Made by a program: the position numbers and the translations under genes. Shown here piece after piece: positions 1 through 51,924 of a DNA stretch of 51,924 bases (position 1 is its first letter; each line of letters starts with the position of its first letter). Origin of the DNA: a virus. The DNA is taken from positions 1 through 51,924 of IMG/VR virus record IMGVR_UViG_3300029913_000031; one strand, written 5' to 3'. The notes under the pieces are model-generated. The model ran no database searches and had not been told where the DNA came from. It saw nothing but the letters and a program-made list of their open reading frames with translations.

Positions 1-49
1 CAATAATTCGGGGATAAGAAGCGCGGTTGAATAACCCAATCAAGATGCT

Positions 50-481
50 CTAGGTATACTCAAATCCATTAATAGGAAAAATAATATATGGATCGCCATA
101 TGTCAACGCATTCTGCTCTTCTCCAGTGCAAAAAATACTATTTGATCGTAGTGCTTTAAATCCTTGCAATGTTAAATATTCATCGACTATTAACTGAACC
201 GCTGGATCGGTATCTCTAGAACGTCGGTCATTGCGTGGGCTGCCTAAAAAAATTTTTGAAGGCGAATCATAAGTTTTAATTCCTCGATATAAAAATCTAT
301 TGGCGGCTTTGGCCGATGCTAAAAATTCGGAGCAATGTTCTTCGATAAATTTGCACACTTGTATAAGTCTGTTTCTATCAACCCTAGAATACGTTGAAAA
401 AAGATTGGCTTGAATTTCGGGGGCCTGTCCTCTCGGAAAACTTGTCGTTTCGCCTGGATTAAGTTCTGGAAAAGTTGTCAT
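50..481 (-). CDS. Truncated YRG/RSNS-family protein (ADP-ribosyltransferase-like?)
   Basis: This 143-aa protein is a paralogue of the 202-aa product at 828-1436. Both carry FLYRGI (here residues 63-68), a central RSNS block (ALRSNSIFCT here) and the block GDPYIIFP/GNPYLIFP followed by GF-x-(Y/F)-T. The YRG plus S-x-S pattern recalls the R and S motifs of ADP-ribosyltransferases. That comparison is inference, since no convincing E-x-E motif is visible. The reading frame ends in TAG exactly where the paralogue has the Trp of FTWS, so this copy lacks about 80 C-terminal residues. It is probably a nonsense-truncated or decaying copy. A CATAAATA late promoter lies 5 nt before the ATG and no Shine-Dalgarno is visible. 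Function unknown. Confidence 0.65.
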   Translation of the reverse strand: MTTFPELNPGETTSFPRGQAPEIQANLFSTYSRVDRNRLIQVCKFIEEHCSEFLASAKAANRFLYRGIKTYDSPSKIFLGSPRNDRRSRDTDPAVQLIVDEYLTLQGFKALRSNSIFCTGEEQNALTYGDPYIIFPINGFEYT

Positions 482-486
482 ATAGA

Positions 487-494
487 TATTTATG
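487..494 (-). promoter_or_regulatory. Late promoter (CATAAATA), leaderless geometry
   Basis: On the minus strand CATAAATA is followed by 5 nt and then the ATG of the gene ending at 50. This matches the T4-type gp55-dependent late -10 element TATAAATA except for its first base. The spacing puts the expected start of transcription on the ATG. Confidence 0.55.
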
Positions 495-514
495 CGATGA
501 GGTAATTCGGTGAA

Positions 515-697
515 CTACCACTTCTCTAAAGAGAAGTGGCTTCCTGTTTCCAAGATGAATCTCTTTTCCAATTGATATCTATCAATATTTTGCTTAAGAA
601 AATTATTCCAAACAAATCTCAACTGCCCTTGCCATTCCACAAGAGTTTTCTCTTGTTCTTTGGTTGGAGTTAATCGATATTTGAATGACTTGAACAT
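515..697 (-). pseudogene. tnpB: TnpB (IS605 OrfB) remnant with internal deletion
   Basis: A 60-aa frame begins MFKSFKYRLTPTKEQE and continues with WQGQLRFVWNNFL, the N-terminal helix-turn-helix signature of TnpB/OrfB. Full-length TnpB is roughly 370-420 aa. Here the frame passes after about 48 residues into a short tail (ETGSHFSLEKW) encoded by the right-end hairpin, the kind of tail that ends many complete TnpB proteins. The RuvC nuclease core and zinc ribbon are gone, so no RNA-guided nuclease can be made. An internal deletion joining 5' and 3' ends is inferred. Confidence 0.7.
518..539. repeat. Right-end hairpin of the IS200/IS605-like element
   Basis: A perfect inverted repeat with 9-bp arms and a TAAA loop covers the stop codon side of the TnpB remnant. 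It could also act as a weak terminator for the remnant. Confidence 0.7.
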
Positions 698-773
698 AAA
701 TATATTTAGCCATTTATGAAAAATATAACAATTAAGAGCTTAAAAGGTATATCTTAATTCTAACTCGCTACAT

Positions 774-797
774 CCGTGGCTCTTAAGAACAATACGG
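774..797. repeat. Possible left-end hairpin of the IS200/IS605-like element
   Basis: An imperfect palindrome has outer CCGT/ACGG and a central TCTTAAGA, located upstream of the TnpB remnant in its own orientation, where an IS605-type left end would lie. The assignment is by position and shape only. Confidence 0.4.
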
Positions 798-814
798 GCT
801 TATCTCGTAATCGA

Positions 815-822
815 GCTAAATA
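815..822 (+). promoter_or_regulatory. Late-type promoter GCTAAATA, leaderless geometry
   Basis: GCTAAATA keeps the TAAATA core of T4-type late promoters and stands exactly 5 nt before the ATG at 828. No Shine-Dalgarno lies between. This is weaker than the YATAAATA examples. Confidence 0.4.
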
Positions 823-827
823 ATTAC

Positions 828-1436
828 ATGAAAGCCGACGAATTTGAAATCAGTATAAATGATACATTAACCCGAATAAATGATTCCTGTAAGGAATTTA
901 TTTCCGGTGTCAAAGCCGCTAATACATTTTTATATCGTGGTATTGATACAAGAAAACCATTTTTTAATGCGGCGACACCTAATACTAGAATGCCGCTAGG
1001 GCAATCATTACAAGAGCAGGCGATGCTGGATCATATTCTTAAAACAAACGGATTTACCGCGTTAAGATCAAATTCAAGAAGCTGCACACCAAATATAACA
1101 GAAGTCTACCTATTCGGAAATCCATATTTGATTTTTCCAGAGGATGGATTTTCTTTTACTTGGAGTCAGCATGTTTCGGATATCGGTATTAGTCGACTTG
1201 TTCAAAAAGAATTACATAATTGGATTGCCCCGAGAAATCCATTTTCAAAACGCGGAAATATTCCAACACATGAAGAAGCATTAACTTTCATTAAGAATTT
1301 GGGTTTTAGACACGACAATTTGCCGGAAGCGTTAGCCTCCGGCAATGAAATTATTATTCATGGAAATTATTTTGCGTTAAGTCGGTATTATATTCAGGAT
1401 GCATCTAACTATTTTAATATTGAAGAGGGCTCCTAA
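828..1436 (+). CDS. YRG/RSNS-family protein (possible ADP-ribosyltransferase fold)
   Basis: This 202-aa protein is the complete member of the family whose truncated paralogue sits at 50-481. Visible motifs are SGVKAANTFLYRGID (about residues 26-40), ALRSNSRSCT (about 79-88) and GNPYLIFPEDGFSFTWS (about 97-113). From memory, similar proteins occur in other T4-like marine phages without an assigned role. The LYRG and RSNS blocks suggest an ADP-ribosyltransferase-type NAD site, but the catalytic Glu cannot be identified, so this stays a hypothesis. The gene is convergent with the phosphoesterase at 1439, with only 2 nt between the stops and no terminator. The IS200/IS605 remnant lies directly upstream. 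Confidence 0.7.
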   Translation: MKADEFEISINDTLTRINDSCKEFISGVKAANTFLYRGIDTRKPFFNAATPNTRMPLGQSLQEQAMLDHILKTNGFTALRSNSRSCTPNITEVYLFGNPYLIFPEDGFSFTWSQHVSDIGISRLVQKELHNWIAPRNPFSKRGNIPTHEEALTFIKNLGFRHDNLPEALASGNEIIIHGNYFALSRYYIQDASNYFNIEEGS

Positions 1437-1438
1437 AA

Positions 1439-1954
1439 TTATAGCAAGGCTTTAATTTGCTCCCAAGCTACTGGATATAAATTCCAAGCGTCAACCCCAA
1501 TGTTAATTTTACGGTTGTTACCCGCTAGCATAGGAACATGATCGTGAGTGTGCCCGTAAAGATTAATTGGATCGTTAGGTAGAACATTTGCTGGGCAATG
1601 ACTTAACCATAAAGGAATACCGTCTAGTTCAAAATTAACAACTTTTTTCTCACTGAATTTAACTACTTGCTCGGCTAGTCCCGGACTTTGCAATAATGAA
1701 TTTCGATCATGATTGCCGCCGATAAACATTTTCCAATTACCATTTAATCGATTTCTAAATGGCATAAGCACTTCAGGACTGTGTAATCCAAAATCACCTA
1801 AATAATAAACTTCATCATCATTTCGAACAACCTCATTCCAGTTCTGAATGAGTCGCTCATTCATTTCTTCGACATAAAAAAATGGTCTATCGCAATACTT
1901 AATAATGTTACGATGCGAAAAATGGGCATCTGAAGATAGAAAAATATTTTTCAA
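1439..1954 (-). CDS. Calcineurin-like metallophosphoesterase
   Basis: A 171-aa protein with the full metallophosphoesterase motif series: DAH (D9, H11), GD (53-54), GNHD (80-83), an SH (H119) and GHTH (134-137). These residues bind the dinuclear metal centre in the calcineurin/Mre11 superfamily, and small stand-alone members hydrolyse phosphodiesters or phosphomonoesters. The substrate cannot be inferred. The start is a TTG whose last bases overlap the TGA of the upstream YPxA gene (TTGA), so translation is coupled. It is the last gene of the minus-strand operon that begins with the AAA+ ATPase. Confidence 0.85.
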   Translation of the reverse strand: MKNIFLSSDAHFSHRNIIKYCDRPFFYVEEMNERLIQNWNEVVRNDDEVYYLGDFGLHSPEVLMPFRNRLNGNWKMFIGGNHDRNSLLQSPGLAEQVVKFSEKKVVNFELDGIPLWLSHCPANVLPNDPINLYGHTHDHVPMLAGNNRKINIGVDAWNLYPVAWEQIKALL

Positions 1955-2199
1955 TATGCAAACCTCTCAATTAAATCTGTTTGTATTTCTTTCCAGGCAT
2001 ACTCCCACGCCTTGTCGGATGATCTGAACCAACCATCAATTGGGGTGCAAAAAGTTAATAGGCCTGGTTCCTCCATCCAAGAATCTAGCATAGGCGAGCG
2101 AAAAACTCGATAATATATTCCATACTTGCGACGCAATTTGGCATCAGGGTAAATTTTAACGACTTTTTCTTTAATCATCCGTTGTTTCGGAGAAGACAT
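1951..2199 (-). CDS. YPxA-family small protein A5
   Basis: An 82-aa member of the paralogous family: VVKIYPDAK near the N-terminus, a variable middle, then AWEYAWKEIQ...LIERFAY at the C-terminus. The ATG at 2199 overlaps the upstream stop as TAATG. An upstream in-frame ATG would lie deep inside the neighbour, so the overlapping start is preferred. It is the last paralogue of the minus-strand array and is followed by the phosphoesterase with a 4-nt overlap. Function unknown. Confidence 0.75.
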   Translation of the reverse strand: MSSPKQRMIKEKVVKIYPDAKLRRKYGIYYRVFRSPMLDSWMEEPGLLTFCTPIDGWFRSSDKAWEYAWKEIQTDLIERFAY

Positions 2200-2408
2200 T
2201 ATTGCTCCAATCGTTTTAACAATTCTTGCTCGCAATGCTCATATGCATTTTTCCATGCAAGTTCTAGGTTTTTATCAGCCGGATACAGAGATCGAGTCGG
2301 AGTTAAAAAAATCCTAAATAAAATTTTTTGTTCGCCGTTAGAAGTTCTAATCTCGAATATCCAATTTGCCTTGGGATAAATTTCCCTAACTTTTGCTTTG
2401 TAATTCAT
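2199..2408 (-). CDS. YPxA-family small protein A4
   Basis: A 69-aa protein beginning MNYKAKVREIYPKA and ending AWKNAY...LLKRLEQ. The N-terminus is very close to members B6 (MNYKKQVQKIFPNS) and B7 (MTYKEQVKAIYPNA) on the other side of the control region, which shows the two arrays are related. The start overlaps the preceding stop as ATGA. No known domain; small and soluble-looking. Confidence 0.8.
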   Translation of the reverse strand: MNYKAKVREIYPKANWIFEIRTSNGEQKILFRIFLTPTRSLYPADKNLELAWKNAYEHCEQELLKRLEQ

Positions 2409-2635
2409 TGGCTTAATACCCGAATTAACAATAGATCTTCACCCAATTGATATAATGATAATGCGTTTTCCCAGGCACCGTCCTTGGTTTTTGATTCGAT
2501 GCCAAGTGCATTATATCCAGTATACCCGGCATACCAAGACAAATTGGATCGATGAATTTGAAATCTACCGGAAGGATTGTATTTTAAATAACATCCGGGT
2601 CTAAATTCTCGCATTTTTCTTTCTGCTTCGGTCAT
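2405..2635 (-). CDS. YPxA-family small protein A3 (divergent)
   Basis: A 76-aa protein starting MTEAERKMREFRPGCYLK. The usual YP is replaced by RP, but the C-terminal AWENAL...LLLIRVLSQ fits the family. The start chosen is the ATG in the ATGA overlap with the upstream stop. A longer in-frame start at 2677 would run 46 nt into the neighbour and is not needed. Function unknown. Confidence 0.7.
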   Translation of the reverse strand: MTEAERKMREFRPGCYLKYNPSGRFQIHRSNLSWYAGYTGYNALGIESKTKDGAWENALSLYQLGEDLLLIRVLSQ

Positions 2636-2886
2636 ATCGACAATCTTTCTACTATCTTTTCCTGAATATAATACCAAGAATCTATCCAGGCAGTATCTAT
2701 TGAATGCGAAAATTTATCAGAAAGCAATGTGCTAGTAGGATAGTTGGCATTGGATTCAACAATTCGATATCCATTGTCTAAGAGATATGCCTTTTTCGTA
2801 ACGGCATTCGGAAACATTGCAAGAATTTTATTCTTCGCTTCTACTGAGATAATCTCTTCAATAGTAGCTCCTGCAAGCAGATCCAT
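2632..2886 (-). CDS. YPxA-family small protein A2
   Basis: An 84-aa protein with ILAMFPNA (F replacing Y) and a C-terminal AW...IQEKIVERLSI. The ATG at 2886 is chosen because GGAGGG stands a few bases upstream. This gives about 20 residues before the family block, more than in other members. The 5' end overlaps the previous gene by 46 nt out of frame, the longest overlap in the array. Confidence 0.65.
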   Translation of the reverse strand: MDLLAGATIEEIISVEAKNKILAMFPNAVTKKAYLLDNGYRIVESNANYPTSTLLSDKFSHSIDTAWIDSWYYIQEKIVERLSI

Positions 2887-3047
2887 GTTTCCCTCCAAGT
2901 ACGATTGGAATTTGAACTCCAAGCTGGCTGCAATGGTTTACCGAGGTGTGTTATTATTTTACACCAGGATCCACAGCGCATCACTCGGGCGGTGGGATAG
3001 TGGTATTTTACTTGTTCTTTTGCATACTGCGAAATCTTCGATGCCAT
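2841..3047 (-). CDS. YPxA-family small protein A1
   Basis: A 68-aa protein: MASKISQYAKEQVKYHYPTA, then a variable middle, then TWRETW...LLLKRLSQ. An in-frame ATG at 3077, preceded by AGAAGGA at some distance, would add ten residues, so the start is uncertain. The translated family pattern (YP.A, then W, then LLxRLSQ) is intact. It is the first paralogue of the minus-strand array. Confidence 0.65.
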   Translation of the reverse strand: MASKISQYAKEQVKYHYPTARVMRCGSWCKIITHLGKPLQPAWSSNSNRTWRETWICLQELLLKRLSQ

Positions 3048-3127
3048 TATATTCGACTTTCCCAAATTATTTGCCATTAATGAAGAACATAATCCTTCTT
3101 TCTACCTTGGGCAATTCCAAAATGTTT

Positions 3128-3310
3128 TTACAGGCCGTCTAGCATACGTTCGATGGTGCCGTCGTCGTACTCCCAATAACGGCATCCATTATAACAACTC
3201 CAATGAGTTGAACCATCGGTATAGTCAACGGGCTTACACCCCGATCGCCCGCATACCTGGCAATCGTATCCACCGGTTAGCGCTTTCCAAAAAGCAATCA
3301 ATCGTTTCAT
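3128..3310 (-). CDS. Small zinc-finger-like protein
   Basis: A 60-aa protein with CQVC (residues 17-20), a further Cys in SGC, and CYNGC near position 39. Four or five cysteines in two pairs suggest a zinc ribbon. The N-terminus (MKRLIAFWKALTGG) is weakly amphipathic. The ATG overlaps the upstream stop (TAATG). It is encoded between the YPxA array and a 166-aa unknown in the same operon. Metal binding is inferred and the target is unknown. Confidence 0.65.
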   Translation of the reverse strand: MKRLIAFWKALTGGYDCQVCGRSGCKPVDYTDGSTHWSCYNGCRYWEYDDGTIERMLDGL

Positions 3311-3810
3311 TATTTACCGCCAAATTTTGCTGTTAGGCGTTCGAATTCTTTCCGATCATGCGCTTCCCTCTCCCGCTCTTTACGTGCTTCTTCAATCTTA
3401 TATGCTTCTTCCGCCTCGGTTTGAGCTCGGCGTGCGGCGGCCGCGGCCTTTGCCAACGCGTCGAATTCGTTACGCTTAATCGTGGCTCTTGCATCAGCCA
3501 TGAGTTTTCGACCGGGCTCTTCGTCGTAGTCATACTCACCTTCGGAATTGGTGATAAGATTGTCATAATCTGTAGTTTCACCATTAAGATTGTTGTACTC
3601 CGAGGTCTTGCCATCGATGAAAATGGTAAAGTCATAGCCATATTCGCGGTCCTCGACTTTGTAAGTAATTTTATCCACAAGGAAACGAAGAGCCTCCTCG
3701 CGGTCGGTGGTATTTAAATACTGAAAATCGGACGAGTAGGAGGCCACGTGACACCCCATACAGTAATCTTCATTATCAGCCTTGTAGGCGAGTATTAAAT
3801 ATTTTACCAT
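3310..3810 (-). CDS. Hypothetical protein with charged coiled-coil C-terminus
   Basis: A 166-aa protein. The N-terminal 95 residues look like a small mixed alpha/beta domain (MVKYLILAYKAD...). The last 50 residues are Ala/Glu/Arg-rich (KAAAAARRAQTEAEE...), a probable coiled coil. AAGAAAGGATT precedes the ATG. I do not recognise the family. It lies downstream of the AAA+ ATPase and the 65-aa gene in the same direction, separated from them by a decayed segment. Confidence 0.65.
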   Translation of the reverse strand: MVKYLILAYKADNEDYCMGCHVASYSSDFQYLNTTDREEALRFLVDKITYKVEDREYGYDFTIFIDGKTSEYNNLNGETTDYDNLITNSEGEYDYDEEPGRKLMADARATIKRNEFDALAKAAAAARRAQTEAEEAYKIEEARKEREREAHDRKEFERLTAKFGGK

Positions 3811-3831
3811 AATACAATCCTTTCTTTAATT

Positions 3832-3965
3832 AATGGATTAAAATTGTTTCCCACTCTTCAAAAAAGAGCAGCAACACGCATCTCATTAATCTTGCATTCG
3901 ACTTAACTAGCTAGAATAACTTAAATTTTCGCATTCTTATCTGTTTTGTTTGCCATTTAATTATA
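3832..3965 (-). pseudogene. Decayed duplicate of the AAA+ ATPase 3' end
   Basis: On the minus strand this stretch reads MRVAALF, then TGA, then RVGNNF, matching the AAA+ C-terminus MRVAELSMMGNQF. The two DNA copies share ATGCG-GTTGCTG and GGGAAAC-AATTTTAA. Upstream, weaker matches (GTTATT, GAAA-TTTAA) appear with indels and stops. The clearest part is 3838-3884. It is a non-functional remnant of a partial duplication and is the only thing seen in the 3811-4008 gap. Upstream limits are uncertain. Confidence 0.5.
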
Positions 3966-4008
3966 GGTTTTCGGCGTTCATATTTTGACCGCAAGAAGAA
4001 CAGACGTC

Positions 4009-4206
4009 TCAATTAGCAGACGACAAAACAACCATATTTACCTCTCTAGATAGGTTGTCCCATCGAATGGTAACTCTATTACCTGCAATGGTAATTCCAT
4101 TAATGTTAATTTCAGCGCCACCCTTACCGGTAACAATGTTGCCCAATTCATCCGAAACCTTCTTAACATTGATAGGATCGGTAATCTCGTAAACACCATT
4201 TTTCAT
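4009..4206 (-). CDS. Hypothetical small beta-rich protein
   Basis: A 65-aa protein (MKNGVYEITDPINVKKVSDELG...). AAAGGAG precedes the ATG at a good distance. The alternating pattern (INGITIAGNRVTIRWDN) suggests a small beta-sandwich or barrel. Not recognised. It lies just beyond the terminator-like palindrome of the AAA+ gene, so its expression probably depends on read-through. Confidence 0.65.
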   Translation of the reverse strand: MKNGVYEITDPINVKKVSDELGNIVTGKGGAEININGITIAGNRVTIRWDNLSREVNMVVLSSAN

Positions 4207-4223
4207 TTAAGCATCTCCTTTAA

Positions 4224-4261
4224 TTTTAAAATAGTGGGATTTAAATCCCACTATTTTAAAA
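4224..4261. terminator. Perfect 38-nt palindrome at the end of the AAA+ gene
   Basis: Two 19-nt arms (TTTTAAAATAGTGGGATTT and its complement) meet with no unpaired loop and span the AAA+ stop codon. It is symmetrical and flanked by A/T runs, so it could end transcription from either side. It partly insulates the downstream minus-strand genes. Confidence 0.7.
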
Positions 4262-5293
4262 TTGGTTTCCCATCATAGAAAGTTCAGCAACTCGCATCCA
4301 CTTGTCATTCTCGTCGAACGTCCTGGCGAGACCGGCCAATTTAATGACAGTGCGCAGGCTAAGCTCGTTAAATTTCGAAGCGTTATCACGCACGAACTTC
4401 ATAACCTTTGCGCTCATTTTATCGGACAGTTTGAACTGGGAAAGCATCTTATGATTCGTAACCAGGTCTTCAATTCTGAGCAACTTTTCGCGATCCGTAT
4501 GAACAGTAAGATCAAGAAAATGCGAACGGCTCATGAGGGCCTCGAGATGGTTACGCATACGCTCAGAACGAACCTTCTTGAAGTTAATGTTCGAAATGAA
4601 GATAATAGAACCCTTGAACTCAAATTGGTTAGGGCAATCACCCTTCCGAAGTGAAACCGAATCCACGTTCCAGTGAATCATGCGGCGCTTGCTCGTATCC
4701 AATGCAGCTTTCAGCAGGTTCAAGCAAAGTTCGTCGGTAAAAACCGAATCGCAATCGTCAATGACGAGAACATTGTTATCGTCACGGAATTCGTACAACT
4801 TCATATACATACCGACCGCAGACATTGCACCAGAAATAACTTCATACCGAGGAGGAAGATCGGAAAAAATTTCAACCAACCCCGCATCTTGCAGCGTCTT
4901 TTCAACACCGAAAGTCTTTCCAACTCCCGGGGCGCCGGTTACAAACAATGCGCGAATATCTCCAGTGAGAGCACCCTGGGTCAGTTCAGTTAAAATCTGA
5001 AACCTATCACTGATACGCGCAAGTACGGCTGCATCTGTTTCAACAACTTCCGGCTCAGAGGATTCCTCTTCAACAGAAATCTGATCATCAACCGTTTCAA
5101 CCGTGCCGGCAATGACAAAATCCTTCTGGCTCTTCACGCGAATTCGAGCTGTCGGACGGCCACAAAGTTTTGTTCCTTCGACCGTAACATGCTTCGAATT
5201 CGGCGTTTCCACGTACCCATTAATCAGCGTAAACGTTTGGTTTTTGATTTCCTGGTTGCGATACGAACCCTGAATGATTTTCACTGTTGCCAT
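4256..5293 (-). CDS. AAA+ ATPase
   Basis: A 345-aa protein. Residues 1-65 form a beta-rich N-terminal domain, 70-90 an acidic linker, and the AAA+ core follows: Walker A GAPGVGKT (120-127), Walker B VLVIDD (175-180), and a sensor-like ISNINF in GSIIFISNINF. The last 80 residues are helical (lid-like). Similar single-domain AAA+ proteins occur in large T4-like phages, with unclear roles in remodelling nucleic acid or protein complexes. It is the first gene of the minus operon, with GAAAGGGG as Shine-Dalgarno and two sigma70-like promoters upstream. Its partner may be the divergent 392-aa protein sharing the control region. Substrate unknown. Confidence 0.8.
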   Translation of the reverse strand: MATVKIIQGSYRNQEIKNQTFTLINGYVETPNSKHVTVEGTKLCGRPTARIRVKSQKDFVIAGTVETVDDQISVEEESSEPEVVETDAAVLARISDRFQILTELTQGALTGDIRALFVTGAPGVGKTFGVEKTLQDAGLVEIFSDLPPRYEVISGAMSAVGMYMKLYEFRDDNNVLVIDDCDSVFTDELCLNLLKAALDTSKRRMIHWNVDSVSLRKGDCPNQFEFKGSIIFISNINFKKVRSERMRNHLEALMSRSHFLDLTVHTDREKLLRIEDLVTNHKMLSQFKLSDKMSAKVMKFVRDNASKFNELSLRTVIKLAGLARTFDENDKWMRVAELSMMGNQF

Positions 5294-5321
5294 GCGGTGT
5301 TACCCCTTTCACTACTTGTTA

Positions 5322-5350
5322 AGTGTAGCAAAGTTCCTGATTCTTGTCAA
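5322..5350 (-). promoter_or_regulatory. Sigma70-type promoter, proximal, for the AAA+ operon
   Basis: Minus strand TTGACA, 17-nt spacer, TACACT. The -10 lies 28 nt before the ATG, leaving a short leader with a Shine-Dalgarno. A near-consensus early promoter. Confidence 0.8.
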
Positions 5351-5394
5351 CAGCCAACTTCTGCTTCGTTAGCTCTGTTCCATTCACTAAAATA

Positions 5395-5423
5395 AGTATA
5401 GCAAACTCCGGTACCGAATGCAA
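5395..5423 (-). promoter_or_regulatory. Sigma70-type promoter, distal, for the AAA+ operon
   Basis: Minus strand TTGCAT, 17-nt spacer, TATACT. The same promoter with nearly the same spacer recurs at 50931-50959, as part of the duplicated element. Confidence 0.75.
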
Positions 5424-5481
5424 GCGAAATCAGCCTAAAAACCAAGAAAAATGCGCCATTGAAAACAAAGGACTTATATCG

Positions 5482-5539
5482 CCCCAATATGACCCCACTA
5501 TAATGATGGTACTCAGCTACTCCTGGGGTCATATTGGGG
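5482..5539. repeat. Perfect 15-bp inverted repeat inside copy 1
   Basis: CCCCAATATGACCCC at 5482-5496 and its exact complement at 5525-5539, with a 28-nt spacer. The stem is GC-rich in an AT-rich genome. Copy 2 keeps the left arm core but not the right arm. Confidence 0.85.
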
Positions 5540-5606
5540 CCATACGGCGCCATATTTACGATATCGGCCCTTTAAAATCAACAACTTAAAAATCTGAAAA
5601 TAGTGG

Positions 5607-5635
5607 TTGACAAGTGTATCGTATTCTTGTATATT
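5607..5635 (+). promoter_or_regulatory. Sigma70-type promoter, leaderless geometry
   Basis: TTGACA, 17-nt spacer, TATATT, then 6 nt and the ATG at 5642. The expected transcription start coincides with the initiation codon and there is no Shine-Dalgarno. Confidence 0.75.
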
Positions 5636-5641
5636 TAAATC

Positions 5642-6820
5642 ATGACGAAGACAGTAAAAAGATCATTCAAGCCAGAGCATGTAAAGCCAACCCCGATACT
5701 CCGTTTCAAGGGAGAAGGGGCGAAGTATATCGGCCTTGACGAGCCCTATTGGCCTTCCGTTGAAGAGCAGGCGCAGTGGTCCCAGGATGAATATGATCGC
5801 CAACTGCTCGCAGCATTTGCCTGGTATACAGCAACCCAGGATGACGATCATGGTCACGAGCTTGCTCTGAAAGCCTTGGCCGTTTCAAACAATATGCCAG
5901 AATTAGTTCAGGCATTAAAAAAGAGCAAGTTGCAAATTCCGCACGCATCGGCTTGGATGATCCGCATGATTCAGATGGGATTCAAGATACGATTCCGTGA
6001 AAGCAAGTTTATTGTTCGTGACCTGCGCAAATGCCTTGAAAATATGAAAGTTTCAGTTCCGGCAGTTGACGGGGTCGCGAAGCCGAATATTCAAGACTTC
6101 ATTGACGCAAAATTGCGTCGGGTGAAGGGTGAGATCAACGCCGCGTTCGACCAGTTCGTTGAATCGAATTATCAGAAGTCGGAACGAAATATCATGCAGA
6201 TTTTGCATGATCCGAAAACGACTGCCCCTGGTAATCGTACCAAGGATCTGATTGAGTTTGCAAATGTGTATCTTTCGGAATTCAAGATTGCACTTGCTGG
6301 CAAGAATGATGAAATCAACGAAGCGTATGCGCATCTTGGCAAGCGCGAATTGAAAGCATCGGTTGCCTGGTGGGAAACAGCCATCACTGACATTACCGGT
6401 TTCGGTATCGTCAAGAAGAGCACGCGCAAGTCCCGCAAGAAGAAGATGACAACTCCTGATAAGGTTGTTAGCAAGTTGCGCTTCCTTCAGGTTCAGCCGG
6501 AAATGCATCTCACTAGCATTGACCCTGTTCAAATTCTCAAGTCAACCGTATTATGGGTTCTAAATACCAAGACGAGAAAAATTGGACGCTATGTTGCTCT
6601 TCCGAATTCAACACTTGACGTTAAGGGCAACAAAATTCTTAACATGGACCCGACCAAGAGCACGTCGAAAACGCTGCGCAAGATCGCCGAACAACTAAAG
6701 CAGTTTAACAGTATGAGCAAGGTTGGAGCGTTCAAGTGGTTCGATAATATCAAGGCGGTAGAAACTTCATTGCGGGAAAGCATGAATGCAGATACTATCC
6801 TGCTGAAAGCGATCAAATAA
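5642..6820 (+). CDS. Hypothetical 392-aa protein divergent from the AAA+ ATPase
   Basis: Not recognised. It is a charged, mainly helical protein with a basic segment KKSTRKSRKKK (about 259-269) that could bind nucleic acid. Codon use is less AT-rich than in the downstream small genes. The first in-frame ATG is used and the next Met is about 90 codons away. A strong promoter sits immediately in front, predicting a leaderless mRNA. It shares a control region with the AAA+ ATPase, so the two may work together; this is inference from position. Its stop overlaps the start of the first plus-strand YPxA gene (TAATG). Confidence 0.7.
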   Translation: MTKTVKRSFKPEHVKPTPILRFKGEGAKYIGLDEPYWPSVEEQAQWSQDEYDRQLLAAFAWYTATQDDDHGHELALKALAVSNNMPELVQALKKSKLQIPHASAWMIRMIQMGFKIRFRESKFIVRDLRKCLENMKVSVPAVDGVAKPNIQDFIDAKLRRVKGEINAAFDQFVESNYQKSERNIMQILHDPKTTAPGNRTKDLIEFANVYLSEFKIALAGKNDEINEAYAHLGKRELKASVAWWETAITDITGFGIVKKSTRKSRKKKMTTPDKVVSKLRFLQVQPEMHLTSIDPVQILKSTVLWVLNTKTRKIGRYVALPNSTLDVKGNKILNMDPTKSTSKTLRKIAEQLKQFNSMSKVGAFKWFDNIKAVETSLRESMNADTILLKAIK

Positions 6821-7032
6821 TGAAAAGCGTACTAATAAATCGCGTCCGGGCAGTTTATCCGGACGCGATTGCGGTATCTGGCCGTTCACCCGTCACAGGC
6901 AAGCCGATCTGGAGAATACTTCAAAATAATTCCGGCGCGACGCTGTCAAGTTGGGGGTGTGACGAAGAATTTGCATGGGAAGATACAATTGAAAGGATCG
7001 AATGGCAATTTTTACGATGTCTATCAGAATGA
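6820..7032 (+). CDS. YPxA-family small protein B1
   Basis: A 70-aa protein: VRAVYPDAIAV near the start, AWEDTIERIE...LRCLSE at the end. The ATG shares a base with the stop of the 392-aa gene (TAATG). It opens the plus-strand array of eight paralogues. Function unknown. Confidence 0.8.
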   Translation: MKSVLINRVRAVYPDAIAVSGRSPVTGKPIWRILQNNSGATLSSWGCDEEFAWEDTIERIEWQFLRCLSE

Positions 7033-7247
7033 TGCAGAACCCGAATAAAAAAATTGTTCTCGCTCAATATCCATATGCGCGAGCCTATCTCAGCCCACTG
7101 TTTAATGGTTGGCGCATTGAGAAGTATGCTAATATAGTAGATGTATTTCCTTATCCGCTATCGAAATGGAGTAAAACATCTAGCGATGCCTGGAAAGATG
7201 CGGCCGATAAGATCAATGAAAACTTAGTTGAAAGATTATCAGAATGA
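7029..7247 (+). CDS. YPxA-family small protein B2
   Basis: A 72-aa protein: MMQNPNKKIVLAQYPYAR, then a variable middle, then AWKDAADKINENLVERLSE. The ATG at 7029 lies in an ATGA overlap with the upstream stop. A longer frame from 7002 would sit inside the neighbour. The ATG at 7032 is an alternative. Confidence 0.78.
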   Translation: MMQNPNKKIVLAQYPYARAYLSPLFNGWRIEKYANIVDVFPYPLSKWSKTSSDAWKDAADKINENLVERLSE

Positions 7248-7447
7248 ACAACAATAAAGAATTCGTGCTATCGATTTATCCCGGTGCATATGTTCGGCAC
7301 AACCAATTTTTAGGATGCTTTAATATTAGTTTTTCGGGTCGTTCCGACAAGGAAGCAATATCAGCCTGGTGTTCGACTGCCGCCGATGCGTGGCGCAGTG
7401 CAAAAAATTTTATTAATGCCGAGCTGCAAGCAAGATTATCAGAATGA
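7244..7447 (+). CDS. YPxA-family small protein B3
   Basis: A 67-aa protein: MNNNKEFVLSIYPGAYV, variable middle, AWRSAKNFINAELQARLSE. ATGA start/stop coupling at both ends. Closest N-terminal match is B5 (KEFVLSIYPDAK). Confidence 0.8.
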   Translation: MNNNKEFVLSIYPGAYVRHNQFLGCFNISFSGRSDKEAISAWCSTAADAWRSAKNFINAELQARLSE

Positions 7448-7694
7448 TTATATTAATATTTTATGCGATATATATATATGTTTCACGATTGTCTTCATTT
7501 TATTCGTGATCCTTCGTAAAAATCCAACGATAGTTAAAACTATTAATAATTACCCAGAATTAATTCTGTATTATCGTATGAATTTTTGCCGTAAAATAAA
7601 GGTTGAAGTAGTATATAATACCGGTGAAACATATGAATATGGTCCGTTTAAAAACCTCAGAGAAGCGGAATTTTTTATGGCATTACAATCATGA
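7444..7694 (+). pseudogene. Small membrane protein, split at an (AT)6 run
   Basis: The coupled ATG at 7444 opens MIILIFYAIYIYV and stops at 7509. A second frame carries on from the same point (CFTIVFILFVILRKNP...) to a stop at 7694 that overlaps the next gene. The frames meet at an (AT)6 run (7468-7479). Removing one AT unit joins them into one protein of about 82 aa with an N-terminal membrane helix, a basic stop and a cytosolic tail (IKVEVVYNTGETYEYG). So this is a frameshifted, phase-variable or programmed-frameshift gene. If translated unfused, the only useful ATG for the tail is at 7578. Confidence 0.55.
7468..7479 (+). repeat. (AT)6 dinucleotide run at the frame break
   Basis: Six AT units between GCG and GTTTC, inside the hydrophobic segment of the small membrane protein. 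Dinucleotide runs are prone to slippage. A change of one unit switches the frame between the two halves. Confidence 0.8.
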
Positions 7695-7891
7695 CTGATA
7701 AAGATCTAGCTATTTCAATATGCCCTAAAATTAGAATTTCCCCAGGGGTATCTATTTTAAAAGGACACTACGGATTTTTTCGTGGGGAGTGGCCTTTCTT
7801 ATTTTCGGTTATCGCCGAAAACGAGGAAGAAGCCTGGACGACGGCGGCAGCGATTTTATCGGATCGATTAATAGATAGGTTAGCGCAATGA
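7691..7891 (+). CDS. YPxA-family small protein B4 (divergent)
   Basis: A 66-aa protein: MTDKDLAISICPKIRI, with Cys in place of the Tyr of YP, then EEAWTTAAAILSDRLIDRLAQ. ATGA overlaps at both ends. Function unknown. Confidence 0.75.
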   Translation: MTDKDLAISICPKIRISPGVSILKGHYGFFRGEWPFLFSVIAENEEEAWTTAAAILSDRLIDRLAQ

Positions 7892-8088
7892 CCGATAAAG
7901 AATTTGTATTATCGATTTATCCAGACGCAAAATGCACCAATGATAATTCTTCCACGCATCAATACACTAAATATGTTATAATTAAAGTAGAACAAATATT
8001 AGCAATTAGTTTTATCAGTGAAGAAATGGCATGGCAATGGGCTGCTAAAACAATTAACTCAAAAATTTTAACCCAATTTTCAAAATGA
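7888..8088 (+). CDS. YPxA-family small protein B5
   Basis: A 66-aa protein: MTDKEFVLSIYPDAKCT, then AWQWAAKTINSKILTQFSK. Starts in an ATGA overlap with B4. The first 10 nt of coding DNA are shared with B8 (ATGACCGATAAAGAATTTGT in both), pointing to fairly recent duplication or conversion. It is the gene directly before IF-1. Confidence 0.8.
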   Translation: MTDKEFVLSIYPDAKCTNDNSSTHQYTKYVIIKVEQILAISFISEEMAWQWAAKTINSKILTQFSK

Positions 8089-8100
8089 ATCAGGAGTAAC

Positions 8101-8316
8101 GTGGCATCAGTTGATCTAGTCGAATTAAAAGGTAAAATCGTTAAAACTCTTCCCAACACAACATGGATTGTAGAAATTCCTGGTGGACAAACAGTCATTG
8201 GTTACCTAGGCGGCAGAATGCGTAAAAACAATATTCGTCTTGAACCAGGGGATTTCGTTCAGGTTGAACTTTCTCCGTATTCGCTCTCTTTAGGTAGGAT
8301 TGTTTACCGATTTTAA
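8101..8316 (+). CDS. infA: Translation initiation factor IF-1 homologue
   Basis: A 71-aa protein covering the whole S1-type OB fold of bacterial IF-1 (usual length 71-72). Recognisable blocks are ELKGKIVKTLPN, WIVEIPGG, GGRMRKNNIRLEPGD and VELSPY-LS-GRIV-RF, which line up with bacterial TLPNTMFRVEL, GKMRKNYIRILTGD and VELTPYDLSKGRIVFR. IF-1 binds the 30S A site and tunes start selection with IF-2 and IF-3. The start is GTG with AGGAG upstream. Unlike its neighbours it is not coupled by ATGA, so it appears inserted into the YPxA array. Phage IF-1 genes have been reported in very large phages but are uncommon. Confidence 0.9.
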   Translation: MASVDLVELKGKIVKTLPNTTWIVEIPGGQTVIGYLGGRMRKNNIRLEPGDFVQVELSPYSLSLGRIVYRF

Positions 8317-8357
8317 AAAATTCTTAAAATTAATACTAGAATTTGGGGATTCTCAGA

Positions 8358-8582
8358 ATGAATTACAAAAAACAAGTTCAAAAGATTTTTCCAAATTCAA
8401 AATGTATTGAATGGCATAATTATTTCTTCCAAATAATTTGCTCGGATCCGCGAGAAGAATACGTTGATTCATATGGGCAATATGATAAGGCAATTAGTAT
8501 GTTGTATGCCGACGAGCAGGCCGCTTGGCAAAACGCATATACAAAAATTGCGGAAGATATGATAGACAAATTCACAGAATGA
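8358..8582 (+). CDS. YPxA-family small protein B6
   Basis: A 74-aa protein: MNYKKQVQKIFPNSKC, then AWQNAYTKIAEDMIDKFTE. The ATG at 8358 sits in a TCAGAATGA string like the junctions between other paralogues, although no intact gene precedes it. The 8317-8357 gap may hold the last codons of a lost paralogue. Function unknown. Confidence 0.78.
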   Translation: MNYKKQVQKIFPNSKCIEWHNYFFQIICSDPREEYVDSYGQYDKAISMLYADEQAAWQNAYTKIAEDMIDKFTE

Positions 8583-8797
8583 CATACAAAGAGCAGGTTA
8601 AAGCGATTTATCCAAATGCAAAATGCTATTGGTTTGGCGGCTATGCGTATATTGCAAGCATCGGTGATGAGCCGGAAGAATTCACTCGGTTAACTCCAAC
8701 CAAATTTTTTCCTTCGGGAATTATTGGCCATTCAGAATTATGGGGAATTGCATGGAAAACCACTCAGCTTATAGTTTTAGAACAATTTTCGCAATGA
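8579..8797 (+). CDS. YPxA-family small protein B7
   Basis: A 72-aa protein: MTYKEQVKAIYPNAKCYW, then AWKTTQLIVLEQFSQ. ATGA overlap with B6. N-terminally closest to B6 and to A4 on the opposite strand array. Confidence 0.8.
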   Translation: MTYKEQVKAIYPNAKCYWFGGYAYIASIGDEPEEFTRLTPTKFFPSGIIGHSELWGIAWKTTQLIVLEQFSQ

Positions 8798-8988
8798 CCG
8801 ATAAAGAATTTGTATCTACTATATATACGACTGCACGATGCCGTAAAATTGGAAAATTTTACGAAATAGTTCACCGTTCTTCCCACGAAATTTTTCTATT
8901 ATCCGGAATGACACATAATGAAGAATCTGCCTGGGCAGCGGCTAGATATCTAATAGAACGGCAATTTTTAAAAACCTTAAGCATGTAA
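8794..8988 (+). CDS. YPxA-family small protein B8
   Basis: A 64-aa protein: MTDKEFVSTIYTTARC, where YT replaces YP, then SAWAAARYLIERQFLKTLSM. ATGA overlap with B7. Last gene of the array, followed by a strong terminator. It is the only member ending in Met, consistent with no downstream ATGA junction constraining its last codon. Confidence 0.8.
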   Translation: MTDKEFVSTIYTTARCRKIGKFYEIVHRSSHEIFLLSGMTHNEESAWAAARYLIERQFLKTLSM

Positions 8989-8990
8989 CT

Positions 8991-9024
8991 GACAAAGAAA
9001 CGGCACTAGTGCCGTTTCTTTGTC
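8991..9024. terminator. Perfect 34-nt palindromic terminator
   Basis: Two exact 17-nt arms (GACAAAGAAACGGCACT and its complement) follow the last YPxA gene. This closes the early plus-strand operon before the late structural genes. Confidence 0.8.
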
Positions 9025-9026
9025 GG

Positions 9027-9034
9027 CATAAATA
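9027..9034 (+). promoter_or_regulatory. Late promoter (CATAAATA), leaderless geometry
   Basis: CATAAATA, then 5 nt, then the ATG at 9040. No Shine-Dalgarno could fit between. It follows the terminator directly, so it is the likely start of the late unit. Confidence 0.7.
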
Positions 9035-9039
9035 TCAAT

Positions 9040-11832
9040 ATGCCAACATGGATAACAGCCCCAGGATATATCGCTAATGTAAATTTAGGTAACACCTTTT
9101 CTGTTAACCTAAACTGTAATGCTAGCAATACAGCAACCTATAATATTATTGCTGGATCGTTACCTAGCGGAGTAACATTAGCTCTTCCCAAGCAAAATCA
9201 ATTTATTCCTAGTATATGGGGTATGGCGAATTCCGAAAATCTACCCGGAACATATTCATTTACTATTAGAGCAACTGATAATAATTCAATAGCCGATAGA
9301 ACGTTTTCAATTTGTGTATCTAATGTTGAATTATTAGATATTTTTCCTAATGCAAATCTAGGAATTTTTCCAGCAGGAGCCTGGATGTCGGCCAATATTG
9401 CGCCAATTGCCGGTTTACCATTCACGCCTAATATTAGTCTTTCATCCGGCGGCTTGCCGGGAAATCTTACTATTGATTCATCCGGATATATTTCTGGGTA
9501 TATTAATCCCGCAGTATTATATGATACTCCTGCAATTTATCCTAATATCGAAGTTGGCAAGCCAAATATTTCTCTAAGCATGTCTTCTAATACTTTTTCT
9601 TTTACCGCCGCATACGGTTCTAATCTTACTGCAAATTTTACGTTAACCGTAGCATCCTCCGGCAGTTATTATTCTCCGATTTTTCTAGAATCAGATGAAG
9701 GAAAATATATTAATATCGGAAATATAACAGGCAATTTTTTACAACATCAATTTGAAGCGGTAGATTATGAAAACAATACTATTAATTACCAATTAATTAA
9801 TGGAAATGTTTTTCCCAATAGTAATTTATCGCTTAATGCAAATACCGGCTGGTTAACCGGCTATGTCGATAATTATTATAGCAATGCTTCCCCATATGAA
9901 TTTAATGTAAGAGCCTACAAAAAAGTTACTGAACCGACATCTGGAATTAATCCATATCAAACTATTCTTCCCGTGTATCTTACTGTTGAAAGTCCATACC
10001 AAAAAAATGTGCAATGGACAAGTCCTATTAATATTGGCAACGTGACTCCGGGAGTCCCTAGCACAATTTCATTTAAAGCAGAAATTTTAGAATCTACTAC
10101 ACCGCAAATTGCAGGCGGCGCGACTGCAAATGCAACATTAAAAGTAATAGATGCTACCATTATTAATGGGGGAAGCAATTTTAACATTGGGGAATGGTTC
10201 ATTGTTACCGGGGGAATTAATTCTTCGAATGCAAATATTGTCGTTACTGGAAATACCTCCAATGGATCTATATCATCTGTTAGTATAAGCCCAGGGGTTC
10301 AACAATATACAGAATTACCAAATCTTTCTAATATTATATGGAATAATCCCAATGGGCTGAATGCAATTATTGATCTTAACTTTGGAATTGACACGGTTAA
10401 TGTACTATCAACCGGAGAATTTTATGATTCCGCGTTGGTTGGATTTGGGCTAACGGGAGAAACATCACCTGCTAGCGCAACCGTTCTAGTCTACAATGGC
10501 GGTATATCAAATATAATCTTAACCAACACAGGCAGCAATTATCTAGCAATTCCACCGGTCATAATAACCGAAAGATCGGCAATAACCCCAGGAAATCCAA
10601 TTAATTATTCATTAATCGACGGGATGATACCTACCGGATTAAGAGTATTATCGAACGGTGATTTAGTTGGCAGCCCCAGCTTCCAATATTTTAGTTTCAA
10701 TGATTGTACCTTATTAAACGATAAAACAGAATTTGACCTTCAATTCACATTTACCATAACGGCTATTGTAGGATCGAATAAATCGTCAATGGTTCCAGAA
10801 ACAGATTTACCCGGTCCCAATAATATTGTGAACAAAGACTTCCAATATCTTGCAAAAACTTCACAAACATTTACTCTTAATTTAGTGCCGTCACCGATCT
10901 CATCATATAATACATCACCGAAAACAAATTTGAGCCTAGAATTTTTATTAAACGACGAGGATAGCGAAACATTATTCACACCATTATTGGACCAAGCAAT
11001 AATTCCAAACTCTGCAATTTATCGCCAGCAAGATTTTTATTTTGGCATTCAAAATACTATAAGAATGTTAATCGGATATGGAATTGCAGCAGTAACACCT
11101 GCGGAAATTGCAGCCTCATTGGACAAATATTACCATCGAAAAACTTTTCTATTTACTAATCTTAAATGGGCCCAGAGTACAACTGATGGTTACGAAATCA
11201 TCTACATTCAACCATTAGACTCATACACCGATTTAGCCGGTAATTCATATTCGGGTAGTATAACGACAGCCAATTATGAAACGCTATATCCACCGACTAT
11301 TCCAAATATGATTAATCAGCTTAATACAACGTTAAGTGGATTTGATGAAAACTTCCTCCCGACTTGGATGACTGATACTCAGCCAAATGGTGAAATATTG
11401 GGTTTTGTACCCGCAATTCCGCTTGTCTACGTTAATCCTGGGCAGGGGCAAAAAATATTATTCTATCTACAACAATACTATGATAATAATAGGCCGCTTA
11501 ATACAATTTTTGCAGAAACTGATAGATATGTTTGGAACTACGGTATTTTGCAAAATTGGAACACAGAAACAAATACTTGGAGTTTATCGGAAATAACAGA
11601 ATTCACCAAAGTAAGCAGCATATTCGATATGTTAACCGAACTAGGCATAATATTAACAACAGAAGCAGGCATTAATATTTCCACAGAAGAGATAGATATC
11701 GGAGACTCTACTACTTTCTATAATGTTACTTTTGTTGATACTAGCGATAAATTTTTACATCAAGATGAAGGCAGCATTTATCTAAAATTTAAAAATTCCC
11801 CATTGGATTATCGCAGAATAGTTGGGGTATAA
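9040..11832 (+). CDS. Large virion protein with Ig-like (He_PIG-type) repeats
   Basis: A 930-aa protein rich in Asn, Ser, Thr and Ile. Several stretches fit the He_PIG/cadherin-like pattern, for example YNIIAGSLPSGVTL followed by GTYSFTIRATD (about 35-90), INYQLINGNVFPNSNLSL...GWLTGY, and INYSLIDGMIPTGLRVLSNG. Such repeats are common in phage tail-fibre, decoration and baseplate-attached adhesins. The C-terminus (about 830-930) differs (ITEFTKVSSIFDMLTELG...). A late promoter directly precedes the ATG, giving a predicted leaderless mRNA. It is followed by another virion protein with its own late promoter. A structural or adhesive role is inferred; the T4 equivalent is unclear. Confidence 0.75.
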   Translation: MPTWITAPGYIANVNLGNTFSVNLNCNASNTATYNIIAGSLPSGVTLALPKQNQFIPSIWGMANSENLPGTYSFTIRATDNNSIADRTFSICVSNVELLDIFPNANLGIFPAGAWMSANIAPIAGLPFTPNISLSSGGLPGNLTIDSSGYISGYINPAVLYDTPAIYPNIEVGKPNISLSMSSNTFSFTAAYGSNLTANFTLTVASSGSYYSPIFLESDEGKYINIGNITGNFLQHQFEAVDYENNTINYQLINGNVFPNSNLSLNANTGWLTGYVDNYYSNASPYEFNVRAYKKVTEPTSGINPYQTILPVYLTVESPYQKNVQWTSPINIGNVTPGVPSTISFKAEILESTTPQIAGGATANATLKVIDATIINGGSNFNIGEWFIVTGGINSSNANIVVTGNTSNGSISSVSISPGVQQYTELPNLSNIIWNNPNGLNAIIDLNFGIDTVNVLSTGEFYDSALVGFGLTGETSPASATVLVYNGGISNIILTNTGSNYLAIPPVIITERSAITPGNPINYSLIDGMIPTGLRVLSNGDLVGSPSFQYFSFNDCTLLNDKTEFDLQFTFTITAIVGSNKSSMVPETDLPGPNNIVNKDFQYLAKTSQTFTLNLVPSPISSYNTSPKTNLSLEFLLNDEDSETLFTPLLDQAIIPNSAIYRQQDFYFGIQNTIRMLIGYGIAAVTPAEIAASLDKYYHRKTFLFTNLKWAQSTTDGYEIIYIQPLDSYTDLAGNSYSGSITTANYETLYPPTIPNMINQLNTTLSGFDENFLPTWMTDTQPNGEILGFVPAIPLVYVNPGQGQKILFYLQQYYDNNRPLNTIFAETDRYVWNYGILQNWNTETNTWSLSEITEFTKVSSIFDMLTELGIILTTEAGINISTEEIDIGDSTTFYNVTFVDTSDKFLHQDEGSIYLKFKNSPLDYRRIVGV

Positions 11833-11835
11833 ATA
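11828..11835 (+). promoter_or_regulatory. Late promoter (TATAAATA)
   Basis: Exact match to the T4 late consensus TATAAATA, overlapping the stop of the upstream gene and 17 nt before the ATG at 11853. The leader contains AGGAG. Confidence 0.8.
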
Positions 11836-11852
11836 CATTAGGAGATAATAAT

Positions 11853-12599
11853 ATGGCATCACAAATTAATCCAAATTCAATCGATCCAACCTATCCTGTA
11901 GCGGGTGTGAATCAGAGTACCCAAGGCTTTCGTAGTAATTTTCTTGCCACTCTGAACAATTTCGCCGAAACCGCTGCGGAAATTAATGATTTAATTAATA
12001 AGGTGGTAGTTAAATCTGCACTTACCTATGGAGCAAATGCAAATATTAATAATATGGGCGGGATGCCGATATCAAATACAGAATTAAATGATTTCGGCTT
12101 ACAGATTTATAATCATGGATCATTAACTACTTCGGCCACAGAAAATTTTGATTTTACATTAGGCACATTTCATGAGGTATCTCTTGCGGGGACTGGTAAT
12201 GTTACCACCACAGTTAATCCTACAAATTTTCCAAATTTAGGTTATTCCGAATTGACATTGTATGTAACTGCGGTAGATTCTAGTCATAATTTAAGTTTCG
12301 GCGGATTAGCAGTCCAGCACGGGAATAGTATTACTGGCTTTAATTCGGTAACCAACGTATTAACATTTAATGCTGCTGGCCCACATACGCTTACCTTAGG
12401 TAGTCCTGACGGAACAAACTGGATTCTTACTCGTAAAAATAGTTTGAGCGTTGCAAAATCATATGTACCAACATCTGTAGGTATTCCTTCAGATACACCT
12501 GGGCAACTTGCATACGGCAACGGAAACATATATGTTTGCGTCGGAGAATACACAGGCAATACCTCAATTTGGTCATATGCACACTTAACAACACTTTAG
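11853..12599 (+). CDS. Virion structural protein (T4-like fibre/baseplate accessory)
   Basis: A 248-aa protein. The N-terminal segment NSIDPTYPVAGVNQSTQGFRSNF followed by a helical FAETAAEINDL is a pattern I know from the N-termini of fibre or structural proteins in T4-like marine phages, with a beta-rich remainder (NLSFGGLAVQHGN...). The last 45 residues (PTSVGIPSDTPGQLAYGNGN...) look like a small domain that reports attached sequence. AGGAG stands upstream and a consensus late promoter before it. Its exact place in the particle is unknown. Confidence 0.75.
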   Translation: MASQINPNSIDPTYPVAGVNQSTQGFRSNFLATLNNFAETAAEINDLINKVVVKSALTYGANANINNMGGMPISNTELNDFGLQIYNHGSLTTSATENFDFTLGTFHEVSLAGTGNVTTTVNPTNFPNLGYSELTLYVTAVDSSHNLSFGGLAVQHGNSITGFNSVTNVLTFNAAGPHTLTLGSPDGTNWILTRKNSLSVAKSYVPTSVGIPSDTPGQLAYGNGNIYVCVGEYTGNTSIWSYAHLTTL

Positions 12600-12600
12600 A

Positions 12601-12629
12601 TTGACACCTCCTATTAGTAATGTTATAAT
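12601..12629 (+). promoter_or_regulatory. Consensus sigma70 promoter for dut
   Basis: TTGACA, 17-nt spacer, TATAAT: perfect hexamers and spacing, immediately after the late gene stop. The leader carries AGGAG. Drives the nucleotide/replication cluster. Confidence 0.9.
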
Positions 12630-12650
12630 TATTAATAGGAGATTTAATTT

Positions 12651-13202
12651 ATGCCACTGTTAGTAAAGAAATTAGCCGCACATGCAATTCTACCAACGGT
12701 ATCAACTGCAGGTGAAGATTTAGGCTTTGATCTATATGCCGCCGAAGATACCGTTTTAAATAAGAATACAGTTACACTTGTAAATACCTTTGTTAGTGCC
12801 CGGTACGTAGACGCTGAAGAAGATTATGATGTTGTCCTACGGCAGCCGAGAACTATGTTTGAAAAACTTCTTTTTGTAAATCCATTTAACAACGAAAATT
12901 ATATTCGCGCTGATATTCGGCTAGTCGAAACAGGTATTAATTATGGTCTATTATATCGAGATCGATCAAGTATGGCAGTTAAAGGAATCACGGTATCGGG
13001 CGGAGTAATTGATGCCGGGTATACCGGTGAACTTAAAGTATTACTTACTAACCACAATAAAGTAAATTATACGGTAAAAGCCGGAGATAAAATCGTTCAA
13101 ATGATTCCGGTAGAAGTAAAAACAAATGTTGATATTGTCGAAGTTAATGAATTACCAACTTCAAATCGTGCTGATTTAGGATTTGGTAGTACAGGACGAT
13201 AA
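12651..13202 (+). CDS. dut: dUTPase-family protein (dUTP diphosphatase)
   Basis: A 183-aa protein with all five trimeric dUTPase motifs: AGEDLGFDLYAA (20-31), RSSMA (105-109), GGVIDAGYTGELKV (117-130), AGDKIVQMI (144-152) and RADLGFGSTG (173-182). It hydrolyses dUTP to dUMP and PPi, supplying dTMP precursor and keeping uracil out of DNA. It is longer than typical (about 150 aa) because of an insert around residues 50-95. Motif 2 reads RSSM rather than RSGL. It has its own early promoter and is followed without a gap by a small unknown gene. Confidence 0.9.
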   Translation: MPLLVKKLAAHAILPTVSTAGEDLGFDLYAAEDTVLNKNTVTLVNTFVSARYVDAEEDYDVVLRQPRTMFEKLLFVNPFNNENYIRADIRLVETGINYGLLYRDRSSMAVKGITVSGGVIDAGYTGELKVLLTNHNKVNYTVKAGDKIVQMIPVEVKTNVDIVEVNELPTSNRADLGFGSTGR

Positions 13203-13445
13203 ATGGGAATAGATGTATTACTAGAAAAATTAACGGATGAAGAGCTAGATTCAAAAATACTAGCTCTTCAAAAAATTATATTTTCATTAAATCAAAATTT
13301 ATCACTGCAAGCCCAGAATCTGTTAGGCCAATATATCGACGAGCAGAGTGAGCGTTCTGATAAAAAATTAGAAGAATATACAAAAAAACGTAATATGAAA
13401 AAAGAAGAAGACGATAATGATGGGTGTGTACTTAACATCGGATAG
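13203..13445 (+). CDS. Hypothetical helical protein
   Basis: An 80-aa, highly charged, predicted all-helical protein (LEKLTDEELDSKILALQKII...) with a Lys/Glu-rich tail. It begins directly after the dut stop codon and is probably co-translated. Not recognised. Confidence 0.65.
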   Translation: MGIDVLLEKLTDEELDSKILALQKIIFSLNQNLSLQAQNLLGQYIDEQSERSDKKLEEYTKKRNMKKEEDDNDGCVLNIG

Positions 13446-13454
13446 GGGCCTCTT

Positions 13455-14135
13455 ATGAATGTTAGACTTAGTTACGATTTAAATTTTTCTGCTATTATTT
13501 GTGATGGTGATAGACTTCTGCCAAATCGGTATACAATGAAGGTTAATGTTATTACTGCTACAGAAAATAGCAATTATCAGAATATCGCTCTCCAACGAAT
13601 TTTATTTTTTATGAGAGAAATTTTTGAAAATAGTATTATATTAAATTCCGAAAATCCACATATTTTAAAATTATCGGAAATGTTTGGCAATAATCATCTA
13701 GTGTTTTTACCGGAAGAGCCATATGATCAAATCCTCGGCATTATGTTATTTCAAAAATTTTCTGCAATAACAGAAGAGAATTTTGAAATAGAAAGTGTTA
13801 TAATTGGAAGTGAGCTATCCGATAATATAATGTACACCATCGAAGACTACAATAATTTTCCAGATTACGCATATATTACAGACGAACACCCAACCGCCTG
13901 GTGGGATAGATCAGATATTACAACCGCGGATATTAAGCAAACAGCCGATAATATTTCCTGGAAAGATTTAGACCTCGATTGGGATACTATATATGCAGAT
14001 ATATTAGAAAATACTTCCAATGATGAAGACGAAGAATTATTAGAAATTATTTTTGATCCTGAAACAAAAAAGAAAAATCCAAAAATATTTGTTTTAGAAG
14101 GTGGAATTAAGAAAGACGACGATAAGGATAAGTAA
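13455..14135 (+). CDS. Conserved T4-like phage hypothetical protein
   Basis: A 226-aa protein. The blocks NSIILNSENPHILKLSEMF, HLVFLPEEPYDQILGIMLFQKFSAI and VIIGSELSDNIMYTIED resemble a family I have seen in several marine T4-like phages without function. The C-terminus is acidic, then Lys-rich (KKDDDKDK). Its stop overlaps the next ATG by one base (TAATG). It sits among replication genes. Role unknown. Confidence 0.7.
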   Translation: MNVRLSYDLNFSAIICDGDRLLPNRYTMKVNVITATENSNYQNIALQRILFFMREIFENSIILNSENPHILKLSEMFGNNHLVFLPEEPYDQILGIMLFQKFSAITEENFEIESVIIGSELSDNIMYTIEDYNNFPDYAYITDEHPTAWWDRSDITTADIKQTADNISWKDLDLDWDTIYADILENTSNDEDEELLEIIFDPETKKKNPKIFVLEGGIKKDDDKDK

Positions 14136-14656
14136 TGCAAATTGACGAGTATGGTGAAATCGAATATACAGAAGAAGAAATCTGCGAGGCACTTCGTAAA
14201 AACCCCGATTTAGATTTTGAAAATATATTCTTGAAAAATGGGCAAAAATATATTCAAGCAAAAAAAGAAACTTTTCTTGCTATGCCGAATGTTAATTTAT
14301 GGAATAATATTCGAGAAACTACTCCAGAAGAATATCATACTCAGCTTCAACAGATCTGGTTAATGCCAGAAGAATATTCACAATTTGATATCGAATTATG
14401 GCTATATAATCAGTGCGCAACCGACGACCAACGACTTAGAGTGCAAGAAGAATTAACGCTATACAAAAAATTTAATTTATTAAATTTATTACGATATCTT
14501 AAATATCTACGAGATACGGCCGAAAAAAATAATATTGTCTGGGGTGTTGGCCGTGGGAGTTCTTGCTCATCTTATTGTTTGTTTTTATTAAAAATACATC
14601 GCGTTGATGCTCTACTCTATAATCTAGATTATAAAGAATTTTTAAAGGAGAAATAA
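14135..14656 (+). CDS. DNA polymerase III alpha (DnaE)-like fragment protein
   Basis: A 173-aa protein. Its C-terminal third contains VWGVGRGSSCSSYCLFLLKI and then HRVDALLYNLDYKEFL, which matches the DnaE palm-domain signature G-x-GRGS-x3-S-x5-L-x-I, D-P-x-x-Y-x-L-x-F-x-R-FL. The PHP domain, the three catalytic Asp motifs and the tau/beta-binding regions are all missing, so it cannot be a polymerase. I believe comparable DnaE-like pieces occur in some T4-like phages. Binding of DNA 3' ends or dNTPs, or a role as decoy of the host polymerase, are possibilities only. It is translationally coupled to the upstream gene. Confidence 0.7.
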   Translation: MQIDEYGEIEYTEEEICEALRKNPDLDFENIFLKNGQKYIQAKKETFLAMPNVNLWNNIRETTPEEYHTQLQQIWLMPEEYSQFDIELWLYNQCATDDQRLRVQEELTLYKKFNLLNLLRYLKYLRDTAEKNNIVWGVGRGSSCSSYCLFLLKIHRVDALLYNLDYKEFLKEK

Positions 14657-14926
14657 ATGGGAAAACATTATGTAACAACTGCCTTAGGCAAAAAGATTGA
14701 TATGTCGGCAATGAGAAACCAAAATCCAAATGCCACACCTGTAGGATTAAAACCATCTAAGAAAATTACTGCTAAAGAAGAGCAAACACAGGTAACTCCG
14801 GTAGCAGCTAAACTACATGCCACGGTTCCATCAAATAAGCCAGTATCTTCACAAGCTAAATCGGATGCAACATCGACTGAAGAGCCAATTGATTTTCCCG
14901 AGCACCACAAAAAAGGTAGGAAATAA
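14657..14926 (+). CDS. Hypothetical basic, disordered protein
   Basis: An 89-aa protein. The N-terminal 30 residues (MGKHYVTTALGKKIDMSAMR...) look conserved in style with small phage proteins. The remainder is low-complexity Lys/Thr/Ser/Ala-rich. AAAGGAG precedes the ATG. Overlaps the next gene by one base. Function unknown. Confidence 0.65.
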   Translation: MGKHYVTTALGKKIDMSAMRNQNPNATPVGLKPSKKITAKEEQTQVTPVAAKLHATVPSNKPVSSQAKSDATSTEEPIDFPEHHKKGRK

Positions 14927-15297
14927 TGGAAGAAATGAAGCAAAACGAAATTCCCCCGATTATTTCGGCTAAGGAAATTATTCCGTTGCATAAGGACGTT
15001 CTTATTCAAGATTTATATTTTGGAGAACAAATTACCCCAATGGGAATTGTCTTGATCGACGATGATAAAAAATCCCGTGGTATTCATGCACGGTGGGCTA
15101 AAGTCTATGCGGTTGGCCACGATAATCATGATCTTATTCCGGGACAATGGGTATTAGTGGAACACGGGCGGTGGTCTAGAGGTGTACAACTTAAAGAACA
15201 AAATATTGTCATCCGTCGGGCAGATCCTAAGGCAATTTTAGGATATTCTAACTCAGATGAATTAGCAAAAATCTCTTGCTTTGATGGAAAGGAATAA
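14926..15297 (+). CDS. 31: GroES-like co-chaperonin (gp31-type)
   Basis: A 123-aa protein. The core reads IIPLHKDVLIQDLYFGEQ-T-MGIVL, then RGIHARWAKVYAVG, then GQWVLVEHGRWSRGV, the pattern of the gp31/GroES-like co-chaperonins of T4-like phages. In T4, gp31 replaces host GroES on GroEL to fold the major capsid protein. The segment at 28-38 probably corresponds to the GroEL-binding mobile loop. Downstream is gp44. Assignment is by motif resemblance. Confidence 0.8.
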   Translation: MEEMKQNEIPPIISAKEIIPLHKDVLIQDLYFGEQITPMGIVLIDDDKKSRGIHARWAKVYAVGHDNHDLIPGQWVLVEHGRWSRGVQLKEQNIVIRRADPKAILGYSNSDELAKISCFDGKE

Positions 15298-15310
15298 GTA
15301 TAATTGACTT

Positions 15311-16237
15311 ATGAATATTGAACATAGTCTTTGGACTGAACGTTATCGACCTAAGACACTCTCGGAATATGTTTTCAGTAATCCACAACAAAAATTGCAG
15401 ATCGAAGCATTTGTAAAAAATAAAGATCTACCGAACCTCTTGCTACATGGCAGTCCCGGAACCGGTAAATCAAGCGCCGCCGCAATGTTAATTAACGAAT
15501 TGCATATTGATCCATATGACGTTTTATGGATTAACGCTAGTCGTGAACGAAATATCGATACTATGCGAGATCGTATTACAACCTTTGCCAGCACAATGCC
15601 CTTTGGTACAATGAAGGTTGTGGTTCTAGACGAATCCGACGGGCTAACGCCCGTTGCTCAAGCAGCACTAAGGGGTATTCTTGAGCAGTACGCATCCTCC
15701 AGTCGATTCATCCTCACCTGTAATTATCCAAATCGAATTATTCCGGCAATTCACAGTAGAACACAGAGTCTTGAAATCTGTAAAATGGATGTTACCGATT
15801 TTACTTCTAAATTAGCAGAGATTCTTTTAACAGAAAATATCGACTTTGACCTTGATACCCTAGATGACTATGTAAGGGGCACTTGGCCAGACCTGCGAAA
15901 AGGTATTAATAGCTGTCAATTAAATTCGGTCGATGGAAAACTGTTGAAACAAAACGAAAGTACTTCATCAAGTGATTATAAAATTGATGCTATCGCATTA
16001 TTCAAGGCTGGAAAAATTAGAGAGGCACGTAAATTAATTTGCGAGCAAATTCGGCCAGAAGAATTAGAATCATTCTTCCGATTCTGCTATGATAATTTAG
16101 ATTTATGGGGTAATACTAATGAATTAACTGACCAAGCTATTCTAATTATTCGTAAAGCAATGGTTCAAATACCAGTATGCGCAGATGCCGAAATTCTTTG
16201 CAGCGCAGTGCTTATCGAATTATCACAACTTACATAA
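15311..16237 (+). CDS. 44: Sliding-clamp loader large subunit (gp44-type)
   Basis: A 308-aa AAA+ protein. WTERYRPKTLSEYV at the N-terminus is the clamp-loader hallmark. Walker A is GSPGTGKS (47-54), Walker B VVVLDESD (103-110), sensor 1 TCNYPNRI, and SRTQ (149-152) stands where clamp loaders have the SRC arginine-finger motif. The C-terminal 100 residues form the collar. With gp62 it loads the gp45 clamp at primer ends. The expected small subunit gene would come next; the 98-aa product there is shorter than T4 gp62 (187 aa). Confidence 0.92.
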   Translation: MNIEHSLWTERYRPKTLSEYVFSNPQQKLQIEAFVKNKDLPNLLLHGSPGTGKSSAAAMLINELHIDPYDVLWINASRERNIDTMRDRITTFASTMPFGTMKVVVLDESDGLTPVAQAALRGILEQYASSSRFILTCNYPNRIIPAIHSRTQSLEICKMDVTDFTSKLAEILLTENIDFDLDTLDDYVRGTWPDLRKGINSCQLNSVDGKLLKQNESTSSSDYKIDAIALFKAGKIREARKLICEQIRPEELESFFRFCYDNLDLWGNTNELTDQAILIIRKAMVQIPVCADAEILCSAVLIELSQLT

Positions 16238-16247
16238 GGAGCAATAA

Positions 16248-16544
16248 ATGTTTTTAGTTTCAACATTTTTCATCGCACCGCTTAATGAAAAGGCAACTAG
16301 TCAAAAAGATTTTTTCTCGGATTCACGAAATTTAGCTAGGGACGAACATATCTCATTAGTTCGTAATTTGCGAGCTACCGAATTAAACAGAGCTGATACC
16401 GTGTTAAATCTTAAAAAGAAAACTATAGAGAAATGCCGTGATTATTCACGATTTGCGTCTGATAATTATTCAGATGTATATGACTACTTTCACGCAATTT
16501 ATCCGGAACAATTAGATGCGGTGCAATTAACCACAGAGGAATAA
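16248..16544 (+). CDS. Hypothetical protein, possible reduced gp62
   Basis: A 98-aa helical protein in the position of gp62 (clamp-loader small subunit) directly after gp44. No gp62 signature can be recognised and it is about half the expected size, so function is left open. AAGGAG precedes the ATG. Confidence 0.6.
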   Translation: MFLVSTFFIAPLNEKATSQKDFFSDSRNLARDEHISLVRNLRATELNRADTVLNLKKKTIEKCRDYSRFASDNYSDVYDYFHAIYPEQLDAVQLTTEE

Positions 16545-16547
16545 TTC

Positions 16548-17033
16548 TTGTTCATAACTCAAGTTGTTATTCATAACGATATCGTTAATGAATTTAAACA
16601 AAAAGCGCTAAGAGCGTATCCAAACGAATGCATATCTGCCATACTAGGTAAGCAAGTTATGGATACGCTCTATATCTATGCCTTAGACGACTTATCGGTT
16701 AACAGAACTAACCCCCGTGGAATTTCCTATCAGAGTGCGGAGGAAGAAATAGAAGCGGGCACAAATTTAAAATATTTTGGAACTATTCATACCCACCCAA
16801 ATGCAGTGTTAACGCACAGTTATATTGATAAAAAAGGTTTTATCGCGGATCAGTTTAAAGAAACCAATTCGTGTGGTTTTATAGATGAAATTTTAGAAGA
16901 TCGCATAATGGGTATTATGGCTATTGCCGATAGAAAAAAAGTATTTCAGTGGGGATTAATATTTTTTAACGAGCAAATGCAACAAATAGAAACACTAATA
17001 TCGGAATCAAAGGATCATGATGAAAAGCGGTAG
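16548..17033 (+). CDS. JAMM/MPN-domain metalloprotease-like protein
   Basis: A 161-aa protein with the JAB1/MPN+ zinc motif: E27, then HTHP (H81, H83), then S91 and D94. All residues needed for isopeptidase-type zinc catalysis are present. Bacterial and phage relatives cleave ubiquitin-like or C-terminal peptide tags or act in tail assembly and cysteine pathways. Here it lies between clamp-loader and thymidine kinase genes rather than tail genes. The start is TTG with AGAGGA upstream. The substrate is unknown. The 3' end overlaps tdk by 17 nt. Confidence 0.75.
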   Translation: MFITQVVIHNDIVNEFKQKALRAYPNECISAILGKQVMDTLYIYALDDLSVNRTNPRGISYQSAEEEIEAGTNLKYFGTIHTHPNAVLTHSYIDKKGFIADQFKETNSCGFIDEILEDRIMGIMAIADRKKVFQWGLIFFNEQMQQIETLISESKDHDEKR

Positions 17034-17580
17034 GATAGAAGTAATAACTGGGCCAATGTTCTCAGGAAAATCCGAAGAATTAATAAGGCGGCTGCGCCGA
17101 GCTACCTTTGCAAAACAACGAATACAATGTTTCAAACCAAATATCGATAATAGATATAATGTAACCGATATTGCATCACACAGCAAATTAACTTTCTCCG
17201 CGAAAACAGTTCAAACTACTGGCGAGCTAAAAACTATTGCCGGAATATGTCTTAATAATTTTGATGTAATAGGAATTGACGAAGCGCAATTTTTTGGGGA
17301 TGAACTAATATCATTTTCTATTGAACTAGCACGTGCCGGAAAAAGAGTTATTATCGCTGGACTCGATACAACTTTTGCTGGGGAACCATTTCATCCTATA
17401 CCAGAATTGATGGCTATTGCTGACGAAGTTATTAAATTATCAGCCGTATGCGTAAAATGCGGGGAACCCGCAATTCATTCGCAACGATTAAGCACTGATA
17501 CTAGTCGAGTATTAGTTGGGGCAGATACTCTTTACGAGGCGCGATGTCGGCAATGCTTTGATCCAATATTGGAATCATAA
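17017..17580 (+). CDS. tdk: Thymidine kinase (type II)
   Basis: A 187-aa protein: P-loop GPMFSGKS (12-19), IDEAQFF (87-93, catalytic-base region), AGLDTTFAGEPF lasso region (124-135), and a zinc site CVKC (145-148) with CRQC (177-180). It phosphorylates thymidine to dTMP and completes a salvage route alongside dut. Two adjacent ATGs (17017, 17020) are possible starts. A strong terminator follows within a few bases. Confidence 0.93.
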   Translation: MMKSGRIEVITGPMFSGKSEELIRRLRRATFAKQRIQCFKPNIDNRYNVTDIASHSKLTFSAKTVQTTGELKTIAGICLNNFDVIGIDEAQFFGDELISFSIELARAGKRVIIAGLDTTFAGEPFHPIPELMAIADEVIKLSAVCVKCGEPAIHSQRLSTDTSRVLVGADTLYEARCRQCFDPILES

Positions 17581-17608
17581 AAACGGTGGCCGTCAGGCCA
17601 CCGTTTTT
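17579..17608. terminator. Bidirectional terminator between tdk and phoH
   Basis: AAAAACGGTGGCC and its exact complement with loop GTCA, ending in a T-run on either strand. It separates convergent tdk (+) and phoH (-). Confidence 0.9.
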
Positions 17609-17616
17609 ATCTTATT

Positions 17617-18369
17617 TTATTCTTCCCCTTTTCTAAATATGTCGATTACTTCTTTTACAACAGGGTGCCTTTCAATATCGTTTTCCGAAAATTCAATACT
17701 GGCAATAAACTCACTTCTACCGTATTTTTTAAGTGACTCTGAAAAATATTTTAATCCATTATCTCCGCTACGTTTATCTGATTGATCATTATCTCCCGTT
17801 AATACTAATTTGGAACCTTCACACAATCTAGTACCTAAAGCAAGAATTTGTTTTTTAGAACAATTTTGAGATTCATCTAAAATTACGAACGATGAAATAT
17901 TTCGTCCGCGCACATACATCAATGGTAAACATTCGATCCGTTTATTTTCAATCATTGTTGCCAATTCTTTAGCAGAAAAATACTCTAAAAGAACATCAAA
18001 TAATGCCTGAAGCCACGGCGCTAATTTTTCATTAATATCACCCGGTAGAAATCCGAGATTTTCATCATCGGTTCCAACTGAAGGACGGCATAAAATAATT
18101 TTATTTACTTTTTTTTCACTAAATGCCTTAATTGCAGCAAGCATCGCCATAACTGTTTTTCCAGTGCCGGCTGGACCTTGTACTATTACAATCATTTTTT
18201 CTGGGTTTAATAAATACTCGAGATATTCTTCTTGGTGAATATTGCGTGGGATAATTTGAACAGCCTTTTTAATTCCTGTTTTAATTGTATAATGAGCGGT
18301 ATCTGGGTTGTTTTTCTTAGTTGATTCTGAAAACTCGTTGTTGGAGCGTACCTTTTTGGTTCTCGACAT
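17617..18369 (-). CDS. phoH: PhoH-like P-loop ATPase
   Basis: A 250-aa protein when started at ATG 18369, which has GGGGAGA upstream. A longer in-frame start would add an unlikely 62 residues. Motifs: Walker A GPAGTGKT (65-72), CRPSVG and LGFLPGD characteristic of PhoH (about 94-110), Walker B FVILDESQN (161-169), and LTGDNDQSD. PhoH family members are ATPases linked to RNA or phosphate-stress functions and are widespread in marine T4-like phages, where their role is unresolved. Confidence 0.9.
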   Translation of the reverse strand: MSRTKKVRSNNEFSESTKKNNPDTAHYTIKTGIKKAVQIIPRNIHQEEYLEYLLNPEKMIVIVQGPAGTGKTVMAMLAAIKAFSEKKVNKIILCRPSVGTDDENLGFLPGDINEKLAPWLQALFDVLLEYFSAKELATMIENKRIECLPLMYVRGRNISSFVILDESQNCSKKQILALGTRLCEGSKLVLTGDNDQSDKRSGDNGLKYFSESLKKYGRSEFIASIEFSENDIERHPVVKEVIDIFRKGEE

Positions 18370-18486
18370 ATGAAGTGTCTCCCCTAAATTACCCTGCCAA
18401 GTATTTACCGGCAGCATTTCAATGCAAATTATTCCTTTAAAAATGCTAAATACTTGTATGCGAACTAAGTTCGTGGGATATTCATT

Positions 18487-18494
18487 GATAAATA
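18487..18494 (+). promoter_or_regulatory. Late promoter (GATAAATA)
   Basis: GATAAATA 16 nt before the ATG at 18511, with GAAGGA in the leader. Confidence 0.55.
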
Positions 18495-18510
18495 TGCGTG
18501 AAGGATAACA

Positions 18511-19062
18511 ATGGCAAATATTAAAATAAGCGAAATTCTCGATAATATTAGGCAAGTCTCAATAAGTGCAAGCGCTATGTCTATTCTTCGAGAATTTGAA
18601 CGAGTTATTGATGAAAATGGGTTATATGCCTTTCATAATTGGAAGACACTAGAGTTAGTAGCGGGCCCCGAAATTGCTGCATACCGAGTCCAATGTACAT
18701 TTTCATCACCGTTATCCAAAATGCCGGACCCATCCGGCGCCTCTAGATTATTACCATATGGAGTTAAAGTTGGGTATAGAAAAGCATGGCTTGTATATCC
18801 TGTAAAAATTGAAGACGCCGATGATTTTCGTCCAAAAATTAAAAAAGCAAAACTTAAAAAAATGCTTGTTTGGCTAATAACTATCAATATGCCACGATTC
18901 CTAATGAAAGACATTACCCAAGGAAGCGAAGAAATTATGGATTCTGAAATCGATATGGATGATATCGACTCAACTAATATTGAGAAAGCCTACTCAGAAG
19001 ATCTTGATACTCACGCGGGCGCACAGAAAGCGGCCGAAGAACAAAATCAGGCTGCCCAATAG
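18511..19062 (+). CDS. Conserved T4-like late protein of unknown function
   Basis: A 183-aa protein. The central block LPYGVKVGYRKAWLVYPVKI followed by DFRPKIKKAKLKKMLVWLITI looks like a family found in other T4-like marine phages. The C-terminal 45 residues are acidic and Ala/Gln-rich, probably disordered. A late promoter and Shine-Dalgarno precede it, so it is likely structural or needed for assembly. The start lies divergently opposite the phoH upstream region. Not assignable to a T4 gene by eye. Confidence 0.7.
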   Translation: MANIKISEILDNIRQVSISASAMSILREFERVIDENGLYAFHNWKTLELVAGPEIAAYRVQCTFSSPLSKMPDPSGASRLLPYGVKVGYRKAWLVYPVKIEDADDFRPKIKKAKLKKMLVWLITINMPRFLMKDITQGSEEIMDSEIDMDDIDSTNIEKAYSEDLDTHAGAQKAAEEQNQAAQ

Positions 19063-19069
19063 CTTAGAC

Positions 19070-19077
19070 TATAAATA
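19070..19077 (+). promoter_or_regulatory. Late promoter (TATAAATA)
   Basis: Consensus late -10 element 18 nt before the ATG at 19096; GGGAG in the leader. Confidence 0.8.
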
Positions 19078-19095
19078 TAGTTGCATGGGAGTGAA

Positions 19096-19653
19096 ATGAA
19101 AGTATTAGAATCTTTTGAAATCTCTGATTTAAAATTCGTGCTCGAGCCCTCGATCCACATCGACGAATTTTGCTCTAAAATTGGTAAAGATGATGAAATT
19201 GCCGTTATAAGTTTCTTGGTTAATGATAAGCGAGCAGCTCTTGATGTAATTGGTTTTTTTGAAAATGGTTACGATTTTATTTTGGATGCCGACATTTCTG
19301 CATCAGAAATTAAACCCGGTAGCTATTTAGTTTATGTAGAAATTTTACGACGAAGACGCCTCATTACCCAGATATTCCAACTAATTTCAGACTTATCGGC
19401 TGCGTCACAACTAAAACAAAATGAATGGAAATTTAAATATATGGATGACGAATATCATCCATTATCCGAAAAGAATTTAAAATTATTTGTTCCGTTAAGC
19501 CCGCGTAACTACAGAGAACAAATTAATAGGCCAATTGATAATTTAAAACAGGCGGCGGGAATTAAAACTGAAAGTTATGTATCAACTGATCCATTGATTC
19601 AAACCTTGATGCACGCGGCGGGCATTCCTTATGACATTAAAAAACATATTTAG
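19096..19653 (+). CDS. Hypothetical late protein
   Basis: A 185-aa protein starting MKVLESFEISDLKF. The ATG at 19096 follows GGGAGTGAA and is preferred over an ATG at 19081, which would include the Shine-Dalgarno. Mixed alpha/beta, no signal peptide or membrane helix. Under a consensus late promoter, upstream of the gp5 region, so an assembly or virion role is likely. Not recognised. Confidence 0.65.
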   Translation: MKVLESFEISDLKFVLEPSIHIDEFCSKIGKDDEIAVISFLVNDKRAALDVIGFFENGYDFILDADISASEIKPGSYLVYVEILRRRRLITQIFQLISDLSAASQLKQNEWKFKYMDDEYHPLSEKNLKLFVPLSPRNYREQINRPIDNLKQAAGIKTESYVSTDPLIQTLMHAAGIPYDIKKHI

Positions 19654-19762
19654 TCATTTTCTCTCTCATACGTCACCAGTTGAAACTGTGCAGAAAGCTG
19701 TTTCAGAAACAATTTTAAACAACACAATTGAAAAAACAATTGTAACTATTAAGGAGATCAAC

Positions 19763-20194
19763 ATGTCTTTTATTTTATCTTTTAAAACTCACTTCGAAGA
19801 TATCGAAAACCTATTTAAGAAACTATTCAAATCAGAACCATCTTGGGCACAGGTTGCAGAAACCGATATTGCTTTTGTAAGCCCAATTCTTGAAAGTATT
19901 GTTACTTCTGTCGGCGGAACATCTGTTGATGCTGAAGTTACCGCTGCCGTCACCGTCATTCAGAATGGTCTAGTGTTAGCAACTAAATTCATTCAGGCCG
20001 AAGACGCAAGCACAAATCTATCTGACGCACTTAACGCACTTAAGACAAATTTAGGAGCATTACTATCGTTAGCGGCTATCAAAAATTCAGCTAAAGTTGC
20101 TACTATTACTAACTATGTTGACCTTTTCATTGGCGAGCTAGATGCAATTCTTGCCGTTATTCCTAAGGTTGTTACCGCTGTACCAGTTGCATAA
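19763..20194 (+). CDS. Hypothetical helical protein
   Basis: A 143-aa protein starting MSFILSFKTHFEDIENLF, with AAGGAGATCAAC directly before the ATG, the best Shine-Dalgarno in this part of the window. An in-frame ATG at 19631 is rejected because it lies in the preceding gene and lacks a site. The sequence is Ala/Val/Leu/Thr-rich and strongly helical (VDAEVTAAVTVIQNGLVLAT...), without charged gaps typical of coiled coils. Possible virion-interior or membrane-active protein, unproven. Followed by a terminator. Confidence 0.7.
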   Translation: MSFILSFKTHFEDIENLFKKLFKSEPSWAQVAETDIAFVSPILESIVTSVGGTSVDAEVTAAVTVIQNGLVLATKFIQAEDASTNLSDALNALKTNLGALLSLAAIKNSAKVATITNYVDLFIGELDAILAVIPKVVTAVPVA

Positions 20195-20208
20195 ATTAAT
20201 TTTTAGTT

Positions 20209-20244
20209 AATTAAAAAGGGACCTCATCGGGTCCCTTTTTAATT
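20209..20244 (+). terminator. Rho-independent terminator
   Basis: 15-bp stem (AATTAAAAAGGGACC and its complement), loop TCATCG, T-run on both strands. Its right arm runs into the next Shine-Dalgarno (GAGGAA). Confidence 0.85.
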
Positions 20245-20254
20245 GAGGAATAAT

Positions 20255-20899
20255 ATGGAAAATAAAATTCTTACATGTTCAAAAATTTTAGGTTGGCTAG
20301 CTATTACCTTCTGCGCAATATCAATGGGAATATTTTTCATAGCAACCCCAATAGAAGAATATCAATTAACTAAAAAAATAGATACGCTCCTTTCAACTAT
20401 AAATTCTCCTTCTGGCCCGATAGTAGTGCTTAATCAAGATTTGTGGGATCTGCATACTACACTTTACAATCTTAATAATGCTGCGCTTAGTGAAAAAACA
20501 TATTTCGACAATGTCGCCCCTGTTTCTACTAAAAAAATCAATACTATGTTAGATAATATTAATTCATTAACTGCGTCTGCAAATGACACAATAACGTTAG
20601 TTAATGCTGCGGTTCCCCAAATTTCTAAAAATACCGATTCTATATCAACAAATGTAAATGATTTTTTAATAACAACAAATGGTACCGTAAAAAATTTCAA
20701 TCCAGTACTTACTCAGGTCACTAAAAATTTATCTGATCTTGATTCGTTCGAAACTGATAATAACATAAAACAAATGCCCGAGCACATTAATAGTTTATTA
20801 GATAATAGTGTAAAAATCACAGGGCAAACAAATCAATTACTTACAGATGTGAATAACCCACACGGATTTATTCATTGGGCTATTAAGCATATTTGGTAA
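20255..20899 (+). CDS. Membrane-anchored coiled-coil protein
   Basis: A 214-aa protein starting MENKILTCSKILGWLAITF; GAGGAA precedes the ATG at 20255. One hydrophobic helix (about 13-33), then about 180 residues with repeated Asn/Thr/Ser heptad-like stretches (INTMLDNINSLTASANDTI..., ISTNVNDFLITTNGTV), likely a periplasmic coiled coil. No cleavage site is evident, so N-in anchoring is expected. Lying just before the hub/lysozyme gene, it could span or scan the periplasm (spanin- or superinfection-exclusion-like), but no homology supports either. Confidence 0.65.
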   Translation: MENKILTCSKILGWLAITFCAISMGIFFIATPIEEYQLTKKIDTLLSTINSPSGPIVVLNQDLWDLHTTLYNLNNAALSEKTYFDNVAPVSTKKINTMLDNINSLTASANDTITLVNAAVPQISKNTDSISTNVNDFLITTNGTVKNFNPVLTQVTKNLSDLDSFETDNNIKQMPEHINSLLDNSVKITGQTNQLLTDVNNPHGFIHWAIKHIW

Positions 20900-20901
20900 T
20901 T

Positions 20902-20909
20902 TATAAATA
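20902..20909 (+). promoter_or_regulatory. Late promoter (TATAAATA)
   Basis: Consensus late -10 element 17 nt before the ATG of gp5, with AGAGGAA in the leader. Confidence 0.8.
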
Positions 20910-20926
20910 CGAGTATAGAGGAATAA

Positions 20927-23161
20927 ATGGAAAATAGACGTATAGGAAGTAAGGCAGCACCATATACTCGATCCGATAATTCCGGCCAATTTCGTAGTCC
21001 GGGTCCCTATATAGGTATAATCAAAAATAATATTGATCCGACTAGAAGCGGACGGCTGCAAGTGTACATTCCCCAATTTGGAGCGGCAAATGAAAATGAT
21101 CCATTGGGATGGATTACGGTATCATATGCTAGCCCTTTTCGAGGACAGACACGGCAGCGTGTATCAGTTGATTCATATATAGATCCTACTATAGATTTTA
21201 ATAACACCGATGAAAATAGTTTTCAATCGTACGGCTTCTGGGCTGTACCACCAGATCTAAACGGGCAGGTACTAATTATTTTTGTGAACGGTGATGTGTC
21301 TCAAGGATATTGGTTTGCCTGCATCCAAGAATCAGTTAACGCGCACATGGTTCCCGCTATTGGTGCGGTAACAGCATCCACTGGCCCCAATGATGGCGGA
21401 TATATCTGGCAACCATCAGGTGCTAACGCAATACCAACACATACGATGTTACAACAATATATTCAATTGAATGTGGCTGGGCAGCAAGAAATTCCATATC
21501 GTTTGCCGGTAAGTGAACCAGTTTTAACCGCGCAGGCAAATGTTAGTCCTACCGCAGTAACCTCTGTACAAATGGTTCCCCAGGTATTTCAATCGAAACA
21601 ATTAGGAATACAAGGATTGGCATTTGATTTTATCCGCGGCAGTACTAGTGCTTCCAGCATTAGAGAAAATCCTAGTCAGGTATTTGGTATAAGTACTCCC
21701 GGTAGGTTAAGTAGTTTTGCAAATGTTACGCAAAGTGCTACCATAATTGATTTAATTAACAATTATGTAAATTCAAACCCACAAGTAGATGACCCGGCAT
21801 TAACAAAAGCATTATCGTGTGCTTATCGTACCGGAGGTCATCAATTTGTCATGGATGACGGCACTATTGACGGCCAAGATCAAGGTATAAGAATTCGATC
21901 AACCTCAGGCAATGAAATTCTATTAGATGATACAAATGGTCAAATTTATGTTATTAACAGTTCGGGAACCGCTTGGGTAGAGTTATCCCCTTCTGGCTTT
22001 ATAGATATTTTTTCTGCCTCGGATTTTTCTGTACGCAGCCAAGGAAATATTAATTTCCACGCTGACAAAGATATTAATCTAAATGCTGCGGGCAGTATCA
22101 AAATGCATAGTGGATCAGATACTAAAATCGATAGTGCTGGTACATTTTCTGCTCGTTCTCAACGGGCGTCTACCATTTATAATTCTACGGGTGATATTAA
22201 AATAGGGTCCGGTGGCGCTATTTCATTATCATCAAAAGCAGCAACCAATATAACCGCAGGCGCAGCTTTTAATGTAACCGCAGCTCCAGTTAATCTTAAC
22301 GGTGGGCAACCTTCGCAAGTATCTGACCCCGGTGCGATAGAAACAAATAATCAGTTAGAAGTAGGACAGCTTGCTGGCTCACTAGCATGGTGGCAAACTG
22401 GTAATTTTAAATCTATATGTGAAAGGGCGCCGGCGCATGAACCCTGGCCTGGGCACGAAATAAACGGTATCAAAACATTTAATGTTACACAAGGAACTTT
22501 CTCAGGATCAGAAATTACTCGACCGCAAACAGGAACAACAAGATCAGGCGTGAGAGGAACAACAAAAGGGCATTCAATAACAGAAGCAGACATCGCTAAA
22601 CAACCAGTAGTTGGGCCAGTTTGCGGTCTCACTGTAAAGGAAACACAGGCGCTTATGGCTCAAATTGGGCAGCGTGAATCGGGTGGAAATTATTCAGCCC
22701 AAAATCAATTAGGATTTGTAGGAAAATATCAATTTGGAGCAGCCGCTTTAGAAACATGTGGTTATTTAAAACCCGGTAGTTCTAAACACGGAACTAATTC
22801 TCAGGTTATTAGTAATCCAGCAAATTGGTCAGGATTAAATGGATGCAATTCTTCTCAATCTTGGTTTAGTAACACAATGGCCCAAGAACAGGCCATGCTA
22901 CAATTAATGAAAAAAAATTGTCAATCATTATCATCAATGAATGTTTTAAATAGTAATAGCTCTATTGAAGATCGTGGTGGATTTTTAATGGCGGCCCACT
23001 TAGTGGGGGTCGGTGGCGCTGCAAACCTTTATAAAATTTTACATAATCTACCGTCTAATACCGGGGCTAGAACCGCTGATGCGAATGGAACGACTGCTAG
23101 TTCATATTATGATCTAGGAGCAAGCTCTGTTCAGTTAGGTAGTTCGGCGCAAAATGCATAA
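20927..23161 (+). CDS. 5: Baseplate hub/central spike protein with C-terminal murein hydrolase (gp5-type)
   Basis: A 744-aa protein. The N-terminal OB-fold region (YIGIIKNNIDPTRSGRLQVYIPQFG, about 28-52) is typical of gp5/VgrG-like hubs. Residues about 330-480 carry short beta-helix repeats (INFHADKDINLNAAGSIKMHSG...), the needle stem. The C-terminal 150 residues contain QRESGGNY with a likely catalytic Glu584 and NQLGFVGKYQFG, a lysozyme/transglycosylase-like pattern. In T4 gp5 the lysozyme lies between OB fold and stem; here it follows the stem. It locally opens peptidoglycan during infection. Strong late promoter in front. Confidence 0.88.
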   Translation: MENRRIGSKAAPYTRSDNSGQFRSPGPYIGIIKNNIDPTRSGRLQVYIPQFGAANENDPLGWITVSYASPFRGQTRQRVSVDSYIDPTIDFNNTDENSFQSYGFWAVPPDLNGQVLIIFVNGDVSQGYWFACIQESVNAHMVPAIGAVTASTGPNDGGYIWQPSGANAIPTHTMLQQYIQLNVAGQQEIPYRLPVSEPVLTAQANVSPTAVTSVQMVPQVFQSKQLGIQGLAFDFIRGSTSASSIRENPSQVFGISTPGRLSSFANVTQSATIIDLINNYVNSNPQVDDPALTKALSCAYRTGGHQFVMDDGTIDGQDQGIRIRSTSGNEILLDDTNGQIYVINSSGTAWVELSPSGFIDIFSASDFSVRSQGNINFHADKDINLNAAGSIKMHSGSDTKIDSAGTFSARSQRASTIYNSTGDIKIGSGGAISLSSKAATNITAGAAFNVTAAPVNLNGGQPSQVSDPGAIETNNQLEVGQLAGSLAWWQTGNFKSICERAPAHEPWPGHEINGIKTFNVTQGTFSGSEITRPQTGTTRSGVRGTTKGHSITEADIAKQPVVGPVCGLTVKETQALMAQIGQRESGGNYSAQNQLGFVGKYQFGAAALETCGYLKPGSSKHGTNSQVISNPANWSGLNGCNSSQSWFSNTMAQEQAMLQLMKKNCQSLSSMNVLNSNSSIEDRGGFLMAAHLVGVGGAANLYKILHNLPSNTGARTADANGTTASSYYDLGASSVQLGSSAQNA

Positions 23162-23173
23162 GAGGAGATAATA

Positions 23174-23545
23174 ATGTCTTGGAAATATGAACAAACAACT
23201 GGAAATCTAATAGATCCATCTGGAAAATTAATTGGAAAAGGTTATAGCGGTAATGGCGCAGATCTAGATAATTCTTCAGAGCAGCAAATTAAAAACCACG
23301 GACCTATTCCCCAAGGATTATGGACTATACAGACATTCGTCGATGATCCTGGAGGGAAAGGCTTATTGGTAACTCATCTTACCCCAACATTCGGTACTAA
23401 TACGTTTGGACGGACAGGATTTATGATTCATGGAGATAATTCCAATGTTAATCATACCGCAAGCGACGGCTGCATAATTTTAGCAAAACCATTACGAGAA
23501 TTAATTAGTTCTAGTACAGATAGAACATTAGAAGTATCAGAATGA
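23174..23545 (+). CDS. L,D-transpeptidase-like enzyme (Tlde1/DUF2778-type)
   Basis: A 123-aa protein: YSGNGADLDN, NHGPIPQGLW, GRTGFMIHGD (H86) and TASDGCIIL (C100). The HG...SDGC pair is the catalytic His/Cys motif of YkuD-fold L,D-transpeptidases, and the GPIP-x-G plus GR-GF-IHGD order resembles the Tlde1 (DUF2778) group known as type VI effectors that cut or edit peptidoglycan stem peptides. There is no signal peptide, so delivery with the tail spike or release at lysis is needed. AGAGGAGAT precedes the ATG; 12 nt after gp5, same transcript. A terminator follows. Confidence 0.8.
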   Translation: MSWKYEQTTGNLIDPSGKLIGKGYSGNGADLDNSSEQQIKNHGPIPQGLWTIQTFVDDPGGKGLLVTHLTPTFGTNTFGRTGFMIHGDNSNVNHTASDGCIILAKPLRELISSSTDRTLEVSE

Positions 23546-23578
23546 AAAATGCCTGAAGAGTTAATCTTCAGGCATTTT
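23546..23578. terminator. Bidirectional terminator
   Basis: AAAATGCCTGAAGA and its exact complement with a 5-nt loop; separates convergent late genes (+) and gp46 (-). Confidence 0.88.
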
Positions 23579-23579
23579 G

Positions 23580-25355
23580 TTATTCATCGAAACTAATGGT
23601 TGAAAACCCGCTTTCTTTAATAATTTTACAAATTGTGTTTGCTTTTGAAATTAATTCATCCTTATGTGAAATTAACCAAACTGATTTTCCTTGATCTCTA
23701 GTTAGATCTCTTAGCAAATTCATTGCATCTAATCCACCTAAAATATCTAGCCCATTATCGAGAATTTCATCTGCAAAAAATAAATTAATTTTCTGATATA
23801 AATTCTCATACACATCTCGGAAACTAAGACTTAATCCCAATGAAAGCCTTGCCATTTCTCCCCTACTTAAATTGCCAGGACTTAATTCTCGTCCTAACTC
23901 ATTAATAGAAACGCTAAGGTCATTTTCAAAAATTACACTATGCGGCAACCCTAGTTTAGTTAGATAATGATCTAACCTTGAATTTAAATAACTTAAATTT
24001 TGATCAATTATCTTTTTTCGAATAAAACTGTCTTTATTAACCAGTAATTTTAATAAGAATTCTTGATGTTCGTTAAATTTTGTTAATTCATTCATGGTCG
24101 AAAAATCTATTGTTTCAAGTGCAGAATTTTTCATATCAAAAATTGAATCTTTATATGGATCTTCACTATTTTTAGCCGTTTCATATTGTTGCATTAAAAG
24201 ACTCAATTTATTTTTATGATCGTATGCTTCGGCTATTGTATCATAAGACGGCTGAATTGGAACTTCTATCATCGGAAAATCGGCTAGCCGACGTTCTAAA
24301 TCTGCAATGGTTTGCTCCAATCTTAATTTTTCCGAGGTCACTCGTTCATATTCTATCTGTTTATTATTAAGAAGTGTGGTGTGAACATCTGTCTGTAATT
24401 TTTGATGGCATGTATGACAGCATTGATCTTTTAAACTATCAAGATCTAATTGAAGTGATATCTGTTTTTTATCTTCTTTTGTTAGTAATATTTTTTCTTG
24501 CCGAAGGGAATCGGCTAATTCTGCCTTGTAACTTTTTAAGATTTTGTATTCATCCCACAACTCGTACAACACTAATTCTTTTTCAATATCAATGGTCGAC
24601 AAAAAAGAAATTGCTTCTTCTAATTCAACCAAAGAGCTGGTATGATTTAAAGCCCACTTTTTTTGTTTCGTTAGTAACGAATTAATTTGCATTTGAATAC
24701 GAGTATTTGCTTCTTCCGTACTTTTAATTCGTATTTGTTCTTTAACAATTTGCTCGTTAACCGATTTAATATCTTTCTTTAATTTTTCCGCTTTTTCTGA
24801 TAACAAGGTAATGCCCAATAACTGTTCAATAATTGCCCGTTGTTCATGCACACGCTGGAATAAAAAAGGAACAGTATATGTATTAAGCGCAACAACCTGG
24901 CAAAACATAGCCTGACTCATGCCTAAGATTTTTTCTATTTCAAGCTGTGTCTCTCTACTATCCCCTTGAGCATCATCGTCGGCAGAATTTTCACACACTT
25001 GTTGTTTAGTTCCGCTAACATAAAATTCTAAATTATTTGGACGACGCCCTCGAACTATTTTATATGTCTTACCATTCGATTCGAAATCTAAAGAAACTTC
25101 CATATTTTTCCCATTTGATTTGTTTATCAAATGTTCTTTCTTAATATTAGATACTGCCCAGCCAAATAACGCATAAGAAATTCCATTAAGAATTCCTGTT
25201 TTCCCTACGCCATTTCTACTGCCCGCATCTTCGCCGCCCATATCTAAATTTTCACCTAGTATAAGCACTAACTCTTCTCTATTAAGATCAATTTCTTGTA
25301 CTGCATTTCCAAAAGAAAGGAAATTTTTCATCTTAAGATTTTTTAATTTTAGCAT
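23580..25355 (-). CDS. 46: Recombination endonuclease subunit gp46 (SbcC/Rad50-like)
   Basis: A 591-aa SMC-type ATPase. N-terminal KNFLSFGN and Walker A NGVGKT (48-53); two long coiled-coil arms; a zinc hook CCHTCH near residue 310; the ABC signature LSRGEMARLSL and Walker B LFFADEILDNGLD at the C-terminus. With gp47 it resects DNA ends for recombination-dependent replication and host DNA breakdown. The ATG at 25355 overlaps the stop of the macro-like gene (ATGCTAA). An ATG five codons upstream is possible. Confidence 0.93.
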   Translation of the reverse strand: MLKLKNLKMKNFLSFGNAVQEIDLNREELVLILGENLDMGGEDAGSRNGVGKTGILNGISYALFGWAVSNIKKEHLINKSNGKNMEVSLDFESNGKTYKIVRGRRPNNLEFYVSGTKQQVCENSADDDAQGDSRETQLEIEKILGMSQAMFCQVVALNTYTVPFLFQRVHEQRAIIEQLLGITLLSEKAEKLKKDIKSVNEQIVKEQIRIKSTEEANTRIQMQINSLLTKQKKWALNHTSSLVELEEAISFLSTIDIEKELVLYELWDEYKILKSYKAELADSLRQEKILLTKEDKKQISLQLDLDSLKDQCCHTCHQKLQTDVHTTLLNNKQIEYERVTSEKLRLEQTIADLERRLADFPMIEVPIQPSYDTIAEAYDHKNKLSLLMQQYETAKNSEDPYKDSIFDMKNSALETIDFSTMNELTKFNEHQEFLLKLLVNKDSFIRKKIIDQNLSYLNSRLDHYLTKLGLPHSVIFENDLSVSINELGRELSPGNLSRGEMARLSLGLSLSFRDVYENLYQKINLFFADEILDNGLDILGGLDAMNLLRDLTRDQGKSVWLISHKDELISKANTICKIIKESGFSTISFDE

Positions 25356-25702
25356 AAATAAATTTTCCATTCCTCGGGAATAATTACATTTTTTGATACA
25401 CCGCTAAACATAGGAGCGATTTGCGAATGTTTATATCCTGCTAATCCCGTTCCAATCGGAGTTAATCTAAACGTTAATTCAGGATGTGTTTCGGAAAAAA
25501 TTAAAAATTCGTCTACATATGATTGAATATTAGATAATGGCAATGGTTTCAGCCTTCCATCTTTAGTGGGAATTGCATAAGAATTGCCTTGAAGGCCGTT
25601 CCCCTGCCCATAAATTGCTCCACACTGTTGTCGGGCATATAATGCCGCGCCTTTTCCGTGAATTCCCAGCAAATTTGACCCAAAAATAAAAATTTCTTTC
25701 AT
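25349..25702 (-). CDS. Macro-like phage protein (A1S_2505-type)
   Basis: A 117-aa protein: FIFGSNLLGIHGKGAALYA, GNGLQGNSYAIPTKD, then FRLTPIGTGLAGYKHSQIAPMF. Gly-rich turns at both ends recall macrodomains (ADP-ribose binding), and I recall this as a widespread small phage family often labelled non-structural. ADP-ribose or nucleotide binding is inferred, not shown. Translationally coupled between gp47 and gp46. If truly ADP-ribose-related it might relate to the YRG proteins at 0-1.4 kb, but that is speculation. Confidence 0.7.
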   Translation of the reverse strand: MKEIFIFGSNLLGIHGKGAALYARQQCGAIYGQGNGLQGNSYAIPTKDGRLKPLPLSNIQSYVDEFLIFSETHPELTFRLTPIGTGLAGYKHSQIAPMFSGVSKNVIIPEEWKIYLC

Positions 25703-25703
25703 T

Positions 25704-26723
25704 TCACAATTCTCTATAGATACTTAATAAAAGATTAGAGTCGTAAAAATCACTATTAATTGCTGTTATTTGTCCCTGCACAATAGAATCAACCGATTGA
25801 AAAGAAATATTGCCGCCATTTGCTAGATCTTCGGCGTACATATCTTTTTTAACCGGTACCAACGACATTTCGCGCAATTCATATTCCTTCACTAAAGTTT
25901 CCTTTAAATAACTGGCCTCTTCATATGATATTGCCGTATCTAAGACCAATTTAATATAACTATGCGCTGGTAGGTATGAAGAGGGATCAACAACTAAATC
26001 ACTAATTTTAACAACTCTATATTTTGGAGCATCCGGCCAGGACAAAAAAGTTGGCTCTTGCCCATATGGTAAAATCATCATTCCTCTAGAATCATCCCCG
26101 GCATCTGTATAATTATGCGGGAAAGCATTACCGATATAGGTGATATTACCTTGAGTTTGTCTCATATGAAAATGCCCACTATATACGTGCTCGAATCCAG
26201 AAAAATTCTTTGCACGTATTTCGCCAACCTCAGGCATTGCCGTCTGAGCATTCATTAAGAAATTAGGAATCTCGGCGTGGCACATCAGATATTTTGCTTT
26301 TTCTACCGAAATCTTTTTATATTCATCCTGGACCATCCAGGGTGCAAAGATAACATCGCCCATTTGTGTCCATTCATTTATAATTTCGATATTCGGAATG
26401 TGGTTAGCCCAAGATACGCTACTAACTGTTCGTTTGTCTTTATAATAAAGATCATGATTTCCGGTGATCATAATAACTCGAGCAAACGAATCACTTAAAA
26501 TTCGTAATCCCTGCAATCCATAATTCATTGTAACAAGATTTGTATTATTTCGATTATGAAAATAATCACCTAAGAAAATACAAATATCACAGCCTTCAGA
26601 TATTGCGGTTTCCGAAAACCATCTAATAAAATTTAAACAATCTTCATTATGAACAAGCCCGTTTCCTTTAAGCCCAAGATGAATATCCCCGAAAATAGCA
26701 GCTTTCCTAAACAATTCACTCAT
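25704..26723 (-). CDS. 47: Recombination endonuclease subunit gp47 (SbcD/Mre11-like)
   Basis: A 339-aa metallophosphoesterase: GDIH (D13, H15), GD (52-53), GNHD (88-91), CHAE and GHFH, the complete Mre11 metal-binding set. It forms the nuclease complex with gp46. The gene lies 8 nt downstream of gp55 and ends 1 nt before the macro-like gene. TAAATA near the start may be a weak late promoter. Confidence 0.93.
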   Translation of the reverse strand: MSELFRKAAIFGDIHLGLKGNGLVHNEDCLNFIRWFSETAISEGCDICIFLGDYFHNRNNTNLVTMNYGLQGLRILSDSFARVIMITGNHDLYYKDKRTVSSVSWANHIPNIEIINEWTQMGDVIFAPWMVQDEYKKISVEKAKYLMCHAEIPNFLMNAQTAMPEVGEIRAKNFSGFEHVYSGHFHMRQTQGNITYIGNAFPHNYTDAGDDSRGMMILPYGQEPTFLSWPDAPKYRVVKISDLVVDPSSYLPAHSYIKLVLDTAISYEEASYLKETLVKEYELREMSLVPVKKDMYAEDLANGGNISFQSVDSIVQGQITAINSDFYDSNLLLSIYREL

Positions 26724-26731
26724 GATAATAT

Positions 26732-27595
26732 TTACTCACTCTCGAAAATTGCGGCCTGGCTTGTTGCGCTATAGGAAGGATTCATATGGTTATCTATTAG
26801 AAGTTTGTCTCTAATCTGCTGATTTTTCTTTTCAATGTTTAAAATACGTAAAAATGCATTTCTAGCAACGGTCGTAAAAAATGAAAATGGATTACTGCTC
26901 TTACTTTCATCAAACTGAAGACAAACCTGAATTAACTGCATAATAGCCTGGCCTTCAAATTCTTCTCGATATGAATAATTACGCCAATTTCCTTTCGATG
27001 CGTATTTTTCAACTAATTTCATAATCATACGAGCCAAAGTATCTGTTAAATTACCTTGCGTCTTACAAAATGATCCCGAATCAAACTCCCCGATCCAATG
27101 GCTTTTGCCTACCTGAAATGCATTACCTAATTCATCTAATCTATAATGAAAAAATGGAGGAAAATTAATACGTATATGATCGGCTTTAATATTTGTCTGT
27201 ATTAAAGTTTCAATCTCTGCGTCTAATTCTACCACATCTTCTTCTTCGTTATCTTCAAAAAATTTATTAATGCTTAGACCAGAAGATGCAGAAGCCAACT
27301 TTTCTTCAATAGTTTTCTTAGGCGGTAACATCGGAATATGTTCCCAAGTCATAACACGAAAAACTAAATCAGTATCTAAGATACTAGCTGGGTCTATCTT
27401 ATTTGCAGTTTCCCGAAAAATTCTAGCTGCTCTATTGATCTTAGCTGTCTGAATACTATTCGATATTTCTGTAACATCAAATATAATAACATCATATTGA
27501 TGATCTAATTCAACATTTCGATAAGAGCAATATGAATTCTTTGAAAGATGAATTTCCTTGAGTAAATCACGATTATTTAAATAATTAACTTTAAT
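26732..27595 (-). CDS. 55: Late-transcription sigma factor gp55, N-terminally extended with ATT start
   Basis: The C-terminal 150 residues are gp55-like: NFPPFFHYRLDELG, VGKSHW, ARMIMKLVEKYA, NWRNYSYREEFEGQAI and FDESKSSNPFSFFTT, followed by ILNIEKKNQQIRD. An ATG at 27352 would give 206 aa, but the frame stays open upstream for 81 more codons and reads like a real protein (KVNYLNNRDLLKEIH..., IDPASILDTDLVFRVMTWEHIP). There is no in-frame ATG or GTG, but ATT at 27595 follows GGGGGA. It starts at KVNYLNN, the point where I would expect the conserved upstream domain to begin, and lies below a sigma70-like promoter. Product 287 aa. gp55 recognises TATAAATA promoters with gp33 and gp45. Confidence 0.8.
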   Translation of the reverse strand: MKVNYLNNRDLLKEIHLSKNSYCSYRNVELDHQYDVIIFDVTEISNSIQTAKINRAARIFRETANKIDPASILDTDLVFRVMTWEHIPMLPPKKTIEEKLASASSGLSINKFFEDNEEEDVVELDAEIETLIQTNIKADHIRINFPPFFHYRLDELGNAFQVGKSHWIGEFDSGSFCKTQGNLTDTLARMIMKLVEKYASKGNWRNYSYREEFEGQAIMQLIQVCLQFDESKSSNPFSFFTTVARNAFLRILNIEKKNQQIRDKLLIDNHMNPSYSATSQAAIFESE

Positions 27596-27624
27596 GGGGT
27601 CCCCCGTACTACTTACATTTTAAG

Positions 27625-27632
27625 CATAAATA
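27625..27632 (+). promoter_or_regulatory. Late promoter (CATAAATA) for the baseplate operon
   Basis: CATAAATA 48 nt upstream of the ATG at 27681, the only good late element before the gp48-like gene. Overlaps the divergent gp55 control region. Confidence 0.55.
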
Positions 27633-27644
27633 TGTTATAAGTTA

Positions 27645-27673
27645 ATATTAACATAAGTTGCTTCCGGGGTCAA
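27645..27673 (-). promoter_or_regulatory. Sigma70-type promoter for gp55
   Basis: Minus strand TTGACC, 17-nt spacer, TAATAT, about 50 nt before the proposed ATT start. It supports the longer gp55 gene because transcription starts well upstream of it. Confidence 0.65.
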
Positions 27674-27680
27674 GAAAAAA

Positions 27681-28721
27681 ATGCAAATTCCATTGCCAGA
27701 TATGAGTCAAAGTGAAGATCAATTTGCGCCGACTCCATCTGTAACAGATGCATCGGGAGTTGACTCAGTAACATCATTTACCCCGACGCAAATAGGAACA
27801 ATGTTTCCTAGTACTTCAAGAGTATCGAGCTTAAATATACCATCATTAAAAGCCACTACCCCCAAAGTAACATTTAATGGCGCTTCGGGTAATGATAAAC
27901 GAGTTAAAATCAGTATGCTGTCAGGAAGTCCTGCAATTTTTTATAGAGACCCAGCAAATACTTTATTAAAAATTCTTAATCAAACAAATGGCGTCGTCTT
28001 CCCCTTTCAGCCGTCAGTTCCTCTTTCATTTTCTTCAACATATGAGAATCAAGCTGTTACTCATAGTAATTTTACATATCACTCGTACAAAAATAGTGAA
28101 ATTAAGCCTTTTGATATAAGTGGTGATTTTGTCGTTAGAACCCCATATGAGGGCCAATATGTAGTTGCGGCAATCCACTTTCTTCGTTGCCTAACTATGA
28201 TGTTTACCGGAAATGACGCAAGCGCGGGATCCGGAAAAATTAACTTAGCAGGAGCGCCGCCATTAATTGTCAATTTAACAGGCATCGGGTTTGTAGGGTT
28301 AGATAGTCTTCCGGTTGTTGTTACTAACGTTACTACTACTTTTCCCGACAATGTCGATTATGTTACCGTTGCATTACCAGGATTAAACGGAGAAATAACT
28401 AAAATTCCGTGTCAGATGACTGTTAATATTTCTGTTGTACCCGTGTTTAGCCGATTATTTGCCTCGCAATTTGGTTTGCAAAATTTTTCTAACGGAACTA
28501 CCCGACTTTTAGGTCCAAATCCTGATTTATCCCCATCTTTAAATGGAACCATTTCTAGTCTAACACCGTCTGCTATTCCATCGTTTTCTGGGTTTTCAGC
28601 TAACTCACCAACAGTTATATTAGGAAGTGATAACACTGCGGTTAGCACGAACACAAAAAGCGGTGACTTCCCCACAATCGAAACGCAAGCTGATACTAGC
28701 CTTAGCGATATACAACTTTAG
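27681..28721 (+). CDS. 48: Baseplate tail-tube protein (gp48/gp54-type)
   Basis: A 346-aa protein. The block VVFPFQPSVPLSFSSTYENQ, then HSNFTYHSYKNSEI and FDISGDFVV, fits the gp48/gp54 tube-cap family of T4-like phages, in which a gp19-like tube domain joins the baseplate to the tube. The N-terminus (about 45 residues) and the C-terminus are low-complexity. It is directly followed by gp53. The choice between gp48 and gp54 is uncertain. Confidence 0.72.
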   Translation: MQIPLPDMSQSEDQFAPTPSVTDASGVDSVTSFTPTQIGTMFPSTSRVSSLNIPSLKATTPKVTFNGASGNDKRVKISMLSGSPAIFYRDPANTLLKILNQTNGVVFPFQPSVPLSFSSTYENQAVTHSNFTYHSYKNSEIKPFDISGDFVVRTPYEGQYVVAAIHFLRCLTMMFTGNDASAGSGKINLAGAPPLIVNLTGIGFVGLDSLPVVVTNVTTTFPDNVDYVTVALPGLNGEITKIPCQMTVNISVVPVFSRLFASQFGLQNFSNGTTRLLGPNPDLSPSLNGTISSLTPSAIPSFSGFSANSPTVILGSDNTAVSTNTKSGDFPTIETQADTSLSDIQL

Positions 28722-28727
28722 GAAATC

Positions 28728-29033
28728 ATGACTACTTATACTAGCGCAAGTGCATACTACGATACATCTATTTCAGCTAATGGAATATTAAATACCTGGA
28801 CGCCGCGATATGTCCCAGCTAGTCCATCTGATAATTTAGTAGTAATAAGCGATGCATATGATTCTCGCCCGGATCTAATGGCGTTTGATCTTTATGGATA
28901 TGCCGAACTCTGGTGGATTTTTGCTCAACGAAATCCAGGAACGTTATCTGCTGACCCGTTAGGTAATTTTACCGCGGGTACTGCAATTTATATACCCGAT
29001 CCATCGGCAGTCAAAGCAGCATTGGAACTTTAA
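28728..29033 (+). CDS. 53: Baseplate wedge protein gp53
   Basis: A 101-aa protein: RYVPASPSDNLVVISDAYDSR, then RPDLMAFDLYGYAELWWIFAQRNPG and AGTAIYIPDP. The DLYG--LWW-FAQ-NP pattern with a terminal I-IP is typical of gp53 and its LysM-like fold, shorter than T4 gp53 (196 aa) as in cyanophage-type phages. Overlap-free, 6 nt after the gp48-like gene. Confidence 0.85.
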   Translation: MTTYTSASAYYDTSISANGILNTWTPRYVPASPSDNLVVISDAYDSRPDLMAFDLYGYAELWWIFAQRNPGTLSADPLGNFTAGTAIYIPDPSAVKAALEL

Positions 29034-29035
29034 AA

Positions 29036-31435
29036 ATGGCAATTAATACAAATGAAGGACTAAGTTTAGAAGAGATTATTGCAAAGAAAAAAGCTGCGGT
29101 AGCAAACGAAGTTTCTGCTCTTAACACCCCACCTGCGGCGTTGGTAGCCCAAGTTAATAATTCTCAAAATCAATTAGCATCATTCCGATCACAAGGCGCA
29201 GCCGACAAAAATTTAGATGATCAACAATTATCCACGACGTCTGCTACTGCAAACAGCTCTATTAGGCCCAATTTGCTTAACTCTTATGCAAGTTATACCC
29301 CGTTAATAACATTACAAGTTACTACCCCAAAATTACATGCATTAATGATGGCTGCACAACGGTATGTACCGTCAGATTGGACAACTATTTGTCAATCAGG
29401 AGGAATGGGTACAAATAAATTATCAACATATTTCCCTACAGATTTAGGCATTGATAATCTTGATATGAAGACTATAGCCGGCCAAAATCAAGAAAATCGT
29501 GGGTCAAATGCAACAAATATAACTTTCGATATAATAGAACCAAATGGAATGGACTTAATTGAAAATCTTTATGATTTTTGCCAATCTATAAACGAGTATA
29601 ACTATTGTCAACTACCATACTTACTTAAAATCTCATTTAATGGATTTTTTGATGATGGTTCACTCAATACTATTGCAGGAACAACTAAATATATTCCAAT
29701 AGTATTAGCCAACATGGAAATTAAAGCGGGATCCACCGGAGCAACCTATAAAATTACAGCAATTCCAATTAATGAATTATCAAATACAGAAATAGCCGGA
29801 AGAATTGATTCGATGGTTGAAATTTCTAACAGCAGCACAGTGCAAAATTACTGCGATGGATTAGCATATTCATTGAATCAGCATCAAAAACATTATGTAG
29901 ATACAAATACATATACAGTAGCAGATAATTATGAAATTATATGTTTACCTCAGATAAGTACAGAACTTAGCTCGAGTTCATCAAATATTAATATTGGAGC
30001 AAGTTTGTTTGTAAATCCTGTATATACAAATACAACGTCTGCCCCTAAAGATGCAAAAATGACATCTGGGGCAACACCGATACAGGTAATGGCAAATAAT
30101 TATGCATATAACCTTGGGCAAACACATGCAATTAAAAATGCAACAACTACCGCTAATATTAATGGGCAAACAGTAACAACGGGTGAAATTTCAACAACAT
30201 CTATTGGGCCTGGAATAACCGCGGTTAACCAGGTATATTTTAACCCTGATGGCAGTTCATCTGGCCATAGTATTGTACGATTTGGCGTCGGCGCTAGTAT
30301 TCTTGATTCAATTAATACTTTAATTATAAGTAGTGAGTATATAACCAATCAAATTAAAGTATTCGAGAAAAAAATAAGCGACATAATTAATATGGCAAAT
30401 TTAGTATCGGGCGACCCGACAACAGATATCGGAATTAAGGAAGCGATTAAACAATTACAAGGACCGTTTCAATGGTTCATGATTAGCAGCGAAACAACAA
30501 TTCTTGGTTATGATTTTTTACGTGGAAAATACGCGGCTAATTATCGATACATCGTAAAACCATATATAATCGATAACGCAAAAATATTTGAAGTACCTAA
30601 TCAGACTCCGGCGTTGCGAGTTTTAAAAGAATATAACTATATATTAACCGGCAAAAATACCGAAATTCTTAACTTTGATATGGAATTCAAAACTGCTTTT
30701 TTAACATATACCCAAGTTGCTAATAAGAGTACTAAGCAGCAAGGAACAGGATCATCGACTCCGGCAGATCAACCAACCGCATCTAATTCAACATATGTAA
30801 TAGCTCAAAAAGGTACAGCAGTAAACGCCTCTAGAGTTCTATCGGCAGCACCAAGTAGTATCAAATCAACTAATATAACGGCCGAGCAAACTCCCGAAAG
30901 AACTACAGCGGCAGATGTCGCTGCGACAATTTATGCTCCCGCAGAAATGTTATCGGTTAGATTAACTGTTAACGGTGACCCTGATTATATTAAGCAAGAT
31001 GGACTATTTCTAAATCCATCAGCAAATTCAACCTTAGTACCATATATAACAGAAGCGAGCGGAGCACCTGGAGGAATTATGTTCAATAGTGGAGAAATTT
31101 ACATGAATCTCAATTTCCTAATTCCCAGGGATATAGATCTTTCAAGTGGATTAATTACCCCACCAGATAAAAGTAATAATGTTGTATATCATCGTAATGT
31201 TTTTAGCGGTTACTATCGAGTTTTAGAAATAACTAACAAGATAGCCAACGGTGTTTTCACCCAAGAATTACAATGTATTCGGTTTGATGACAGTCACGAG
31301 ATTAACCTCATATCAGCGGCTACACCCGTATCTGTTTCATCACCAACTGCACCGAGTAATGCCGCCACGCCCCAAAAAGCATCTACTCCAATTTACGCCG
31401 GGGCGCTATCCGGAATCAAAGCTGTATTGGGATGA
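29036..31435 (+). CDS. Large baseplate structural protein (hub-like)
   Basis: A 799-aa protein. N-terminal 70 residues helical/low-complexity. The core includes DLGIDNLDMKTIAGQNQENRGSNATNITFDIIEPNGM, YCQLPYLLKISFNGFFDDG and TKYIPIVLANMEIK, a set typical of a large baseplate protein located between gp53 and gp25 in marine T4-like phages. Length and position suggest a hub or wedge role (perhaps carrying the gp27 function), but no T4 name can be assigned from sequence alone. Starts 2 nt after the gp53 stop. Confidence 0.75.
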   Translation: MAINTNEGLSLEEIIAKKKAAVANEVSALNTPPAALVAQVNNSQNQLASFRSQGAADKNLDDQQLSTTSATANSSIRPNLLNSYASYTPLITLQVTTPKLHALMMAAQRYVPSDWTTICQSGGMGTNKLSTYFPTDLGIDNLDMKTIAGQNQENRGSNATNITFDIIEPNGMDLIENLYDFCQSINEYNYCQLPYLLKISFNGFFDDGSLNTIAGTTKYIPIVLANMEIKAGSTGATYKITAIPINELSNTEIAGRIDSMVEISNSSTVQNYCDGLAYSLNQHQKHYVDTNTYTVADNYEIICLPQISTELSSSSSNINIGASLFVNPVYTNTTSAPKDAKMTSGATPIQVMANNYAYNLGQTHAIKNATTTANINGQTVTTGEISTTSIGPGITAVNQVYFNPDGSSSGHSIVRFGVGASILDSINTLIISSEYITNQIKVFEKKISDIINMANLVSGDPTTDIGIKEAIKQLQGPFQWFMISSETTILGYDFLRGKYAANYRYIVKPYIIDNAKIFEVPNQTPALRVLKEYNYILTGKNTEILNFDMEFKTAFLTYTQVANKSTKQQGTGSSTPADQPTASNSTYVIAQKGTAVNASRVLSAAPSSIKSTNITAEQTPERTTAADVAATIYAPAEMLSVRLTVNGDPDYIKQDGLFLNPSANSTLVPYITEASGAPGGIMFNSGEIYMNLNFLIPRDIDLSSGLITPPDKSNNVVYHRNVFSGYYRVLEITNKIANGVFTQELQCIRFDDSHEINLISAATPVSVSSPTAPSNAATPQKASTPIYAGALSGIKAVLG

Positions 31436-31436
31436 G

Positions 31437-31444
31437 TATAAATA
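31437..31444 (+). promoter_or_regulatory. Late promoter (TATAAATA)
   Basis: Consensus late -10 element 17 nt before the ATG at 31462; the leader contains AAGGTGAT. Confidence 0.8.
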
Positions 31445-31461
31445 CAAATAAGGTGATATAA

Positions 31462-31833
31462 ATGAGAATAATAGAATTATTTGAAGATTTACCGTCAATA
31501 CCAGGGTTAGCACCGTCGGTTAATCAATCTGGACTTAAAAACAATATAAAGACAGCTACCCCAGGCGTGGCAAATTCTGCAAATATAAACACAAATTCTC
31601 AAGCGGTAAAACCAATTGATCCCGCAATTTCCCAGCAATTATCAACTCGAGGATCTACAATCCAATTGCCATCGGGGCCCACAAACCAGCCGACCAATTT
31701 TAAAATAACAGGCATGGATAATCAAACCGGAAACGTAACACTTAATAATCCCCAATCACCCAATCAACCTGGCGTGTCTTATTCTAAAACCCAATTAGCG
31801 CAAATGATTGCCGCTAGCAAGCCAACAATGTAA
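31462..31833 (+). CDS. Hypothetical disordered late protein
   Basis: A 123-aa protein beginning MRIIELFEDLPSIPG. This opening is like that of many small late proteins in marine T4-like phages. The rest is Asn/Gln/Pro/Thr-rich and probably disordered, ending in a short helix (KTQLAQMIAASK). Late promoter and Shine-Dalgarno present; 9 nt before gp25. Function unknown. Confidence 0.65.
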   Translation: MRIIELFEDLPSIPGLAPSVNQSGLKNNIKTATPGVANSANINTNSQAVKPIDPAISQQLSTRGSTIQLPSGPTNQPTNFKITGMDNQTGNVTLNNPQSPNQPGVSYSKTQLAQMIAASKPTM

Positions 31834-31842
31834 GGGTAAACT

Positions 31843-32217
31843 ATGTCAATATATTCAGGCTTTTCAACGGTATCGTCAGATGCTCAAAAGAAATTTGTTC
31901 TTACCGATAGGAAACTTATTCAGCAGGATTTATTGAATGCGTTAAAAACTCGGCGTGGGCAACGTCTTATGCAACCTAATTTCGGATGCATAATTTGGGA
32001 TAAATTATTCGATAATATAACACAGACCGATTTAGATGACATTAGTGCTAACATTAGTTCAATCATTAATAACGATCCTAGAATAACATTAGTAAGTCTC
32101 GATCTTACTCAGGGACAACATACAATTACAGTAACAGTAATTATTCAATATGTTAACACAAATGAAACGGATCAACTAATAGTGAACTTCAATTCTGAAC
32201 TGTCTAGTGATTTCTAA
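31843..32217 (+). CDS. 25: Baseplate wedge protein gp25
   Basis: A 124-aa protein with the gp25/GPW fold pattern: KKFVLTDRKLIQQDLLNALKTRRGQRLMQPNFGCIIWD, and an acidic C-terminal region. gp25 forms the sheath-initiator part of the wedge with gp6 and gp53. RGQR-M-P-FG is the usual fingerprint. Downstream, gp6 has its own late promoter. Confidence 0.92.
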   Translation: MSIYSGFSTVSSDAQKKFVLTDRKLIQQDLLNALKTRRGQRLMQPNFGCIIWDKLFDNITQTDLDDISANISSIINNDPRITLVSLDLTQGQHTITVTVIIQYVNTNETDQLIVNFNSELSSDF

Positions 32218-32270
32218 CCCATCCTGTCAGCCGCGAATTCATTAATGAATTAACCGTCTTGTATCTAGAG

Positions 32271-32278
32271 CATAAATA
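32271..32278 (+). promoter_or_regulatory. Late promoter (CATAAATA), leaderless geometry
   Basis: CATAAATA, 5 nt, then the ATG at 32284. No Shine-Dalgarno before the gene. Confidence 0.7.
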
Positions 32279-32283
32279 ATCAT

Positions 32284-35200
32284 ATGGGAACATCACTGCA
32301 AGCAACAACGGCTTTTGGCATTCAAGATTGGCAGGCTTTCTATACTTCTATGGGCAGCCCGAATCTCGCGTCGTACGATTTTTCCACACTACGAAAATCG
32401 TTCATAAATTATTTGCAACTAAAAAATCCAGAAAATTTCAATGATTATATTGAAAGCAGCGAGTTCACGGCATTAATTGATCTAATTGCATTTATGGGAC
32501 AAAGTATGTCCTTTCGTTATGATATGAATGCGAGAGAAAACTTTCTTCCTACTGCGCAAAGTAGAAATTCTATTAATTATCTGGCTAATCTTGTTAATTA
32601 TATTCCGAGTCGAAATTTAGCTGCAAATGGCTATCTAAAAATAAATAGTCTTTCTGTTAACGATAATGTATATGATTCGCTAGGAAATAATCTTAATGGA
32701 ATAACAATTAATTGGAATGATCGCACTAATAGAAACTGGCAAGATCAGTGGAATACTATTATCAATGCAGTTTTAATTAGTTCTCAAACCATTGGCAATC
32801 CTGGTAATACAAATGTAATTAATGGAATTAATTATTCAGAATACGGCTTGTCTTCGTCGGCAGGACAGGCGCCGCCATATGCATTCACAGCATCTATTAA
32901 TAGTTCAAGTACAAATTTTGAAATAGTTAACCCTACTTCTGTTGGCGAAACATTTATATATGAAATCGACCCCGAACACACTTCTACTTTTAATCTTCTT
33001 TATGAAAATGATGGACTAGGATTTGCTAGCCAAAATACGGGGTATTTTCTCTATTTTAAACAGGGAACATTGTCGTCGCAAACTTTTAGTATTGCATCTG
33101 GGTTACCTAATACATCTATCAATTTATCCCAAACCGGCGTTAATAACTCGGATGTATGGCTATATCAACTTAATACAGACGGAACAATTACAGAATGGAC
33201 TCAGGTACAAACAATTTACGGAGAAAATACAGCTTTCAATAATCTTCCATCGCAGCAGCAAACAATTTTTTCTGTAACTAATCAAATCAACGATGCTATT
33301 ACTTTAATCTTCGGTGACGGTGTTTTTGGAGCAATTCCTCAAGGTAATTTTATATGCTTTACTCGTTCATCTAATGGGCTAACATATAGAATTAATCCTT
33401 CAGAAATGTCCAATTTATCTTTTCCTATTAACTATACGAGTAAGACAAATCGTACACAGCTATTAACAATCAATGCGAGTTTACAATACACCGTAGGTAA
33501 TAGTGCGGGTACCGAATCGTTAGCAAATATTAAATTAAAGGCACCCCAAAGTTTCTACTCGCAAAATAGAATGGTAAATGGTCAAGATTATAACTCTTTT
33601 CCCTTTACAAAATATAGCAATATTTTACAATTAAAAGCAATCAATAGGACGGCTAGCGGAGTAAGTCGATATCTCGATGTAATTGATCCAACTGGAAAAT
33701 TTAGTAGCACAAATGTTTTTTGTGACGATGGTTTTATATATACAGATCCGTCAGTTATAACAAATAATTATACCTATGCAAATCAAAATAATTTAGCAAC
33801 AATTGTAGAAAGTCAGATAACCTCGCTAATATCGTCTAATAATACGCTGTCGTTTGTCCTTAATCCCAGTAATTATCCAATCACTATTCCCTCGGCAGCG
33901 ACCGCCTGGAATTTAGTGTTAACTGACAATACTTCTAGCTCTGGATGGATAAGTGATGTTGCCACCGGCAATCTAATTACAATAAACGATGGACGTTTCG
34001 CGCCCGTCTCGCATTCATCAATTCTGAAAATTGGATCATTATTACAATTTACCGCTCCCACTGGTCAATTTTTTGACATTAACAATAATCTAATCACTTC
34101 GTCTTCCCAATTATTGAATCAGAAATCTATAATTTATGCGGCTATTACTTCTGCTGATTCGGCTGGCATCGGAAACTCGATCTCAATGAATGGGATAAAT
34201 GTTGACGGTAGTGGAGCAATTTTACTATCGCAAAAAATTCCTACCGGGGCATTATTAACCGGCATTTTACCATTATACATTCCCGTATTACCGAGTAATT
34301 TAATTCAAAAATTAATCACCTATTTAACTAATGGAAATGCGGTAGCTCTATCATATAATTCATACACTCTTTCATGGAGTTTAGATAACACATTACCATT
34401 AAATTTTAGCCCAGCAATTTATGGTTCCCAGTTTATTGCTCCGATGAGTCCAGCGGCGATTAATACAAACGATTGGCTATTGGCGTTCGTACCAACGAGT
34501 ACTACAACTTTTACTGTATATCAACAATCAAATGCCTATTATTTTGGATCTGAACAGCAAACAACCTTTTATTTTGATCCTAATGCTAAGGTATACGATC
34601 CAACCAACGCGTCTACACTAACCGATCAGATAATAATCTTAGAAACTAACAGTGCGCCCGGCGTTGCCGTTAACCTCGGATTACCGAACGATATATCAGT
34701 AGATGTTTACGCAGTCGTTGATGAAATTAATGGTTTAATTGATAATAGTAGGGTGCAAATTCAATATGCAGGGCTAGCATATACTGGTATTCCCACTGAC
34801 CCTTTTTTCTTTAAAGATTGTGTGTCTGATAGTAATTTTATATTTTTAGTAACCGATAACTCGCAATCTACTACAAAATTAATAAGCTCTGGAGCTAATC
34901 AGGTAGTTGTTGTTAATTTACCCACGGACATAAATAATAATTTATACTCGTATGCAAATGGAGCAATTATTTTTTGCCTCTCAACTCTTCAATTTTATCA
35001 GATATCAAGGGTTGGGAGTTTAGCAACTAAAACAACACTTAATCAGCCAGGAAGTACTTTAACATATTCGTATTATGTAGGACGACAAAATTTAAAATTT
35101 CAATATCAGCATAATGCGTCTGATAATCGTAGAATAGATCCTAGTCCGTCGAACATTATAGATATGTATTGTCTCGAATCAAGTTATGCTACCGCATATC

Positions 35201-35706
35201 AACAATACATAACAGATCAAACGGGACAAATAGCATTACCAACACCACCAACAACCGAGACGCTATCAAACGATTTTAATGATCTTAATAATTACAAAAT
35301 GGTATCTGATGAATTAATTTTTAATTCGGCTCAGTTTGTTCCACTTTTTGGTGATAAAGCCGACCCCTCGGTTCAGGCAACATTTGTGGCCGTAGCAAAC
35401 CCAAATAGTGCAGTGGGTGCCGGCGAAATTGCAAGCCAAATTATTACTCTTGTAAATAATTTTTTTACAATTGGTAATTTTAATTTTGGCCAAACATTTT
35501 TCTGGGCACAACTATCTAACTATATTTTGTCGAATATGACCAATATTATTAATGCGGTTCATCTAGTTCCAAATGCAGGAAATCTTTCGTATGGTGCGTT
35601 AGAGCAAATTGTCTGCAACCCATATGAAATTTTTATATCAGCGGCTACAGTAAAAAATATCTCTGTCGTAACTAGTCTAAACAATCTTAATTTGAGGATT
35701 TCATGA
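32284..35706 (+). CDS. 6: Baseplate wedge protein gp6
   Basis: An 1140-aa protein. The N-terminal section LRKSFINYLQLKNPENFNDYIESSEFTALIDLIAFMGQSMSFRYDMNARENFLPTA is diagnostic of gp6 (J-like wedge dimer), and the central IFGDGVFGAIP and YNSFPFTKY fit too. It is longer than T4 gp6 (660 aa), in line with cyanophage-type versions. gp6 dimers tie wedges into the baseplate ring. Predicted leaderless from its late promoter. The stop overlaps the next start (ATGA). Confidence 0.9.
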   Translation: MGTSLQATTAFGIQDWQAFYTSMGSPNLASYDFSTLRKSFINYLQLKNPENFNDYIESSEFTALIDLIAFMGQSMSFRYDMNARENFLPTAQSRNSINYLANLVNYIPSRNLAANGYLKINSLSVNDNVYDSLGNNLNGITINWNDRTNRNWQDQWNTIINAVLISSQTIGNPGNTNVINGINYSEYGLSSSAGQAPPYAFTASINSSSTNFEIVNPTSVGETFIYEIDPEHTSTFNLLYENDGLGFASQNTGYFLYFKQGTLSSQTFSIASGLPNTSINLSQTGVNNSDVWLYQLNTDGTITEWTQVQTIYGENTAFNNLPSQQQTIFSVTNQINDAITLIFGDGVFGAIPQGNFICFTRSSNGLTYRINPSEMSNLSFPINYTSKTNRTQLLTINASLQYTVGNSAGTESLANIKLKAPQSFYSQNRMVNGQDYNSFPFTKYSNILQLKAINRTASGVSRYLDVIDPTGKFSSTNVFCDDGFIYTDPSVITNNYTYANQNNLATIVESQITSLISSNNTLSFVLNPSNYPITIPSAATAWNLVLTDNTSSSGWISDVATGNLITINDGRFAPVSHSSILKIGSLLQFTAPTGQFFDINNNLITSSSQLLNQKSIIYAAITSADSAGIGNSISMNGINVDGSGAILLSQKIPTGALLTGILPLYIPVLPSNLIQKLITYLTNGNAVALSYNSYTLSWSLDNTLPLNFSPAIYGSQFIAPMSPAAINTNDWLLAFVPTSTTTFTVYQQSNAYYFGSEQQTTFYFDPNAKVYDPTNASTLTDQIIILETNSAPGVAVNLGLPNDISVDVYAVVDEINGLIDNSRVQIQYAGLAYTGIPTDPFFFKDCVSDSNFIFLVTDNSQSTTKLISSGANQVVVVNLPTDINNNLYSYANGAIIFCLSTLQFYQISRVGSLATKTTLNQPGSTLTYSYYVGRQNLKFQYQHNASDNRRIDPSPSNIIDMYCLESSYATAYQQYITDQTGQIALPTPPTTETLSNDFNDLNNYKMVSDELIFNSAQFVPLFGDKADPSVQATFVAVANPNSAVGAGEIASQIITLVNNFFTIGNFNFGQTFFWAQLSNYILSNMTNIINAVHLVPNAGNLSYGALEQIVCNPYEIFISAATVKNISVVTSLNNLNLRIS

Positions 35707-38700
35707 GAAAAATAATTTTATCAATAATGTTAGCCTGTATAGGCCCCTTTAGCCTTGCGCAGAATCCAGCGACTCAAATTGCTCCAATTTCTGCGCTTAA
35801 TGCAAAATATTCTAACGGTACTGCGCCCGGGTATTGGGTTACCGCTGGCACAGGATTGCAAGCAGAAATATCGGCTGGAACTGTTAACTGCCAAGGGTCA
35901 ATATTTATATATAGCGGAGGGACATTAACACTTACTGCCTCATCCCTAAATTATATCTATCTTAATACCTCGGCATCGTGCGTACCCGCAGTGAAAACGA
36001 CGAATTTTGGTGTAACCGATATTCCTGTTGCGATTGTTCTAACAAATGCTAGTGTGATAACATCGATAACCGATGAACGAACTATTTTTTCAGGTGAAAC
36101 CGCCAGAGCTATTACCGCAGAAACTGCCGCCCAAGCGACCGCTAATGCTGCATTACCTGCAAATGGTACGTCAACCACACCAGGGGGTAACTTCCAGGCT
36201 ACTAATATAATTATAGGTTCCGGTACCCCGTTATTAACGATGTATAATTCAGGCGGTGAGGCCTTATTCTCTGGACCTCTAGGATCCGGACTAGTGAACC
36301 CAGTAATTATTGGAGGGGCAAGCGGAAGTTGCACAGGACTTTATGCCAAAGCAGACGGCACTGGATGCGGACCAGGCGGCTCGACAACTTGGAACGCGAT
36401 GACAAACGGAGCACAGACTGGTAGCGGACCATCACAATTAAACACGCTCCCAGGAGGTTTAAGCGTTGGCACCGGCGCACCGTCTATTACCCTGGGCGGG
36501 TCCACTGGCAATGGCACATTCCCAGGCACCGTCGTGGCTGGCACTACGAACGGCCAGATCAACGCAGCGCAGCAGCAAACCCCAGCAGGAACGGGGAACA
36601 ACGGCATTGCCAACTCGTTTCTGGCGTGCCTCGCCGCTCCGTCGGTTGCCTGTTCCATTCTGGCTCCCGCGAACTATGCGCAGACGGAAGCACAGCCCTG
36701 GGGCATGGGAAATACGACAGATTATGGCATTCCAGTGAATGGGCCTGCCGCCACAACTACTAGCGGTTGTGTGACTGATTATAGATGGGGTCCACCGCAG
36801 GTGATTTGTCATGGTGGCATGTCACTTGGGGATAATCGGCACTATGCCCAGCCCCTGTTTGCTCAAACGGTTACCAGTGCCGGAAGCGGCAATACTCCGC
36901 ATCCTGCTGCCGCGCTTAATCTTCAACAATCCGTTTTCGGGGGTACGCGAGATTTTGACGGGGATGAAACCAGTCTGAATACTATGATTACCCAGATGTG
37001 GGTGCATTCGTCGGGTTCGCAGGCTGGGCATAACATCAGCTTGACCAGTTATGCGCCAGGTGACTCGATACCGCTCCTTACAGGAGCCTTTAGTGTGGGC
37101 CAAGGTTTAGCACAGAACGAGGGCCTGGAATGGCGCTCACGCCTGGGAGAGACGGGGAATGTTCCAGAGGGCAGGCTCAATACACAGACCTGCGGAGCTA
37201 CCTGCACATTTGCCCTCACGCAGACTCAGGGAGTCACCGGAAGCTGGGGGAACGACTTGGCCATGATTGACGTTACGCATGGCTACAACGCAGGGTATAT
37301 CTCAGGCATCAGTGCAGGCACATTTACCGGCTCCAGCGCAGCCAATTGGGACTCAACGTTTGGCCTGACAACTGCCACAACGACGACCACGGCGGCTATA
37401 ACCACCGGCTCCCAAACGGGCGGCACGAACACCATGCCGCTGTCCAACGTGACGATCCCTGTTGCCAGTTCGACAGGATTCAGTACCGGCCAGACGGTCT
37501 GCATGTTCGACAAGGTGGACCCTAGTTGGCAATGCTCTCATATCACGGCAGTGCCGGACGGGACGCACATCACCGTGGATGTGATGAATTACCCTCTCAC
37601 AAATAACTCGACAGTAGCTGCGGGCGGACTTACCGGTTATGGCTTTGGTATGGATGCCGATTGGGTAGTTCCGGGTGTGACGAACGGGATGGCCGTCAGC
37701 GGAGAGAGTGGGCTGGACGGAACTGTCCGGGTGATATATCCTATTGTTTCCAGTGCCAGCGGAAACACATTGACGATTTACAACGGCGCCGGAGTGAACG
37801 GCACCATCAATACGCGGTCCTATGGCTATGCCCCAGCCTTGACAGGCTCAGGCGGTACGGCTACGGTGTCGGTGAGCGGCGGCGCAGTTACTGCTTGCAC
37901 AGCGACTGGCGGCACAAGTTACACAGTAAACTCGCCTCCTACCATCCAGATTACAGGCATCACTTACACTTCCGCGCCGATGATCTATCCCACAGTGGTA
38001 GGCACCGCGCTCTCAGGATGCACTATTTTAAATGCAGGTGCGGGCATTACCGGGACGCCGGTGGTGGCTGTGAACAATAATCCGTATCACATCTACCCGC
38101 AAGGACGAACTCTAAATGTCTACAACGGGGCCACCGGAGCTGTGGATGGATCGGCAATCGTCACGACTCCGGTTGTCGGTACGTTCGCCACGGGGGATAC
38201 GCTGGAGCAGCCGCATTATTTCAGAATCAAGATCAATGGGTTGAATTTCGGCTTCAATAACTATCAAGAAGGCGGCCAGCATTCCAATTTCTACTTCCAA
38301 TCAGCCGGTCAATTCGGGAGTAACGATTACGAGGGCCAGTTTGCAAACAACAACGATCCGACACTTTATGACGGTTACCCAGCGGTTAGTTTAACAGGGT
38401 ATATCCCCGGACGCGGCCAACTAACTACGCCGTATGGAATGGTGCTTTCCGGCCCTCATCGCGATGGACTGTTCATGGGGTTGCCACCTTATGGGGGCAA
38501 CGGAGGAAGCAAGATGGGGGCGGTGGTTGTTGGCTGCGGCACAAGCGCACAGTGCGCGGCATGGAATGCGACCTATCCCATGCTGAACGCGCAGGGCTGG
38601 AATAGCGCCCAGGCCAAGCAGGCGGAAGACATTCTCGGCTACAACCCGGCGACGCAAAGCTGGCAACTGACTTCCGGGTCGACGGGCAACGCGGGGGCCG

Positions 38701-40007
38701 GTTCATCTTGCACCTATACGTTCGGGCCAAGTGGAGCCAGCGCCTCTGGCACCGGATGCACTTCATTCGGCACGGTTACAAACTTTGCAGCTTCGGCGGG
38801 CACTTGGCCTTCCTGGCTGGTTCCAACGGTGAGCAACTCTGCCTCTACACCATCTTTGTCAGTGATCGCCAGCGCGATACCTAACTCTGCGCTGGCCAAC
38901 AGTTCGACCACGGTAAATGGGCAGACTTGCACGTTGGGGGGCAGTTGCACCGTTGCAGCCACCGGATCGGCTATGAGTCCGAACGTCCCCGGCTGGCTGC
39001 AATATTTTGGCGACGGATCAAATGGCTCGAACACCAACGCCAGCGGCAACATGAGCGGCGAGTATAATTACACGACCTTCACCGTTCCTTATGGCAACAC
39101 GGTGACGGTGAACTCTGCGGCAGGTTTGATCGTCCACGTATCCGGCGCCTGCACGATTGCAGGGACGATTGAAGCGAATGGCGCAATGGCTGGATATGGA
39201 AATGGCTACCCGATGGATAGCAGCGGTGGCGGTGGGTCGGGTGGTGGCACTGCTGCCGGTACTGCTGGGCTACCCTATTACTACGCTACCAATATTGGTA
39301 CGACTGGCGGTGGAGCGGCAGGAGCAGCAAACGGCGGAAACGGTGGAAATGGAGGTACGCTTTCCTCCGGCCTTAAGCACAATTTCCTTGCCTTGGGAGC
39401 TGGGCTGGATGGCCTATATTCCTATGGCGGGGGTGGCAAGCAGGGAGGTAGCACAGGGGGAGCAGCCGGAAATGGTGGAGCACCTGTCATCCTGATGTGC
39501 GCCTCGATAACGGGTACAGACGGCACTCACACGGGCATCATTGACGCGAGTGGAGGATACGGCGCACCTCCTGCTGCAAACTCTACAGGAGCAGGATCAG
39601 GTGGAGGCGGGGGTGTCGTAGTTCTTTCCTCGCAAGCTGCCGTTTCGACTTGGCCATCCATCTACACGGCTGGTGGTCCTGGGGGCCTGGTTACCGTGCC
39701 TGAGGCTGCGGCAACAAGCGGGACCTGCACGAGCCAGCCCAAAGCAACACTGGGCGTCACTTCCGGGGCGCTGTCCAGTTGCACGGTGGTACAGGCTGGC
39801 GCAGGATGCGGCACAGGGACGAATGTAACTTTCAACATTCTGGGTGGCGGAGGGTCGGGCGGGACGGTTACCCCGACGTGGAGCGGAGGCGCTTTGGCCT
39901 CTTGCACGGCGTCGGGCGGTTCCGGCTACACGGCGGCAACCTATACGACATCCGGAACGGGCGGAGATGGCGGTGCTGGATGGAGCGCGGAGTTCCAAGG
40001 GTGGTAA
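35703..40007 (+). CDS. Giant chimeric fibre/surface protein with Sec signal peptide
   Basis: A 1434-aa protein starting MRKIILSIMLACIGPFSLAQ, a textbook signal peptide with cleavage likely after SLA. Residues 20-225 are AT-rich in DNA and resemble an extension domain ending in a fibre-like GSCTGLYAKADGTGCGPG. From about 36.4 kb the DNA becomes strongly GC-rich with different codon choice. The remainder is beta-rich and Gly/Ser/Thr-rich, with many cysteine pairs and a Gly-rich C-terminus (GGGGSGGG). Position after gp6 suggests a tail-fibre or baseplate adhesin. A cleavable signal is very unusual for virion proteins, so a secreted or host-captured protein is an alternative. Start overlaps the gp6 stop. 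Confidence 0.75.
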   Translation: MRKIILSIMLACIGPFSLAQNPATQIAPISALNAKYSNGTAPGYWVTAGTGLQAEISAGTVNCQGSIFIYSGGTLTLTASSLNYIYLNTSASCVPAVKTTNFGVTDIPVAIVLTNASVITSITDERTIFSGETARAITAETAAQATANAALPANGTSTTPGGNFQATNIIIGSGTPLLTMYNSGGEALFSGPLGSGLVNPVIIGGASGSCTGLYAKADGTGCGPGGSTTWNAMTNGAQTGSGPSQLNTLPGGLSVGTGAPSITLGGSTGNGTFPGTVVAGTTNGQINAAQQQTPAGTGNNGIANSFLACLAAPSVACSILAPANYAQTEAQPWGMGNTTDYGIPVNGPAATTTSGCVTDYRWGPPQVICHGGMSLGDNRHYAQPLFAQTVTSAGSGNTPHPAAALNLQQSVFGGTRDFDGDETSLNTMITQMWVHSSGSQAGHNISLTSYAPGDSIPLLTGAFSVGQGLAQNEGLEWRSRLGETGNVPEGRLNTQTCGATCTFALTQTQGVTGSWGNDLAMIDVTHGYNAGYISGISAGTFTGSSAANWDSTFGLTTATTTTTAAITTGSQTGGTNTMPLSNVTIPVASSTGFSTGQTVCMFDKVDPSWQCSHITAVPDGTHITVDVMNYPLTNNSTVAAGGLTGYGFGMDADWVVPGVTNGMAVSGESGLDGTVRVIYPIVSSASGNTLTIYNGAGVNGTINTRSYGYAPALTGSGGTATVSVSGGAVTACTATGGTSYTVNSPPTIQITGITYTSAPMIYPTVVGTALSGCTILNAGAGITGTPVVAVNNNPYHIYPQGRTLNVYNGATGAVDGSAIVTTPVVGTFATGDTLEQPHYFRIKINGLNFGFNNYQEGGQHSNFYFQSAGQFGSNDYEGQFANNNDPTLYDGYPAVSLTGYIPGRGQLTTPYGMVLSGPHRDGLFMGLPPYGGNGGSKMGAVVVGCGTSAQCAAWNATYPMLNAQGWNSAQAKQAEDILGYNPATQSWQLTSGSTGNAGAGSSCTYTFGPSGASASGTGCTSFGTVTNFAASAGTWPSWLVPTVSNSASTPSLSVIASAIPNSALANSSTTVNGQTCTLGGSCTVAATGSAMSPNVPGWLQYFGDGSNGSNTNASGNMSGEYNYTTFTVPYGNTVTVNSAAGLIVHVSGACTIAGTIEANGAMAGYGNGYPMDSSGGGGSGGGTAAGTAGLPYYYATNIGTTGGGAAGAANGGNGGNGGTLSSGLKHNFLALGAGLDGLYSYGGGGKQGGSTGGAAGNGGAPVILMCASITGTDGTHTGIIDASGGYGAPPAANSTGAGSGGGGGVVVLSSQAAVSTWPSIYTAGGPGGLVTVPEAAATSGTCTSQPKATLGVTSGALSSCTVVQAGAGCGTGTNVTFNILGGGGSGGTVTPTWSGGALASCTASGGSGYTAATYTTSGTGGDGGAGWSAEFQGW
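36400..40007 (+). other. GC-rich island within the fibre gene
   Basis: Base composition shifts visibly upward at about 36.38-36.48 kb and falls back after the stop at 40007. Codons ending in G or C predominate, against A/T-ending codons in the rest of the window. The coding frame is continuous through the junction, so foreign DNA was fused in frame to a native 5' part. Long shadow frames on both strands are a by-product of the high GC content. Confidence 0.8.
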
Positions 40008-40055
40008 GTTAACTCGGCGACACATGTACGGCGTGCCGCAAAAAAGGTTAAATAT

Positions 40056-43000
40056 ATGAAACGATTTCTCATAGCACTAGTATTCATGCTTCTTCCTTGT
40101 GTAGTCCACGCCCAAGCGTGGAGTGGACTACTTTATCCATATGGATCAGGAACTTGCACTGGCGCAACCCCAACAGGATGCGCGGTTGATTGGAGCGTAG
40201 CAGGCATACCGGGAGGTATTCCTACAGCAACACAAGCAGGTAGCACCATTACATCTACAGGTAGTGATCAAACCTCAGCTATAAACACGGCTTTAGCCGC
40301 TTGCGGTGGATCGGTAGGAGCCGAGAAATATGTTAATCTGGCTGCCGGTACTTTTGTGATCGCTGGTACATTAACGGTTCCAAGTTACTGCTACCTTAAT
40401 GGGCAGGGCGCGAATTCAACAATTCTGAATTTTACAGGTTCAAGCGGCAATGGTGCGATTATCCTTGGCTCATCCTCATTCCCAAGTACAGCCAATGATA
40501 CTGCGGTTACTAGCGGACTAACGGCCGGATCTACTAGTGTCACGGTAGCCAGTGCTACCAATATCTCAGTTGGTAAGTTACTCACAGTCACAGAATTAAA
40601 CTCTCTTGGCAACAACGTAAATTCGACTGGTACTGAAGGCTTCTGCAACTTTTGCGATGTATATGGAGGTTATAGGTCAAGTGGGCAGACCGTTCTAGTA
40701 ACCGGCGTGAGCGGGACCACAATCACCATTTCACCTGGGCTATACTGGACGTTTGGGTCCACGTTGCCTAGCTGGGCAACGTCGCATACATATTACCCTG
40801 GCGCGAACGTTACCAATGGTGGAAACATCTATCAGGAAACCGCGGCGCCTACAGGTTCAGGCGGTAATGGACCTTATAATTGCACAAGCGGCACAGGGTC
40901 TTTTTCAACAACTTCCGACGGAACTTGTACCTGGACACTATACGGATCAGGAACAACTACCGCTCCCTTAGCAACACCATTTTCTCCGTCAGCAATACAA
41001 GCCGGAGTAGAGAATCTGCAAATATATACGACAAATGCAGGAACAACTACAAGCGTTGGTGTCGATGTTCTTGGTTCGATGTGCGAAAATTGTTTTGTAC
41101 ACGGAGTCGAGGTAAATTACACCGATGCAGACTATTTTGATTTCCATTACAGCTACGGCGGAGAGGTTAGCAACAACTACTTCTCAAACGCTATTTTCCA
41201 CCAGCCTGGTACTTACGATTCGACTGGTCAAATCGATTTCTACACCTCAAAAATGAAAATTGAAAATAATATATGCGAAAGAGGACATGATTGCATAGTC
41301 ATTGAACGAGGGCCATCTGGTAACGTAATCAGCTATAACTATACTCTAGGCGAATTTGATCAAAATTCACCTAACTTTATGATAGGTGGTATCGATTTCC
41401 ATGGAGCAAATCCAGAATTTAACTTGCTTGAAGGGAATGTGCTGACAACCATTGATCTCGACTCAATTTGGGGATCTAGTACACGCAATACAGAATATCG
41501 TAACTGGGTAATCGGCAGTTCAGACAATGGGTATCCATTAGCAGCAGGGCGTAATACAGTTACCTCCGGAAGTACATTACAGGTTTGTAGCGCATTAACA
41601 TCGGGACATACCTGTAATCCATTTCAGGGAGCTAGAGCATTTCAGGCTTCCACGCTTTCAATAGGAAATAATGCGTTAGGCAATGTAATCGGTGGCCCTG
41701 AGCAAGAAAATAATATTGGATATGGTCCTGGACCCGGAGTAGGCGTAACGCCTTATAATAGTGGTACCGGACAAACCGACGCTGTACAATATCCTGTTAA
41801 CAGAAGTTATGATAGCCTTGTATATGGATGGTCCTTCGGCTATTCTGAAGCGGCGGACGATGGGGTTACAGCACCGGGCAATGCGGCTGATTCGACACTG
41901 GCATACTCTAGTGCTACCTTACACGGAAACTACGGAAATATTTCTAGTGCAATCGTATGGAAAACTGGGCTTACACACACACTACCCGCGTCATTCTATT
42001 TGAGTGCTAAACCATCTTGGTGGGGTACGACACTTTCTTATCCGGCTATTGGACCGGATGTTACTGGCGGCAGTGGTCCTGGCGGCCATGCGGCTCTTAT
42101 TCCTGCACAGGCCTGCTATGCAGCAATGGGCGGAACACCTGGTAATGCGGGATCTCCATTAACTTTTAACGCGGCATCTTGTTATAGTGCAGGCTTACCT
42201 GTTGCTGTCACCCCAACATTTTCACCGGTGGCGGGGACCTACACCAGTACCCAGAGTGTTGCTATTACGTCAACCACTCCGGGAGCATCGATTTACTATA
42301 CTACAGACGGAAGTACTCCAACAACAGCATCATCATTATACTCTACGCCTATTTCGGTATCAGTTTCCGAGACTATCCAAGCGCTTGCAGTAGCGTCTGG
42401 TTATACAAACAGTCCGGTAGGCTCGGCAGCCTTTGTTATTGGAACACCGGTGGCAGCATCGGCTAGTTTTTCTCCTGCAGCGGGAACATATACTTCTATT
42501 CAATTAGTTACAATTAGTAGTTCCACTACCGGTGCTACAATCTGGTATAATACAACCGGTACATTTACTGGCTGCACTACCACAACTTGCACGGGTGCAA
42601 CCCAAGTAACGGGTACGGTATCAGTTGCATCGTCGGAAACCCTCTATGCTATTGTTACCTACGCAGGATATACTAATTCTGCAATAACTTCCGCGGCCTA
42701 TACAATTAACCTACCTGCGGCTGCTCTCCCAACATTAACCCCCGGAGCGGGAACATATGTTGGAACACAATCTGTTACTATTGCAAGTACAACCCCGGGG
42801 GCAATACTCTATTACACGACAGATGGTACAACCCCGACACCATCCTCAACTCTATACACGGGTGCTATTTCGGTTACTGTATCAGAAACAGTAAAAGCAA
42901 TTGCAATAGCTCCGGGATACTCAAATAGCGCGATAGCCACCGCCGCATATGTAATCAACCTACCTACTGCGAGTGCGCCAACTTTTTCACCGGGAACAGC

Positions 43001-43571
43001 AACGTATACTTCGGTACAAACGGTGTCTATCTCTAGTGGAACATCTGGTGCTACAATCTGGTATAATACAACCGGTACATTTACTGGATGCAATACCACA
43101 ACTTGCACAGGAGCTACCCAAGTAACGGGTTCTGTTACCGTATCAACGACACAAACGTTGTATGCAATTGCTACTAAAATTGGATACAATAACTCTTCAA
43201 CGAGTTCGGCCGTCTATACTATTAACATCACGTCCACGACTGCAACTCCTATATTCAATCCAATAGCAGGCGTATATACTACTACACAAACAGTTATAAT
43301 TACCGATTCAACTCCTGGCTCGATCATCTATTATACAACAGATGGCACGACGCCCACTACTAGTTCTACCGTTTATACGGGTGGTATTTTGGTGGGTACA
43401 ACAAAAACCATTAATGCATTAGCGGCGGCTTCTGGATATAATAATTCCGCAATTGCCGCTGCCCCATATATAATCACAACAACGCCGGGAAACTGTGCAA
43501 TGACCTTAGGCGGGGGTGCAATAATTACATTAGGAATCAATGGCAGTATTACACTAAGCAATTGTCATTAA
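40056..43571 (+). CDS. Secreted beta-helix protein with chitobiase-like C-terminal repeats
   Basis: A 1171-aa protein starting MKRFLIALVFMLLPCVVHAQ, a clear Sec signal peptide (VHA cleavage). Residues about 60-540 show pectate-lyase/parallel-beta-helix features (GSDQTSAINTALAACGG, VNLAAGTFVIAGTLTVPS, then many N/G turn repeats such as EGNVLTTIDLDS). Residues about 715-1145 contain five chitobiase-type repeats (TPTFSPVAGTYTSTQSV... IYYTTDGSTPT). These are typical of bacterial extracellular carbohydrate-active proteins. It could be a tail spike depolymerase or an exported enzyme. AAAAAAGG precedes the ATG. Confidence 0.78.
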   Translation: MKRFLIALVFMLLPCVVHAQAWSGLLYPYGSGTCTGATPTGCAVDWSVAGIPGGIPTATQAGSTITSTGSDQTSAINTALAACGGSVGAEKYVNLAAGTFVIAGTLTVPSYCYLNGQGANSTILNFTGSSGNGAIILGSSSFPSTANDTAVTSGLTAGSTSVTVASATNISVGKLLTVTELNSLGNNVNSTGTEGFCNFCDVYGGYRSSGQTVLVTGVSGTTITISPGLYWTFGSTLPSWATSHTYYPGANVTNGGNIYQETAAPTGSGGNGPYNCTSGTGSFSTTSDGTCTWTLYGSGTTTAPLATPFSPSAIQAGVENLQIYTTNAGTTTSVGVDVLGSMCENCFVHGVEVNYTDADYFDFHYSYGGEVSNNYFSNAIFHQPGTYDSTGQIDFYTSKMKIENNICERGHDCIVIERGPSGNVISYNYTLGEFDQNSPNFMIGGIDFHGANPEFNLLEGNVLTTIDLDSIWGSSTRNTEYRNWVIGSSDNGYPLAAGRNTVTSGSTLQVCSALTSGHTCNPFQGARAFQASTLSIGNNALGNVIGGPEQENNIGYGPGPGVGVTPYNSGTGQTDAVQYPVNRSYDSLVYGWSFGYSEAADDGVTAPGNAADSTLAYSSATLHGNYGNISSAIVWKTGLTHTLPASFYLSAKPSWWGTTLSYPAIGPDVTGGSGPGGHAALIPAQACYAAMGGTPGNAGSPLTFNAASCYSAGLPVAVTPTFSPVAGTYTSTQSVAITSTTPGASIYYTTDGSTPTTASSLYSTPISVSVSETIQALAVASGYTNSPVGSAAFVIGTPVAASASFSPAAGTYTSIQLVTISSSTTGATIWYNTTGTFTGCTTTTCTGATQVTGTVSVASSETLYAIVTYAGYTNSAITSAAYTINLPAAALPTLTPGAGTYVGTQSVTIASTTPGAILYYTTDGTTPTPSSTLYTGAISVTVSETVKAIAIAPGYSNSAIATAAYVINLPTASAPTFSPGTATYTSVQTVSISSGTSGATIWYNTTGTFTGCNTTTCTGATQVTGSVTVSTTQTLYAIATKIGYNNSSTSSAVYTINITSTTATPIFNPIAGVYTTTQTVIITDSTPGSIIYYTTDGTTPTTSSTVYTGGILVGTTKTINALAAASGYNNSAIAAAPYIITTTPGNCAMTLGGGAIITLGINGSITLSNCH
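42211..43490 (+). repeat. Five chitobiase-type repeats, two with near-identical DNA
   Basis: About 250-265 nt per unit in the 3' third of the secreted beta-helix gene. Units 2 and 4 carry a GCTACAATCTGGTATAATAC-type stretch of about 85 nt at 42531-42616 and 43047-43132 that differs at only a few positions, while units 1, 3 and 5 share the IYYTTDG variant. This alternation suggests duplication of a two-repeat block. Confidence 0.8.
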
Positions 43572-43579
43572 ACGATTGC

Positions 43580-43626
43580 TAGATAGAAAAGCAGTAAGAG
43601 TTAACCTCTTACTGCTTTTCTATCTA
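43580..43626. terminator. Strong bidirectional terminator
   Basis: A perfect 21-bp stem (left arm begins TAGATAGAAAAGCAG) with loop TTAAC between the late plus-strand genes and the minus-strand RNA-repair operon. Confidence 0.9.
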
Positions 43627-43637
43627 ATAGTTTTCCT

Positions 43638-44738
43638 TTATATTTCAATATCTTCTCTGAAAGTATCGGTTGATTTAGGTTCAATCAATTTCCAAATAGT
43701 TTCGGACACATCTTTACCATCGAGCAACCCAAATAAAATTGATGCATAATATTTGTGATCGGTCTGTAAGAAAAATGCAGCGATATCTTTTCGTGTACCT
43801 CCACTCGGTTTACGATCTAGAATTCGTTGAGCCACAAATAGTATTTTGTAGTAATCATTGGTTAATTGTAAATTCCATTTATTCAACCAGGCCTTAAATT
43901 CGGTGGGGATAATTTCATCTGCTGCCCAAGCAAGAAGTTCTTCATTTTTTCCGTCTCGATGCATTTCCCAGATAGTATGCGGATTTAATCCCGTCAAAAT
44001 TCGATGCAATTGGCAATAGGTTTCAAATTTAATTTTGACTTTGAACCCAGTTGAGTATGTTGCAACATATCCTTCCTGATTTCGAATATTTTCTGCTACG
44101 CAAGTTTTTAAGTCTTTAACGTGATCTTTAACCAACGGTAATTCATTCGCGATGCAGTATGATTTTAAATCCGAACGCGATAATTCCTTACCGGTTTCAT
44201 TGTGAATTGCGCCTAGGGTTACAAGGCCTTCAAAATCGTATTGCACGACTATTCTATTTTCTGAAAAAATAACTTCGGTTAACAGAGTATAATCCCGCGG
44301 AAGTTTTAATCGGGGGTACTTTTTTTGCAGCCATTCGGTTGCCCAATGAGCCTGGTCTGATTCAAATGAACCACGAGTTGCTACATAATTTTGGTTGTCC
44401 CACGAATACAGTATGCCTAACGATCCGTCCATTTTAGTCGTTAACAGGGGAACTCCAGGAGGAAGATTAATCTCTAGAGTCTCGGGATGTCGTGCGTCAT
44501 TTAAGTTCCAAAATTTCGCAAACGGTCTAGCAACAATTTCTGTCGTATCCGTACGGTAAATTAGACCTCGGCAAGAATTCATTTCGGGACCCCAGACTAA
44601 ATCCTTGCTAAATTGAGCGATCTGGGTATAATTCAAAATTGCCAGAGGAAATGTTGAATGAAATTTTCTCGAGATAAATCGATTCTTAATTAATTCTTCT
44701 AAGATATCGACATTCATAATTTGATCTAGTTTAACCAT
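43638..44738 (-). CDS. rnlA: RNA ligase, T4 Rnl1-type
   Basis: A 366-aa nucleotidyltransferase: motif I KMDGS (K102, AMP-accepting lysine), motif III-like TLLTEVIF (151-158), motif IV EGYVAT (222-227), motif V KVKIK (233-237), and a C-terminal helical domain (240-366) as in T4 Rnl1. It seals 5'-phosphate/3'-OH RNA ends, classically repairing anticodon-cleaved tRNA. Same operon region as a second ligase and a Pnkp homologue. Coupled to the 123-aa gene by an 8-nt overlap. Late-style or read-through expression is not evident. Confidence 0.88.
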   Translation of the reverse strand: MVKLDQIMNVDILEELIKNRFISRKFHSTFPLAILNYTQIAQFSKDLVWGPEMNSCRGLIYRTDTTEIVARPFAKFWNLNDARHPETLEINLPPGVPLLTTKMDGSLGILYSWDNQNYVATRGSFESDQAHWATEWLQKKYPRLKLPRDYTLLTEVIFSENRIVVQYDFEGLVTLGAIHNETGKELSRSDLKSYCIANELPLVKDHVKDLKTCVAENIRNQEGYVATYSTGFKVKIKFETYCQLHRILTGLNPHTIWEMHRDGKNEELLAWAADEIIPTEFKAWLNKWNLQLTNDYYKILFVAQRILDRKPSGGTRKDIAAFFLQTDHKYYASILFGLLDGKDVSETIWKLIEPKSTDTFREDIEI

Positions 44739-45102
44739 CGCAGTCGCTCTTTTCTATCGTTATGGTTTTATCTTCCATAATGACCGTTACCTTTAATTCC
44801 CCGTACATTAGCAATAACTCTTTAGCAAGAATACTTGCATGTTCGTAAATTTTTTCTGGTGTTGATGGATACAAGGGATAATTAATTAAGCCTACGATAA
44901 ATCCGGGTTCAAATCCATCTATATTTTTATCTGCCGAGCTAGTATAGATAAATTCCGTTGGTGTTAGCGATACGCATAAACCTTTTGAATCACAATAGTT
45001 ATGCAAAATATCCCGAGCGGCATCCAATGTCTGAATCTTATCGGAATATGCCTCTCTGAGGCCAACGAAAATATTTGCGGTAATTGAAGAACAAGTTTTC
45101 AT
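44731..45102 (-). CDS. Conserved phage hypothetical protein
   Basis: A 123-aa protein: NIFVGLREAYSDKIQTLDAARDIL, VSLTPTEFIYT, GFIVGLINYPLYPSTP and an alpha/beta C-terminus. I recall similar sequences as common small phage proteins of unknown role. Predicted leaderless: a TTGAAA-N17-TATAAT promoter ends 6 nt before the ATG. Overlaps rnlA. Confidence 0.7.
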   Translation of the reverse strand: MKTCSSITANIFVGLREAYSDKIQTLDAARDILHNYCDSKGLCVSLTPTEFIYTSSADKNIDGFEPGFIVGLINYPLYPSTPEKIYEHASILAKELLLMYGELKVTVIMEDKTITIEKSDCDG

Positions 45103-45108
45103 AGTTTT

Positions 45109-45137
45109 ATTATAGCATTATTCAGATAACTTTTCAA
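45109..45137 (-). promoter_or_regulatory. Sigma70-type promoter, leaderless geometry
   Basis: Minus strand TTGAAA, 17-nt spacer, TATAAT, 6 nt, ATG at 45102. It overlaps the end of the upstream small gene. Confidence 0.6.
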
Positions 45138-45456
45138 GCAAATTATGACCTAGTATTTCCTTTAAAATTTCTGTCGCTTCATCCTGCCAATTCGGATTAC
45201 TTACCCAAACGGTTGGCATTACTAATTCGTTATATCTATTTGGGTTAATAGTGATATGTTTTTCAGTGATCGATTCTATTATGCACACCTCAGAGACCTG
45301 CGTAAAGGTTGTTCCATAATTACCATCGTTTCCCCAGGTATATCCTAAAATTTTAAGTTTTAACCGCTGGTATTCGTCATAAATTATGGCAATTTCGTTT
45401 TCTATCTCTACACGATCGCGTATTGCAGCAAGAACTCGTTTTTCTAGTAAACACAT
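45118..45456 (-). CDS. YTWG-family small protein C3
   Basis: A 112-aa protein related to those at 45682 and 46011: IYDEYQRLKLKILGYTWG near residues 24-42, a variable middle, PTVWVSNPNW, and a closing NLLEKLSE. The ending resembles that of the YPxA family but the body is longer and different. Starts directly at the stop of the 71-aa gene. Function unknown. Confidence 0.7.
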   Translation of the reverse strand: MCLLEKRVLAAIRDRVEIENEIAIIYDEYQRLKLKILGYTWGNDGNYGTTFTQVSEVCIIESITEKHITINPNRYNELVMPTVWVSNPNWQDEATEILKEILGHNLLEKLSE

Positions 45457-45672
45457 TTACACCAAACTTTTTGAAAATTCCAGTGCATCCATTACCTGTT
45501 CGATTAACCCATATTCATTATTGCATGGGTATTCGACATAATCTCCATTCGGATCCATAAGATTAACCCACCCAGAATCCCGTTCGACTTGTATGACTAT
45601 GCGGTAGCCTTCGGGTAGTTCTTGAGCGCATCTCTGTAATTGTGCATCGAGTTGTAATGGGTCAAAAGTCAT
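45457..45672 (-). CDS. Hypothetical small protein
   Basis: A 71-aa acidic protein (MTFDPLQLDAQLQRCAQELPEG...). TAGGAAAATATT precedes the ATG. Sits between members of the YTWG family but shows none of their motifs. Not recognised. Confidence 0.65.
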   Translation of the reverse strand: MTFDPLQLDAQLQRCAQELPEGYRIVIQVERDSGWVNLMDPNGDYVEYPCNNEYGLIEQVMDALEFSKSLV

Positions 45673-45681
45673 AATATTTTC

Positions 45682-46008
45682 CTATTCCGATAATTTTTCA
45701 ATCAATACTAGATTTACTTCGTTGGTTATACCGAGCATCGCTTCAATTTTCCAATTTTCATCGCTTATCCATCGAGTAGGAAAAATAAATTCACATCCCT
45801 GACCACTATTAACAGTGATAAATTTTAAATTCCATTTACGATTATATACTGGTCGAATAGTTGTATCTTTTGAACGACGTCCAAACCCCCAGGTATATCC
45901 TAAATTTTTCAATTTAATTGCCTGCCATTCGGCGTAAATGTGTTCAATCTCTTTTTCGATTAACTCGGTATTTTCGGCAACAATTTTAACTACTTCTACG
46001 GGAATCAT
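45682..46008 (-). CDS. YTWG-family small protein C2
   Basis: A 108-aa protein: IEHIYAEWQAIKLKNLGYTWGFG, FPTRWISDENW, and LVLIEKLSE. Closest relative in the window is C3. The start follows the upstream stop by 2 nt. Function unknown. Confidence 0.72.
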   Translation of the reverse strand: MIPVEVVKIVAENTELIEKEIEHIYAEWQAIKLKNLGYTWGFGRRSKDTTIRPVYNRKWNLKFITVNSGQGCEFIFPTRWISDENWKIEAMLGITNEVNLVLIEKLSE

Positions 46009-46010
46009 AC

Positions 46011-46343
46011 CTACTCCGACAATTTATCAATCAGTAATTTATTTTTCCGTCGTTTTAATTTCTTCCGAAGGCAATTTTTCCAATCCGGATTGTTAAGATA
46101 GGACACAGGAATTTTTAACGCACCTGATTTTCGAGCATTAATATAAATATCCGACTCTAATAATTCCATAGAAAGTACGTTTGCTTTTTGTTTTGAACTC
46201 CTGGCCCAAAAAGACGGTTTAACTAATCCAGTGCCTAGTTCTTCGATAAGTACATCTTGCCATTCATCGTACAACGTTGCCGCATACGTCTTAATGGCAA
46301 GAAGATTTTTAATTGTTGTATTATATAAATCTTCAGAAATCAT
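46011..46343 (-). CDS. YTWG-family small protein C1 (divergent)
   Basis: A 110-aa protein: ATLYDEWQDVLIEELGTG where the relatives have YTWG, IPVSYLNNPDW, and KNKLLIDKLSE. The ATG overlaps the RNA ligase stop (TAATG). Function unknown. Confidence 0.68.
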   Translation of the reverse strand: MISEDLYNTTIKNLLAIKTYAATLYDEWQDVLIEELGTGLVKPSFWARSSKQKANVLSMELLESDIYINARKSGALKIPVSYLNNPDWKNCLRKKLKRRKNKLLIDKLSE

Positions 46344-47443
46344 TAGGACAGGTCCTCATCTGAAGATTTATATTTTCGATTCAAAAATTTCAACGAAAGA
46401 TTAAAACCACGGCGGGCGACTCTTGGCACTGCGGGAGTAATTACAATTCCCTCTCGAATATGCAAACTTTTACCGGATACTGTTTCCATTCCGCCGCTTA
46501 GTTTTTCAAAAACACTGGGATCAAACGGTCCACGATATAAAATTGGCACCCAATACTTTTCAATAAACGATTTACCGAACGTTGTTTCGATTTCATCAAC
46601 CGATAACTCTCGTCCGTCGATTCGTATTCTAAAAAGTTTAATTGTCGGCTTATCTTGTCCGTACGAATATCCAGGCTGACAAGGAATAACTTCCCCCACA
46701 AACTGAACATCAAAATTTTTAAGATCAATACTTTCGGGTTCTAATAGATCGCATTTTACTAGGTTGATTAACCCAGAATTTTCTAATGCCTGCCAGTAAA
46801 GATTCTTTTCCGAGCGCTCTATTACTTGATCTCGCTCATTCATCCCCTTGCTAGTTACCCCGATTTCTCCTGTCTTTGAAAAATAGAAATTTCCCTGAGA
46901 ACCGTGAATTTTTTCTGAAGTAATACAATCCTCACCAAATACAAATTCATCTGCAAACAGTCGAAATTGTTCAACGTCGTGGTGGGCTGCTCGGGACCCG
47001 AAATTAACAGAGTCAAATGAATTAATAATTCCCGACATATTATATGGAATTACCGGCTGATATTTATAGATTCCTAATTTTTCTGAAATATCCACATTAA
47101 GAGGGATATTCTCAACCGCATTCCATTCGGGGACGGTGGCAAGAACCCAATCAATTGGCAGAGTTACTCCCTCACTTAATTCTCCACGCAGACGAACCTG
47201 TTTAACTCGATTATGTTCGGAACCGGTTAGATAACTAATACCGGTTGCTGAATTAACATATTCGCTTTTCAACGAATCCGGCAGAATTGCTCTCTCCGGC
47301 GCGAATACGATCACATCCCCATTTTGATATTGTCCCATACCAACAACAATTTGAAATTTGCCGGCTCGACCGATCTGCATACGATCTGCATTAGGGTGGG
47401 GCAGTAATTCAATCTTTGTCGCAAAGGTTTCCCAAATTGCCAT
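46343..47443 (-). CDS. RNA ligase, Rnl5/DraRnl-type
   Basis: A 366-aa protein with an N-terminal OB-like domain (IELLPHPNADRMQIGRAG...GDVIVFAPE, about 1-110) followed by a nucleotidyltransferase core: motif I SEKIHGSQ (K178), motif III region VQFVGEVIPCQPG, motif IV REGIVITP (about 328-335) and motif V LSLKFLNRKY. An N-terminal OB domain before the ligase core is the Deinococcus DraRnl arrangement, which seals nicks with a 3'-OH RNA end. AAGGAG precedes the ATG. It differs clearly from the Rnl1-type ligase 1.6 kb downstream. Confidence 0.83.
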   Translation of the reverse strand: MAIWETFATKIELLPHPNADRMQIGRAGKFQIVVGMGQYQNGDVIVFAPERAILPDSLKSEYVNSATGISYLTGSEHNRVKQVRLRGELSEGVTLPIDWVLATVPEWNAVENIPLNVDISEKLGIYKYQPVIPYNMSGIINSFDSVNFGSRAAHHDVEQFRLFADEFVFGEDCITSEKIHGSQGNFYFSKTGEIGVTSKGMNERDQVIERSEKNLYWQALENSGLINLVKCDLLEPESIDLKNFDVQFVGEVIPCQPGYSYGQDKPTIKLFRIRIDGRELSVDEIETTFGKSFIEKYWVPILYRGPFDPSVFEKLSGGMETVSGKSLHIREGIVITPAVPRVARRGFNLSLKFLNRKYKSSDEDLS

Positions 47444-47507
47444 AAATACTCCTTATTTCTTAAATACCATACTCGTCCGATTTCCAATTAATTAGCGGGT
47501 TTCTTAT

Positions 47508-48476
47508 TTAGAAATTTCCAATCGCGCCGCAATGTTCACAGGTTTTTTTCGAATCAACTCCCAAATTTGGGCAGGTTAATGAATGATGAGGAGTTCCCCG
47601 AACAGGAATACACTTAATACCGTTGGCCCGCCATGCTTTTTCAACAACCTGATATCTGTCGTCGATTGCCATTAGAATTTGTTCCTTTGACACAAGGCCG
47701 AGTAATTCGTTGAGAATTTCACTTTTTGCGATATAGTCATGTCTAGAATCCCAACCGTGCCGCATAAAGATATGATCAAATGGGATTTGATAAAAATTTA
47801 GCCAAGCAATAGTCGCGTCTCCGCATGTAGAATGTCTGCCTGATACAATTAAAATTGTATGATCTTTAGCTAATTCACGAACCCACGCAGCAATCAATGG
47901 ATAAACTCTATCCTTCCCTACTGCATCTTCATCGTATGGACTACGGATTCCAGTAGAATTGGCAAGGGTACCGTCTACATCTACAAGCACAATCTTTTTA
48001 TTGGGATCAAGTTGCAACCTGCCACTCTTAAGAAATTGGCGGCAAATTACAGCTCGGCCAACATGAGATTTACCGATACGGCCTTCATCATGCTGAATAC
48101 AATCTTCAAGGCTTGTTTCCATTCGATGAATATACGAAGAAACTTTCATATTTGCAGCAATGTTTTGCAACCTTGAAACAGAACTTAAAGAAAGATGGGT
48201 ATTGTCCAGCAAAACCGAATAGCCATTAGATAAAAAATGTCGAATTTGAAGCTCTTCAACGGCAGCAACATCTTTTTCCAACGAGGTATCGGATGAATGT
48301 AACATTGATCGAATATCATCTCGATTAATCCGCACAATTTTTCTTTCTCTGTGTTGGTCGATATACTCACGCGCCCAAGTGCTCTTACCGCTTCCCGATT
48401 CTCCTTGAACGATGGTGAGAGTAACAGCCCCAGCAATGTGGGGATTGTTTGTGGCTGGCGATTTATGTTGCTGCAT
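47508..48476 (-). CDS. pseT: Polynucleotide kinase / 3'-phosphatase (PseT/Pnkp-type)
   Basis: A 322-aa bifunctional end-healing enzyme: kinase P-loop GESGSGKS (25-32) and INRDDIR (50-56), then HAD phosphatase VDVDGTLA (165-172), VSGRHSTC and IDDRYQVVEKAW. The last 25 residues add a zinc-ribbon-like CPNLG...CEHCG not in T4 Pnkp. It converts 2',3'-cyclic-P/5'-OH breaks to ligatable ends, feeding the two ligases. Shine-Dalgarno AAAAGG is weak. The 5' end overlaps the HNH reading frame by about 290 nt. Confidence 0.92.
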   Translation of the reverse strand: MQQHKSPATNNPHIAGAVTLTIVQGESGSGKSTWAREYIDQHRERKIVRINRDDIRSMLHSSDTSLEKDVAAVEELQIRHFLSNGYSVLLDNTHLSLSSVSRLQNIAANMKVSSYIHRMETSLEDCIQHDEGRIGKSHVGRAVICRQFLKSGRLQLDPNKKIVLVDVDGTLANSTGIRSPYDEDAVGKDRVYPLIAAWVRELAKDHTILIVSGRHSTCGDATIAWLNFYQIPFDHIFMRHGWDSRHDYIAKSEILNELLGLVSKEQILMAIDDRYQVVEKAWRANGIKCIPVRGTPHHSLTCPNLGVDSKKTCEHCGAIGNF

Positions 48477-48925
48477 ATTGTCTTAATTTCCTTTTCCGGA
48501 ATAGTGAAAATCCTTCCGAAATCTAAATCGTTCTTTTTCTTACCGTTGCAAGTTGAGCACATTGTCTGTAAATTACCCAGAGCAGATGGCCCTCCCAATG
48601 ATGCTGGAAAAATGTGATCCATAGTAAACAAAATTCCGTTCGCAGAATACACATTGAAATGGTATCCATTCGGAAGATTTGTTTTGTTGGTTTCTAGACT
48701 AGCATCCGTCGCAACGAGCCCACATTCACAACAAACGGGACTTCTTTTAATACATTGCAATCTGATGGAACGTAATTTTCCACCATAATTTATGCCGTCG
48801 ATATCGAAAATTTTACACCAATTTTTATGGGTTTGACCCTCGGTCGAATCCTTATCCATTAATGCAAATAATTCTTTCACAGGCATCTGAAGTGCAATCG
48901 AGGTAGTAACAAATTTTTTCCTCAC
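48185..48925 (-). CDS. HNH endonuclease with long out-of-frame overlap
   Basis: A 246-aa frame. The HNH fold is complete in residues 60-130: CCEC (65-68), MDHIFPASLGG (102-112), NLQTMCSTCNGKKKN (118-132). Residues 150-246 are encoded by DNA that specifies the Pnkp N-terminus in another frame and look like a meaningless tail, so the stop codon was probably lost or the gene is frameshifted near 48480. The start is GTG, overlapping the upstream stop (GTGA). It could be a homing-type or nicking nuclease. Confidence 0.75.
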   Translation of the reverse strand: MRKKFVTTSIALQMPVKELFALMDKDSTEGQTHKNWCKIFDIDGINYGGKLRSIRLQCIKRSPVCCECGLVATDASLETNKTNLPNGYHFNVYSANGILFTMDHIFPASLGGPSALGNLQTMCSTCNGKKKNDLDFGRIFTIPEKEIKTICSNINRQPQTIPTLLGLLLSPSFKENREAVRALGRVSISTNTEKEKLCGLIEMIFDQCYIHPIPRWKKMLLPLKSFKFDIFYLMAIRFCWTIPIFL

Positions 48926-49650
48926 AGCGTACCTTTCTGAACGACAGACAAAAGCCTGCTTATCTTACCGTCTAACTGGCTATTTCCAAACCAACAAATA
49001 TCATACTCCCCGCCGATTACCCAGTTGTGCGGATTTGCCCAAAATTTTACAAGTGAATATTGGCTGTTATCAGCCGTAACCGTTGCTGTAATATCACTTT
49101 CCTTAATAAAAGAACAAGAACAACCCACAACCGGCTGCATTATAGCAATTTTGATTCGGAGCTTATTTGTAAGCTGATCAGGAAATAAAACGCTTAACGG
49201 CACACTTTTTTCGAGTAACTCATCGTAAGCTCGTTCATTAGATTCCTGCTCCATACGAGCATAATACATATTCGGCAAAGACGCGATTAAGGCTAATGTT
49301 TTATCTCCCAATGGAATCTCAGTGAGTGTAGCGGCCGTGATCGCAGCTCGAATAAACTTACCGGCATTATCTGAAAACACCAGATGAATTAACGAGCAAA
49401 AATAATCACGAATAATTTTTCCTTGTTCAAAATCATCCTCGGACACATCCGTCATGCCAGATTTTATAAAAATCCGCATTAATGCGATATTTGTTAATTT
49501 ATTGCTATTATCTGGATCGAGTTTACCCCAGTTATAAGGATCATACATGGTAAGACTAAGATGCCGTTTGACATATGCCCCGTTAATTCTCTGGGCAGCA
49601 ACCGCCGCTGCCCAGATAATATTGCACGAAATTAGGGTAGTATCACTCAT
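48922..49650 (-). CDS. Hypothetical 242-aa protein
   Basis: Not recognised. Helical N-terminal two thirds (IIWAAAVAAQRINGAYVKRH..., LIHLVFSDNAGKFIRAAITAATL). The C-terminal third (IKIAIMQPVVGCSCSFI, VKFWANPHNWVIGGEYDICWFGN) is beta-rich and might be an OB-like fold. GGGAGCG precedes the ATG. It is the first long gene of the unit that leads to HNH, Pnkp and the ligases. Confidence 0.65.
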   Translation of the reverse strand: MSDTTLISCNIIWAAAVAAQRINGAYVKRHLSLTMYDPYNWGKLDPDNSNKLTNIALMRIFIKSGMTDVSEDDFEQGKIIRDYFCSLIHLVFSDNAGKFIRAAITAATLTEIPLGDKTLALIASLPNMYYARMEQESNERAYDELLEKSVPLSVLFPDQLTNKLRIKIAIMQPVVGCSCSFIKESDITATVTADNSQYSLVKFWANPHNWVIGGEYDICWFGNSQLDGKISRLLSVVQKGTL

Positions 49651-49670
49651 TGCACGCTCCCAGAAAATAA

Positions 49671-49850
49671 TTAATCGAACAAAATTGCGCGGTCTGAATC
49701 CGGATCTCGGTAATTAATAGTACCGTCTGGCCGCATTAGAATATGCGCGCCGGTTCCATACAATGCGTGGGCTTCACCCACAGTAATTTCGGTTTGCTTT
49801 GCCTTTTCAAACTCGCTCTTTGCAACAACTACCAAATTCGACTTCTTCAT
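49671..49850 (-). CDS. Small early protein, 59 aa
   Basis: MKKSNLVVVAKSEFEKAKQT..., ending SDRAILFD. AAGGGAAAT precedes the ATG at a fair distance and a TTGACA-N17-TACACT promoter lies directly upstream. Contains a short segment IRMRPDG-like turn (LMRPDGTINYRDPDSD). Not recognised; strong promoter and clean frame argue that it is real. Confidence 0.7.
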   Translation of the reverse strand: MKKSNLVVVAKSEFEKAKQTEITVGEAHALYGTGAHILMRPDGTINYRDPDSDRAILFD

Positions 49851-49871
49851 AATGATTTCCCTTTCAATTAC

Positions 49872-49900
49872 AGTGTATCAGGTTAACTAGTGGTTGTCAA
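49872..49900 (-). promoter_or_regulatory. Sigma70-type promoter
   Basis: Minus strand TTGACA, 17-nt spacer, TACACT, 21 nt before the ATG at 49850. Very similar to the proximal promoter of the AAA+ operon. Confidence 0.82.
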
Positions 49901-50056
49901 TCAAAAGTTGGTTTGAACAAAAATTACCATCGCCAGCATAAAGCAGATAGTTCTATGGCTTATCTGATCCGGCACTAAAATGAGAGAGGCGCACAATACA
50001 AAGGTACATACGAGTGTTAGCAATTTAATACTCAGTTTACCGGCCGAGCGCGACAT
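49901..50056 (-). CDS. Possible small membrane protein, 51 aa
   Basis: MSRSAGKLSIKLLTLVCTFV..., ending FVQTNF. Two hydrophobic segments (about 9-28 and 36-48) separated by a short polar stretch suggest a hairpin in the membrane. It lies 8 nt after the 97-aa gene and just before the next promoter, filling an otherwise empty gap. The Shine-Dalgarno is poor, so translation may depend on coupling. Holin-like size, but no evidence for that role. Confidence 0.5.
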   Translation of the reverse strand: MSRSAGKLSIKLLTLVCTFVLCASLILVPDQISHRTICFMLAMVIFVQTNF

Positions 50057-50064
50057 AACAGGTT

Positions 50065-50358
50065 TCAAATTGTCGATCTTTTTGGCGTAACGAAAACTTC
50101 ATTTACGTAAGGATAGCGATTAACCGCCATAACGTGCATTTGCAGAACAGCCTTCATCATGGCAGAAAGTTTTTCGCCGACAATATTAGTTGCGGCATCC
50201 CAATCCGATTCCTGGCGCAGCGGACCCGGGTGAAAATTCCAGGTGTTATTGTCACCTAGATACATACCAGCACCGGTGGTAAAAATAATGAAATCTCCCG
50301 GGGTGAACATCGTGGCAAAACTACCGGATCCGTTATTTACATATTCTTGCAGTGTCAT
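50065..50358 (-). CDS. Hypothetical protein, 97 aa
   Basis: Starts MTLQEYVNNGSGSFATMFTPGDFI; GAAAGGAAAT precedes the ATG at 50358. A longer frame to 50490 runs through the upstream gene and is rejected. Beta-rich first half (IIFTTGAGMYLGDNN), helical second half. Not recognised. Confidence 0.7.
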   Translation of the reverse strand: MTLQEYVNNGSGSFATMFTPGDFIIFTTGAGMYLGDNNTWNFHPGPLRQESDWDAATNIVGEKLSAMMKAVLQMHVMAVNRYPYVNEVFVTPKRSTI

Positions 50359-50372
50359 CGATTTCCTTTCAA

Positions 50373-50675
50373 TTACAGCCTTGTGTAGAGCCCAGTTTCT
50401 TCTGTAAAAATACCTTGCAGTTGGCCGGCGTAGACCGGAGAAATATCCCGAACAATTTGTTGCTTGAAACCATTTTTCGTATGACGGCAATTATACATCA
50501 CCATCCGATAAGTATCCGAGTGAGTGAGTTCAATTTCAACATGCGTGATTTTGTTGCAAGCCTTAGTAATTTTGAAAGTCAGGGAATTTCCACGCGAGAT
50601 AAAATTTCTCGCACCGGTCATTCCCACAAATCGATTACCACCGAGTTGTTCAAAAATCGTAGTTGCAATGCTCAT
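50373..50675 (-). CDS. Widespread small phage/bacterial hypothetical protein
   Basis: A 100-aa protein: MSIATTIFEQLGGNRFVGMTGARNF, then LTFKI, HVEIELTHSDTYRMV and ...GLYTRL. I recall the EQLGGN-F--MTGA-NF start and GLYTRL end from many phage and prophage proteins of unknown function. Preceded by GAGGG and a TTGCAA-N17-TATAAT promoter. Confidence 0.78.
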   Translation of the reverse strand: MSIATTIFEQLGGNRFVGMTGARNFISRGNSLTFKITKACNKITHVEIELTHSDTYRMVMYNCRHTKNGFKQQIVRDISPVYAGQLQGIFTEETGLYTRL

Positions 50676-50695
50676 TCGTTTCCCTCACTGAAATA

Positions 50696-50724
50696 ATTAT
50701 AGCAAATTCTGAATCCGATTGCAA
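50696..50724 (-). promoter_or_regulatory. Sigma70-type promoter
   Basis: Minus strand TTGCAA, 17-nt spacer, TATAAT; 20-nt leader with GAGGG. The spacer end TTTGC matches those of the promoters at 5395 and 5322. Confidence 0.8.
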
Positions 50725-50727
50725 TAT

Positions 50728-50904
50728 CTAGATCCTGTATTTGCTAAATTTTTCATTTAACAGATCTTCCGCGTCCCATTTAGTCGAAGACATAAATGGC
50801 GCATTTTGCGCGATTTCTAGCAGTTTGTCAAACTCACCCACGAGAAACTCGGGAATCGAATACATATGAAAATCGTCGTCTTTGCGTTTGCAGGTAGCAG
50901 CCAT
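50728..50904 (-). CDS. Small early protein, 58 aa
   Basis: MAATCKRKDDDFHMYSIPEF..., ending NEKFSKYRI. AAGGAGAG precedes the ATG. Its promoter belongs to copy 2 of the duplicated element. No known domain. Confidence 0.7.
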   Translation of the reverse strand: MAATCKRKDDDFHMYSIPEFLVGEFDKLLEIAQNAPFMSSTKWDAEDLLNEKFSKYRI

Positions 50905-50930
50905 GTTTTACTCTCCTTACCAACAAATAT

Positions 50931-50959
50931 AGTATAACAAATCTCGGTATCGAATGCAA
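50931..50959 (-). promoter_or_regulatory. Sigma70-type promoter within duplicated element copy 2
   Basis: Minus strand TTGCAT, 17-nt spacer, TATACT, with the spacer nearly identical to that at 5395-5423. Confidence 0.78.
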
Positions 50960-51125
50960 GAGAAGAATGGGGAAAACCCAGAAAAAACTGATCCCTTGAA
51001 AACAAAGGACTTAAATCGCCCCAATATGCCCCTGCTATTTTAGCCATACCCAGCCACGTCTAGCCCCCTTAAAGGGCCATACGGCGTCATATTCGTGAAA
51101 TCGGGCCTTTGTTTTCAACAACCTA
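50931..51125. repeat. Duplicated intergenic element, copy 2
   Basis: Same order and orientation as 5395-5590. Here the outer arms are a perfect 13-bp inverted repeat, TTGAAAACAAAGG (50996-51008) and CCTTTGTTTTCAA (51106-51118), whereas copy 1 keeps the inner 15-bp repeat instead. Covers most of the non-coding gap between the 58-aa gene and the HTH gene. Confidence 0.75.
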
Positions 51126-51153
51126 CAAAGCTACTTTTGGGGCCTGAAAAACG

Positions 51154-51183
51154 AAAAGCCGAGCTGAAATCAGCTCGGCTTTT
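51154..51183. terminator. Terminator after the HTH gene
   Basis: AAAAGCCGAGCTGA and its exact complement around AA, T-run on both strands. Confidence 0.85.
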
Positions 51184-51202
51184 GTAGTTGAGTAGAGGTA
51201 GT

Positions 51203-51436
51203 TTACGCGAAAAGTCGTGCCTTGGAACCCCATACGTCCCGTGAACTAATCCAATATTTGGTCCGACCATCCGTGGTCTTATCTGTATTGACTTGCAGAC
51301 CAAGCTGGCGAAGCTCTGAAATACGCGCACGTAAATTTAAAATGCCAAAATAAGAACGCGCCTGACGAGAGGTGAGAGAGCGACTGGTTCCGCGCAAGAA
51401 ATCGTGAAGGAAAGAATTTTGAGAATTTTGAGACAT
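51203..51436 (-). CDS. Helix-turn-helix DNA-binding protein
   Basis: A 77-aa protein. RSLTSRQARSYFGILNLRARISELRQLGLQV (about 19-49) fits a winged helix-turn-helix in which LxARISELRxxG is the recognition part, followed by a beta wing (TKYWIS). Similar small HTH proteins are common early regulators in phages. TAGGAGA precedes the ATG. Lies next to the duplicated control element, which could be its target; this is inference. Confidence 0.75.
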   Translation of the reverse strand: MSQNSQNSFLHDFLRGTSRSLTSRQARSYFGILNLRARISELRQLGLQVNTDKTTDGRTKYWISSRDVWGSKARLFA

Positions 51437-51453
51437 ATGTTTCTCCTATTTCC

Positions 51454-51461
51454 GATAAATA
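51454..51461 (+). promoter_or_regulatory. Late-type promoter (GATAAATA)
   Basis: GATAAATA within a near-palindrome, 14 nt before the ATG at 51476; GGGGG in the leader. Confidence 0.45.
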
Positions 51462-51475
51462 TATCGGGGGTTAAT

Positions 51476-51607
51476 ATGATTGAAATTTTGGTTATTTTGG
51501 TTTCTCTTGCAATAATTGGAATTTTGCTAATTCCTGAAAAAATTAATTTACTCTGCAGAATAAAAAAATTTTATTATTCGGCCCTAACTTCCACCCGCAA
51601 GGGATAA
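51476..51607 (+). CDS. Possible small membrane protein, 43 aa
   Basis: MIEILVILVSLAIIGILLIP..., one N-terminal membrane helix then a basic tail (RIKKFYYSALTSTRKG). Late-type promoter and GGGGG Shine-Dalgarno. Its end overlaps clpS on the other strand by 34 nt, which lowers confidence. Confidence 0.5.
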   Translation: MIEILVILVSLAIIGILLIPEKINLLCRIKKFYYSALTSTRKG

Positions 51608-51885
51608 TTCTGAAGTTGAGCATCTCGTAAAACCAACTCGGTAAGATGTGTTGCAATTTCTTTGGTGAGATTTTCGGCGGCTACACCGGAGCCCGTTGTA
51701 CTAATTTCCTCAGTTAATACCGCAGCCGATTCGATATCAAAATTAAAAATTCTAATTAAAGTTTCGGCAACAAACACCGCACTAGTTTTTTCATCGGTTA
51801 GATAAACAACCGAATATAATGTTGGTGGAATAACCTTGGTATTAATTTTTGTTCGAGTTACAACATTAGCAGAAGATTCTGGCAT
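51574..51885 (-). CDS. clpS: ClpS-like protease adaptor
   Basis: A 103-aa protein matching the ClpS core: PPTLYSVVYLTDEKTSAVFV, an amphipathic LIRIFNFDIESAAVLTEEI, GSGVAA-NLTKEIA, and NYPLRVEVR. ClpS binds N-degron substrates and delivers them to ClpA(P). The usual ND pair is TD here, and the His of the VHxxG block (His66 in E. coli) is Ser62, so N-degron specificity may be altered or lost. The N-terminal 18 residues are the flexible tail that in cellular ClpS enters ClpA. AAAAGGAAA precedes the ATG. Confidence 0.8.
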   Translation of the reverse strand: MPESSANVVTRTKINTKVIPPTLYSVVYLTDEKTSAVFVAETLIRIFNFDIESAAVLTEEISTTGSGVAAENLTKEIATHLTELVLRDAQLQNYPLRVEVRAE

Positions 51886-51924
51886 TATTTTTCCTTTTGA
51901 GTTAATTAGTGGGTGTTGATTGCT

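Follow-up and report, generated by a model that had tools for sequence, protein, structure and literature searches.

A phage ClpS-fold adaptor with altered N-degron and ClpA-contact residues, encoded in a conserved clpX-hsp20-clpS cassette

The window, i.e. the whole stretch of DNA that was analysed (51,924 nucleotides; IMG/VR record IMGVR_UViG_3300029913_000031), is a T4-type environmental myovirus contig, as indicated by PHROG matches to a baseplate wedge, hub lysozyme, SbcC-like protein and clamp loader, and further to PhoH, a late sigma factor and RNA ligases. Its positions 27000-51924 gave no near DNA match among 50,697 phage records. Close to its right end lies an open reading frame of 103 codons with an ATG start, read on the minus strand. 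A twin contig (G001, behind locus L001) overlaps the window over 12,958 bp with 2 mismatches (99.985% identity). The features of the locus are the following.

51203-51436, minus strand: winged helix-turn-helix protein of 77 aa (HTH_39, Pfam PF14090), the next gene downstream of clpS
51574-51885, minus strand: clpS-like adaptor gene, 103 aa (Pfam, PHROG, PDB match, AlphaFold2 model)
51820-51885, minus strand: residues 1-22, forming the N-terminal extension and including the junction prolines Pro20-Pro21 (from the sequence)
51886-51924, minus strand: contig end, 39 bp upstream of clpS, beyond which the twin L001 continues into the hsp20 remnant and clpX
L001:4807-4950, between clpX and clpS: truncated hsp20 remnant, 47 aa (alignment to the Hsp20 of L007)
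L001:3459-4715, same strand as clpS: complete clpX, 418 aa, with zinc finger and AAA domains (Pfam on the twin)

The original prediction, made from the sequence alone, had taken the ORF for a ClpS homologue, and all comparisons agreed with it. The protein scored 40.4 bits against the Pfam ClpS family PF02617, for a cut-off of 23 (46.5 bits for the twin protein), and matched PHROG 27368, 'ATP-dependent protease' (2.6e-10), as well as E. coli ClpS in the PDB (1.4e-6). An AlphaFold2 model calculated from an alignment of 48 phage sequences (mean pLDDT 84, pTM 0.64) superposed on Caulobacter ClpS with a TM-score of 0.97 (by target length) and an rmsd of 0.8 Å for 3gq0, and with a Z-score of 17.4 for 3dnj. 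The core fold is that of ClpS. The core is preceded, as expected of the family, by an N-terminal extension that is unstructured and joins it through tandem prolines; extension residues were modelled with low confidence (mean pLDDT 52 for residues 1-10 and 62 for 11-20). For the junction prolines of E. coli ClpS, a role in allowing pulling and slipping by the unfoldase has been proposed (PMC9663308, excerpts). The ORF is a real gene that encodes a ClpS-fold adaptor, and both synteny and the tree described below placed it among phage ClpS; against cultured phages, tblastn with the window protein returned just four weak matches, with E values of 3 to 6. The PF14090 match of the downstream gene was scored on its identical copy in L001, and ORFs resembling this gene by eye also lie downstream of clpS in L005, L007 and L120.

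Because the window stops 39 bp upstream of the clpS start, clpX and the hsp20 remnant were invisible to the original prediction. In the twin, both genes lie upstream of clpS on its strand, outside the window; 31 residues of the hsp20 remnant align with the Hsp20 of L007 at 52% identity. This arrangement recurs in large phages. In a scan with the twin ClpX, clpS lay downstream of clpX on the same strand in 71 of the best 80 of 359 phage clpX loci, and the contig stopped 59-1,117 bp past clpX in the remaining 9 of these 80. Among the 71 loci, again from the best 80 of 359, hsp20 stood between the two genes in 69, was present as a remnant in one, and was absent from one (L005). The 71 loci include near-copies and contain 56 distinct ClpS ORFs. 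PF02617 was present in all 46 of the 46 records tested, which were taken from the 80, and Hsp20 was confirmed by Pfam in L006, L007, L008 and L210. A further scan, run with a different ClpX and overlapping in part with the first, found clpS within a shorter flank in 41 of 80 loci (best 80 of 93). The other 39 of these 80 comprised 12 whose flank extended for at least 2.5 kb and had hsp20 near its end, 9 with less than 2.5 kb of flank left (one of them with hsp20) and 18 to which neither applied. The pairing of clpX with clpS is therefore regular among the nearest ClpX relatives but does not extend to phage ClpX in general.

The clpS gene of E. coli stands beside clpA, whereas the phage gene adjoins clpX and hsp20. 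Leptospira clpS2 also neighbours clpA (PMC12493166, excerpts). The phage arrangement exists in cultured jumbo phages: PA5oct and Paride (L114 and L115) encode a ClpS in the same general order, namely clpX, an S21 gene, two more genes, hsp20 and clpS. The clpX of Paride, annotated merely as 'hypothetical protein', was assigned by position and tblastn, and PA5oct carries an FtsH-like gene a few genes beyond its cassette. Unlike the window protein, PA5oct ClpS retains His66, Glu82 and Lys84, and the canonical version of the cassette could be tested in laboratory strains with PA5oct/Paride-type phages. In the excerpted text of PMC7824862 and PMC6102473, phage-encoded ClpS and ClpX are already reported from jumbo phages, among them the ClpS gp708 of Atu_ph07; they are listed there as single genes, as opposed to the conserved cassette with Hsp20 found here. 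No description of a clpX-hsp20-clpS cassette or of a His-less phage ClpS was found in the PMC literature searched, subscription papers lying mostly outside it.

Residues were numbered throughout as in E. coli ClpS, by alignment. In characterized ClpS proteins the alpha-amino group is bound by the triad Asn34, Asp36 and His66 (Caulobacter Asn47, Asp49 and His79), Met40 acts as gatekeeper, and Glu79, Glu82 and Lys84 contact ClpA, with salt bridges from ClpS Lys84 to ClpA Glu23 and from ClpS Glu82 to ClpA Arg86 (PMC12493166, excerpts). The window protein resembles canonical ClpS (E. coli 1lzw and 3o2b, Caulobacter 3dnj and 3gq0) in fold, length, N-terminal extension and junction prolines, and Asp35, Thr38, Glu79, Ala81 and Leu99 are unchanged. 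It departs from them at all three triad positions (His66 to Ser, Asn34 to Thr, Asp36 to Glu), at the gatekeeper (Met40 to Ala), at two further pocket sites (Met62 to Thr, Leu32 to Tyr) and in the docking helix (Glu82 to Thr, Lys84 to Leu), where just Glu79 is left of the three ClpA contacts. The loss of the conserved His to Ser, on which the prediction was built, was confirmed by the alignment. The prediction had also read meaning into TD instead of ND. The window does read TD, but the difference is private to it: one of the two mismatches to the twin in 12,958 bp falls in codon 34, which is AAC (Asn) in the twin and ACC (Thr) in the window, and Asn34 is found in 93 of 94 distinct phage ClpS. 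Since the codon differs from that of the twin by one base only, Thr34 is trivial, possibly a strain polymorphism or a sequencing error, and we rejected it as a meaningful change. Tyr32 (86/94 distinct phage ClpS) and Thr62 (83/94) are general in cassette phages; in the bacterial ClpS that we fetched, residue 32 is mostly Leu or Met and residue 62 mostly Met. The pocket changes are wider than the prediction had described, with Met40, Asp36, Met62 and Leu32 also altered, which makes a weakened or altered N-degron binding plausible. As judged from sequence, the locus holds a ClpS-fold adaptor without the full set of canonical N-degron and ClpA-contact residues, inside a conserved phage Clp cassette.

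We then compared all phage ClpS that we had gathered. Identical ORFs, L002 (the window itself) and ClpX ORFs shorter than 350 aa were dropped before counting, and the incomplete L277 and L236 were counted as gaps. Residue 66 could be read in 93 of 94 distinct phage ClpS and was His in 85, Asp in 4, Ser in 2 and Asn in 2; residue 84, readable in 92, was Lys in 82, Arg in 3 and Leu in 7. The seven Leu84 proteins (window, L001, L005, L006, L007, L120 and L210) all lack His66 and make up seven of the eight phage ClpS without it. Glu82 is lost in the same seven, being replaced by Thr in the window, L001, L005 and L007, by Asn in L006, by Ser in L120 and by Gln in L210; the sole readable phage ClpS elsewhere without Glu82 is that of Sinorhizobium phage Phosso (L116, Arg). 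Glu79 and Asp35 are kept in 7/7 and Asn34 in 6/7. The seven formed one clade with an SH-aLRT support of 99 when columns 66 and 84 were left out (85 columns), so that the His loss is a trait of the clade and not noise. This tree, like the ClpX tree below, came from a quick search, with L210 flagged as a long branch; sequences at least 80% identical to one already kept had been dropped from the input. The eighth His-less protein, a ClpS-like protein of Vibrio phage 2.275.O (L003:3992-4348), resembles the clade in having lost His (to Asp), yet it keeps Lys84, branches outside the clade on a very long branch and is encoded beside genes for IF-3 and ribosomal protein S21; no clpX was seen within the 8 kb examined there.

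These counts bear on the possibility that the protein is still a working N-degron adaptor, in which Ser, Asp or Asn would stand in for His and the small gatekeeper would widen the choice of substrates. All replacements of His are polar, Asn34 and Asp35 are kept in the clade as stated, and the model superposes on peptide-bound ClpS. We nevertheless hold this to be quite unlikely, given that 85 of 93 phage ClpS retain His66, as do 76 of 76 distinct bacterial ClpS, and that multiple pocket residues have changed together. The bacterial figure is biased, because the scan pattern, ND[ED]xT[TP][MAV][EQV]F[VI], and the restriction to the best 80 both favour canonical ClpS, and an exception is known. 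Leptospira interrogans ClpS1 has Asp62 for His, Val80 for Lys84 and Tyr36 for the gatekeeper Met, and both Leptospira ClpS proteins inhibit the ATPase of LinClpA in an N-domain-dependent manner (PMC12493166, excerpts). By this published description, the same sites are changed in Leptospira ClpS1 as in the window protein but to different residues, and the Leptospira gene is bacterial and located away from clpA, unlike the clpS of the phage cassette. LinClpS1 still inhibits ClpA, so losses of His and Lys84 need not end ordinary ClpA binding (PMC12493166, excerpts).

The clade could also be seen as one of decaying, non-functional clpS genes, especially as the twin retains just 47 aa of hsp20 and L005 and L120 lack the gene (it is intact in L006, L007 and L210). 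This is very improbable. The ORF is open and alignable in all seven members, and the docking helix carries the clade-specific motif KE[LI]A[TN]HL in five of them (A1), KELASHL in L120 and a different sequence in L210. Moreover, dN/dS ranged from 0.14 to 0.34 in 9 of the 10 pairs of five members (one was not computable), at dS values of 1.5-2.6 that are near saturation. With such low ratios the clade ClpS looks like a maintained protein, under what appears to be purifying selection. Part of its divergence is whole-phage drift, since Hsp20 has diverged too: as measured on three clade members, the identity was 0.33 vs 0.48 for Hsp20, 0.40 vs 0.55 for ClpX and 0.34 vs 0.56 for ClpS.

The ClpX proteins of the clade are altered as well. 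Their pore-1 loop reads GYIG in 6/6 sequences versus GYVG in 130/130 other phage ClpX, and the pore-2 segment, which ends in EGVQQ in 130/130 of the others, is replaced in 6/6. The zinc cysteines, the Walker A and B motifs, the Arg finger, the sensor-2 Arg and the xGF ClpP-docking loop are all kept. The six sequences formed one clade (SH-aLRT 98) on a long stem in the quick tree. This stem was dropped as a proof of special selection, Hsp20 having diverged as well. The RKH loop, which also differs in the clade, was dropped as a clade mark, the exact RKH being present in just 53 of the 130 others.

An adaptor that had moved from ClpA to the adjacent phage ClpX, and that fed changed substrates to it with host or phage ClpP, would fit several of these observations. 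The pore-2 loop of ClpX normally blocks the channel, unlike that of ClpA (PMC9663308, excerpts). The gene is syntenic with clpX, the pore loops have changed specifically in the clade while the catalytic and docking motifs listed above have been kept, the same phages group together in the ClpX tree, and ClpX is the sole AAA_2 ATPase found on 5 of the 6 clade records. Still, no ClpS is known to work with ClpX, whose zinc domain is unlike the N-domain of ClpA; the exchange of GYVG for GYIG is conservative, and the altered RKH loop means little next to its variability in other phages. The phage of L210, furthermore, encodes a ClpA-type ATPase, which had escaped the Clp_N profile, and on this ground ClpX was demoted from main partner to an alternative that we regard as unlikely.

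Clp components other than ClpX are frequent in cassette phages. ClpP was found in 37 of 56 cassette records (30 of 46, plus 7 of 10 further ones) and a ClpA-type Clp_N domain in 14 of 56 (10 of 46, plus 4 of 10). All nine tested cassette records of at least 200 kb had a ClpA-type gene, and eight of the nine had a ClpP-family gene, some matches being weak; these records (G021, G022, G032, G037, G039, G041, G051, G052 and G053) have nearly complete Clp sets. Leucyl/phenylalanyl transferase (Aat) was absent from all 26 records tested, and a phage Aat making N-degrons was rejected accordingly. Within the clade, the L210 record contained ClpP, whereas none was found in the window, the twin or the four other clade records, all of them possibly fragments. 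The Clp_N profile detected no ClpA in the six clade records, that of L210 included. The AAA_2 profile did retrieve a ClpA-type ATPase (open frame of 753 aa) from the 195.8-kb L210 record; in the five other clade records, again possibly fragments, it found ClpX only, and the window gave no AAA_2 match. Across the ~138.6 kb of window and twin, no ClpA was found.

In the PDB, the L210 ATPase is matched best by E. coli ClpA, with residues 145-730 covered and the N-domain outside the match. In this N-domain, Glu23 is replaced by Thr, Glu28 by Asp and Arg86 by Asp; because the domain has diverged so far that the Clp_N profile missed it, positions 23 and 86 are aligned with less certainty. As the partners of ClpS Lys84 and Glu82 are ClpA Glu23 and Arg86, respectively, both salt bridges are lost from both sides in the L210 phage, the sole phage in which a changed ClpS and a changed ClpA can both be read. 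In the ClpAs of other cassette phages Glu28, Thr81 and Arg86 were kept in 10/10, and residue 23 was Glu or Gln. We enlarged the comparison by a scan with the L210 ClpA (best 80 of 245), which together with the earlier ClpAs gave 91 ORFs, 68 of them distinct. In this set of the best 80 of 245 plus earlier sequences, three distinct ClpAs, counting that of the L210 phage, were of the L210 type (L297; L301, identical in L302, L304 and L305; and L303), with Thr23 in 3/3, Asp, Gly or Thr at position 86 in 3/3, and Thr81 kept in 3/3. The other 65 distinct sequences of the same set kept Arg86, Glu28 and Thr81 in 65/65, with Glu in 49 and Gln in 8 at residue 23. None of the five contigs L301-L305 carried clpS. 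The largest of them shares its metagenome number with L005 and L006, and 39 of its ORFs resemble the L210 record, from which we infer that it belongs to the clade.

The prediction had proposed that the protein may block or retarget host ClpAP. Such a decoy or modulator, blocking or redirecting host ClpAP, would be compatible with the preserved ClpS fold, junction prolines and Glu79, with the lack of any phage ClpA in the ~138.6 kb of window and twin, and with the precedent of LinClpS1, which has similar changes and still inhibits the ClpA ATPase (PMC12493166, excerpts). However, both residues that form salt bridges with ClpA are lost in 7/7 clade members, matching residues are lost in phage ClpAs of one type, and Clp components encoded by the phage itself are frequent among cassette phages (ClpP in 37/56, Clp_N in 14/56). 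The sequences thus lend no support to the proposal, whose probability we put low, and blocking of host ClpAP is less likely than a rewired phage adaptor. Taken as a whole, the original interpretation is partly supported.

On this basis, we tentatively favour an adaptor that has been rewired at its N-degron pocket and at its ClpA-docking helix and that would serve the Clp machinery of the phage itself. The window ClpS probably serves a phage protease machinery with altered targets rather than that of the host. In this mechanism, the ClpS core would dock on the N-domain of its putative partner, a matching ClpA-type unfoldase encoded by the phage itself, and the N-terminal extension would be drawn into the channel as far as the junction prolines, a pulling mechanism that is still expected because these prolines are kept (PMC9663308, excerpts). 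The altered pocket would hand over a class of substrates other than the classical Phe, Leu, Trp and Tyr N-degrons. Docking would have been rebuilt on both sides in the clade, with ClpS Glu79 and ClpA Thr81 unchanged, and this two-sided change of the interface may insulate the phage ClpS-ClpA pair from host ClpA and ClpS. The clpX-hsp20-clpS cassette would then be part of a phage Clp set that frequently includes phage ClpP and, in the tested large genomes, phage ClpA as well. A further-reaching reading, in which ClpS, ClpA and ClpX have co-changed (pocket, salt bridges and pore loops) into an insulated phage pathway for a new degron class, apart from host ClpAPS and ClpXP, seems to us rather doubtful. 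The clade represents one evolutionary event, and hence no probability can be attached to the co-change. It amounts to a natural experiment in which the pocket and the docking face of an adaptor, the neighbouring ClpX and, in one phage, ClpA have all changed. With it come defined protein pairs for asking how ClpS selects both substrate and unfoldase, as well as a clue to the proteins that phages break down during infection.

Some other features of these contigs were recorded. Upstream of clpX, L001 encodes a WGR-domain protein, a PP2C phosphatase and a phosphoribosyltransferase (L001:1605-3224), and similar genes precede clpX at L005:2640-3735, L007:2200-3692 and L120:1833-2576; PP2C was confirmed in L120 and the rest assigned by resemblance. 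A role of this neighbourhood in counter-defence is possible. Downstream of clpS, L005 (6437-7138) and L007 (6769-7272) encode repeat proteins whose units, about 20-23 residues long and nearly identical, are of the AVQQNGYAIRYIKNPSEQLQL type. Within the window, three adjacent minus-strand ORFs of 108-112 aa (45118-46343) end in LLEKLSE, LIEKLSE and LIDKLSE and are likely paralogues; a Pfam scan of one of the three gave no match. Finally, a GC-rich block of the window (GC content 0.56 and 0.51 over 36001-42000 versus 0.34-0.44 elsewhere) holds, at positions 35703-43571, two ORFs that are very long (1434 and 1171 aa) and whose starts resemble signal peptides. The second of these ORFs contains five stretches of the chitobiase-C-terminal type, and the block has the appearance of an adhesin or fibre module acquired from elsewhere.
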